A DNA stretch of 45,177 nt from Candidatus Enterococcus ferrettii. Its GTDB lineage: Bacteria; Bacillota; Bacilli; Lactobacillales; Enterococcaceae. Shown piece after piece: positions 1 to 45,177 of this stretch (the first letter of the stretch is position 1; each line of letters opens with the position of its first letter). The stretch is taken from contig NZ_JAFREL010000027.1 in the NCBI RefSeq assembly GCF_017377655.1, positions 1-45,177 on the forward strand. The letters run 5' to 3'. The position numbers were made by a program, and so were the translations under genes. The notes beneath the pieces were generated by a model that was given only the letters and a program-made list of their open reading frames with translations, was not told the DNA's origin and did no database searches.

Positions 1-15
1 TTTGTCTACAGTCTG

Positions 16-42
16 AGTGATCCGATTTAATTTCGGATCACT
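16..42 (+). terminator. Intrinsic terminator facing rightward, next to the dnaJ 3' end
   Basis: A near-perfect inverted repeat (AGTGATCCGA ... TCGGATCACT) is followed on the + strand by a run of seven T. On the minus strand the hairpin is followed by TCAGACTG, so it has no U-tract serving dnaJ. It therefore most likely ends a + strand gene lying just left of the window and converging on dnaJ. That gene is an inference. Confidence 0.7.
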
Positions 43-51
43 TTTTTTACT

Positions 52-1215
52 TTATTTTTTTCCGCCGAATGCATCTTTAACTTTCCCAAAGAAACCTTCG
101 TCTTTTTGTTCTGTCACCGTTTGACCACCCGCTTCAGCAAAGGCACGTAAAGCGTCTCTTTGCTGCTCGTTTAAGTTCTTTGGTGTAATAATTTGTACGG
201 TTACTTGCTGATCACCAGTAGTGTTACCGCGTAATTTTGGTGCTCCTTTGCCTCTTAGACGGAATTTCGTACCCGTTTGAGTTCCAGCTGGAATCTTTAA
301 TTTCACGTCACCATGAACAGTTGGAACAGCTACTTCATCTCCTAAAGCCGCTTGAACAAAACTCAATGGTAAAGTGTAATAAATCTCTGCACCTTCACGA
401 TCAAAGATATCGCTTTGGGCTACCTTGAAGACCACATACAAATCGCCATAAGGCCCCCCGTTTACGCCAGCTTCTCCCTGGTCAGCCAAACGCATTTGTT
501 GACCATCCTCTACACCTGCAGGCACATTCACTTTTACAGTATGTGGACGCTTTTCATGACCTGAGCCATGACAAGTTGGGCATGGTTCTTTAATTTCTTT
601 ACCGGTACCATGACAAACATCACAGGTTTGTCGACTCATTACCCGGCCAAGCGGAGTCTGGTGTTCCACATTAATCGATCCTGAACCATGACATTTATGG
701 CAGACAACAGGTTCTGTCCCTGGTTTAGCACCGTTACCATGACAAGTATGACAGACTTCTTCCCGGTTGTATTTGATTTCTTTTTCTACGCCGAAAACAG
801 CTTCCTCAAAATCCAAATTGATTGAATATTGCAGGTCAGCACCTTGTCTTGGAGCATTTGGATCAGCTTGCCGACCTCCACCACCGAAGAATGATTCGAA
901 AATGTCTTCGAAGCCAAAGCCTGCGTTGCCAAAGCCTCCGCTTCCACCGCCGAAGCCACCAAATCCGCCAGCGCCACCACCAAAGTTGGGATCAGTTCCT
1001 GCATGTCCATACTGATCATAGGCTGCCCGTTTCTGAGGATCGCTTAATATTTCATAAGCTTCAGAAATTTCCTTAAATTTATCTTCGGCATCAGCCTCTT
1101 TATTAATATCTGGGTGATACTGCTTGGAAAGCTTGCGGTATGCTTTTTTTATCTCATCATCCGAAGCCCCTTTTTGGACCCCCAGGACTTCGTAATAATC
1201 GCGTTTGTTAGCCAT
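52..1215 (-). CDS. dnaJ: Chaperone protein DnaJ (Hsp40)
   Basis: This is the co-chaperone that stimulates DnaK ATPase activity and delivers unfolded clients in the cytoplasm. The 387-residue protein has a type I architecture. It has a J domain (about 1-70, HPD at 34-36), a Gly/Phe-rich linker (about 75-115), and four CxxCxGxG zinc-binding repeats ([32 protein letters not shown]). A C-terminal substrate-binding region follows. The length is normal. It follows dnaK, but a strong hairpin lies between them and an extended -10 sits upstream of dnaJ. It is therefore probably made both by read-through from the hrcA operon and from its own promoter. Confidence 0.98.
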
Positions 1216-1247
1216 TGGCTTCCCTCCATCTTTTTAACATCTTATGT

Positions 1248-1253
1248 ATTGTA
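1248..1253 (-). promoter_or_regulatory. Putative dnaJ promoter (-10, extended)
   Basis: The minus strand carries TG-A-TACAAT, an extended -10 element, about 30 bases before the dnaJ ATG and downstream of the dnaK terminator. No good -35 hexamer is visible. There is no CIRCE here, so HrcA would act only on the read-through transcript. Confidence 0.45.
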
Positions 1254-1325
1254 TCATAATTCAAAATCGATACGAGTATTTTCTCGGATTTTTTTGATCT
1301 AAAAGCCAATTTTTTAAAGGAAAAT

Positions 1326-1355
1326 AAAAAGCCAAAGCGATGACTTTGGCTTTTT
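1326..1355 (-). terminator. dnaK-dnaJ intergenic terminator
   Basis: Perfect arms AAAAAGCCAAAG and CTTTGGCTTTTT enclose a six-base loop. The T-tract follows on the minus strand, and the symmetric A/T ends could also work on the other strand. It should partly uncouple dnaJ from the hrcA-grpE-dnaK transcript. Confidence 0.8.
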
Positions 1356-1371
1356 ATCGACAGGCTAATTA

Positions 1372-3231
<1,860 letters not shown>

Positions 3232-3236
3232 CTATA

Positions 3237-3770
3237 TTATTGTGCTACGATAACCATTGCTGGCCGCAACACACGATCGTGTAACTTATAGCCCTTTTGT
3301 AGGACTTCAACAATAGTATCCGCCGCGACATCATCACCGGCTGGAATTGTTTGAACTGCTTGGTGAAGATTCGGGTCAAAGGCCTCTCCTGAAGCTTTAA
3401 TTTCTTCAATGCCTTCTTCTTTCAATGCATGATGCATGCTTTCCAGAACCATTTCTACGCCTTTTTTCAAACTGACACCTTGTTCATTGGAAACTTCAGT
3501 TGCCATCGCCCGCTCTAAATTATCTATTGCTGGAAATAATTTTTTTGCTAAATCCTGAGAACGGTATTTTTGCAGCTGTTCTCTTTCATTGCGGTTACGA
3601 TTGGTAATATTGGCAATTTCTGCTCTTGCTCGCAAGTATTGGTCTTCAAGTTCCTCTACTTTTGCTTGCAAAAGTTCTTCTTGGCTTGCTTCGATTACTT
3701 CTTCCGTCATTTCCTCAGCGCTTGTTTCAACATCATTTTGTTGTTGCTCATTTTTTTCTTCTTCACTCAA
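3237..3770 (-). CDS. grpE: Nucleotide exchange factor GrpE
   Basis: GrpE releases ADP from DnaK and resets the chaperone cycle. The 177-residue protein has an acidic, disordered N-terminus (to about residue 35), a long coiled-coil helix ([22 protein letters not shown] region), and the C-terminal beta domain ending [18 protein letters not shown], which carries the GrpE signature. No in-frame ATG fits upstream. The start appears to be TTG behind AAAGGTGGG. It sits between the small acidic gene and dnaK in the hrcA operon. Confidence 0.95.
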
Positions 3771-3830
3771 CGTTGGGGCCCACCTTTCTTCCCTTATTTT
3801 TGATTCAGATGATTTAAAAGGGAGTCTAAT

Positions 3831-4031
3831 TTACTTCTTTTCTTCTTTGCTTTCTTCGAACGCTTCCGCAAATGCTTCAGTTTGTTCTTCAGTCATTCCG
3901 GAATCATCTACTGCATCTTCAGAAAATTCATCATATTTCGTTTTTTTATTTTCAAAAGCTTTAGCGGTTGCTTCGGCTTCTTCCTCAGATACGCCAGACA
4001 TATCTACTGCTTCTTTGTCTACTTCTTTCAT
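3831..4031 (-). CDS. Small acidic protein with an internal duplication, between hrcA and grpE
   Basis: I do not recognise a family for this 66-residue protein. It is strongly acidic and contains two copies of a roughly 20-residue unit: VDMSGVSEEEAEATAKAFE and VDDSGMTEEQTEAFAEAFE. The shared pattern is VDxSG(V/M)(S/T)EExxEAxAxAFE. It has no signal peptide and no membrane segment. The ATG at 4031 was chosen because AAAGGAG lies nine bases before it; the ATG at 4040 touches the ribosome-binding site. It sits directly after hrcA and before grpE on the same strand with no terminator visible, so it should be under HrcA/CIRCE heat-shock control. Good start, good RBS and operon position argue that it is real. 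Confidence 0.75.
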   Translation of the reverse strand: MKEVDKEAVDMSGVSEEEAEATAKAFENKKTKYDEFSEDAVDDSGMTEEQTEAFAEAFEESKEEKK

Positions 4032-4045
4032 AATCCGCATCTCCT

Positions 4046-5086
4046 TTATTGGTCAAGATCAAGCGAACGATAATAATCCGCCAGCTTGTCTCCCAACTCC
4101 CTGCGAAATACATCGATCAAACTAAACATTCGGGAATAAGGCATACTTGCTGGTCCCAACAATCCGATTATACCCTTTCCATGTCCTTCGATCTCGTAAC
4201 TTGCTTGGATCAGGCTCATGTTCTCAAAAAGCTCGTTGCCCAGCTCCGATCCGATCCGAATATGGATTGGCGAGTTAAAAGGTAGCAGTAATTGTGTCAG
4301 TTCACTAGGGTTTTCCATGAAGGAATACATCATCTTAAATTGATGAACATCTGGGTTATGATTGTAATTTAAAATATTCATTCCACCACTGACAAAAACC
4401 TTTTCTTCAAAGGCTTCATTCAAAATGATATCAAACAAATTCGAGATCCCATCAGTGGTTTGAAAATACCTGTGCAGAATCATAGGGATTTCCGTCCGCA
4501 GTTTTTGATACACTGTCAAAAGCGGCTCACCAACTAACCGATCATTGATAATCGCCACCATTTTTTCCAGATCACTACTAGCTACATTGTCAGGAATACG
4601 AAAAACTTGGCTTTCAACGTTGCCACGATCCGTTACGATAATGGCTAAAATCTGCTTGTCATTTAAAGGAACAATTCGAAACCCCGTTAATTTACGGTCT
4701 TTCATTTCTGGTCCTGATGAAAAAGCAGTGTAGCTGGTTACCTGTGAAAGAATATCCGCAGATTGCTGAATGATATCATCAATCTCATGAATATCTTTTT
4801 TTAAAGAAGATCTGATCTGATCCACCTCTTGCTTCGTGACCTTCGCTGGAGTCAATAAATGATCCACGTAATAGCGATAGCCTTTCATGGATGGAATTCG
4901 TCCGGAAGAAGAATGTGTCTTTTCCAACAAACCGTATTCTTCCAATGCCTTCATGTCGTTTCGAATAGTCGCTGAACTAGCATTGACGCCTTCTTCCATC
5001 AATTTTTTTGACCCAACCGGTTGTCCGTTGGTAGTAAAATGCTGGATGATTAAACTAAGAATTAAATTTTGTCGTTCTGTTAACAT
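4046..5086 (-). CDS. hrcA: Heat-inducible transcription repressor HrcA
   Basis: HrcA binds CIRCE operators and represses class I heat-shock genes; GroEL is known to assist its folding. The 346-residue protein has an N-terminal winged-helix domain (MLTERQNLILSLIIQHFTTN, then SSATIRNDMKALEEYGLL) and a C-terminal GAF-like domain with an inserted dimerisation region, ending in IDVFRRELGDKLADYYRS. The length is typical. It is the first gene of the cluster and has two CIRCE elements immediately upstream, which implies autoregulation. Confidence 0.97.
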   Translation of the reverse strand: MLTERQNLILSLIIQHFTTNGQPVGSKKLMEEGVNASSATIRNDMKALEEYGLLEKTHSSSGRIPSMKGYRYYVDHLLTPAKVTKQEVDQIRSSLKKDIHEIDDIIQQSADILSQVTSYTAFSSGPEMKDRKLTGFRIVPLNDKQILAIIVTDRGNVESQVFRIPDNVASSDLEKMVAIINDRLVGEPLLTVYQKLRTEIPMILHRYFQTTDGISNLFDIILNEAFEEKVFVSGGMNILNYNHNPDVHQFKMMYSFMENPSELTQLLLPFNSPIHIRIGSELGNELFENMSLIQASYEIEGHGKGIIGLLGPASMPYSRMFSLIDVFRRELGDKLADYYRSLDLDQ

Positions 5087-5103
5087 TTTTCTTCACCCTC
5101 TGG

Positions 5104-5130
5104 TTAGCACTCTTTCTTGATAAGTGCTAA
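5104..5130. promoter_or_regulatory. CIRCE operator 1 (downstream of the hrcA -10)
   Basis: TTAGCACTC, nine bases, AAGTGCTAA. This matches the CIRCE consensus (TTAGCACTC-N9-GAGTGCTAA) with one mismatch in the second arm. It begins about 10 bases downstream of the hrcA -10 hexamer, so it covers the transcription start and first transcribed bases. Confidence 0.92.
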
Positions 5131-5140
5131 CTCGATTACT

Positions 5141-5168
5141 AATATATCACACTGACACTAGAAGTCAA
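5141..5168 (-). promoter_or_regulatory. SigmaA promoter of the hrcA operon
   Basis: On the minus strand TTGACT (5163-5168) is followed after 16 bases by TATATT (5141-5146). One CIRCE lies just downstream and a second 17 bases upstream of the -35, so the promoter is bracketed by HrcA sites. Confidence 0.75.
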
Positions 5169-5185
5169 GCAATAACATACAAAAA

Positions 5186-5212
5186 TTAGCACTCTCTTAA
5201 CGAGAGTGCTAA
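5186..5212. promoter_or_regulatory. CIRCE operator 2 (upstream of the hrcA -35, overlaps hemW stop)
   Basis: TTAGCACTC, nine bases, GAGTGCTAA, a perfect match to the CIRCE consensus. The second arm contains the TAG stop codon of hemW (5209-5211). Centre-to-centre distance to the other CIRCE is about 82 bp. Confidence 0.92.
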
Positions 5213-6378
5213 CCATTCTTTTCAATTAGAAATTGTTCGAAAACATCATTACCGCGAAACAGTCCTTTTTGTGTTAGCTGTAAGGCTTTTGGAGTTTCTA
5301 TCAGCAACTCATCAGCAACCAATTGATCAATTTTTTCTTGATAAATTTCCCCCAAGGAACAATTAAACTTTTGGTAAAATTTTTGTTTTTCTACCCCAGA
5401 AAGCTTTCGCAGACCTAAAAACATTTCCTCTTCAATTTGTGCCTTACGAGTCAAAATTTCTTCTTCAATTATCGGCAACTGTTTCTCTTTTAACGGCTTC
5501 AAATAATGCTGGATTGGGCCGTGGTTTTTGTAGCGTAAATTGCCTAAGTACCCACTGGCACCTGCGCCAATTCCATAATAATTTTCATTGTTCCAATAAA
5601 TCAAATTGTGCTGGCTTTCAAAACCTGGTGTCGCAAAATTGCTGACTTCGTATTGCAAACGGCCAGCTTTTGTCATGGCTTCAATCGTTTCTAGGAACAT
5701 TTGCGCCTCCAGTTCCTGATCCGGCAGCTGCAGCTTACCCCGGCGTACCCAGTTCATGAACATCGTTTTATTTTCTAATATCAGGGAATACAAGGAATAA
5801 TGCGGCAATCCTAGTTCCAGCGCCCGCTTTACCGTATCCCGGAAGCTTTCCAGACTTTGCCCTGGCAAGGCGTAAATCAAATCAATCGAGACATTAGAAA
5901 AATCTTTTTCTTCCAATAATGCAATCGTTTGATAAACATCCTCAGCAGTATGCTTACGACCGATTTTTTTAAGGAGCCGATTATCGAAGGTTTGCACACC
6001 CATTGATAATCGATTAACGCCATAATTTTTCATGACATTCAATTTGTCTGCTGTTAAATCACCAGGATTTGCTTCGACTGTGAATTCGCCATCCGTAAAA
6101 GGCATAATTTCCCGTAATCCGCCTAATAGATGGTCCAGCTGAAGAGCACTCAAGGAAGTAGGTGTGCCACCTCCTACATAAAGAGTCTTATTATTAGTTG
6201 CCGGATACTGTTCCTGCAGCAGCTGAGCCTCTTTCAATAGCGCTTCAATGTACTCATCCACTGGTTGTCCTTCGATAAATACTTTATTAAAATCACAATA
6301 GTAGCAAATATGCTCGCAAAACGGGATATGAATGTAAGCAGAGATATCGTTATTATTCGATTTATGTACATATGTCAT
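5209..6378 (-). CDS. hemW: HemW-type radical SAM protein (heme chaperone family)
   Basis: This belongs to the oxygen-independent coproporphyrinogen oxidase-like family. Its HemW branch is thought to handle heme rather than oxidise coproporphyrinogen. The radical SAM cluster motif C-x3-C-x2-C lies at residues 21, 25 and 28 (FCEHICYYCDF). A Phe follows where true HemN has a fourth Cys, which favours HemW. The SAM-binding region YVGGGTPTSL and a C-terminal HemN domain follow; 389 residues is normal. The ATG at 6378 was chosen because GAGAGG lies 10 bases before it. A TTG six codons upstream would include that RBS. The stop codon lies inside a CIRCE element. Confidence 0.93.
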   Translation of the reverse strand: MTYVHKSNNNDISAYIHIPFCEHICYYCDFNKVFIEGQPVDEYIEALLKEAQLLQEQYPATNNKTLYVGGGTPTSLSALQLDHLLGGLREIMPFTDGEFTVEANPGDLTADKLNVMKNYGVNRLSMGVQTFDNRLLKKIGRKHTAEDVYQTIALLEEKDFSNVSIDLIYALPGQSLESFRDTVKRALELGLPHYSLYSLILENKTMFMNWVRRGKLQLPDQELEAQMFLETIEAMTKAGRLQYEVSNFATPGFESQHNLIYWNNENYYGIGAGASGYLGNLRYKNHGPIQHYLKPLKEKQLPIIEEEILTRKAQIEEEMFLGLRKLSGVEKQKFYQKFNCSLGEIYQEKIDQLVADELLIETPKALQLTQKGLFRGNDVFEQFLIEKNG

Positions 6379-6756
6379 TTTCAATTTTCCTCTCAAAAAA
6401 CTAAGTTGTAGCTATCTTAAACCTATTACCCTTAGATATAAATCCTAAACAATTTCTTATTACTTAATCCCATAGCCAGTGGAAATTTTCCAGATGTGCC
6501 AATTGATGGAAAATAAAACACAAGATTTTTGAAAAGAAACATGAGAATAGATAATTTTGTAAAAGAATCCTTTTTTATGTTCTAAGTGATTTTAACACAC
6601 TCTCCTTTTTTATTCTGCTATCTGTTTTCCTTCTCTTCCTACACACCTTTCATTTCCCAGTATTTTTCCTGTAATTATCATTTCCTTAATTCTAAAAAAT
6701 TGGCAAAATAAACTGTGACATAAAACATCTCAGCCCCTTCAGAACGAATAATCGGT
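6379..6756. other. AT-rich intergenic region without a recognised gene
   Basis: About 380 bases upstream of hemW. No credible reading frame or RNA gene is visible. A weak promoter for hemW may lie at about 6430-6465, but no hexamer pair is convincing. An isolated TGTGACA at 6714-6720 resembles the ends of the hairpin element that follows. Confidence 0.5.
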
Positions 6757-6863
6757 GTGACTGAAGCAGCTCTTTGGGAAATAAGCCGGATAATCACAAA
6801 AATATTGAGAAGCTATTTTCGGATTATCCGGCTTATTTTTCGGAAGCTGAACGCTTCTGTCAC
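6757..6863. repeat. Long imperfect hairpin / possible miniature dispersed repeat
   Basis: A nested inverted repeat of 107 bases. The core is a perfect 17-bp pair, AAATAAGCCGGATAATC (6779-6795) with its complement at 6822-6838, around a 26-base loop. Outer arms GTGACTGAAGC (6757-6767) and GCTTCTGTCAC (6853-6863) match with one mismatch, and the interval pairs partly, including AGCT with AGCT. It lies past the 3' end of the TPI-like gene and may also act as its terminator. However, the better T-run is on the + strand, where no gene precedes it. The form suggests a small non-coding repeat of the MITE/REP kind; copy number cannot be seen here. Confidence 0.6.
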
Positions 6864-6891
6864 AACCTCTCATATGAACTCAAATAAATTA

Positions 6892-7701
6892 TTAGCATCT
6901 AACCTGTCTTACTACTTCGACTGCTTGGTGTAGCCTTTCTGGTTTACTACCAAAACGACCTAAAAGAACTCCATCCAAATCAGCTAAGTTTAACATGATT
7001 CTCGTATTTTCTGGACTGACTGTACCTCCGTAAACGACTCGAATAGCATTCGCTTTTTCTTTAAACAGTTCATTCAAAGAGTCTCTTATGATCGAAACAA
7101 CTCGACTGATATGCGGAGCACTTGCCGCTTTCGTTTTTCCAACAGCCCACGCAGGTGTATAGGCAATCACGATTTTATCTAACTTATCACAGTCAACACC
7201 ATAGAAAGAATGAAAGATTCGTAAAAAAAGTTCACTCTTCAAATCTTTTTCATAATTTGGATTTTTTATTTCATCAATGACGTTATTTGCCTCGTTTTCT
7301 TCCATTTCACCGATACAGACAATTGGAGAAACATCGTATCTTAAAGCCAATTTTACTTTTTTATTGATTGCTTCATCCGTTTCATTGTATAGCTTTCTCC
7401 GCTCCCAGTGTCCCAATTCGACAAATTTCCCTTGCATATCCACTAAAGATTGGATAGAAAATTCGCCATTAAGCTCCCCTTGATCAATTACTGCCATATT
7501 TTGAGCACCGAATTCAATCAAACTCCCAGAGAGAACTTTTGAAACTTGCTGAATCGTTCCCATTGAAGGTAGAAGAACAATTTCAACTAATCGGTTTTCT
7601 GATTCATGATCACGGATCATAACCGCATATTTTTCTGCTTCTGCAATAAGGTTTTGTCTCATAGACCAATTCATTATGACAATAGGTTTTCTTTTGTTCA
7701 C
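6892..7701 (-). CDS. Triosephosphate isomerase-like protein lacking catalytic Lys and Glu
   Basis: A TIM-barrel protein of 269 residues clearly related to TpiA. Conserved features are the Asn of the NWK motif (N11), the electrophilic His in LGHWERR (H98), VCIGE, and YGGTV (223-227). Two catalytic positions are changed: the Lys of GNWKMN is Ser (MNWSMR, S13), and the Glu of AYEPVWAIG is Thr (AYTPAWAVG, T182). The late phosphate loop GGAS is GRFG. It therefore should not be an ordinary GAP/DHAP isomerase. It is the last gene of the PTS operon. I chose the GTG at 7701, nine bases after GGAG; a TTG at 7710 touches the RBS. It may be an isomerase for another phosphate sugar, a sensor, or a decayed enzyme. 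Confidence 0.85.
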   Translation of the reverse strand: MNKRKPIVIMNWSMRQNLIAEAEKYAVMIRDHESENRLVEIVLLPSMGTIQQVSKVLSGSLIEFGAQNMAVIDQGELNGEFSIQSLVDMQGKFVELGHWERRKLYNETDEAINKKVKLALRYDVSPIVCIGEMEENEANNVIDEIKNPNYEKDLKSELFLRIFHSFYGVDCDKLDKIVIAYTPAWAVGKTKAASAPHISRVVSIIRDSLNELFKEKANAIRVVYGGTVSPENTRIMLNLADLDGVLLGRFGSKPERLHQAVEVVRQVRC

Positions 7702-7776
7702 TTTAAACAACTCCGTCCTGCATCAATTTGAATCAACAAGGTTTTAGTATTCTCTCAAGCCACTTAAACATCTTCT

Positions 7777-8421
7777 TTATTTCCGATAAGCTTCCCAATC
7801 TTTCTCAAATTGTTCAATGCCGCTATCTGTCAAAGGATGACTCCATAATTTAGGGAAGATTATTCCAGGAATAGTTGCAATATCCGCACCTAACTCTGCT
7901 ACTTTTTCCACATGGTTCAAGCCACGAATGCTTGCTGAAATGATCTCTGTTTTGAACAAATAGTTGTCTAAAACAGTTCGTAAATTTTTAATTAATTCAT
8001 GACTATCAGTTCCAATGTCCTCTAACCGTCCTAAGAAAGGACTAATATAGGTAGCACCTGCTTTAGCAGCCATTAAACCTTGCGCAACAGAAAAGACTAA
8101 TGTCACATTTGTTTTAATCCCTTCTTTAGAAATTATATTTACCGCCTTTAATCCTGCTTCTGTCATAGGAATTTTGACAACAACATTTTCTGCCCACTGG
8201 CTTAATTCTCTGGCCTCCTTAATCATTCCATCTACATGAACAGAAGTGACTTCTGCACTTACAGGACCATCAACAAGTGCGCAGATTTCTTTAATCACCT
8301 TTTCAAAGTCCTTGCCTTCTCGCGCAATGATTGTTGGATTTGTCGTTACACCATCTACCAATCCAAGTGACTTGATTCGTTTAATTTCATCAATGTTTGC
8401 TGTATCCAAGAAAAACTTCAT
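7777..8421 (-). CDS. TalC-type transaldolase / fructose-6-phosphate aldolase family
   Basis: A small (214-residue) class I aldolase of the Fsa/TalC subfamily. Schiff-base Lys is K83 in VVVKIPMT. Other conserved elements are LDTAN (Asp6), [12 protein letters not shown] and ASIRG. The diagnostic position that is Tyr in fructose-6-phosphate aldolase is Phe here (F129 in [10 protein letters not shown]), which favours transaldolase activity. ATG at 8421 gives the family start MKFFLDT, nine bases after AGGAG; an ATG two codons upstream is also possible. It lies between the KDPG-type aldolase and the TPI-like gene, so it probably moves three-carbon units derived from the PTS sugar. Confidence 0.88.
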
Positions 8422-8474
8422 TTTCATTTACTCCTATTCAATTCCTTATTTAATTCTTTGACAATTTGTATCGA

Positions 8475-9128
8475 TTATCCAGCAGCAACAATTTGTACTA
8501 ACTTTCGGGCATGCTCAGTCAGTACATCATAGTCTCCCGCAGCAATATGCTCTTTATTCGTAAGATAATTGCTGATCCCAGCACCCGAGAATCCTCCACT
8601 TAAGTAATCAGCTAAGTTATTCGGAGTTACTCCTGCCGTAGCAAGCAGCTTAACATGATTGATTGGACCTCTGATATCCTTTACGTAACCTAATCCTAGC
8701 GAACCAACTGGAAATACTTTAACAAAATCAGCACCTGCCTCGTGAGCCTCTAAAATTTCAGTTGGTGTTAAAGCACCCGGAATAGAAACTAGGCCTAGCT
8801 TTTTTGTATACTTGATTACTTCTACATTTGTATTCGGTGAGATAATATATTTTGCTCCCGCTTTGTATGCGGCATCGACTTGCTCTACTGTAACTACTGT
8901 GCCTGCTCCAACACTAACTTTTCCTTTGAACGTTTGGGATAATTCATTAATTGCTTTAGGCGTTTTAATAAGGCACGCCTCATCATTTTGATCAAATGTA
9001 ACTTCTACGAGGCGAACTCCTCCTCTTTCTAATGCAGTGACTAAATGAATCAGCTCATTACCATAGGTGCCACGGCAGATTGCTACAATTTTGTTTTCTT
9101 CGATAAATTGAATTGTTTCTTTACACAT
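8475..9128 (-). CDS. KDPG/KHG-type aldolase (Eda family)
   Basis: A class I aldolase of the 2-keto-3-deoxy-6-phosphogluconate family, 217 residues. The catalytic Glu (E42 in VEVTF), Schiff-base Lys (K137 in DFVKVFP), Arg18 of the phosphate site (AICRG), GAGTV and the TAGVT loop are all present, so it should be active. Known members split 2-keto-3-deoxy-6-phospho-sugar acids into pyruvate and glyceraldehyde-3-phosphate. It sits 16 bases after the EIIA gene. No KDG kinase or dehydratase is nearby, so the substrate may arrive already phosphorylated through the PTS. Confidence 0.88.
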   Translation of the reverse strand: MCKETIQFIEENKIVAICRGTYGNELIHLVTALERGGVRLVEVTFDQNDEACLIKTPKAINELSQTFKGKVSVGAGTVVTVEQVDAAYKAGAKYIISPNTNVEVIKYTKKLGLVSIPGALTPTEILEAHEAGADFVKVFPVGSLGLGYVKDIRGPINHVKLLATAGVTPNNLADYLSGGFSGAGISNYLTNKEHIAAGDYDVLTEHARKLVQIVAAG

Positions 9129-9144
9129 ATTTTCGCCTTCTATT

Positions 9145-9555
9145 CTAAAAGTTTATTTTTTCTCTTAAATTAATGACACTATTTTCAGCAAGCTCCATGC
9201 AGTGATCAACGAGGTGGTCCAATTCCATTGTTTTTCTCGTACTTAAAACTTCCAATAAAATTGGTAGATTTGTACCTACTATACATTCAATAGTATGGGT
9301 TACTCCAAGTTCGTTCATTGCCATTGCTGCCATATTTGTCGGGCTGCCTCCATACAAATCCGTGAGAATTAGCACCCCTTTTCCTTGGTCCAATCTTTTC
9401 ACAGCTTCAATAATGCGTTCTTTCAAGCCTTCAACGCTGTCTCCATGATTTAAGCCAACAGACTCGATCTGGTCTACTTCACCAAAAATCAAGTTGGATG
9501 TGGCAATTAACTCTTTCCCTAAATTTCCATGCGTCGCTACTAAAACACCTATCAT
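9145..9555 (-). CDS. PTS mannose-family EIIA component
   Basis: The cytoplasmic EIIA domain accepts phosphate from HPr and passes it to EIIB. The 136-residue protein begins MIGVLVATHGNLG; His9 in the THG motif is the phosphorylation site. DLYGGSPTN is the other family signature. AGGAGG precedes the ATG. It is a free-standing EIIA (not fused to EIIB) located between the EIID gene and the aldolase gene in the PTS operon. Confidence 0.92.
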   Translation of the reverse strand: MIGVLVATHGNLGKELIATSNLIFGEVDQIESVGLNHGDSVEGLKERIIEAVKRLDQGKGVLILTDLYGGSPTNMAAMAMNELGVTHTIECIVGTNLPILLEVLSTRKTMELDHLVDHCMELAENSVINLREKINF

Positions 9556-9566
9556 CTTATTTCCTC

Positions 9567-10397
9567 CTAAAACAATCCAATCAACACACCAACAATAGCA
9601 ATTAGAATTAAAATAATTAATACTTTACTTGAGCTGACTTTTTTGTTAAGCAAATGCAACGTTAGAAAAATCAATCCTAAAGGTAAAATATTCAAAATAA
9701 TTTTATCCAATATTTCTTGGATAACCAGATCATTTTCTCCAAAAGTAAATTTTAGTGCTGTATTCAATTTGACTGTATTGGCAGCCAAACCCCCAATGGT
9801 AATAGCCCCAACTGCCGTTGCACCAGTCATTAATTTTTCTAATTTTCCACTGGCAAAGATATCATTAATTCCTTCTTTTCCTTTTTTATACGCACCGCGG
9901 AACAAACCATAAGAAATTCCATGATTAATCCCTAAGGTGGCTACCATATAAAAGACAGGTCCTAATAAATTGCCAGCAACTCCCATCGCAATAGCAATTG
10001 AACCAATTATAGGGATTAGCGTTCCTTGTCTCAAAGTATCTCCAATTCCCGCCAATGGTCCCATTAAACCAGTTTTAACACCACTGATATCTTCATTAGA
10101 TATCGGTAAGCCATTCGCCCGTTCTTCTTCCATTGAAAGTGTAATCCCAACAATGATCGGACCAATCAGCCAAGCTTCACAATTAAAAAATTCCATGTGG
10201 CGCTTGATAGCCTCTCGTTTCTCTTCTTCGTTATCCCCATAAAATTTTTGGATAGGACCAGACATAGCAGACAAAAATCCAGGAGCTTGCAGCCGTTCAA
10301 AACTATAAATCGCCTGACACATTGAACACCAGGTCCAGTATGTTTTATTCAAATCCGCCTTAGTCAATGTTTTAGTTTTAGTCAATGTTTCTTCCAT
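9567..10397 (-). CDS. PTS mannose-family EIID component
   Basis: Membrane subunit that forms the sugar channel with EIIC. 276 residues. Conserved EIID features are WCSMCQAIYSFERLQAPGF near the N-terminus, the middle segment MGPLAGIGDTLRQGT, and hydrophobic helices at the C-terminus. The N-terminus has a short Thr/Lys repeat (TKTKTLTK). It starts three bases after the EIIC stop, so translation is probably coupled. Confidence 0.92.
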   Translation of the reverse strand: MEETLTKTKTLTKADLNKTYWTWCSMCQAIYSFERLQAPGFLSAMSGPIQKFYGDNEEEKREAIKRHMEFFNCEAWLIGPIIVGITLSMEEERANGLPISNEDISGVKTGLMGPLAGIGDTLRQGTLIPIIGSIAIAMGVAGNLLGPVFYMVATLGINHGISYGLFRGAYKKGKEGINDIFASGKLEKLMTGATAVGAITIGGLAANTVKLNTALKFTFGENDLVIQEILDKIILNILPLGLIFLTLHLLNKKVSSSKVLIILILIAIVGVLIGLF

Positions 10398-10400
10398 CCT

Positions 10401-11165
10401 TTAGCCCTCCTGACTTTCTGGGAATTTAAGATCTGTATAAAAATATGCTAATATTGCAGCTAGAATTGCTAGTAAAATAATCGGTATTCCTGAATAGCTA
10501 ATAGTAAAAAATCCTAATAAGAAAAATGGAATGATCCCCTTGCGGTTACTTATAATTCGTACAGTTAAAGCAATCCCTAATGCTGGTAAAATCCCACCTA
10601 TAGTCGTCAATATTTCCAGCGGTGTTCCAGCTAATATATCCAGAATTGATTTGACTGCATCTCCTCCAAAATAAACAATGACAAACACAGGAATAGCTGA
10701 TAGGGCGAAAGTTAATAGTTGTCCAGGGACTAGCTGAATAAACCACATTTTTTTTAAATTCCCTTCCTCAGCCTCTTTGTCCAACCAATGAACAAAAAAA
10801 GAATTGATGGTCATTCTAAAATTCCATATTAATGTTCCCACAAGACCAAAAGGTACAGCTAAAGTCAATGCTACTCCAGGATCTGAAGCAGTAATCAATG
10901 TCAAAGCGGTTCCAACTACACCAGCAATTCCAGGTTCACTGGCAATTGCTCCACCAGTCACAATAAAGCCTAAAAACAATGTGTTGATAGTAGCCCCAAC
11001 GATCAGTCCCTGAACCGGATCCCCAAGTATAATACCGACAACCGTTCCTGAGACGATTGGCTGCCTTAGGGAAACTGAACCTAATCCAGCTAACCATGGC
11101 GGCGAGGCTACCGTTAAGTAATAAAGAATTCCTAAGAGAATTGCCTGAAAAATACTGATTTGCAT
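10401..11165 (-). CDS. PTS mannose-family EIIC component
   Basis: Integral membrane permease subunit that binds and moves the sugar. About 254 residues, very hydrophobic, starting MQISIFQAILLGILYYLT. Family motifs include RQPIVSGTVVGIILGDPVQGLIVGA (positions about 36-60). ATG at 11165 was chosen because AGGGGG lies eight bases before it. An upstream ATG at 11198 would overlap the EIIB gene and lacks a good RBS. Confidence 0.92.
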   Translation of the reverse strand: MQISIFQAILLGILYYLTVASPPWLAGLGSVSLRQPIVSGTVVGIILGDPVQGLIVGATINTLFLGFIVTGGAIASEPGIAGVVGTALTLITASDPGVALTLAVPFGLVGTLIWNFRMTINSFFVHWLDKEAEEGNLKKMWFIQLVPGQLLTFALSAIPVFVIVYFGGDAVKSILDILAGTPLEILTTIGGILPALGIALTVRIISNRKGIIPFFLLGFFTISYSGIPIILLAILAAILAYFYTDLKFPESQEG

Positions 11166-11178
11166 GTGTTTTCCCCCT

Positions 11179-11655
11179 CTATTTAAGTACGTCTTCAACT
11201 TTCATTGGTGTATCTTCAGATAAAACCTGGATAAATACATCCATCCCTTTTTGTGTTAATACTTTTAATGTTTGTCTTTCTTCCTTACTAGCTGATATAT
11301 TGCGATAAAGAACTTCTCGACCAGCCTTTGCTCCCATGCCGCCAACACAAACACTTGGGATTTCCACCCCTTTATCGGAAAGTTTTTCTAGTTCCATCGG
11401 TGTTTTGACTAGAAGAAAAACTTTTCCGTTATTCCCTTCTGATTTCAAATAATTAGCAGCCTCATCAGTAGATAAAACTTTTAAACCGATTTTAGCTGGC
11501 ATCGACCCTTTCATAATCATCGTCATAAAAGAATCTTTTGCTGTTTTATCGTCTGAGATGACCACCTCTGAAGCTTTAGACAACTGCAGCCAAGCTGTCA
11601 TGACTTGTCCATGAATTAGCCGATCATCAATTCTAGTAAATACAATCTCTTTCAT
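11179..11655 (-). CDS. PTS mannose-family EIIB component
   Basis: Cytoplasmic subunit that takes phosphate from EIIA on a histidine and gives it to the incoming sugar. 158 residues starting MKEIVFTRIDDRLIHGQV; His15 in RLIHGQV is the phosphorylation site. The ATG at 11655 lies six bases after AGGAGG. An adjacent ATG at 11658 forms an ATGA overlap with the dehydrogenase stop but is only three bases from the RBS. Either start implies translational coupling to the dehydrogenase gene. Confidence 0.92.
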   Translation of the reverse strand: MKEIVFTRIDDRLIHGQVMTAWLQLSKASEVVISDDKTAKDSFMTMIMKGSMPAKIGLKVLSTDEAANYLKSEGNNGKVFLLVKTPMELEKLSDKGVEIPSVCVGGMGAKAGREVLYRNISASKEERQTLKVLTQKGMDVFIQVLSEDTPMKVEDVLK

Positions 11656-12590
11656 CATTCTCCTCCTTGATTTTTCAAACAATCAACCACGTTTTTAGCC
11701 GAAATATAAGACATCTTGTTACTTGCTTCTACTGTTACAGCAGCATTATGAGGGGTCAGTGTGACATTGTCCATGGTATAATAATCAGTGTCGATATCTT
11801 CAACAGATAACTGAGCATCTACTCCATAGCCAAAAAGCTTTCCAGTATTTAAGGCTTCCTTAATTGCTTCATCATCAACCAATTGTAATCGAGCCGTATT
11901 GATTAACACAGCATTATTTTTCATGTATTTGATACTTTCCTTGTTGATCAAAGGCTGAGAAGAGTTATTGGCTGGAATGTGCAGCGTGACTACTTCAGCT
12001 TTTTTCAAAATATCTTCGATTGAAGCTTTTTTGACATCGTATTGAGTGCAAAAATCCTCATCGTAGAAAAGATCAAAAGCGAATAGTTCACAATTGAATC
12101 CCTTCAATCTTTTCGCCACTTCTTTTCCAATCGCACCAAGTCCGATTATTCCAACTTTTTTATTACATAAATCAATACCTTCCTTCTTTTTCCACCCTTG
12201 TGTCCTTAGCATGCGATCAGCGTAACTGACACCTCGACAGACATCCAACATCAGGGCAACTGTATAATCTGCTACAGCTTCGTTATTACTATTTTTTGTA
12301 ACTGTCAAGCCAATGCCATTTTTTTCTAAATATGAAGTATCGATATTATCAATGCCTACACCATACCGTGAAACTATTCTCAATTTTGTGGCTTTTTTCA
12401 AAACTGCTTCGTCCAAAATTTCAGTTCCTAAGATTACAGCCTCTGCATCTGCAATTTCCCCAATAAATTCCTCCTTATTCATAATTCTTTTGTACTTATT
12501 CAAAACCACCTCAAAACCATTGTTCTCCAATAACTCTTTTGCCTGATTACTAAATTTTCCAAAACTATTGGAAGTAACTAAAACTTTCAT
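11655..12590 (-). CDS. D-2-hydroxyacid dehydrogenase family protein, first gene of the PTS operon
   Basis: NAD-dependent reductase of the phosphoglycerate/D-lactate dehydrogenase superfamily, 311 residues. The Rossmann motif is GLGAIG (150-155). An acidic residue at the end of the second strand (AFDLF) favours NAD over NADP. The catalytic Arg (R234, INTAR) and His (H281, TPHNAA) are present. The usual DVFExEP segment carrying the catalytic Glu is replaced by DAQLSVED; the aligned position is Val263 with Glu264 next to it, so activity is uncertain. NTARGG is NTARLQ. It heads the operon, which implies a redox step in this pathway. Possible roles are reduction of pyruvate from the aldolase, or oxidation of an imported hydroxyacid. 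Confidence 0.85.
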   Translation of the reverse strand: MKVLVTSNSFGKFSNQAKELLENNGFEVVLNKYKRIMNKEEFIGEIADAEAVILGTEILDEAVLKKATKLRIVSRYGVGIDNIDTSYLEKNGIGLTVTKNSNNEAVADYTVALMLDVCRGVSYADRMLRTQGWKKKEGIDLCNKKVGIIGLGAIGKEVAKRLKGFNCELFAFDLFYDEDFCTQYDVKKASIEDILKKAEVVTLHIPANNSSQPLINKESIKYMKNNAVLINTARLQLVDDEAIKEALNTGKLFGYGVDAQLSVEDIDTDYYTMDNVTLTPHNAAVTVEASNKMSYISAKNVVDCLKNQGGE

Positions 12591-12600
12591 GCGATTCCTC

Positions 12601-12615
12601 CTAAAGCGTTTCCAT
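12601..12615 (-). promoter_or_regulatory. Candidate cre site (CcpA) at the operon start
   Basis: The minus strand reads ATGGAAACGCTTTAG, matching the catabolite-responsive element around the central CG and in the left half, weaker at the right end. It lies between the -10 and the dehydrogenase start codon, where CcpA would block elongation. A PTS operon under glucose repression is expected. Confidence 0.5.
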
Positions 12616-12626
12616 TTATTATTGAG

Positions 12627-12654
12627 AATATATCACGGATATTTTTTACTACAA
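12627..12654 (-). promoter_or_regulatory. SigmaA-type promoter of the PTS operon
   Basis: Minus strand TTGTAG (12649-12654), 16 bases, then TATATT (12627-12632), with TG one base before the -10 (TGaTATATT). I looked for a sigma-54 -24/-12 element (GG-N10-GC) in the whole intergenic region and saw none. That is notable because the linked regulator belongs to a sigma-54 activator family. Confidence 0.6.
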
Positions 12655-12707
12655 AATTTGTGTCTTTTTATACACTTGTGAGATCAGTGTAATGTAATGA
12701 AATCCTG

Positions 12708-12721
12708 TTTTACTAGTAAAA
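12708..12721. promoter_or_regulatory. Perfect 14-bp palindrome, candidate operator
   Basis: TTTTACTAGTAAAA is perfectly self-complementary. It sits near the middle of the divergent intergenic region, upstream of the operon -35. This is a plausible binding site for the divergent regulator, but nothing in the sequence proves it. GTGTA/TACAC half-sites also recur nearby (at about 12670, 12764 and 12796). Confidence 0.4.
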
Positions 12722-12801
12722 TTCTCATTGTTAAAATATCAATATCTCCTACTGTGTAAAACCCGTGTATTAAGAAAGAAAAAACAGAAAAATGCATACA
12801 C

Positions 12802-12816
12802 GTTTAGCGCTTTCAT
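12802..12816 (+). promoter_or_regulatory. Candidate cre site upstream of the PTS regulator
   Basis: The + strand reads GTTTAGCGCTTTCAT. The half AGCGCTTTCA fits the CcpA consensus exactly, while the other half is degenerate. It lies about 55 bases before the regulator start. Together with the site at 12601 it suggests catabolite control of both divergent units. Confidence 0.45.
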
Positions 12817-12872
12817 GTTAATATAAAAATCACTAGAAGACAGGTATTTGCACAATTTTATGAGGTGATTTT

Positions 12873-15272
12873 TTGAAATTGAGTCGAGAAGAAGAAATTT
12901 TGCTTGAAGTAGATCTTTCCACTAAAGAAGCAATTTTGAAAGATAGCTATGAAGAATTTGGTAGGGATGCACTGAGCTTGAGTGTTGATCTATCAATTGA
13001 TCGATCAAATGTATCCAGAATATTAAACAATTTGTGGAACAATGGTTCGCTTGCCAAAATTCAAGGTAAACCAACTTATTACTTCTCTAAAAATGTTGTG
13101 GAACAATTTTTTCCTACGGTCTTTATTCCCTCTACCTTAGAAGCCGGAATTGATCTGAAAAAATTCCTATCTGAGCATGCAAATGAAGAAAAAAGCAGTG
13201 AAATAAGTTTATCACAAAACTATTATGGTTTCTTTTCACCTAATGGCAGCATGTATCGTCAAGCACAACAATTAATTAGTCATTTTTTTCCTAAGCCGCT
13301 CATTAACCAGTTCATAATATATGGAGCAGCTAGTACGGGAAAAAGAACCTTAGTGAATTATTTATTTGATGAAGGAAAAAAAGCTGGCGTATTTACCAAA
13401 CACGAAAAACCTTTCTTTATTGATGTTGATAAATTGATTTTATCTGAAGAAAAATACGCTGATTTACTACTGGGTTCTGTTTATGGAAACTCAAAAAGAA
13501 AGGGTTTGCTGACTAAACTTGAGCATGGATTATTAGTCATCGATAGAGCAGAGTGTCTCCCAACAACAATCTACCAGCTTTTAAGACAAGTTGGTGAGAG
13601 CGGTTATTTTTATGAATTTAATCAACCCTCTAAAGAAAGAATACTCAAAGTGTCCATTCTCTTTCTTGTCGAAGAGGAAGTCACAAGTCCTATGACACAA
13701 TCTGTTTTATTGCCAAATTTCTGTGAAAAACCAATAGCGGAAAAAATACAATTTTGTCTTCATTTTTTAGAGAAGGCTGCCAACATAAGCAATCAATCCA
13801 TCAAAGTGCATAAAGATATCTTGAGTTGTCTAGTTACTTCCGACTACCAGAATAATTTAGCTCAACTAGAACAAGAAATTTTCTCTGCTGTAAGCAGAGC
13901 TAGATTCTCTGCAAAATCTGATAATCAAATGATTGCCGAAATAACTTTCGATGAACTTTCAGACAATGTCTTAGAACGAATCACGATTACAAATCCATTA
14001 GTGGCAGAACTAAACAGCTATTTGAACTGTTGGGAAACTGACTCGCTCTATTTTGTCCCTCAAACGCAGGACAATACTGAACTCATAAAAAAACGACTGA
14101 CCGAAGAACAACGAAACACGAGCATCATAGGAAATTCTCAAATCATTATGGATGAATGCATGATCATTTACAATCAATTTTTCAGTCTTTCTGAGTCAGA
14201 AGTTCAACAAATAAAAGCAGGTCCTTTTTGGCTAATTATTAAGCAGCAATACAGTAAAAAGACTAGTGAAAAAGAAAAAAAGGGATTAGTCGCTTTTGCC
14301 CACTACCTAGAAACTTATTTTGAGGAAAAAAAGCGTGTATACAAGCCTAAAAAATTTGTAAAAATTCCGATTGAAGCAAATCGTTTTTTTACTAAGGCAA
14401 CAGAAATAAAGAAACATTTAAAAAAGGAGTTAGGTATTATTCTTACCAATGAAGAATTTGATTTAGCAGCTTGCTATTTTATGTATTTGAATCAGCTTTC
14501 AAAAAAAGAACAACTTCCTATTGTTATCCTATGTCACGGTGAGAATATTGGACTGACGTACATAAAATACATCAATACTCTTAGCCTGTCTCCAATAGAA
14601 CTTCATGCGATTGACTATGTATCAGAAGATGATCGAGAATTTAGAACATTTATCAAGGAATTTAAAACTATGATAAAATCGATCAACAATGGGAATGGCG
14701 TAATCATTGCTAGTGACATTGAACCGTTGACCACGATTCATTCGTTGATTGAAAGTGAATTAAACATCCAATGTCAAACTTTCTCCCCGGTTTCACTACC
14801 ATTATTATTAGAAATAATCAAAAAAATCCAACTGCAAAATTATTCAATTTCAGATTTTAAGCGTGAAGATAACAAAAGAGAATTGCAGGTCGTGACCCAA
14901 TCCTTTGATAATGAATTGATCGATAAGCTCGCACATTCTCTACTAGCTGACTCTTTAGTCTTTCTTGATCCAAATAAAACTGCTAATATCCTTTTTACTA
15001 TTCTTGAAGATTTATTAACGCAACTTAATCTCGAAAATAGTGAAGAAATCACGGTTCGTTTTGTCGTTCATTGTTCCTTCATGTTGGAACGAGTGATAAA
15101 ACGCGAAACGATGAATTTTCCTAAACTGAGAGATTTCATCAATACAAACAGCAGTCTTTTTCACTCGGTTGAAATACATTTATCAAGATTAAACAATATT
15201 TTTGATATCATGATACCTTCTAATGAGTATGCTTTTGTATGCGAAATTTTTAAAGATTTGTACGGAATATAA
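12873..15272 (+). CDS. LevR-like PRD regulator with a degenerate sigma-54 ATPase domain
   Basis: 799 residues with the domain order of LevR-type activators of mannose-family PTS operons. There is an N-terminal HTH (about 20-70), an AAA+-like region (about 115-345), PRD1 (about 370-490), an EIIA-Man-like domain (about 545-655, H555 in VILCHGENIG) and PRD2 (about 685-799, H733 in RFVVHCSFMLER). The ATPase is decayed: the Walker A is GAASTGKR, the Walker B is LLVIDR instead of a DE pair, and the GAFTGA loop is missing (GSVYGNSKRKGLL). It probably cannot remodel sigma-54 polymerase, so it likely acts as a plain activator or repressor whose PRDs sense PTS phosphorylation. Start is TTG after GAGGTG. 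The gene is visibly AT-rich. Confidence 0.85.
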   Translation: MKLSREEEILLEVDLSTKEAILKDSYEEFGRDALSLSVDLSIDRSNVSRILNNLWNNGSLAKIQGKPTYYFSKNVVEQFFPTVFIPSTLEAGIDLKKFLSEHANEEKSSEISLSQNYYGFFSPNGSMYRQAQQLISHFFPKPLINQFIIYGAASTGKRTLVNYLFDEGKKAGVFTKHEKPFFIDVDKLILSEEKYADLLLGSVYGNSKRKGLLTKLEHGLLVIDRAECLPTTIYQLLRQVGESGYFYEFNQPSKERILKVSILFLVEEEVTSPMTQSVLLPNFCEKPIAEKIQFCLHFLEKAANISNQSIKVHKDILSCLVTSDYQNNLAQLEQEIFSAVSRARFSAKSDNQMIAEITFDELSDNVLERITITNPLVAELNSYLNCWETDSLYFVPQTQDNTELIKKRLTEEQRNTSIIGNSQIIMDECMIIYNQFFSLSESEVQQIKAGPFWLIIKQQYSKKTSEKEKKGLVAFAHYLETYFEEKKRVYKPKKFVKIPIEANRFFTKATEIKKHLKKELGIILTNEEFDLAACYFMYLNQLSKKEQLPIVILCHGENIGLTYIKYINTLSLSPIELHAIDYVSEDDREFRTFIKEFKTMIKSINNGNGVIIASDIEPLTTIHSLIESELNIQCQTFSPVSLPLLLEIIKKIQLQNYSISDFKREDNKRELQVVTQSFDNELIDKLAHSLLADSLVFLDPNKTANILFTILEDLLTQLNLENSEEITVRFVVHCSFMLERVIKRETMNFPKLRDFINTNSSLFHSVEIHLSRLNNIFDIMIPSNEYAFVCEIFKDLYGI

Positions 15273-15289
15273 GAAAAGGGTGACTATTT

Positions 15290-15769
15290 ATGAAAATTGT
15301 TTTAGCAAGAATTGATGATCGTTTAATCCACGGTCAAGTTGTTACACGTTGGATACAATACTCACGGGCAAAAAATGTATTGATTATTGATGATGAAGTT
15401 CCAAACAACTCTTTTTTGAAGCAAGTCATCACCCTATCTATACCTCCTAAGATCAATATCTTTATAAAATCAATCTCAGAAGCTATAGAGTTTATTCATT
15501 CTAACAAAACAAATGACAGCTTTATGCTTTTATTCAAGTATCCTGACACTGTTTTGAAATTGCTCAATTCAGGAGTTGACATTCCTGAACTAAATTTAGG
15601 TGGAGTTGGAGCCCATGAAAGAAGAAAAAAATTTTATCGAAATATTTCTCTTTCCAAGCAAGAAATCGAAACCTTACGTACTATTTCTGAAAGAGGATCA
15701 AAGATTTTTATTAAAAGCATACCTGAGGACAAGGATATCTCATTTCAAACGCTAATTCAGGACAACTAA
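15290..15769 (+). CDS. Second PTS mannose-family EIIB, linked to the regulator
   Basis: A 159-residue free-standing EIIB beginning MKIVLARIDDRLIHGQVVTRW; His14 in RLIHGQV is the predicted phosphorylation site. It lies 17 bases after the regulator on the same strand, so the two should be cotranscribed. The operon already encodes an EIIB. This copy may therefore pass phosphate to the regulator rather than to sugar, or it may be an alternative transport subunit. The regulatory role is an inference from location only. Confidence 0.88.
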   Translation: MKIVLARIDDRLIHGQVVTRWIQYSRAKNVLIIDDEVPNNSFLKQVITLSIPPKINIFIKSISEAIEFIHSNKTNDSFMLLFKYPDTVLKLLNSGVDIPELNLGGVGAHERRKKFYRNISLSKQEIETLRTISERGSKIFIKSIPEDKDISFQTLIQDN

Positions 15770-15878
15770 GCAATTAATAACTGACTATCATTCGACAAGT
15801 GTAATCAACTTAATAGACCGAAAAACTTTTATTTGGAATATAGAAAAATACATCTTTTTTCGAACTAACTGATAAAAA

Positions 15879-15903
15879 CCTCCTGCAAAAACTCTGCAGG
15901 AGG
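15879..15903. terminator. Bidirectional terminator between EIIB-2 and the UvrA paralogue
   Basis: Perfect arms CCTCCTGCA and TGCAGGAGG flank a seven-base loop. The + strand continues CCCTTTTTT and the minus strand continues TTTTTATC, so it can end both converging transcripts. Confidence 0.88.
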
Positions 15904-15910
15904 CCCTTTT

Positions 15911-18160
15911 TTATTGCTTCATACTTTTCTGTAAGTACTCGCCGGTAATCGTTCCGCTGGTTAATAAATTTTCAGGAGTCCCGCAGAAAACTACCTGACC
16001 ACCCTTCACCCCGCCATCGGGACCGATATCGATGATCCAATCTGCCTGCTTCATAATCTCGCTATGGTGTTCGATAACAATCAGTGTATTTCCTTTATCA
16101 ACAATCTTTTGAAACAGTCCATTGAGCTGACGTATATCCGACAAATGCAGTCCCGTCGTAGGCTCATCCAAAACAAAAATCGATTCCTTTTGATTAATCG
16201 CCTTAGCCAGCTTCAGCCGCTGCCGTTCACCACCGGATAAAGTGGTTAGTGCCCGACCAATCGGCAAGTAGGTCAAACCCACATCGATTAGAGCCTGTAA
16301 TTTTTCCTTCATCCGTTTACTGCCTATTTCTTGGAAAAACATTTTTGACTCGATCGGAGTCATTTCCAGCACATCCAAGATCGTGTGCTCCCGGTATTGA
16401 TAACTCGTTGCTTCAGACGAGAACCGCTTACCTTGGCACATTTCGCATTCATTCACCACTGGGTCCATAAAAACCAGCTCGACAGTGGTTTCCCCTTTGC
16501 CCTGACAGGTAGGACAGGCGCCCTTGGAATTAAAGCTGAACATGCCGATATCGACTTTATTTTCTCTGGCGAACAAACGTCGAATTTCATCATAAATTCC
16601 CATGAAGGTCGCCGGCGTTGCCCGTGGTGTTGCATTAATCGGAGACTGATCAATAATAGACAGCTCTTCCGGGAACTGCTGCGGCAAAACCTTCGTGATC
16701 AAGGTTGATTTTCCCGAACCGGCTACTCCAGTAACGACCGTCAAAATGTGCTTAGGAATATCCACCGTTACATTTTTCAAATTATGAAGATTAGCATTCT
16801 TAATGGTCAGTTTTTCCTGCCAAGGTCGCGGCTGAGTGTTCAACGGAGGCGCCTGCAAAATCTCTTTTCCAGTTAAGCTGTTGGAAGCCAACAAGCCCTG
16901 ATAACTTCCTCTAAAGGTAATCTCCCCGCCGTTTTTCCCGGCCAAGGGACCAATGTCGATAATCTCATCGGCCACCGCAATCACGTCAGGATCATGCTCC
17001 ACCACAAAAACCGTGTTTTCCTTATCCCGCAAATCCTGCAGCAGCTGATTAATCCGCGAAACATCCCGGGCATGCATCCCGGTGCTAGGCTCATCAAATA
17101 TATAGAACATACCGTTCAACGCGCTGCCCATATGCTTCACCAGCTTCACTCGCTGTGCTTCCCCACCAGAAAGCGTCGGCGTCTGGCGATCCAAATGTAA
17201 GTAATCCAGACCGATATCAATCAGACGCTGAACCTGGCGCCGCAGCTCCTCAATCACATCAGAAACCGCCGGATAGTTCAGTCCCTTCAAATACTTAAGC
17301 AGTTGACGCATATCCATCTGAACACAATCAGCAATCGATCGTTTGTTAATCGTGATTGATAAAGAAACAGGATTCAGCCGTTTCCCCTGACAATCCGGAC
17401 ACAAACCTTGCTGCAAAAGATCCTGTTGTTTCTTTTCATAATGCTTCCCATATGCCGACAGATCCCGTTTTAGTAAAATCCGCTCGTAATTTCGCTTAAT
17501 CCCTTCTAATTTAGGATTTACCGGTTCCAACTCCCGTTCAGGATGGCCGTACATCAGCTGATTCCACTGTTCTTCCGGCAAATCCTTTAAAGGAACAAAA
17601 CTATCAAAAAAGTCTGCTTTGTTATATTGCTTCCAATACCAGCTGCCGATAGCGTACTTGGTATCCAGCATAGCGCCCTCGCTCCAGGACTTTGTCGTAT
17701 CCATTAGTTTGTTAAAATCAATCTGGTTAACAAACCCTAATCCCGAACAAGTTGGACACATGCCTTGGGGATTATTGAAGGAGAAGTGCCCCGCTGATAA
17801 TGTTTGGGGTATCCCTATCCGCGAAAACAACAGTCGTAACAAAGAATAAATTTCCGTGATCGTGCCGACGGTGGAACGCTGGTTACCGCCTAAAGGTGTC
17901 TGATCAATCACAATTGCCGGATTCAAATTTTCGATCCGTGAAACTTTAGGTTTGCGGTATTTAGGCATGCGATTACGGACGAAGGCCGGATAGTTGGCAT
18001 TCATCTGTCGCTGAGCCTCCGCAGCGATGGTATCAAAAACTAAACTGGATTTCCCCGAACCAGATACGCCGGTAAAGACCACCAACTGATTTTTGGTAAT
18101 TTCTAAGCTGACATCCTTCAAATTATTATGTGAGACCTCTTTTAGGATTAATGGTTTCAT
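15911..18160 (-). CDS. UvrA-like excinuclease paralogue (UvrA2 type)
   Basis: A 749-residue member of the UvrA ABC-ATPase family with two ATPase modules. Walker A motifs are GVSGSGKSS and GVAGSGKST; signature motifs are TLSGGEAQR and TLSGGERQR. Zinc-type Cys pairs CPTC, CPDC, CPTC and CEMC are present. It is about 190 residues shorter than housekeeping UvrA (about 940), as expected for UvrA2 proteins, which usually lack the UvrB-binding insertion. Related proteins are linked to drug or DNA-damage tolerance. ATG at 18160 follows GGAGG by six bases; a longer frame upstream has no better signal. It stands alone with terminators on both sides. Confidence 0.9.
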   Translation of the reverse strand: MKPLILKEVSHNNLKDVSLEITKNQLVVFTGVSGSGKSSLVFDTIAAEAQRQMNANYPAFVRNRMPKYRKPKVSRIENLNPAIVIDQTPLGGNQRSTVGTITEIYSLLRLLFSRIGIPQTLSAGHFSFNNPQGMCPTCSGLGFVNQIDFNKLMDTTKSWSEGAMLDTKYAIGSWYWKQYNKADFFDSFVPLKDLPEEQWNQLMYGHPERELEPVNPKLEGIKRNYERILLKRDLSAYGKHYEKKQQDLLQQGLCPDCQGKRLNPVSLSITINKRSIADCVQMDMRQLLKYLKGLNYPAVSDVIEELRRQVQRLIDIGLDYLHLDRQTPTLSGGEAQRVKLVKHMGSALNGMFYIFDEPSTGMHARDVSRINQLLQDLRDKENTVFVVEHDPDVIAVADEIIDIGPLAGKNGGEITFRGSYQGLLASNSLTGKEILQAPPLNTQPRPWQEKLTIKNANLHNLKNVTVDIPKHILTVVTGVAGSGKSTLITKVLPQQFPEELSIIDQSPINATPRATPATFMGIYDEIRRLFARENKVDIGMFSFNSKGACPTCQGKGETTVELVFMDPVVNECEMCQGKRFSSEATSYQYREHTILDVLEMTPIESKMFFQEIGSKRMKEKLQALIDVGLTYLPIGRALTTLSGGERQRLKLAKAINQKESIFVLDEPTTGLHLSDIRQLNGLFQKIVDKGNTLIVIEHHSEIMKQADWIIDIGPDGGVKGGQVVFCGTPENLLTSGTITGEYLQKSMKQ

Positions 18161-18228
18161 GAACATCCTCCCTTTCCTCCTTAGTCTAAAGTCTGACGTA
18201 AGGGGAGAGTCAAGGCAGTACGAAAAAA

Positions 18229-18255
18229 AACTGCAGACCATTTCCGTCTGCAGTT
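18229..18255 (-). terminator. Intrinsic terminator after the decayed region
   Basis: Arms AACTGCAGAC and GTCTGCAGTT with a seven-base loop. The minus strand continues with eight T. It would end leftward transcripts from the gene remnant at 18263 before the UvrA paralogue. Confidence 0.82.
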
Positions 18256-18262
18256 AAATTAT

Positions 18263-18409
18263 TTACAAATAGTTGGCTTCAGTCAAAGTTTGCCTAGCTG
18301 ACTGGTCCTTTTGCTCATTAACTAGAATTACTGGTCCGGTGCAGCCCATGTCGCTTTCGGCATAAATATCTTTTTGCCACAGCTGCTGGACAGCTTCCTC
18401 CAGTTCCAT
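18263..18409 (-). pseudogene. Short reading frame or 3' gene remnant with a GCTGPVILV motif
   Basis: An open frame of 48 codons (MELEEAVQQLWQKDIYAESD, then MGCTGPVILVNE) ends just before a terminator. Without using the ATG, the frame can be read 11 codons further upstream (SYPVNFFGIEI) until a TAA. The sensible-looking peptide continues past the ATG, so this looks like the C-terminal end of a longer gene that has lost its start, or a very small protein. No clear RBS precedes the ATG. I do not recognise the family with confidence. Confidence 0.45.
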
Positions 18410-18485
18410 GATTTCAATCCCGAAAAAATTTACTGGGTACGATTTTTATACGGAGTTACCAGCACTGAATATATCTAATTAGCCT

Positions 18486-18714
18486 TTAAATGGCTAACTG
18501 ATAATCATAGTCCAAAATATTTACGATCCCAGGTGCTTCACTAGCATGAGAAATAATACAGATATTTTGCTCATATTTTTTCGATTTCTGGGATATGACC
18601 TGAAACTTCGTAATTTTATTGCTGTTATATGCGGTGAACAACCTATTTAACAAATGGTTCTTTTAATATCTCTATAGATTCAAGCCCAGTGTATTGAGTC
18701 TTAGAGAAAGAAGC
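18486..18714 (-). pseudogene. Frameshifted coding remnant, family not recognised
   Basis: Two overlapping minus-strand frames together give a protein-like sequence. First, ASFSKTQYTGLESIEILK with EPFVK runs to a stop at 18643. Then, after a frameshift, comes HLLNRLFTAYNSNK through KYEQNICIISHASEAPG to NILDYDYQLAI and a stop at 18486. Neither frame has a usable start, and a further stop lies upstream near a poly-T tract. The C-terminal part, with ICIISHASEAP, loosely resembles the end of an ABC ATPase, but that is weak. Best read as a decayed gene. Confidence 0.45.
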
Positions 18715-19131
18715 AAAAAAATTTTAACAAGTTTCAGTGAGATAAATTTTGCTACTTAAGAGGTGAAGAACCAATTGTAAGCAGGATTAGATAATCAAAT
18801 CTTTGATCTGTGAGAACTCCCGTATGGTCTAACAATAAAATCAATACCAATGGCAGCATATTTTCTGTAACATAGGATTATTGGTTTCAATCATTACTAG
18901 GAATTCTACGCTTATTGATTTCTGGTATTTACTTATTTACAGATCAGAAAAATGAAAATAATAATACACTTTCAGTTGTCTTCTGCTACAAATCAGAAAG
19001 TCCCCTCCTAAGAGAATTACTTAGTCAACACATTTCATGCTCTTACAGGCAAGTCACTTGAAATCATTATTGCTCAAAACTACGCATAATGAAATTTAAT
19101 ACAATATTCTTTGCTAAAAGTGCACACTCTT
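18715..19131. other. AT-rich decayed intergenic region
   Basis: About 400 bases with stops in all frames and no RNA gene or clear promoter. A short minus-strand hydrophobic frame (MLPLVLILLLDHTGVLTD, ending about 18756) may be another fragment of the same decayed locus, but it has no RBS. Confidence 0.4.
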
Positions 19132-20325
19132 TTACTCTACCAAATAATCCACAACAATGCTTCCCATCACCTCAGCACAAATCAGCAGGGATTTTTCATT
19201 GATATCAAATTTAGGATGGTGGTGAGGATATGCTGGCTTATCTTCTACCTGGGCACCAACATAAATAAAGGTACTTGGCACTTTTTCAGCAAAATAAGCA
19301 AAGTCCTCTGATGGTGGAATAGGCGCCGTTACTTCAATGGCTTCCACTCGATCCAACGGGGTATTTTTCAAGATTTCAGCCGCTTGTCTAGTAAATGCAG
19401 GATCATTGTAAAGAACCGGATAATCTGTGGTGTAATCCAAGTCGCAGACCACGCCAAAGGCCGCCTCCACACCTTTACAAACCTTCTTAATCTCTGCATC
19501 GATAATATCCCGGGCGTGTTCACTCATGGAACGAACATCCCCTTCTAAAACTACCTGATCCTTGATGACATTGAAAGAGCCTTTCCCGTCAAAGGAACCA
19601 ATCGTCACCACGCCCATGTCAAAGGGATTAATCCGGCGGCTGATAACCGTTTGCAGCATGGTCACAAAATAGCTGCCCGCCACAATCGCATCATTGGCTT
19701 CATGAGGTGAAGAACCATGTCCGCCTTTGCCTTTGATAGTCAATTTGAAGAATGAACGGGCTGACTGGATTTCACCTTCGCGATAATAAACCTTGCCTAA
19801 CGGAAATGTACTCATGACATGGATTCCGGCAACGTTATCTACGCCTTCTAAACAGCCGGCCTTGATCATCCCCACTGCTCCTCCTGGTGGAGTTTCCTCC
19901 GCCGGCTGATGGAAGACTTTAATTTTTCCTCGCAGCTGATCCTTCATTTCGGCTAATGTTTCCGCCAAAACCAGCATATAGGCCGTATGACCATCATGCC
20001 CGCAAGCATGCATGACCCCTTCATTTTTAGAAGCGAAAGGCAGGTCAGTCGCCTCCTCGATAGGCAAAGCATCAAAATCGGCACGAATCGCCAAGGTTTT
20101 CCCTGGTTTGCCTGAATCAATTGTGACAATAATGCCATTTTCATCATTGATCTGGGTTTCCACTGTAACTTCTAACTCTTTATCCTTGTAAAAATCGACA
20201 ATGTATTTGGCTGTCTCCGTTTCATGAAAAGACAATTCCGGATGCTCATGCAGGTACCGGCGAATTTCAATCATTCTTACTTCTTTTTCCCGAAGCGCAC
20301 TAAAAAGCTGTTCCTTCAAACTCAA
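19132..20325 (-). CDS. M20-family amidohydrolase (N-acyl amino acid or peptide hydrolase)
   Basis: Zinc-dependent M20D-type hydrolase of 397 residues. Metal-site motifs include RADFDALPI, HACGHDGHTA, the HQPAEE segment with the general-base Glu, GIHVM, and a C-terminal HHHPKFD. The lid domain region KGKGGHGSSPHEANDA is present. Family members remove acyl groups from amino acids or split indole- and aminobenzoyl-type conjugates; the substrate here is unknown. Start is TTG, eight bases after AAGGAGG, since no ATG fits. It follows the MFS gene by 27 bases, so transporter and hydrolase probably import and cleave the same compound. Confidence 0.9.
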   Translation of the reverse strand: MSLKEQLFSALREKEVRMIEIRRYLHEHPELSFHETETAKYIVDFYKDKELEVTVETQINDENGIIVTIDSGKPGKTLAIRADFDALPIEEATDLPFASKNEGVMHACGHDGHTAYMLVLAETLAEMKDQLRGKIKVFHQPAEETPPGGAVGMIKAGCLEGVDNVAGIHVMSTFPLGKVYYREGEIQSARSFFKLTIKGKGGHGSSPHEANDAIVAGSYFVTMLQTVISRRINPFDMGVVTIGSFDGKGSFNVIKDQVVLEGDVRSMSEHARDIIDAEIKKVCKGVEAAFGVVCDLDYTTDYPVLYNDPAFTRQAAEILKNTPLDRVEAIEVTAPIPPSEDFAYFAEKVPSTFIYVGAQVEDKPAYPHHHPKFDINEKSLLICAEVMGSIVVDYLVE

Positions 20326-20352
20326 AAAAATTCCTCCTTGTATAGAAATAGG

Positions 20353-21630
20353 TTATTTGGCACTTTCCAAACGATCGGCTTTTCCGCCAAAATACCGGCG
20401 AGAAGTCACATAAGAACCAACCCAGCCAAACAACGTTAAGGCAGTGAAGGCAATCATGCAAAGCCAAGCGATCTGGAAGGATCCAGTGGTATCCAAAATA
20501 CTGGCCACAAAAACTGAACCTAAAGCTGTACCAATAGTCATGATACTCGTCACTAAACCATAGGCTTCAGGATAATTTTTTTGTCCAAAGACACTGGCGG
20601 TAATCAATGGCGGAGATACTGTCCCGATTGGCGTACCTAGCCCAAAGGAAAAAGCCATTAGATACAAAATAGTTGTATTTTGTCCATTCAGCATCAACAC
20701 AAAGGCCAGCAAAAAGGCGCCGCAGCCAAAAAAACTGCTGATGACTACACCAAACTTGTCATTGACCCAGCCTAAAATCAGTTTTCCAAATATTCCGACA
20801 AAAGAATATATAGAAATAATATTGGCCGAAACCGCTGGATTATGCATTTCCTGGATCGCTGCCGGGAAATTCGATAAGGCACCGGAGTTTATTAAACCGT
20901 TTAAGAACATGCCCAGCATAGCCAGCCAAAAGAAGAATTTTGTATATGAGCCCTTCACTGTTAACGAAGAGTTGGCACTTTCTTCCACCGCTCCTTCAGA
21001 AAGCTGTTGCGGTTCCTTTTCAGCTCCATAAGGCTGCAAATTTTTTTCCTTTGGAGAGCTTTTGAACACCAATAAAGCGATCGGCAAAGAACAAAGCAGC
21101 GCAATCCCCGCCATCAACTGATAGGTGGTGCGCCAACCGTAATTCGTCAGAAACAACGTTACCACCTGTGAAAAGATCGTTCCGCCAATCCCAATTCCGG
21201 CCATCGCAATACTCATGGCTAATCCACGCTTCTCTTTGAACCACATGGTAATCATATAGCTGATCGGAATTAGCGTCGACATCCAATAAAATAGGCCTAC
21301 AAAAAGGGAAGAAATATATAAGTGAATCGCACTTTGCGCTAAGGAATAGGTAAAATAGCTAATACAAAAACCAATAATCCCAGCAACCTGTAATAATTTC
21401 ATTTGTCCTGCAGCAATCCGCTTCGCCACCAGCGGTGATAGAACAATCCCCACCAATTGAACAATCGTGTTCACCAGCATAAACTGGCTGCGGCTGATTT
21501 GCAGCTCGTCAATCACGGCTAAAGCATATTTGCCGGACAACGACATTACTAGCGGAACAATCGTCGCAGTAATCACGACGCAGCCGGCAACAATCCACCA
21601 GCCGTAAAAAATTCCTTGTTTTTCTTTCAT
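20353..21630 (-). CDS. MFS transporter (OFA-like), 12 membrane segments
   Basis: A 425-residue major facilitator protein. The N-terminus GIFYGWWIVAGC and the general layout resemble the oxalate/formate antiporter-like group. About 12 hydrophobic segments are visible with a charged central loop (about 195-225, rich in Glu, Ser and Lys). AAGGAGG precedes the ATG. It is the first gene of a two-gene operon with the M20 amidohydrolase, so a carboxylate or acyl amino acid is a reasonable substrate guess. Confidence 0.85.
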   Translation of the reverse strand: MKEKQGIFYGWWIVAGCVVITATIVPLVMSLSGKYALAVIDELQISRSQFMLVNTIVQLVGIVLSPLVAKRIAAGQMKLLQVAGIIGFCISYFTYSLAQSAIHLYISSLFVGLFYWMSTLIPISYMITMWFKEKRGLAMSIAMAGIGIGGTIFSQVVTLFLTNYGWRTTYQLMAGIALLCSLPIALLVFKSSPKEKNLQPYGAEKEPQQLSEGAVEESANSSLTVKGSYTKFFFWLAMLGMFLNGLINSGALSNFPAAIQEMHNPAVSANIISIYSFVGIFGKLILGWVNDKFGVVISSFFGCGAFLLAFVLMLNGQNTTILYLMAFSFGLGTPIGTVSPPLITASVFGQKNYPEAYGLVTSIMTIGTALGSVFVASILDTTGSFQIAWLCMIAFTALTLFGWVGSYVTSRRYFGGKADRLESAK

Positions 21631-21757
21631 ACCGTTCCTCCTTGTCTTACAAACTACTCACCCTGTCCCCCTTTCACTATATTTACAGTCAGCTTTCAAA
21701 AGGCCCACATCCCAGAAAGATGGGTCACCTCCTCTAAAAAATCAAACTGATCTCTTT

Positions 21758-21788
21758 ATTATACCTGTTGAAAAAGATTTTTTCAGGT
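21758..21788 (-). promoter_or_regulatory. Promoter of the MFS-amidohydrolase operon with overlapping inverted repeat
   Basis: A consensus TATAAT (minus strand, 21758-21763) lies about 130 bases before the MFS gene. An inverted repeat (21763-21788) with ACCT/AGGT ends and GAAAAA/TTTTTTC inner arms directly abuts it on the upstream side, covering the spacer and -35 region. No good -35 hexamer is visible. The repeat may be an operator. The leader between 21631 and 21750 shows no recognisable riboswitch. Confidence 0.45.
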
Positions 21789-21886
21789 GAAAATTTGTGT
21801 CAAAGAATCGGCTGCTTGTCTCCAGCTTTTTTGAAGGGATCGATCGTATCCCCTTTAGCAAAAAATGCGAACCTAGTACTAGTTTT

Positions 21887-22657
21887 TCAATCGGCTATTC
21901 TTTTTTGCGTTCCCTTTTTAAACTGCTTCAGGGTCTTTTTACGCTTGCGTTTATCCCAAGGAAGACCTGACAGCAGATGCCTGAATTTTGATTTGGGCTT
22001 CGGTACCCAATCGACCCTTTTTTCCGTCACCGGCTCTACAGCTTTTTCTGCTGCTGCCTGCTGCGGAACTCCGGTGAGGATTTCCGTTAAGTCTGTTTTG
22101 GGGAATTTATCCTCGGAGCCTTCAATGTTAAAAACGATATCAGCTGTTTTAAAGCTCTCCAAAGTAGCCCCCGCCGGTAACTGAGCCGTCAACATCGCAA
22201 GCAGCTCATCCTCCGTTAGTGCCGAAGCATCGAAATCCTCTGGAATTTTAATTTCTATTTGCGGTACTTCTAAAGCGGTTGGTGCAATTGGTGCAACTGA
22301 TTCCGATTGAAGCGCTTGAACAGAATTCAAAGGGATCAGATCTTTTTTAACTGGAGCGACTGATACTGATGTTTGTGTTGCTTGAGCTGTTTCAGGCTGA
22401 ACTTCAGCGTCTGAGGCTGCTGCTCTGCAATTCTTCTGACGTAAATCAAAGATAGGTCTTTCGATGGTTTCGACAAATTTGGCACAGACCAATTTCTTGA
22501 ACAGTCCCACCTCGCCTTTTTCAAATAAATTCAACTGTACTAATTTTTCTAATCCCGCCCGAATTTCTTCGGCAGGTTTATTTCGATCTGGATCTTTCAA
22601 GTTTAAGCGATGTAAACCGCCTTGGCTGTTCTCAAAGGTTGCAGCTAAGCTTAACAT
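21887..22657 (-). CDS. DUF2922-type protein with a long disordered, basic C-terminal extension
   Basis: Residues 1-75 fit the DUF2922 family of small Firmicute proteins: a TFENSQGG start, LNLKDPD, EEIRAGLEKLVQLNLF, and AKFVETIERPIFDL. Such proteins are normally only about 70-80 residues. Here the domain is followed by a Ser/Ala/Pro/Gln-rich stretch (about 80-130), an acidic segment (about 135-200), and a very basic tail (WDKRKRKKTLKQFKKGTQK). The total is 256 residues. No signal peptide or membrane segment. The function of DUF2922 is unknown. It is encoded 73 bases after the 127-residue gene and is probably cotranscribed with it. Confidence 0.75.
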   Translation of the reverse strand: MLSLAATFENSQGGLHRLNLKDPDRNKPAEEIRAGLEKLVQLNLFEKGEVGLFKKLVCAKFVETIERPIFDLRQKNCRAAASDAEVQPETAQATQTSVSVAPVKKDLIPLNSVQALQSESVAPIAPTALEVPQIEIKIPEDFDASALTEDELLAMLTAQLPAGATLESFKTADIVFNIEGSEDKFPKTDLTEILTGVPQQAAAEKAVEPVTEKRVDWVPKPKSKFRHLLSGLPWDKRKRKKTLKQFKKGTQKRIAD

Positions 22658-22730
22658 AGTTTCATTCCTTTCGTTTTTAGAGTATCTATAGTCAATGGAT
22701 TACTGTTTAGGTTTACGTTAAGGTGCCTCG

Positions 22731-23114
22731 TCACGGAACCGAGAAAGTTTCCGGAACCAGCTTGGCGAATTGATCCTTCAGTTTGCTGATTTTCTCAGCA
22801 ACAAACATGGTAATAGCGAATAAGCGGGAGGTTAACAGCTTCCACTCATCTAGGGCAAAATATTCGCGGAAAAGATAATAATAGCGGCGCAGTGCACGGG
22901 TAGATTTGGTTTCTAAGAAAATATGGCGAACTAATCCGCCTAATACGTAACTAAAATCCTTGCTGCTTAGTTCGTCTCTAATTTGAAGCGCTATCAAATA
23001 TTTGATAGTATTTTTTGAATCACGACTCTCGTCGTAATAATTGCTGATACGAGTTTCAAGCGTAGAACGCTGAAGCTGAAATAATTGCTGATAATTTAAT
23101 GTATGTTCAGTCAT
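22731..23114 (-). CDS. Hypothetical protein, 127 residues, paired with the DUF2922 gene
   Basis: I do not recognise this protein. It is predicted mostly helical, with a Tyr- and Arg-rich middle (STRALRRYYYLFREYF) and no signal peptide or clear membrane segment. GGAGG precedes the ATG at good spacing. It is the first gene of a likely two-gene unit with the DUF2922 protein, so the two may act together. Both are bounded by non-coding DNA. Confidence 0.7.
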   Translation of the reverse strand: MTEHTLNYQQLFQLQRSTLETRISNYYDESRDSKNTIKYLIALQIRDELSSKDFSYVLGGLVRHIFLETKSTRALRRYYYLFREYFALDEWKLLTSRLFAITMFVAEKISKLKDQFAKLVPETFSVP

Positions 23115-23319
23115 TTTACAGACCTCCTTTTTTCTTGTGAAATAGTATTTCTCGTGTCGACGCTTTTAGGCTAAATTATTTTGAAAGGGTTGTCAATAGG
23201 TAATTTTTATAAACTAATACTTAAAAAAACAAAAAACGCACCACCAAAGGATTTCCCGAAAGTAAAAAAATTTACCCATATTTCCGAATTTTTATTAAAA
23301 AAAGGGAAATACAAAAAAA

Positions 23320-23348
23320 GATCACTAGACCAATCGGGCCTGGTGATC
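23320..23348 (-). terminator. ribF terminator
   Basis: GATCACTAG pairs with CTGGTGATC (one G-T pair). The minus strand then runs into seven T. It lies seven bases past the ribF stop codon. Confidence 0.85.
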
Positions 23349-23354
23349 TTCCTT

Positions 23355-24290
23355 TTATGCAAAATAATCTCTAGTGGCTACTTCATCAGCATCCAGTTGA
23401 GCAATCAGCTCCTCAGCTGAGTTAAACTTCACCTGTCCTCGAATAAAGTGCAGCCAGCGTACTCGAACCTCTTCCCCGTAAATATCTTGATTAAAGTCCA
23501 AAATGTTCAGTTCGACTGTTTTCTGGCGATGAGGGCCAAAGGTATCGTTATGTCCAATCGAGCCCATCGCCGGATACCAGTGACCGCCAACTAAAATCTC
23601 GTTGACGTACACCCCGACCTTCGGCAAAACCATCTGCTCATCTGATTGAATATTCGCGGTTGGATAGCCTAGTTCACGTCCCCGAGCATCGCCATGAATC
23701 ACGACCCCGCTAGTCTCATAAACGTACCCCAGCAAACGATTAGCTTCTTCCAGATTTCCATCCGTCAGCAGCTGACGAACCCGTGAGGAGCTGATTTTTT
23801 CTTCATGATCCACCTGTTTAGGCACCATTACCACTTCAAAACGTCCCTTGGCATACTCCGGCAGATGGGCAACATCCGCTTCGGCTCCTTTGCCGTAGGT
23901 ATAATCAAAGCCGGATACCGCTACTTTTGCATGAAGTCCGGCAATGTATTGATCAACAAAATCCTGCGGCGGCTGAGCAGCAAAGGCGGAAGTAAAAGCA
24001 ACCTCATACAAAATATCTACCTGCAAGCGCGCCATTAATTCTTCCTTTTGGGTAAGATTAGACAAATATTTAACCGGATTGCGGTCCACCTTTTGGAAAA
24101 CCACTGCCGGATGCTGGTTGAAGGTCATTACAGCCAGCTTCAAATTTTTTTCTTTCGCAAGTTTACGTCCAGTTTCAATTACTTCCTGATGTCCGCGATG
24201 CACGCCATCAAAAAAGCCCAGAACCAGTACCACCTCATCGGTCGGAATTTCCGCCGGCTGATAAGGGTGGCGTAATTTAATTATCTCCAT
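23355..24290 (-). CDS. ribF: Bifunctional riboflavin kinase / FAD synthetase
   Basis: RibF phosphorylates riboflavin to FMN and adenylates FMN to FAD. The N-terminal nucleotidyltransferase domain has VLVLGFFDGVHRGHQEVI (GxFDGxHxGH) and ISSSRVRQLL; the C-terminal kinase domain has RELGYPTANI and VGVYVNE. About 311 residues is normal. ATG at 24290 gives MEIIKLRHPYQ with GGAG six bases upstream; an adjacent ATG is only three bases away from it. It lies 50 bases after truB, the usual neighbour in Firmicutes. Confidence 0.96.
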   Translation of the reverse strand: MEIIKLRHPYQPAEIPTDEVVLVLGFFDGVHRGHQEVIETGRKLAKEKNLKLAVMTFNQHPAVVFQKVDRNPVKYLSNLTQKEELMARLQVDILYEVAFTSAFAAQPPQDFVDQYIAGLHAKVAVSGFDYTYGKGAEADVAHLPEYAKGRFEVVMVPKQVDHEEKISSSRVRQLLTDGNLEEANRLLGYVYETSGVVIHGDARGRELGYPTANIQSDEQMVLPKVGVYVNEILVGGHWYPAMGSIGHNDTFGPHRQKTVELNILDFNQDIYGEEVRVRWLHFIRGQVKFNSAEELIAQLDADEVATRDYFA

Positions 24291-24340
24291 CATTATCTCC
24301 TTTACTATCAACTAGACCAATTTTATCAAAACAACGAGTC

Positions 24341-25261
24341 TTATTCGTTGCGAATCACTTTACTCGGTTTCAGCCAACCCGATCGCTGAGGATGCACCCC
24401 ATACAAGCTGACTAGTTTATCCTGGTAGAACAACGCAATCAAATCCTCAGGCGCTGCTTCTAAGCCTAATTCCTTCAAGGGAAGCAGCTGACCGTTTTTA
24501 ACCTTTTGCCACAAGTCATCGGACAAATTAATCCGCGAAAATTCCTGAACCGCTGTTTCAATCGGTTGCAAAATCTTATCCATCCGCTCCTCGTCCATCA
24601 ATTGCTGAACCTGCGACAAGGTTGCTGCTTGACCGGCAACAAAACCGCCGCTGGCTAAGCGAGTCAAATCAGACATGTGTGCCGGATAGCCTAAAGCCGC
24701 GCCTAAATCAACCGCCAAAGTACGAACGTACGTTCCCTTTCCGCAAGAAACCTCAAAGCGCCAGGTTTGAGTTCCGGCTGCTTCATCAAACTCCGGCTCG
24801 CTCACCCGTTGAAAGGCATAAATCTCCGCTTGACGCTGGGGTCTCTCCACTTCTTCGCCGGCCCGGGCATACTCATACAGCCGTTTGCCGTTAACTTTTA
24901 CCGCTGAATACATCGGCGGAATTTGTGTGATCGTGCCCACGAATTTCTTCATGACAGCATCAATTTCTTCCGCTGAAAAAGGGGTTTCCACCCGCTTTTT
25001 TTCAATCAGCTCACCACTGACATCCTCAGTCGTCGTAGAATAACCCAACGTAATTTCACCCGCGTAAATTTTGCCGCTGTCCTGCAAATACTCAATAACC
25101 TTGGTTCCTTTACCGATGCAAATCGGCAAAACGCCATCCACATCAGGGTCAAGGGTCCCCCCATGACCAATTTTTTTCATTTTTAAAATCTTGCGTAATT
25201 TAAATACACAATCGTGACTCGTCATTCCCCGTTCTTTCCACAAAGGCAAGATACCGTCCAT
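24341..25261 (-). CDS. truB: tRNA pseudouridine-55 synthase TruB
   Basis: TruB makes pseudouridine 55 in the T-loop of tRNAs. The catalytic Asp lies in HGGTLDPDVDGVLPICIGKGTK. Further family segments are YxGEITLGYSTTTEDVSG and CGKGTYVRTLAVDLG, then a C-terminal PUA-like part. 306 residues is normal. The start is ATG behind GGAG. A promoter with TATAAT lies just upstream, after the terminator of the antiporter gene. Confidence 0.97.
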   Translation of the reverse strand: MDGILPLWKERGMTSHDCVFKLRKILKMKKIGHGGTLDPDVDGVLPICIGKGTKVIEYLQDSGKIYAGEITLGYSTTTEDVSGELIEKKRVETPFSAEEIDAVMKKFVGTITQIPPMYSAVKVNGKRLYEYARAGEEVERPQRQAEIYAFQRVSEPEFDEAAGTQTWRFEVSCGKGTYVRTLAVDLGAALGYPAHMSDLTRLASGGFVAGQAATLSQVQQLMDEERMDKILQPIETAVQEFSRINLSDDLWQKVKNGQLLPLKELGLEAAPEDLIALFYQDKLVSLYGVHPQRSGWLKPSKVIRNE

Positions 25262-25297
25262 TATATCGCTCCATTTTCCTAAAATTTCAACGTTGCC

Positions 25298-25303
25298 ATT
25301 ATA
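25298..25303 (-). promoter_or_regulatory. truB-ribF promoter (-10)
   Basis: Minus strand TG-G-TATAAT, a consensus extended -10. A possible TTGTCT -35 lies 19 bases upstream. The truB start codon is about 40 bases downstream. Confidence 0.6.
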
Positions 25304-25350
25304 CCATAGCTAAATGCAGAAAAGACAAAGAAAAAATTGCACCAAAAAAA

Positions 25351-25379
25351 CCTCGTCCATTTTTAATAAACAGACGAGG
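25351..25379 (-). terminator. Antiporter operon terminator
   Basis: CCTCGTC and GACGAGG arms are followed on the minus strand by seven T. The hairpin starts five bases past the antiporter stop. Confidence 0.85.
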
Positions 25380-25384
25380 TTCTC

Positions 25385-27454
25385 TTAAGATTTTTTAGCT
25401 TTTTTCTTGCGAAGAATAAAACGGAGCGGCGCATCCGCCGGCTGACGCATAGCGTAAGATTCCAGCAAATTGACCCGATGACGGTAATCATTGGCTTCAA
25501 AGGTGGAAATATCGCCGCCAACCTCATGCTCATCAATGATTTTTCGCTCCAAATAATAGCCCCGCAGCAATTCCTTAGTATACAAAGGATCTTGTTGAAT
25601 CAAAATGGTTCCAAAAAGTCCCTTTTTATTGACTTGTTCCATCAAATTTTTGCGTTCTTCGACAAAGAAATCAATCAATTCTTCATCATAAACATCTCTC
25701 AAGTTTTCCAAACTATTTAAAATTGCTTCGCTGTTTTGTAAAAAGATTTCTCTCACTGCTGAAACATCCCGCCGATCAATGACACTTCGCTGACCTCGAG
25801 TTCGCCGACGTTGCAAAAATAGCTTTGGATGTAAAATTACCCGAATAACTCGCTGAACCACAATCAGCCAAAAGCCTAGAAACGACAGGACTTGATGAGG
25901 AATCGAATTTTGGAAACGAGAAATAAACATCGAATACAAACGATAGGATTCGGTATTTATTTTCCGACGTCGATAACTTTCATCCAAGCCATCCCGCTCA
26001 ATCGAAAGCATTAAGGCCTGCACCTCTTGAAATTCCTGCTGGCTGCTTTCAGACATTGTTTCGGTAAAAAGCTCTTGAATATGGTCCTGATAATTAGTAA
26101 TCACCGCTTGAATTGCAAAAACCTCCTGCTCACTCAGCTCAGGATTTTCGATATCCTCCTCTAGACAAGCAATCACTTCACGGTAAATTCCCGCCTGTCT
26201 TGGATTCGAAACCGGAGTTACCTCGCCATCTGATAAAATCGGCAGTAAAATCATGCCCATAATTAGACTAAGAAAGGTCACACAAGCGGTAATAAATAGC
26301 AGCAGCGAGCGTTCAGGAAAATCAATACCACCAATCGTCGCTGGCAAAATAAAAATCGTCGCAATACTGACAGTTCCTTTGACACCACCAACCGTCAATA
26401 ACAAACGCTCATGCAGATAATGATGCGTTTTCCGGAATCCCCGGGTAAAGGAATAAAATAAGGTAATAAAAAGAAATCGAATTAAAAAGAGCAGTGCGGT
26501 AATCACACCTACAATAAAGAATAAGTGCAGATTGGCGTAGGTTTCGCTATTCCAAATTGGTGAAAATACTTGGGACAGCTCAATCCCCAGAAAGAGGAAC
26601 ACTAGCGCATTCAGAGTAAAACTAATGGTTTGCCAGCTGGTCTCAGTAACATTGGACAGTTCTGCATCGAATAAGCTGATTTTGCTAAAGCGTCGAGATT
26701 CCAACACTCCACAAACGACCGCCGCGATAATTCCCGAAGAATGCAGCAGCTCAGCAACTAAATAAGCCAAAAATGGCAAGGTCAATTCAATCAGCAAATA
26801 CCCAGTTATATCCCTGGCGGAGATCCGCTCAATCAGCTGAATCGACTGACGTTTAATATAAACGACGATAATCCCTGCCAACACACCGCCCAAAGTCGAA
26901 AGCAGCAAGGTCAAAGAAGCATCCGCTGCTGAAAACTGACCGGTCATTAAAGCGGCCACCGCAAACTGAAAGGCGGTAACGCCGGAAGCATCATTCAACA
27001 GGCCTTCACCCTCCAGAATATGCATCACCGAATCCGGCATTTTCAGCCTTTTTGCCAGTGAATTCACCGCTACCGCGTCAGTTGGGCCTAATGCCGCACC
27101 AAAGGCCAGGCAGGCCGCCAGCGGGACTGCCGGCAGCAACGCATGCAAGGCAAAGCCCACCCCGGTCAAGGTGAGAATCACCCCGCCAAAGGCTAAAAAT
27201 AAAATGGTCCAGCTATGCTTCAAAATAGCCGGAATGTCCGCTGTTTCCCCTTCTCGGAAAAGCAGCGGCGCAATAATCATTACCAAAAAAACCTCGGGTT
27301 CAAAATTGATGGAGCGGCCAATTTCTGTCAGCCCCAGCAAAATCCCTAACACAATTTGAATCATAAACATCGGAATAGACGGAAACACCTTAGCCAACAC
27401 GTTGGACAAAGTGATTGTTAAAGCAAGAAAAATAATGATCTCAATTAGGATCAT
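25385..27454 (-). CDS. CPA1-family Na+/H+ antiporter
   Basis: A 689-residue cation/proton antiporter. The N-terminal 410 residues hold about 12 membrane helices. Key motifs of the CPA1/NhaP type are GPTDAVAVN and EGEGLLNDASG, the ion-binding ND pair. The C-terminal 270 residues form a long charged cytoplasmic region, likely regulatory. The start codon overlaps the stop of the upstream small gene (ATGA), so translation is coupled. The pair interrupts the usual rbfA-truB neighbourhood and has its own terminator. Confidence 0.92.
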   Translation of the reverse strand: MILIEIIIFLALTITLSNVLAKVFPSIPMFMIQIVLGILLGLTEIGRSINFEPEVFLVMIIAPLLFREGETADIPAILKHSWTILFLAFGGVILTLTGVGFALHALLPAVPLAACLAFGAALGPTDAVAVNSLAKRLKMPDSVMHILEGEGLLNDASGVTAFQFAVAALMTGQFSAADASLTLLLSTLGGVLAGIIVVYIKRQSIQLIERISARDITGYLLIELTLPFLAYLVAELLHSSGIIAAVVCGVLESRRFSKISLFDAELSNVTETSWQTISFTLNALVFLFLGIELSQVFSPIWNSETYANLHLFFIVGVITALLFLIRFLFITLFYSFTRGFRKTHHYLHERLLLTVGGVKGTVSIATIFILPATIGGIDFPERSLLLFITACVTFLSLIMGMILLPILSDGEVTPVSNPRQAGIYREVIACLEEDIENPELSEQEVFAIQAVITNYQDHIQELFTETMSESSQQEFQEVQALMLSIERDGLDESYRRRKINTESYRLYSMFISRFQNSIPHQVLSFLGFWLIVVQRVIRVILHPKLFLQRRRTRGQRSVIDRRDVSAVREIFLQNSEAILNSLENLRDVYDEELIDFFVEERKNLMEQVNKKGLFGTILIQQDPLYTKELLRGYYLERKIIDEHEVGGDISTFEANDYRHRVNLLESYAMRQPADAPLRFILRKKKAKKS

Positions 27455-27747
27455 TTAGGACCTCTGGCTTGCTTCTCTCTGACTTTTGCTAATATTTTTA
27501 GAAATTCTATTTTCTTGTCAATAATCCGTTTTTCCAATTCGGTTAATTCTTTTGAGTCCTGATCTAAAGACAACTGCGCCCGTTTCGCTTCCATCCTTAA
27601 AAGATCATGCTTCATCCGTTCTGTTTTGCGATACAAAAGCAGATTGTTCTTCTTCATATGTTGTCTAATTAATTTTCTTTCTTCTGGAGAACAATTGAGG
27701 TATTCGTCATGTAGTTGACGCATACGCTTATCGAATTCTGTACTCAT
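27451..27747 (-). CDS. Small charged coiled-coil protein coupled to the antiporter
   Basis: No family recognised. 98 residues, rich in Lys, Arg, Glu and Leu with heptad-like spacing (MKHDLLRMEAKRAQLSLD, then LTELEKRIIDKKIEFLK), so a helical coiled coil is likely. It has no membrane segment. ATG at 27747 was chosen behind AGGAGG at nine bases; an upstream TTG would include the RBS. The stop TGA overlaps the antiporter ATG, pointing to a partner or regulator of the antiporter. Confidence 0.75.
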   Translation of the reverse strand: MSTEFDKRMRQLHDEYLNCSPEERKLIRQHMKKNNLLLYRKTERMKHDLLRMEAKRAQLSLDQDSKELTELEKRIIDKKIEFLKILAKVREKQARGPK

Positions 27748-27824
27748 CTCCAACAGCCTCCTCAAGCTATTTTGCTTAAAACCCTTTACACTTTAACAGG
27801 AAATTCCTTATTTTGCAAAAAAAA

Positions 27825-27849
27825 CCTGAGTGAAGCATTTTCACCCAGG
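27825..27849 (-). terminator. Terminator of the rimP-infB-rbfA operon
   Basis: CCTGAGTGAA and TTTCACCCAGG form an almost perfect stem with a short loop. The minus strand continues with eight T. It lies just beyond the rbfA stop. Confidence 0.85.
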
Positions 27850-27857
27850 CCTTTTCT

Positions 27858-28205
27858 TTACTCTTTATTTAGATCGCGAATCATTTGATCAATTTTTGAG
27901 CCGTATTCAACGGATTCATCTAATTCAAACACTAGCTCAGGTGTTTTGTAAATGGACAGTGCTTGACCAAGTTCTCGACGAATCAAGCCCTTTGCCTTGT
28001 CCAAACCATCCTGTGCTTTTTGCTTGTCAGAAGCCTTATCCGACAACAGACTGTAAAAAATGGTTGCCTGCTGCAGGTCTCCCGTCACGCGCACATCCGT
28101 AATATTCACGTTTTGAACCCGTGGATCACGAACGCGTTTACGCAAGATATCATTGACTTCTTTCAAAATCTCTTGAGCAACTCGACGATCTCGATAGTTA
28201 GGCAT
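27858..28205 (-). CDS. rbfA: 30S ribosome-binding factor RbfA
   Basis: RbfA binds free 30S subunits and helps mature the 5' end of 16S rRNA. 115 residues starting [29 protein letters not shown], with the KH-like core ([15 protein letters not shown]) and the family element [17 protein letters not shown]. It is the last gene of the rimP operon, 17 bases after infB. Confidence 0.96.
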
Positions 28206-28222
28206 AAAAACTGCCTCCTTTT

Positions 28223-30979
28223 TTAGGCTTTCTTAATTTCTTGCATGATGAAGGCTTCGATTACATCGTCCACCTTAAGGTCATTGAAGTTTTCAACCAT
28301 GGCACCACATTCGTAGCCCATCTTAACTTCTTTCACATCATCCTTGAAGCGTTTCAGGCTGGCTAGCTTGCCTTCGAAGATAACAATACTGTCGCGAATA
28401 ACGCGGACGCCGCTGTCGCGGGAAATGCTGCCTTCGTTGACATAACAGCCGGCAATTGTTCCGACTTTAGAAACCTTGTATGTTTCACGAACAGTCATTT
28501 GACCAGTAATTTTTTCTTCGTACTCAGGATCAAGCATACCCTTCATCGCTGTTTCAATTTCATCAATCGCTTGATAGATAATCCGGTGCAAGCGAATATC
28601 TACTTCTTCGGCTTCTGCTTGTTGTCTTGCTTGCGGTGTTGGGCGAACATTGAAGCCAATCATGATGGCGTTACTTGCTGCTGCCAGAGTAACGTCGCTT
28701 TCATTGATGGCACCAACTGCTGAATGGACGATATTTACTCGTACCCCTTCAACATCGATTTTCTTCAATGATGCAGCCAATGCTTCAGCTGAACCTTGAA
28801 CGTCCGCTTTGATAATTACGTTAACGTCCTTCAATTCGCCTTCTTTTAATGATTCAAACAGGTTGTCTAACGTTACGCGAGCATTGGAACTGCGATGCTC
28901 TTGTAAGGCACGTTTTGCCCGTTCTTCACCGGCTGCCCGTGCTGTTTTCTCATCCGCGAAGACTGCAAAACGGTCTCCGGCTTGAGGAACATCATTTAAC
29001 CCGGTAATTTCAACTGGTGTTGCTGGTCCAGCAGTCTTGTCGCGACGACCAATATCATTCGTCATTACACGAACCCGACCATAGGTATCACCAACTACAA
29101 TTGGATCACCGACATTTAAAGTACCTTGTTGAACTAATAAAGTAGCCACAGGGCCTTTTCCTTTGTCCAAACGGGCTTCAATTACTGTACCAATAGCATT
29201 TTGAGTCGGATCAGCTTTCAAATCTTCCACTTCTGCGACTAAAAGAATCATTTCCAGCAATTCTTCAATATTTTGATTGAATTTCGCGGAAATTTGTACA
29301 AAAATTGTATCGCCGCCCCATGCTTCAGAAACCAATTCATGTTCACTTAATTCCTGCATAACACGATCTGGATTCGCACCTGGTTTGTCAATTTTGTTCA
29401 CTGCTACGATAATCGGCACTTTCGCCGCTTTCGCATGGTTGATAGCTTCAACTGTTTGAGGCATAACCCCATCATCAGCTGCAACAACCAAAATAGTGAT
29501 ATCCGTGATACTTGCGCCCCGAGCACGCATGCTGGTGAAGGCCGCATGTCCTGGAGTATCCAAGAAAGTAATTGGCTTGCCGTTAATATCAATTTGGTAC
29601 GCACCGATATGCTGTGTAATCCCGCCGGCTTCACCGCTGGTTACCCGTGAATGACGCAGGGTATCCAATAAGGTTGTTTTACCATGATCGACGTGACCCA
29701 TGATAGTAACAACTGGTGGTCGTGGAACCAATTTTTCTTCGTCTACTTCTTCAACTTCGAAGAAACGGTCAATATCAGCGATGTCGACTTGAATTTTTTC
29801 TTGTGCTTCAATTCCATAATCTGTTGCTAATAATTCAATCGTGTCTTTATCCAGTGGTTGGTTTTGGTTAACCATTACACCCATCAAGAATAATTTCTTA
29901 ATGATTTCAGCTGGTTCACGATAGATTTTTTTAGCAATATCTGCAACATTCATGCCTTCTGTGTATTCCAATACCTCTGGTAATTCTCGGAATTTACGTG
30001 GTGGCACAGCAGGTTTTTGGCTTTGTTGTTGTTTGCCTTTTTTACCTTTTTTATTGAATTTATTTTTGTTGCGATTCCCACCAAAATTGTTACGGTTTTG
30101 ATTGCCGTAGCTGTTATTTCCGTAATTATTGTTGCGAGTACGATTTTGGCTGTTGCCTCCACCTTGTGTGTTAGACCGTTGACTGCCACCTTGCTGGCCT
30201 TGGCTGTTTGATTGGCCTTGGTTTCCTGCTGGGCGCTGAGTACCTTGTCCTTGATTGTTTGGACGCTGGCCTTGGTTTCCCGCTGGACGTTGAATACCTT
30301 GTCCTTGATTGTTTGGACGTTGGCCTTGGTTTCCTGCTGGACGTTGAGTACTTTGTCCTTGATTATTTGGACGCTGACCTTGATTGCCTGCTGGACGTTG
30401 AGTACCTTGTCCTTGATTGTTTGGACGTTGGCCTTGGTTTCCCGCTGGACGTTGAGTACCTTGTCCTTGATTGTTTGGACGTTGGCCTTGATTGCCTGCT
30501 GGGCGCTGAGTACCTTGTCCTTGATTACTTGGACGTTGGCCTTGGTTTCCCGCTGGACGTTGAGTATCTTGTCCTTGATTGTTTGGACGTTGGCCTTGGT
30601 TTCCCGCTGGACGTTGAGTACCTTGTCCTTGATTATTTTGTCCTTGACGATTGTCCCGGTTAGGACGGTTTTGTTGGTTATTGTTTGAATTTCTCACGCT
30701 GTCTTGATTTCCTTTTCTATTTTGGAAATTTGGGTTATTTTTAGAGCTCTTAAACTTAGGTTTTTCGTGCTGGTTAGCTGATGGTTTTGCTTGAGTATTT
30801 GCTGGTTTTGGTTGTTGCGAATTTCCAGTAAAAGCCTGCTTCAATTTTGACTCATCATCATTTGAAAGAGCTCCCATGTGGTTAACAACATCGATCCCCA
30901 ATGTGTTGGCCTTGTCTACAACATCCTTACTTGATTGATTAATTTCTTTGGCAAATTCATATACTCTTTTTTTTCCCAT
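28223..30979 (-). CDS. infB: Translation initiation factor IF-2 with an expanded repeat linker
   Basis: IF-2 is the GTPase that brings initiator tRNA to the 30S subunit and promotes subunit joining. 918 residues. An N-terminal IF2N subdomain (1-50) is followed by an Asn/Gln/Gly-rich linker (about 55-310), a second IF2N domain (about 330-395), the G domain (GHVDHGKT at 428-435, [12 protein letters not shown]), and domains II-IV. The linker contains eight tandem 18-residue units (residues 115-258). This is unusual, but the frame is intact throughout. The gene lies in the standard position between ylxQ and rbfA. Confidence 0.97.
30206..30637 (-). repeat. Eight tandem 54-bp repeats inside infB
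   Basis: Each unit encodes an 18-residue block of the form [18 protein letters not shown]. Copies start at IF-2 residues 115, 133, 151, 169, 187, 205, 223 and 241. Differences are few: D or S for G at position 6, I for T, S for the first N, and the last copy ends SN. The 54-bp unit keeps the reading frame, so copy number can change without breaking the gene. Confidence 0.95.
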
Positions 30980-30991
30980 GCAATCACCTTC

Positions 30992-31294
30992 CTAACCTTG
31001 TATTAACGACACCATCTTCTTAGCAAAGCCTTGGTCCATTACCCCAATTACTTTACGGGGCTTGCCAATAGCACCTGCTAATTCACTTTCTGTGAATTCG
31101 ATCAGACAGGTCGTTTGATAAAAATTGCTTTTATCTGTTATTTTTTTCTTCGTATTTTCACTGGCGTCAGAAGCAACTAAAACCAACGCAGCTTTTTGTC
31201 TGCGAATTTCGTTGATGGTCAGTTCTTCCCCAGTGATCAGTTTGCCTGCACGCATTGCAAGACCTAATAAGTTTAAGGCCTTTTGTCTATTCAT
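30992..31294 (-). CDS. ylxQ: L7Ae-family RNA-binding protein YlxQ
   Basis: A small L7Ae/L30e-like protein (100 residues), expected to bind K-turn RNA. Typical elements are KALNLLGLAMRAGKLITGEE at the start and ALVLVASDASENTKKKI. It overlaps ylxR by eight bases and precedes infB, the usual position. Confidence 0.93.
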   Translation of the reverse strand: MNRQKALNLLGLAMRAGKLITGEELTINEIRRQKAALVLVASDASENTKKKITDKSNFYQTTCLIEFTESELAGAIGKPRKVIGVMDQGFAKKMVSLIQG

Positions 31295-31583
31295 TACCGA
31301 AGAGCTCTCTTCTGGCTTTTTGATGGGTCACATAATCTAGCAGATCTTGATAAAAGTCATCAGAAAGTTCTACTTCCAAAACCCTATCCAAAACTTTTTT
31401 CTTCCAAGCCTGCTGGACTTCTTCTGGTTCAATCGAAACGTATGCCCCTCTTCCAGGCATTTTCCCGGTAGGGTCAATCGAAACTTCGCCTTCTTTCGAT
31501 TTTGCGATCCGAATCAACTCTTTTTTCGGTTTCATCTCGCCAGATACAACGGATTTACGTAAAGGGATCTTTCTTTTTTTCAT
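31287..31583 (-). CDS. ylxR: YlxR family RNA-binding protein
   Basis: 98 residues with the family motif PGRGAYVS and the N-terminal region KKRKIPLRKSVVSGEMKPKKEL. The classical CxxC-type start (RTCV) of the family reads KSVVSGE here. YlxR proteins are reported to bind RNA and to affect RNase P or transcription. It is located between nusA and ylxQ as in most Firmicutes. Confidence 0.92.
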   Translation of the reverse strand: MKKRKIPLRKSVVSGEMKPKKELIRIAKSKEGEVSIDPTGKMPGRGAYVSIEPEEVQQAWKKKVLDRVLEVELSDDFYQDLLDYVTHQKARRELFGNE

Positions 31584-31601
31584 AAAATACCTCCCGCGTG
31601 A

Positions 31602-32825
31602 CTACTCTTCCTCTTGATCAAAAGCAACATTTTCAATGTCGTCTTCTGTCATATCTGGAGTGATTTCAGTTGGCTCTTCCGTGTATTCTTCAGGATTTTC
31701 CAATCTTTCAGCAAATCCTTCAGGAAATACGCTTTGAAGAGCTTCTGAACTTTCATCAAAATCACCATCGTCATAATTCGCATAAAATTCTTCCATGTCT
31801 GATTCTGATTTAATATCAATCTTATGGCTAGTTAACTTAGCTGCCAGACGAGCATTTTGTCCACGTTTCCCGATTGCTAATGACAATTGGTAATCAGGCA
31901 CTACAACAGTACACACCTTAGGATTTTCAGTATCAAAAATGACATCCTCAACCTGTGCTGGATTTAGCGAATTGGCGATAAATACTGCTGGATCTTCGTT
32001 CCATTCAACAATATCCATGTTTTCACCCTTCAACTCATTGACAATTGCTTGAACCCGTTGACCCTTAGGCCCCACACAGGTTCCCACTGGATCAATATTA
32101 GGATCATTCGAACGAACCGCTACTTTTGCACGGTCACCTGCTTCACGAGCAATACTAACAATTTCAACAATTCCATCATATACTTCAGGAACTTCTTGTT
32201 CAAACAGACGGCGCAACAAATCTGGATGGCTGCGACTTACAAAAACCTGAGGGCCTTTTGATGTGTTTTCCACTCGAGAAACATACACTTTAATACGATC
32301 ATGAGGTTGATAGAATTCATTGGGCATTTGATCTTGTTTAGAAAGAACAGCTTCAATTTTACCTAAGTTTACATAGATGTAGCGATTGTCCTGACGTTCA
32401 ACAACCCCTTGCATAATGTCCTTCTCATATGCACTGTATTCATTATAAATAATGTTGCGCTCCGCCTCACGAACACGTTGTAGGATAACTTGCTTAGCAG
32501 TTTGAGCAGCAATACGCCCGAAATCCTTTGGTGTTACTTCAAAGCGGATCATGTCACCGATTTCGTAAGCTGGATTAATCGTCATAGCTTCTTTTAAAGA
32601 AACCTCCAATTGTGAATCCATTACTTCTTCAGTTACTTCTTTTACTGCATATACATGAATATCGCCTTTTTTCTCATCAAATTGAACCTCTACGTTTTGC
32701 GATTGTCCATAATGACGTTTGTACGCAGAAACCAAAGCTGCTTCTAAGGCATCAATGACGATCTCTTTAGAAATGCCCTTTTCTGCTTCTAAAGTATTCA
32801 ATGCATTCAGCATTTCTTTACTCAT
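31602..32825 (-). CDS. nusA: Transcription termination/antitermination protein NusA
   Basis: NusA binds RNA polymerase and affects pausing, termination and antitermination. 407 residues: N-terminal polymerase-binding domain (1-125), S1 domain (about 135-200, GVVERQDNRYIYVNLGKIEAVL), and two KH domains (GPKGQRVQAIV and AIGKRGQNARLAAKL). An acidic C-terminal tail of about 60 residues follows. It lies in the canonical operon 11 bases after rimP. Confidence 0.97.
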   Translation of the reverse strand: MSKEMLNALNTLEAEKGISKEIVIDALEAALVSAYKRHYGQSQNVEVQFDEKKGDIHVYAVKEVTEEVMDSQLEVSLKEAMTINPAYEIGDMIRFEVTPKDFGRIAAQTAKQVILQRVREAERNIIYNEYSAYEKDIMQGVVERQDNRYIYVNLGKIEAVLSKQDQMPNEFYQPHDRIKVYVSRVENTSKGPQVFVSRSHPDLLRRLFEQEVPEVYDGIVEIVSIAREAGDRAKVAVRSNDPNIDPVGTCVGPKGQRVQAIVNELKGENMDIVEWNEDPAVFIANSLNPAQVEDVIFDTENPKVCTVVVPDYQLSLAIGKRGQNARLAAKLTSHKIDIKSESDMEEFYANYDDGDFDESSEALQSVFPEGFAERLENPEEYTEEPTEITPDMTEDDIENVAFDQEEE

Positions 32826-32836
32826 TATTCTTCCTC

Positions 32837-33310
32837 CTAAAACTCGATTGCAAGACGTGCTTTTGCAATATTGCTTCTGTCAAAAGTAATGTCTTTGGTG
32901 CGCGTCTTGATTTTAACTGTTACTGTCAATTGTTCCTTATCTAATTCCTTTAGGTATCCATCATATTGCTTCTGACCATCCACATTTTGGTAAAGAGAGA
33001 CATGAATATACTGTCCTAGTGCATTTTGATAGTCTTCTTCTTTTTTCAATGGACGTTCTGCTCCTGGGGAGGATACTTCGAGAAAGTATGCTTGAGGAAT
33101 CGGATCAGGATCAATTTGATCCAGCTTTTCACTCAATTTTTCGCTGACAAAAGCACATTCTTCAATGTCAATGCCACCTTCTTTGTCAATGAACACTCTC
33201 AAAAACCAATTTTTTCCTTCTTTAACAAATTCAACCTCTACCAATTCAAAGTGTTGTTCCTCTAAAATCGGCATCACTAAATCAGTGATGGTTTCGACTA
33301 CGCTGCTCAA
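32837..33310 (-). CDS. rimP: Ribosome maturation factor RimP
   Basis: RimP is needed for 30S maturation. 157 residues, with [19 protein letters not shown], the family motif [16 protein letters not shown], and a C-terminal SH3-like domain. The start is TTG with AAGGAGG eight bases upstream. It is the first gene of the operon running to rbfA. A hairpin with a U-tract lies in its leader. Confidence 0.95.
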
Positions 33311-33347
33311 GCTGTCAGCCTCCTTCTTGCTTTCAATCCATTAAAAA

Positions 33348-33372
33348 GAGTGAGCGAAAATTCCGCTCACTC
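33348..33372 (-). terminator. Intrinsic terminator between the rimP promoter and rimP
   Basis: Perfect arms GAGTGAGCG and CGCTCACTC with a seven-base loop. The minus strand then reads TTTTT. It could end polC transcripts. However, a good SigmaA promoter lies upstream of it (33398-33426), so rimP transcripts must also pass it. This makes it a possible attenuator. Confidence 0.8.
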
Positions 33373-33397
33373 ACCTTCAGTGTCTGATTACATTGTT

Positions 33398-33426
33398 ATA
33401 ATACCACAGTTGGAATGAAAATTCAA
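33398..33426 (-). promoter_or_regulatory. SigmaA promoter of the rimP-nusA-infB operon
   Basis: Minus strand TTGAAT (33421-33426), 17 bases, TATTAT (33398-33403), with expected start near 33391. Spacing and hexamers are good. It lies between polC and rimP. Confidence 0.7.
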
Positions 33427-33486
33427 CCAACCCATTTTCATAAAGGCTGTTTGCATTACGCTTCCTGTTGTCATTTATCTCTTTCT

Positions 33487-36400
33487 TTACATATCAAACA
33501 ATGAAAGCTGATTTTCATCTGGCAAATCTTTTAATACACCTTGTGCATCCATATATTCGATCAGTGTCTTGGAAACTTTCCCACGACTAGCCAAATCCTC
33601 TTTTGACAAGAAAATCCCGTCTTTACGAGCCTCACAAATTTGCTTCGCTACGTTCATCCCCAAGCCTGGCACTGCCCTGAATGGTGCAATTAGGGTATCG
33701 CCATCAATCACAAAATCAGTCGCATCTGATTTGTATAAATCAATCATGCCAAATGTAAATTCTCGTTCTAGCATTTCATTACACAATTCCAACACCGTCA
33801 GCTGATTTTTTTCTTTCGTAGTAGCATCCATCCCTTTATCAGTGATCGCCTTCATAGCTGCTTTCACAGCATCTTTGCCTTTCGCCATCGCTACTAAATC
33901 AAAATCATCAGCACGGACAGAGAAATACGCACAATAATAGAGAATTGGATAATAAACTTTGAAGTAAGCCACCCGCAGCGCCATCAAAACATAAGCCGCC
34001 GCATGGGCTTTCGGGAACATGTATTTGATCTTTGAACAAGAATCAATGTACCATTCCGGCACGTTGTTCTCCCGCATCGCCGCTAGATAAGTCTCTCGCA
34101 GCTCATCAGGGATCTTATTCCATAACCCCTTTCGTACTGTTTCCATAATCTTAAACGCCATACCGCTATCTAAACCAGCATGCATAAGATACACCATGAT
34201 ATCATCTCGACACCCAATAACGTTGGCCAAAGTAGCCTCGCCACGACGGATTACCTCTTCGGCATTCCCCAACCAAACATCGGTTCCATGGGAAAGACCA
34301 GAGATTTGCAGCAGCTCCGCAAAGGTTGAAGGATGTGTTTCTTCTAACATGCCTCGAACAAAGCGAGTCCCGAACTCAGGAATTCCCAACGTACCAGTTT
34401 TAGAATAAATCTGGTCTGATTCCACTCCTAACACTTGTGGACCAGCAAAAATCTTCATTACCTCAGGATCATCTGTCGGAATCGTTTTGGGATCAATCCC
34501 CGACAATTCTTGCAGCATCCGAATTACAGTCGGATCATCATGTCCAAGTATATCTAATTTCAATACGTTATCATGAATCGAGTGGAAGTCAAAGTGAGTA
34601 GTTTTCCATTCAGAATTCTGATCGTCCGCCGGATATTGAATCGGAGTAAAATCATAGACATCCATATAATCAGGTATTACGATAATCCCCCCCGGGTGCT
34701 GTCCAGTCGTTCGTTTAACTCCAGTAGCGCCCTTAGCTAATCGGTCAATTTCTGCTCCTCGAAAATGCAGATTATGATCCCGTTCATAGCCCTTAACGTA
34801 GCCATAAGCCGTTTTATCCGCGACCGTTCCAATCGTTCCGGCCCTGAATACATAATCCTCACCGAACAATACTTTAGTATAATTATGAGCTTCTGCTTGA
34901 TAGTCTCCAGAAAAGTTCAAGTCAATATCGGGAACTTTATCCCCGTGAAATCCTAGGAAGGTTTCAAAAGGAATATCATGACCGTCTTTATGCAAACGTG
35001 CACCGCATTTAGGACAAGCTTTTTCCGGCATATCAAAACCAGAACCATAAGAGCCATCTTCAAAAAATTCCGAATACTGACACTCAGGGCAGTAGTAATG
35101 TGGTGGCAATGGATTTACTTCAGTGATCCCAGTCATCGTTGCCACAAAACTAGACCCAACTGACCCCCGAGAACCAACTAAGTAGCCATCCTGATTGCTC
35201 TTGTGCACCAGTTTTTGTGAAATCAAATAAATAACCGAAAAGCCGTTACCGATAATCGAGTCCAGTTCCTTTTTCAATCGTTTTTCGATTACTTCCGGAA
35301 GTGGATCACCGTAAAGCTCTTTTGCGCGCGTATAACTTAACTGTTTAATTTCTTCTTCTGATCCTGGAATTTTAGGCGTATACAATTCATCTTTCACTGG
35401 TACAATCTCTTCACAAGTATCTGCTATAAGATTCGTATTCTCGACGACGACTTGCTGCGCCAGCTCTTCTCCTAGAAAAGCAAAAGCCTGCAGCATTTCA
35501 TCAGTAGTACGGAAATGGACCTCTGGCAGACTGTGGCGGTTCAAGGGATTGGCGCCACCCATAGAAGTTACTAAAATTTTTCGATAAATTGCATCCTCTT
35601 TATTTAAGTAATGGACATCACCTGTAGCAACTACTGGTTTCTCCAATTCTTTACCGATTTGAACTAAATTGCGAATAATATCCTCTAGATCCGTTTCGTT
35701 TTTCACTAGTTCCTGTTCAAGCAACGGGGCATAAACTGCTTTTGGCATTACTTCAATATAATCATAAAACGCTGCGCGATTTTTCGCCTCTTCTACCCCT
35801 TTTTGCATCATCGCTTCAAAAATCTCACCTTGAGCACAGGCCGAACCAACTAAGATATTTTCCCTCAGTTTTTTTAGTTGGGAACGGGGAATTCGTGGTA
35901 CTCGCTCATAATAGTTAATATTCGACATGGAGATTAGTTTAAACAGATCTTTTAACCCATCTTGATTTTTAGCCAGCAAGGTAGCGTGGAAAGGTCGCGC
36001 CCGTTTGTAGGAATCGCCCTCACCTACGTGATCGTTCAACTGGTCATGGAAAAGCATCTCATGTTTTTCCATGGCCTCTTTAACAAAAATCCAACCTAAG
36101 TGGCCAGTTGCTTCTGCATCATAGACCGCCCGGTGATGCTGTTCCAAGTTTACACCGAATTTTTTTGTCAAAACACCTAGTCCAAAACGTTTGAATTCTG
36201 GGTACAAATATCGAGCCAGTTCCAAGGTATCAATGACCGGATTAGATGTTTCTGGAATACCGTGACGCACATAGCTGGTATTCAAAAAGCCTATATCGAA
36301 AGCCGCATTGTGAGCCACTAAAATCGTGCCCTCGCTGAATTTTTCGAACAGCTGCAACACTTCTTTTTCAGATTTAGATCCCCGAACCATCTCGTCAGTG

Positions 36401-37824
36401 ATTCCAGTTAAATTAATTGTCGTTTCTGACAAAGGATGACCTGGATCAATAAACTCTTCAAAAGTATCAATCACATTCCCCTTATGCATTTTGACTGCCG
36501 CCAGCTCAATAATTTTATTGTAAACTGCTGACAAACCAGTCGTTTCCACATCAAATACAACATAAGTCGCATCCGTTAAGGAAATGTGCTGATCATTATA
36601 GGCAATGGATACCCCATCATCAACCACATTGGCTTCGACTCCATAAAGAATCTTAACTCCCGCTTTTTTACCTGCAGCATGAGCATCAGGAAAGGCTTGA
36701 GCGCCGGCATGATCGGTAATCGCAATGGCTTTATGTCCCCATTTACCTGCTTGGGCAACCAGATCAGTAATACTATTGGTGGCATCCATCGTGCTCATAT
36801 TAGAGTGCAAATGCAGCTCTACCCGCTTGTCTTTCCCGTAATCTTTGCGGTCAGGGTGCTTCACTTCTTGAATATCCTGAGCATTCATAACTAAATCCCG
36901 CATAAAAGTATCTTCTTGAACGCTTCCGCGAACTCGAATCCAGCTTTTCTCGCTAATCGCATCAAAAATCTTTTCATCTTTTTCGCCGTTAGAGAATTTC
37001 TTTACTACGAAAGAAGATGTGTAGTCCGTCATTTTTAAAATCAAAATCTTACGTTTCGAACGCAGCTCACGTACTTCTTTATCAAAGATAAAACCTTCGA
37101 TAGTAACACGACGTTCCTCTTCCAGAATGTTACCCATGGGCATAATTGCTTCATCTGCAGGAATATTGCGGCCCATTTGAATCGGCCCGTCAAAAACTGC
37201 TTCTGATTTTTCCTTCTTTTTAGCTTCATGTTGCGCCATTGTTTCTGCAGCTTTTTCCTGGAAAGCTGCATCCTGTTCCTGCTTGCGCTCTTCAAATAAC
37301 TTCAGTACCCGTTCCTGTTGTTCTTCATCCACCTCAGGATCAATTCGTAATTTAGGAAAACCATAAGAAACCAGATTTTCTTCAATTAATGGTAAGTACT
37401 GCTGCTTTAAGAAAGGAATCACCGTTTGGTTATCAATCAAAAGGATAATTTGTTTATCTTTTAGGATTGGCAAGGGTTTGCTTAACACCTGCTTGACTAA
37501 GGGTGTATCACAATCTTGTTCGCTTAAAGCTAAACGCCAATAATGTTGCAGTAATTCTTCATTAAATTGGGAATCGGCTGCTTCAATATGTAGTTTAACT
37601 TGGGCAATTGACTGAAAAGCTAACACCAATTTCTGGTGGAAAGCATAGTACAGTTTGGCTGGCAAAATTTCCGGTGATTGAATAAAAAATTCCCACACCC
37701 TCGATTTTTCATGGACCACCACTTGTCTGATTTCAGCCGCTTGAATTAGCGGATGCTGTTGATCCTCATCATTCAGTTCAATTTGACGCAATAAATTTTC
37801 GAATAATTCCCGATTTTGAGACAA
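33487..37824 (-). CDS. polC: DNA polymerase III alpha subunit, PolC type
   Basis: The main replicative polymerase of Firmicutes with built-in 3'-5' exonuclease. 1445 residues. Order of domains: N-terminal region and OB fold (about 230-330), PHP domain ([17 protein letters not shown]), exonuclease ([11 protein letters not shown] start) inserted in PHP, and a zinc module (CPEC ... CPKCGARL). The polymerase core follows ([30 protein letters not shown]), then HhH and C-terminal parts ending QLSLFDM. The start is TTG eight bases after AAGGAG. The proS gene usually found next to it is absent here. Confidence 0.98.
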
Positions 37825-37951
37825 AAGAACATCTCCTTCACTTTTTTCAAGTACTATCTAGTATAACTGTTTTTTTAGTGCTTTGCATTAAAATTATCCC
37901 ATCAAGCGGCCAACTTACACTCAATTCTCTAATCGTTAAGTCCCTTCGAAA

Positions 37952-37977
37952 AAAGAACTCGCCGAAGCGAGTTCTTT
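37952..37977 (-). terminator. rseP terminator
   Basis: AAAGAACTCGC and GCGAGTTCTTT flank a CGAA tetraloop. The minus strand continues with T. It lies between rseP and polC. Confidence 0.88.
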
Positions 37978-37984
37978 AATTATT

Positions 37985-39253
37985 TTAAAAGAAAAATCGA
38001 GAAATATCGTTCCAAGTAACCAGAATCATCAATACCATGATGAAAACAAAGCCAGCCATAGTAATTAAGCCTTCTTTTTCTGGATCCATCGGTTTTCCTC
38101 GTAATGCTTCAATAATATTTAACAAAATTTTTCCACCATCAAAGGCTGGAATTGGCAGCAAGTTAACAATCCCTAAGTTGACTGATAGAAAAGCCATCAA
38201 GGAAATTACTGTCCGTACACCTTGACTAGCCGCTTGAGAAGACAATTGATACATCATTACCGGCCCACCCAGCTTGTTTAAGCTAAAGCCGGTGAAAAGT
38301 GAACCAAGAGCTTTAAAGATTTGAGTCACTACATTCAAGCTTTGGGTAATTCCGCCAACAATCTTATCCATAAAGCCAGTCTTCATAAAAGCGCTAATAC
38401 CAATTTTCCCGATTTTTTCACCATTAACTTTAGAAGTTTCTGGTGTTAAGGAAAGGGTCTTCTCTTGTCCATTCTCATTGGCAATCACCGTTACTTCTTT
38501 GCCGGGATTTTTCTGGATTTCAGTAGTTAAATCCTCCCACGAAGCAACCTTCTTATCGTTGATTTGAACAATACGATCATTTTCCTTTAACCCCGCCTCA
38601 GCTGCTGGACTGCCTGATTCAACAGGGCCAATTTGATTGGTATTATATACTGGCACTCCGCCAGACATAAACGCTAAAGCAATAAACAAAATAACTGTCA
38701 AAATAAAATTATTCATCGGTCCCGCAAAGTTCGTTAAAATCCGGGCCCCAATTTTCGCTGACTGGAATTGAACATCTCTTGGAGCAATGCGAACCTCCGT
38801 ACCATTCTCTTCAATGACCGTCGCATCATGATTAACGGTATACTCAACTTCTTGACTTTCATCGCCATTCTCATAGCCCTTGATAGTTAAATCATCTACC
38901 AGATCAGCTGCAATTAGTTCCATAGGAATACTGTTAGGCAGTTGAACCTTCTTGCTGACATTAATTCGTTGAACATGACCTTGCGCATCCAGCTCCAAGG
39001 ACATCGGCATTCCAGGACTTAATTCCGTTTCTTCATCTTCTAAGCCGGCCATCCGCACATAACCGCCGATCGGCAATAAACGTAACGTGTAAGTGGTCCC
39101 ATCCTTGCCCATATGAGCATAAATCTTAGGCCCCATCCCAATCGCAAATTCTCTAACTAAAATACCGGCACGTTTGGCAAAGAAAAAATGGCCAAATTCG
39201 TGAACGATAACTAATACCCCAAAAACAATTAAAAATGTAATTATTGTACGCAT
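37985..39253 (-). CDS. rseP: Site-2 protease RseP/Eep family, membrane metalloprotease
   Basis: Intramembrane zinc protease; in enterococci the orthologue is called Eep and is known to process pheromone signal peptides and anti-sigma factors. 422 residues. The HExxH motif is H18-E19-F-G-H22 in the first membrane helix. A PDZ domain lies at about 200-280 (GLKENDRIVQINDKKVASWEDL). The second metal motif is NLLPIPAFDGG, with Phe where many members have Leu. Final membrane helices end the protein. It follows cdsA, the usual partner. Confidence 0.95.
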   Translation of the reverse strand: MRTIITFLIVFGVLVIVHEFGHFFFAKRAGILVREFAIGMGPKIYAHMGKDGTTYTLRLLPIGGYVRMAGLEDEETELSPGMPMSLELDAQGHVQRINVSKKVQLPNSIPMELIAADLVDDLTIKGYENGDESQEVEYTVNHDATVIEENGTEVRIAPRDVQFQSAKIGARILTNFAGPMNNFILTVILFIALAFMSGGVPVYNTNQIGPVESGSPAAEAGLKENDRIVQINDKKVASWEDLTTEIQKNPGKEVTVIANENGQEKTLSLTPETSKVNGEKIGKIGISAFMKTGFMDKIVGGITQSLNVVTQIFKALGSLFTGFSLNKLGGPVMMYQLSSQAASQGVRTVISLMAFLSVNLGIVNLLPIPAFDGGKILLNIIEALRGKPMDPEKEGLITMAGFVFIMVLMILVTWNDISRFFF

Positions 39254-39308
39254 AAGCTTACCTGCCTTTAGCTTTTTCTTAGAGCTAGTGTATCATAAAA
39301 TCACGAAA

Positions 39309-39333
39309 AAAAAGCTCTTGAAACGAGCTTTTT
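39309..39333 (-). terminator. cdsA-rseP intergenic terminator
   Basis: AAAAAGCTC and GAGCTTTTT arms with a seven-base loop and T-rich end on the minus strand. It overlaps the cdsA stop codon and would reduce read-through into rseP. Confidence 0.72.
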
Positions 39334-40126
39334 AAAAAACACCTAACAAATGCATCATTGGAAAGACAAAAAGCATACTGTCAAAACGGTCCAAAATTCC
39401 ACCATGACCAGGTAAAATATTGCCAGAATCCTTCACATCAAAATGTCGTTTGATCGCCGATTCCACTAAATCACCAAATTGACCCACCACCGAAAAGACA
39501 ATCGTGAATAACAACATAGTCACTAAATTATATTGAGTTAAGTTAGGTTGTACAATTAGAAAAATAACCGCTACTGCCAAGGCGCTTGCAATTCCGCCCA
39601 ACGCCCCCTCAATTGTTTTGTTAGGAGAAATCTCCGGCCAAAGCTTTCGCTGACCAAACTTGCGGCCTACCATGTAAGCTCCAATATCGGTTGCCCAAAC
39701 AATAAAAAAGGCAAAAATAATCATTGCCAAACCTTCAGAACGAGCGATTACTAAATTTTGAAAACCTACACCAGCATACAAACTGGCGATCACTGGAAAA
39801 CCTGCTTCATCAATCGTATAGGTGTTCTTGGAAACCACTGAAAAGCCCAATATAATCATAACTGTTAAATAAAACAATAAAAAGTTTCCAGATGTATCAC
39901 TCAAAAATGGGAACCAGCGCTCGGCTGGTAAAACTAAAAATATTGCTCCCAGAATAGAAAGCACTCCCTCAAAGCTCAAAATAGCTAAACCCTTCATGCG
40001 AAATAATTCATATACTCCCACACCTGCTAAGGCTGCTGCAGCGAGCTCAATTGCAACTCCACCTACATATAAAATCGGTAAAAAGATTGCTAAAGCTACT
40101 ACAGCGGTAATTACTCGTTGTCTCAT
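39332..40126 (-). CDS. cdsA: Phosphatidate cytidylyltransferase
   Basis: CdsA makes CDP-diacylglycerol for phospholipid synthesis in the membrane. 264 residues with about eight hydrophobic segments. The family signature near the C-terminus is SAIKRHFDVKDSGNILPGHG, then GILDRFDS. Its ATG overlaps the uppS TGA (ATGA), so the two are translationally coupled. Confidence 0.96.
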   Translation of the reverse strand: MRQRVITAVVALAIFLPILYVGGVAIELAAAALAGVGVYELFRMKGLAILSFEGVLSILGAIFLVLPAERWFPFLSDTSGNFLLFYLTVMIILGFSVVSKNTYTIDEAGFPVIASLYAGVGFQNLVIARSEGLAMIIFAFFIVWATDIGAYMVGRKFGQRKLWPEISPNKTIEGALGGIASALAVAVIFLIVQPNLTQYNLVTMLLFTIVFSVVGQFGDLVESAIKRHFDVKDSGNILPGHGGILDRFDSMLFVFPMMHLLGVF

Positions 40127-40923
40127 TTATTATCCTCCTTGCTTAACCCGCCAAAACGGCGATTGCGGTTTTGAAATGAAGCGATCGCGGTCTCTAAGTG
40201 AGCACCGTCGAAATCAGGCCACAAAGCTTTGGTAAAGAATAATTCACTATAAGCCAATTGCCACAATAAAAAATTACTAATCCGTTCTTCACCGCTAGTA
40301 CGTATCACCAATTCTGGATCCCGCAGGTCTTCTGGCAGAAAACCAGTCATTAAGTGACTAGCAATCGTTTCTTCGTTAATGTCTTCAGCTTCCATTTGAT
40401 CGTTTTCAACTTCTTTAGCTATTTCCTGTACTGCACTAACAATTTCGGCCCGACTGCCGTAGTTTAAGGCAAAATTCAACACCAAACCATCGTTAGGAGC
40501 TGTTTGCTCAATTGCTCGCTTAACCGCATCTTGTGTATGGACTGGCAAATATTCCTCGTATCCCATTACCTTCACTTGAACATTTTCCGCAATCAATTCA
40601 GGGACAAACGTATCAAAAAAATCCACAGGCAATTGCATTAAAAATTTCACTTCATCCTCTGGGCGCTTCCAGTTTTCAGTAGAGAAAGCATAAAGTGTCA
40701 GTACTCTTATACCCAATTTATTAGCATATTTGGTAATTCGTTTAACCGTCTCCATACCTTCTTTGTGGCCGGCCACACGAGGAAGCCGTCTGTTTTGTGC
40801 CCAACGTCCATTTCCATCCATTATAATTGCCACATGTTTAGGAATTGCACCTTCTGGATTGAAAGTTAATTCACTTTCTTCTGGTGTATATTTCTCTTTT
40901 TGTGGAAAAAAACGTAATACCAT
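40123..40923 (-). CDS. uppS: Isoprenyl transferase (undecaprenyl diphosphate synthase)
   Basis: UppS makes undecaprenyl diphosphate, the lipid carrier for cell wall synthesis. 266 residues. The catalytic Asp is in VAIIMDGNGRWAQNR; other motifs are LTLYAFSTENWKRP, NYGSRAEIV and the late RTSGEERISNFLLWQ. A consensus -10 lies upstream and the gene heads the uppS-cdsA unit. Confidence 0.97.
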   Translation of the reverse strand: MVLRFFPQKEKYTPEESELTFNPEGAIPKHVAIIMDGNGRWAQNRRLPRVAGHKEGMETVKRITKYANKLGIRVLTLYAFSTENWKRPEDEVKFLMQLPVDFFDTFVPELIAENVQVKVMGYEEYLPVHTQDAVKRAIEQTAPNDGLVLNFALNYGSRAEIVSAVQEIAKEVENDQMEAEDINEETIASHLMTGFLPEDLRDPELVIRTSGEERISNFLLWQLAYSELFFTKALWPDFDGAHLETAIASFQNRNRRFGGLSKEDNK

Positions 40924-41024
40924 TAATTTTCCCCCTTAGTTCTTATTATTCAAGACAAATACCAGCCAACTAATCTATTTTTAAAACCAATTGCATAAAA
41001 GACTCGACTGGCAACTCATGTGCC

Positions 41025-41053
41025 ATTATAGCAATAAACCTAAAGCTTGCCTA
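41025..41053 (-). promoter_or_regulatory. uppS promoter
   Basis: Minus strand TAGGCA (41048-41053), 17 bases, TATAAT (41025-41030). The -35 is weak, the -10 is consensus. The rest of the 288-base frr-uppS gap holds two terminators and no gene. Confidence 0.55.
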
Positions 41054-41099
41054 TGTATAACCGTAGGTATTTAGTTTTTTTCAAACATTTACGTTGAAA

Positions 41100-41121
41100 A
41101 AACGGCCAAATTTAGCCGTTT
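41100..41121 (-). terminator. Second hairpin after frr
   Basis: AAACGGC and GCCGTTT arms with an eight-base loop; the minus strand continues TTTT. It follows the main frr terminator by about 50 bases with no gene between, so it looks like a tandem back-up terminator before the uppS promoter. Confidence 0.7.
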
Positions 41122-41168
41122 ACTTACATATTCAGATACTAACTCTTACTAATTTAATTCCACCAAAA

Positions 41169-41202
41169 AAGACAACTGTCTTAAGAGCTGGACAGTTGTC
41201 TT
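41169..41202 (-). terminator. frr terminator
   Basis: Perfect 12-bp arms AAGACAACTGTC and GACAGTTGTCTT around a 10-base loop; the minus strand continues TTTT. It lies 10 bases beyond the frr stop. Confidence 0.88.
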
Positions 41203-41211
41203 AACTTTTAA

Positions 41212-41769
41212 TTAAACCTCTAATAATTCTTTTTCTTTTTCACTGACGATTTTGTCAATTTCTTTCACGCTGTCGTCAGTCAATTTTTGGATATCTTTTT
41301 CCATATTGCGCAAGTCATCTTCTGTGATGTCGCCATTTTTTTGTTGCTTTTTGTAATCGTCCATCGCATCACGACGTACATTACGGACAGCAACCTTAGC
41401 ATTTTCAGCTTCTTTTTTCACTTCTTTAGCTAATTCTTTACGACGATCCTCAGTTAATTGAGGGATCACTAAACGAATAACATTGCCGTCATTCGCTGGA
41501 TTTAGACCAATATCACTAGCTAAAATTGCTTTTTCAACATCTTCAATCGTACTTTTATCAAAAGGCGTAATCATTAAGACACGAGCTTCTGGAACAGTAA
41601 TTGATGCCAACTGATTTACAGGCGTTGGTGCACCATAGTAATTAACCGTGATGCGGTCTAACAAACTTGCATTAGCACGACCCGCACGGATTTGTCCTAA
41701 TTGACGTTGCAAAGATTCTTCTGCTTTTTTCATTTTTTGTTTTGCTTCGTTCATTACTGCGTCTGCCAT
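41212..41769 (-). CDS. frr: Ribosome recycling factor
   Basis: RRF splits post-termination ribosomes together with EF-G. 185 residues, with [23 protein letters not shown] near the N-terminus and the C-terminal [17 protein letters not shown] helix. It starts one base after the pyrH stop, so it is cotranscribed and probably coupled. Confidence 0.98.
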
Positions 41770-41770
41770 A

Positions 41771-42514
<744 letters not shown>

Positions 42515-42522
42515 CTATAGCC

Positions 42523-42528
42523 ATTTTA
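42523..42528 (-). promoter_or_regulatory. pyrH-frr promoter (-10)
   Basis: Minus strand TG-C-TAAAAT, an extended -10, between the tsf terminator and pyrH. A clear -35 is not visible. Confidence 0.45.
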
Positions 42529-42579
42529 GCACATTCTGCTTTAATTGAAGCCATTTTTATCTGATTTCGCTTAAAAAAA

Positions 42580-42605
42580 GGGAGCGCAATTTCACATGCG
42601 TTCCC
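42580..42605 (-). terminator. tsf terminator
   Basis: GGGAGCGCA and TGCGTTCCC (one G-T pair) with an eight-base loop; seven T follow on the minus strand. It closes the rpsB-tsf unit. Confidence 0.87.
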
Positions 42606-42623
42606 GACTGTTAAAAAACAGAA

Positions 42624-43505
42624 TTATTTTTTCACTTGATTCATAACTTCTTCAACAAAGTTATCTTCACGTTTTTCGATACCCTCGCCTACTTCAAAAC
42701 GTACAAATTCTTTAACAGAAGCACCTTTTGAAGATACGTATTTTTCGACAGTCATGTCGGGATCTTTAACAAATGGTTGGTCAACTAAAGAAATTTCTGC
42801 CTTAAATTTATTTAAGCGGCCTACAACCATTTTTTCAACGATTTTTTCAGGTTTGCCTTCATTTAGGGCTTGCTCAGTTAAAATATTTTTTTCATGATCT
42901 AATTCTTCTTGAGGAATTTGAGATTCATTTACATAACGAGGATTGATCGCTGCTACATGCATTGCAACATCTTTAGCAACTTCTTCATCAGTGGTTCCAT
43001 CCAAAACAGTTAACACAGCGATGCGTCCGCCCATATGCAAATATCCACCGAATGCAGCATTATCACTTTTTTCTAAGACTTTAAAACGACGGAAGCTGAT
43101 TTTTTCACCGATAACTTGTGTAGCTTCGACTAATTCTTCAGCAACTGTACCTTTTGAAGTTTTTAATTCCATTGCCGCATCCATGTCAGCTGGTTTGTTA
43201 GCAGCTACTAGTTCAGCAATTTCTTTCACTAGGTTTTGGAACATTTCGTTCTTAGAAACGAAGTCAGTTTCTGAGTTTACTTCAACGATTGCTGCAGCAT
43301 TTCCGTTGACAGCAACTGAAGCTAGACCTTCAGCAGCAATACGGTCATTTTTCTTGGCAGCCTTAGCCATGCCTTTTTCACGTAAAAGATCGACAGCTTT
43401 TTCAATATCGCCTTCTACTTCTACCAATGCTTTTTTCGCATCCATCATACCTACGCCAGTCATATCGCGTAGTTCTTTTACTAACTTAGCTGTTACCTGT
43501 GCCAT
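42624..43505 (-). CDS. tsf: Elongation factor Ts
   Basis: EF-Ts is the nucleotide exchange factor of EF-Tu. 293 residues starting [20 protein letters not shown], with the signature [13 protein letters not shown], then [14 protein letters not shown] and a C-terminal [19 protein letters not shown] at 43505 gives the family start, nine bases after GGAGG; an ATG two codons upstream is too close to the RBS. It follows rpsB across a strong hairpin. Confidence 0.97.
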
Positions 43506-43534
43506 CTTCATGGGCCTCCTCTAATTTTTTAAAA

Positions 43535-43573
43535 AAGCTGCTTCAAAGGTTGATATTTTCTTTGAAGCAGCTT
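43535..43573 (-). terminator. rpsB-tsf intergenic terminator / attenuator
   Basis: Perfect 14-bp arms AAGCTGCTTCAAAG and CTTTGAAGCAGCTT around an 11-base loop, then TTTT on the minus strand. It lies between rpsB and tsf with no separate tsf promoter seen after it. It should lower tsf relative to rpsB by partial termination. Confidence 0.87.
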
Positions 43574-43584
43574 GAGCTACGAAA

Positions 43585-44382
43585 TTATTCTGCTGATTCG
43601 GTAGAAGCGTTGTCGCCTTCTACAACATCAACGATTTCTTCGATTGAAGTTGCTTGTCCACCATCTTCTGCAACGAAGTCTGCTTCAGCTACTTGATCTT
43701 CCCCTTGGTTGCCTTCGATAAACGCATCAGCCATCTTAGCAGTGATCAATTTCACGGCACGGATAGCATCATCATTTGAAGGAATTACTACGTCGATTTC
43801 ATCAGGATCGCAGTTAGTATCAACCATAGCAACGATCGGAATGTTCAATTTATGAGCTTCTTGAACTGCAATGCGTTCTTTCCGAGGGTCAACAATGTAC
43901 ATTACATCTGGAATTCTAGGCATATCAGCGATACCACCTAAGAATTTTTCTAAACGTTCACGTTCTTTATTTAAACCAACAACTTCTTTCTTAGGCAATA
44001 CTTCGAAAGTACCGTCTGCTTCCATAGCGTTGATGTTTTTCAAACGAGCGATACGTTTTTGAATAGTATCCCAGTTAGTCAAAGTTCCGCCCAACCAACG
44101 GTGGTTAACGTAATATTGACCAGCGCGAATTGCTTCTTCTTTAATTGCTTCTTGTGCTTGTTTTTTAGTACCTACGAACAATGCAACGCCACCGTCTTCA
44201 GCAACATTTTTCATGTAGTCGTAAGCTGCATCTACTAATTTCACTGTTTTTTGCAAATCAATGATGTAGATTCCATTTCTTTCTGTGAAGATGTATTTCT
44301 TCATTTTTGGGTTCCAGCGACGAGTTTGGTGACCGAAATGTACGCCGGCTTCTAGTAATTGTTTCATAGACAATACTGACAT
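43585..44382 (-). CDS. rpsB: 30S ribosomal protein S2
   Basis: S2 of the small ribosomal subunit. 265 residues: [20 protein letters not shown] at the start, [20 protein letters not shown], the KKQAQEAI region, and the S2 signature [19 protein letters not shown]. An acidic tail of about 35 residues follows. ATG at 44382 has TTGGAGGAAACAAAAC before it; a much longer frame upstream is only the leader. A promoter lies about 135 bases upstream. Confidence 0.97.
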
Positions 44383-44510
44383 GTTTTGTTTCCTCCAATT
44401 TGGTTTTTTGTTCCCTCTCTTAATCGTTAAACTCAGCGGCAGACTTCTAAGGAAGCACCCTACTGCCAATAGAATTAAGATGTGGATTTGTCTGTGGTCG
44501 CCCACACACA
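44383..44510 (-). promoter_or_regulatory. rpsB 5' leader, possible S2 autoregulatory RNA
   Basis: About 130 transcribed bases between the promoter and rpsB contain a short pairing CAGTAGG...CTTCCTTAG...CTGCCGCTG and other stem-forming segments. Leaders of rpsB are known to be autoregulatory in bacteria. I cannot verify the fold without a covariance model. Confidence 0.35.
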
Positions 44511-44517
44511 ATTAGTA

Positions 44518-44546
44518 ATTATACAGGAGAACTAGATGGAAATCAA
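44518..44546 (-). promoter_or_regulatory. SigmaA promoter of rpsB-tsf
   Basis: Minus strand TTGATT (44541-44546), 17 bases, TATAAT (44518-44523). Strong match; start expected near 44511. Confidence 0.78.
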
Positions 44547-44580
44547 TCATTTTTAGCTAATTCACCAAGTAAAAGAATCT

Positions 44581-44594
44581 GATTAATATTTATC
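44581..44594. promoter_or_regulatory. Candidate ARG-box-like near-palindrome upstream of argR
   Basis: GATTAATATTTATC is palindromic at 12 of 14 positions and AT-rich, like ArgR operators. It lies about 32 bases upstream of the argR -10. Autoregulation by the ArgR protein is possible, but this is a weak call. Confidence 0.3.
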
Positions 44595-44622
44595 GAATTG
44601 ACCTGCTAAACCTAGGTATTTC

Positions 44623-44631
44623 TGTTATAAT
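44623..44631 (+). promoter_or_regulatory. argR promoter (extended -10)
   Basis: TG-T-TATAAT on the + strand, about 30 bases before the argR ATG. A TTGACC lies 22 bases before the TATAAT, too far for a standard -35. Confidence 0.6.
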
Positions 44632-44662
44632 TGTTGCATAAAAATCGATTAGGAGAATTTTT

Positions 44663-45139
44663 ATGCGTAAAAAGGATCGGCATGAATTAATCAAGCAAAT
44701 TATTGCCACTCATTCCATTCGTAATCAGAGCGAATTGATGACTTATTTAGAAGAACAAGGAGTTATTGCAACCCAAGCAACAATTTCCCGTGATATTCGT
44801 GATTTAAAAATTGTTAAGACTATCGATGAAGAAGGGAATCCTCGTTTCGAACTATTTCAAGAGCCTAGTCAGCCTTCTGATGACGAAGATACGAAACGTT
44901 TAATCAGAATGATTGACGAAGTAATTGTAAAAGTCGAACGAGTTCAGTTCATGACAGTAATCCAGACGCTCCCTGATAACGCCAACCTTTTGGCTGCTGT
45001 TTTGGATGATCTAACCTTTCAGATGATCGTTGCAACTATGGCCAGCTTCGATACTATCATAATCATTTCTCGTACAGACGAGGATGCTCAACAGGTGGCT
45101 GCTTTCTTAAAGGATCCACATTCAACAACTATTTTGTGA
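44663..45139 (+). CDS. argR: ArgR/AhrC-family arginine-responsive regulator
   Basis: Hexameric arginine-sensing regulator of arginine metabolism. 158 residues: N-terminal winged helix (RHELIKQIIATHSIRNQSEL, TQATISRDIRDLKIVK) and C-terminal oligomerisation/arginine-binding domain (QTLPDNANLLAAVLDDL). The usual GTIAGDDT-like Asp region reads MASFDTIIIISRTDEDA, so arginine contacts may differ; enterococci often have several ArgR paralogues. AGGAG precedes the ATG. It is divergent from rpsB, and its true neighbours lie to the right of the window. Confidence 0.9.
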   Translation: MRKKDRHELIKQIIATHSIRNQSELMTYLEEQGVIATQATISRDIRDLKIVKTIDEEGNPRFELFQEPSQPSDDEDTKRLIRMIDEVIVKVERVQFMTVIQTLPDNANLLAAVLDDLTFQMIVATMASFDTIIIISRTDEDAQQVAAFLKDPHSTTIL

Positions 45140-45177
45140 GAAAAAAGACGCCTTAAATTGGTAGGCCCCCCGTCAAT

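Follow-up and report, generated by a model that had tools for sequence, protein, structure and literature searches.

The DNA analysed here (the window: 45,177 nucleotides of Candidatus Enterococcus ferrettii, whose genome comprises 5.4 Mb in 157 contigs) contains an open reading frame encoding an eroded LevR-type regulator of 799 amino acids (12873..15272, forward strand), with a TTG start codon located after GAGGTGA. This gene lies back to back with a mannose-family PTS/aldolase operon on the reverse strand, the two being separated by a divergent control region of 282 bp (12591..12872). The first gene of the operon encodes a protein of the D-2-hydroxyacid dehydrogenase family (11655..12590; PF02826, E 6e-46) and is followed by genes for EIIB (11179..11682), EIIC (10401..11198), EIID (9567..10397), EIIA (9145..9555) and a KDPG/KHG aldolase family protein (8475..9128), all identified with Pfam, and for a fructose-6-phosphate aldolase family protein (7777..8427; TIGR00875 above cut-off). 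A triosephosphate isomerase family gene on the same strand (6892..7710; PF00121) is perhaps part of the same operon. On the forward strand, 17 bp after the regulator gene, is a stand-alone sorbose-type EIIB gene (15290..15769; PF03830, E 3e-45) whose product retains the IDDRLIHGQV active-site region and shows 94% identity to the E. pallens copy and 40% identity to the operon EIIB.

Domain organization of the regulator

Alignment and structure models placed an HTH, an AAA+ region, a PRD, an EIIA(Man)-like domain and a second PRD in that order in the regulator, the AAA+ region and PRD1 being present as folds only, in agreement with the LevR-like order proposed in an earlier, sequence-only reading of this DNA. 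The N-terminal winged HTH (residues 1-79; 12873..13109) is apparent from the alignment, from helices in the model and from a weak TrmB match, and six of its residues (R44, N46, S48, R49, L51 and N52) are invariant in all eight eroded proteins described below. It is followed by an AAA+ remnant (residues 111-345; 13203..13907), a PRD1-like helical domain (residues 400-544; 14070..14504), an EIIA(Man)-like domain retaining H555 and D615 (14508..14867) and PRD2 retaining H733 (14910..15254; PF00874, E 3e-9); both histidines had been read correctly. The earlier proposal that PRD1 remains holds for the fold, a helical bundle predicted by the model, but not for the phosphorylation site, since the canonical histidine aligns with Y478 and is lost, and the adjacent H477 is a tyrosine in E. 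pallens; Pfam detects only one PRD, the second. Pfam matches to the regulator consisted of this PRD near the C-terminus (residues 710-793, E 3e-9), EIIA-man (residues 550-651, E 0.001, slightly below the family cut-off) and weak matches to a TrmB-like HTH (residues 33-71) and an AAA lid (residues 296-342), with no sigma-54 interaction domain among them and, at E 0.01, no EIIB(Gat)-like domain behind the two PRDs. At the same threshold Sigma54_activat (PF00158) matched neither the regulator nor any of its seven relatives. Against the NCBIfam DagR model the regulator scored 99 bits over four stretches, the cut-off being 1400.

Three damaged parts of the AAA+ region had been proposed and each was found. 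The Walker A remnant reads GAASTGKR (residues 151-158; 13323..13346), with the lysine retained and arginine in place of Ser/Thr; the Walker B remnant reads LVIDR (13533..13547), with D224-R225 instead of Asp-Glu; and the place of the GAFTGA loop (residues about 201-213; 13473..13511) reads GSVYGNSKRKGLL with a five-residue alignment gap relative to intact LevR-type proteins, the loop being deleted. Further losses had gone unlisted, namely those of the Ser/Thr of Walker A, of both sensor I threonines and of both finger arginines. Alignment with 54 intact LevR-type rows restored neither GAFTGA nor Asp-Glu in the regulator, and the Walker A Ser/Thr, Walker B DE, sensor I Thr-Thr and finger Arg-Arg present in 54/54 intact rows were found in 0/8 eroded rows, as was the GAFTGA loop. 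The intact rows are search hits, and hence an uneven sample, chosen partly by GAFTGA-like and DE motifs, which makes the counts for these two motifs circular in part; the choice did not draw on the Walker A Ser/Thr, sensor I or finger residues. Single letters survive in some eroded rows, namely the Walker B aspartate in 3/8 and the first sensor I threonine in 3/8, and neither finger position is an arginine in any of the eight, all within a region where the alignment of the eroded proteins is itself uncertain. The Walker A GK is retained in 7/8 eroded rows and is GR in the remaining one, so nucleotide binding without hydrolysis is possible.

Retention of the AAA+ fold in the regulator is supported by structure prediction. 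The alignment behind the first model included 23 intact rows, which bias it towards that fold; a second model made from eroded rows only had a mean pLDDT of 65, with residues 180-260 poorly modelled, and in comparisons with it the AAA+ chains of Lon, Clp and clamp loaders scored near those of sigma-54 activators.

A different alteration of the loop was seen in a separate clade of otherwise intact LevR-type proteins (L047:5380-7932, on contig C66 of the window's genome, and relatives L012-L016, L019, L030 and L058), in which the first Gly of GAFTGA is replaced by His in seven rows and by Gln in two, nine of the 54 intact rows in all. The member in the window's genome retains a near-perfect -24/-12 element with a score of 18.2.

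A clade of eroded relatives, and purifying selection on the window regulator

Protein and profile searches identified eight eroded proteins in all, seven in Enterococcaceae and one outside the family. Those in Enterococcaceae came from 4 of 105 genomes and comprise three in the window's genome (the window regulator and proteins on contigs C24, locus L029, and C137, locus L042), two in E. pallens (L010 and L045) and one each in genomes G010 (L011) and G016 (L033). The eighth, in genome G288 (L084), was the sole addition from samples of the order, class and phylum (395, 398 and 299 genomes) together with 29 genomes of the G288 family. Rare relatives may have been missed because at most nine candidates per genome were scored in the family and two to three in the order, class and phylum. 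Eleven further loci were inspected, with GAFTGA present in ten and NAFTGA in one (L110, G288). When the single protein was run against named genomes, with records very near the window's genome possibly left out, the E. pallens orthologue alone was returned. Among the 19 records from a plasmid search by protein, identity stayed under 60% and coverage of the query under 80%.

In a quick tree of 62 rows calculated without the AAA+ columns, the eight eroded rows fell on one side of a branch with an SH-aLRT support of 100, with all 54 intact rows across it. Eight of 70 input rows had been dropped, seven being cut or duplicate pieces and one not LevR-type. The same split was weakly supported (71) by the HTH part alone and supported at 99 by the C-terminal part alone, rising to 100 when five long rows were omitted; branches within the eroded clade are long, and trees of this quick kind carry a warning of long-branch meeting.

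The regulator and its orthologue in E. pallens ATCC BAA-351 share 91% identity across all 799 residues, as well as the same setting. Comparison of the two genes gave a dN of 0.045 and a dS of 0.65, with dN/dS values of 0.07 overall and 0.08 for the AAA+ remnant by NG86, and 0.10 and 0.13, respectively, by YN00. Judged by these substitution rates, the regulator gene is under purifying selection, the AAA+ remnant included.

Among the eight eroded proteins H555 is retained in three (those of the window and L029, and the E. pallens orthologue) and H733 in six, so control by the PTS does not extend to the whole clade. The proteins at L033:1495-3834 (G016) and L045:8778-11057 (E. pallens) have lost the phospho-histidines of the EIIA-like domain and of PRD2 alike, and therefore may not read the PTS at all.

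Eroded regulators are divergent to a mannose-family PTS operon at 7/8 loci and co-directional with it at C24, the PTS genes beyond the window having been identified by eye. The operons of two other eroded regulators (L044:3698-5320 and L045:3669-5244) also seem by eye to hold a window-like dehydrogenase and a KDPG-type aldolase. An EIIB gene at the 3' end of the regulator gene was seen, among eroded loci, only in the window and E. pallens. The operon linked to the C24 regulator contains a tandem pair of EIIB genes (L120:2575-3548), and thus an extra EIIB lies beside two of the three eroded regulators of this genome.

Intact and eroded loci of one genome differ at their promoters

The window's genome contains rpoN (contig C100, E 1e-59) and 24 places matching PF00158, 21 strong and three weak, with 19 of the strong ones in proteins of LevR-type length. 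It contains 19 intact and three eroded LevR-type regulators, whereas E. faecalis V583 is described as having four such activators plus a fifth interrupted by an insertion element, placed by or near their PTS genes (PMC8262876). One intact LevR-type protein, of 990 residues (L040; G000:C124:42583-42723), shows an N-terminal weak match to the sigma-54 DNA-binding domain (21.1 bits, cut-off 22.8).

Loci were scanned with a sigma-54 matrix built from consensus frequencies, a choice that the 19 positive loci justify. Every one of the 19 intact LevR-type loci in this genome scored at least 15.3, 18 of them at 17.4-18.7 and the nineteenth at 15.3-15.5, whilst among 2000 random 300-bp stretches none reached 17.4 and 1.7% reached 15.3. 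At 16 of these loci the element ends 23-80 bp ahead of the next open reading frame, the distance at the other three being ambiguous through mechanical choice of the frame. By contrast, the eight eroded loci had best control-region scores of 3.1 (window), 7.0, 3.5, 2.1, 4.2, 3.2, 6.5 and 11.1 (C24), intact loci being scored by the best hit in a whole locus of 11.6-19 kb and eroded loci within the control region alone. Scored over the whole locus, the eroded loci reached 12.4-16.4 at best, and best scores of 15.3 or more lay inside genes (L041, L043 and L105) or, in the window, 28 kb off. The latter is a sigma-54-like site at 41010-41025 on the reverse strand, between two open reading frames, with a score of 15.9 and one mismatch to the consensus; it may be due to chance, as 1 in 60 random 300-bp stretches scores as high.

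In the divergent region of the window the -24/-12 consensus was unmatched with up to two mismatches allowed, and GG-N10-GC was found on neither strand of the 282 bp, as the sequence-only reading had stated. GG-N10-GC was likewise absent from the control regions of L042, L043, L044 and L045 and was present in three of the eight, those of E. pallens, L105 and C24, the first two being low-scoring. The C24 copy (score 11.1) is on the operon strand about 85 bp ahead of the EIIA gene and within a hairpin, and is a weak candidate for a sigma-54 element. Since the intact loci have a -24/-12 element and the eroded control regions score no higher than 11.1, protein and promoter differ together within one genome, and judged from these comparisons this joint difference is the strongest argument that the eroded proteins no longer serve sigma-54.

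Candidate operator and promoter in the divergent region

The divergent region contains six GTGT/ACAC words, five of them GTGTA/TACAC. A candidate operator, GTGT-N8-ACAC (12660-12675) followed by ACACT...AGTGT (together 12660..12693), is conserved in E. pallens. Roughly 4 bp separate the GTGT-N8-ACAC part from a poor -35 downstream of it, which would pair with a candidate extended -10 of the PTS operon, TGATATATT (12627..12635, reverse strand), and both are kept in E. pallens. The SigmaA-like extended -10 proposed earlier thus exists and is conserved, but it was unlisted in a scan for consensus sigma-A promoters, in which the region gave two sites against a shuffle mean of 1.6, and it is a candidate only. 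This layout would fit an activator acting at a putative sigma-A promoter.

GTGTA occurred 19 times in the 1811 bp of six eroded-locus regions, compared with 3.8 in shuffles (0/300 as high) and with eight occurrences in 5100 bp upstream of 17 of the 19 intact regulators; the pooled count did not include the near-copy L046, and the region of C24 was left out entirely. Region by region, the word was enriched in five of six (at most 31/1000 shuffles as high), with none in L105. Relative to stretches of matching composition drawn from the loci retrieved, the GTGT/ACAC count was rare in L043 (9/3931 as high) but not in the window (27/799), L044 (65/2206) or L105 (997/4462). The word was picked by eye after inspection of the loci and, as a de novo EM motif search gave A/T tracts only, the observation rests on counts of an eye-picked word. 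An inverted-repeat search found GTGT-containing arms in L046 and L042 and gave no repeat common to the four regions compared. On these counts GTGTA is a candidate operator word. A cre-like site noted by eye at 12796-12816 was rejected as a CcpA site, the cre consensus being unmatched in the divergent region with up to two mismatches, and in the whole window cre matches were no commoner than in shuffles (24 against 27.9).

Discussion

The best explanation of these sequence data is that the regulator arose from LevR-type sigma-54 activators but has ceased to drive polymerase containing sigma-54, and the eroded proteins probably control genes by a route other than sigma-54. The sequence-only reading had suggested a LevR-like protein rewired to act without sigma-54; this is well supported at the sequence level, because alignment restores neither GAFTGA nor Asp-Glu and the control region has no -24/-12 element, and it is a feature common to a clade rather than peculiar to this gene. 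We put a probability of about 0.68 on the window's protein being a PTS-controlled, sigma-54-independent, LevR-derived regulator of the divergent mannose-family PTS/aldolase operon, most likely an activator. Through its N-terminal HTH this protein would recognize GTGTA-rich operators within the divergent region and govern the operon at a sigma-A promoter. Activation from a position immediately ahead of the weak -35 is the likeliest mode, with the AAA+ remnant possibly acting as a nucleotide-binding or oligomerizing scaffold. PTS phosphorylation of H555 and H733 would set its activity, and the phosphate donor to H733 is perhaps the EIIB encoded directly behind it, a role as private donor suggested because inhibitory EII-mediated phosphorylation of PRD2 is described for LevR-type regulators (PMC8262876).

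A sigma-54-independent protein could instead repress the divergent operon and its own gene. That GTGT words span the whole divergent region, including toward the regulator's own start, and that a TyrR relative can replace TyrR as a repressor (PMC3162934) would agree with repression, but LevR-type ancestors activate and the candidate operator at 12660-12675, just upstream of the candidate -35, would be in an activator-like position; we regard this mode as unlikely, while giving it real weight. Considerably more doubtful is an accessory or dominant-negative subunit that is incorporated into the rings formed by an intact LevR paralogue and modulates a sigma-54 promoter at another locus. Nineteen intact LevR-type proteins in the same genome could offer partners and the models retain an AAA+ fold, yet the regulator has its own linked operon without a -24/-12 element there, its arginine fingers and sensor I are lost, and the 54 intact rows all lie across a fully supported branch.

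Heavy loss of catalytic motifs might also indicate a decaying pseudogene of a LevR activator. The frame is open, however, the E. pallens orthologue is 91% identical with a dN of 0.045 and a dS of 0.65, the AAA+ remnant is constrained and the same elements are missing in seven relatives; decay would need a dN/dS value near 1, and this explanation was rejected. Equally hard to credit is an ordinary sigma-54 activator misaligned in the earlier reading, for although the domain order is LevR/DagR-like, the alignment with 54 intact proteins, the lack of a PF00158 match and the control-region scan, which found no -24/-12 element, contradict it.

For the clade as a whole, a more speculative and rather improbable history would be stepwise conversion of a LevR activator, in which the sigma-54 motor was lost and the promoter exchanged, leaving the GxxxxGK pocket as a non-hydrolysing sensor. 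Loss of PTS phospho-sites (H555 in 5/8, H733 in 2/8) would have followed, so that the members with the heaviest erosion would sense a metabolite or nucleotide directly, and a private EIIB partner would have been added in the window's line.

Individual proteins, TyrR and DhaR among them, are the few cases in which an activator's departure from sigma-54 has been described. Protein and promoter can here be compared side by side, because one genome has 19 intact regulators with -24/-12 elements and three eroded ones without, and the eight relatives display graded loss. Naming such genes sigma-54 activators by overall similarity would be wrong, and the clade makes it testable whether a non-hydrolysing AAA+ remnant retains a signalling task. 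Searches of open-licence papers turned up no account of LevR-class proteins lacking the sigma-54 machinery, and earlier cases may exist. Among Clostridiales activators, 455 of 490 are accounted for, 355 exactly and 100 as variants, in the text drawn on here (PMC6615313).

The regulator resembles the PRD-containing sigma-54 activators LevR, ManR, MptR and DagR in its HTH-AAA+-PRD-EIIA-PRD order, its linkage to a mannose-family PTS operon and its match to the DagR model, but differs in having no ATPase signature beyond GxxxxGK, no GAFTGA and no arginine fingers, and in a linked operon without a -24/-12 element. Regulators of the MtlR/LicR and Mga/AtxA types are not known to use sigma-54 or to have an AAA+ remnant. 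They are likewise PRD-controlled DNA-binding regulators, but are described as having two DNA-binding domains at the N-terminus together with EIIB(Gat)-like domains (PMC8560693). A further likeness is to relatives of sigma-54 activators with a defective GAFTGA in which the sigma-54 contact is lost or judged lost; TyrR, DhaR and HupR are described as having lost it and depending on sigma-70, and the same has been argued for VpsR and YplP (PMC3162934). The present lineage differs from these in carrying PRD and EIIA-like domains and in having lost Walker B, sensor I and finger residues besides the loop. TyrR, DhaR, HupR, VpsR and YplP belong to activator classes other than LevR; what is notable here is the side-by-side setting and the clade-wide loss in the LevR class, not a new principle.
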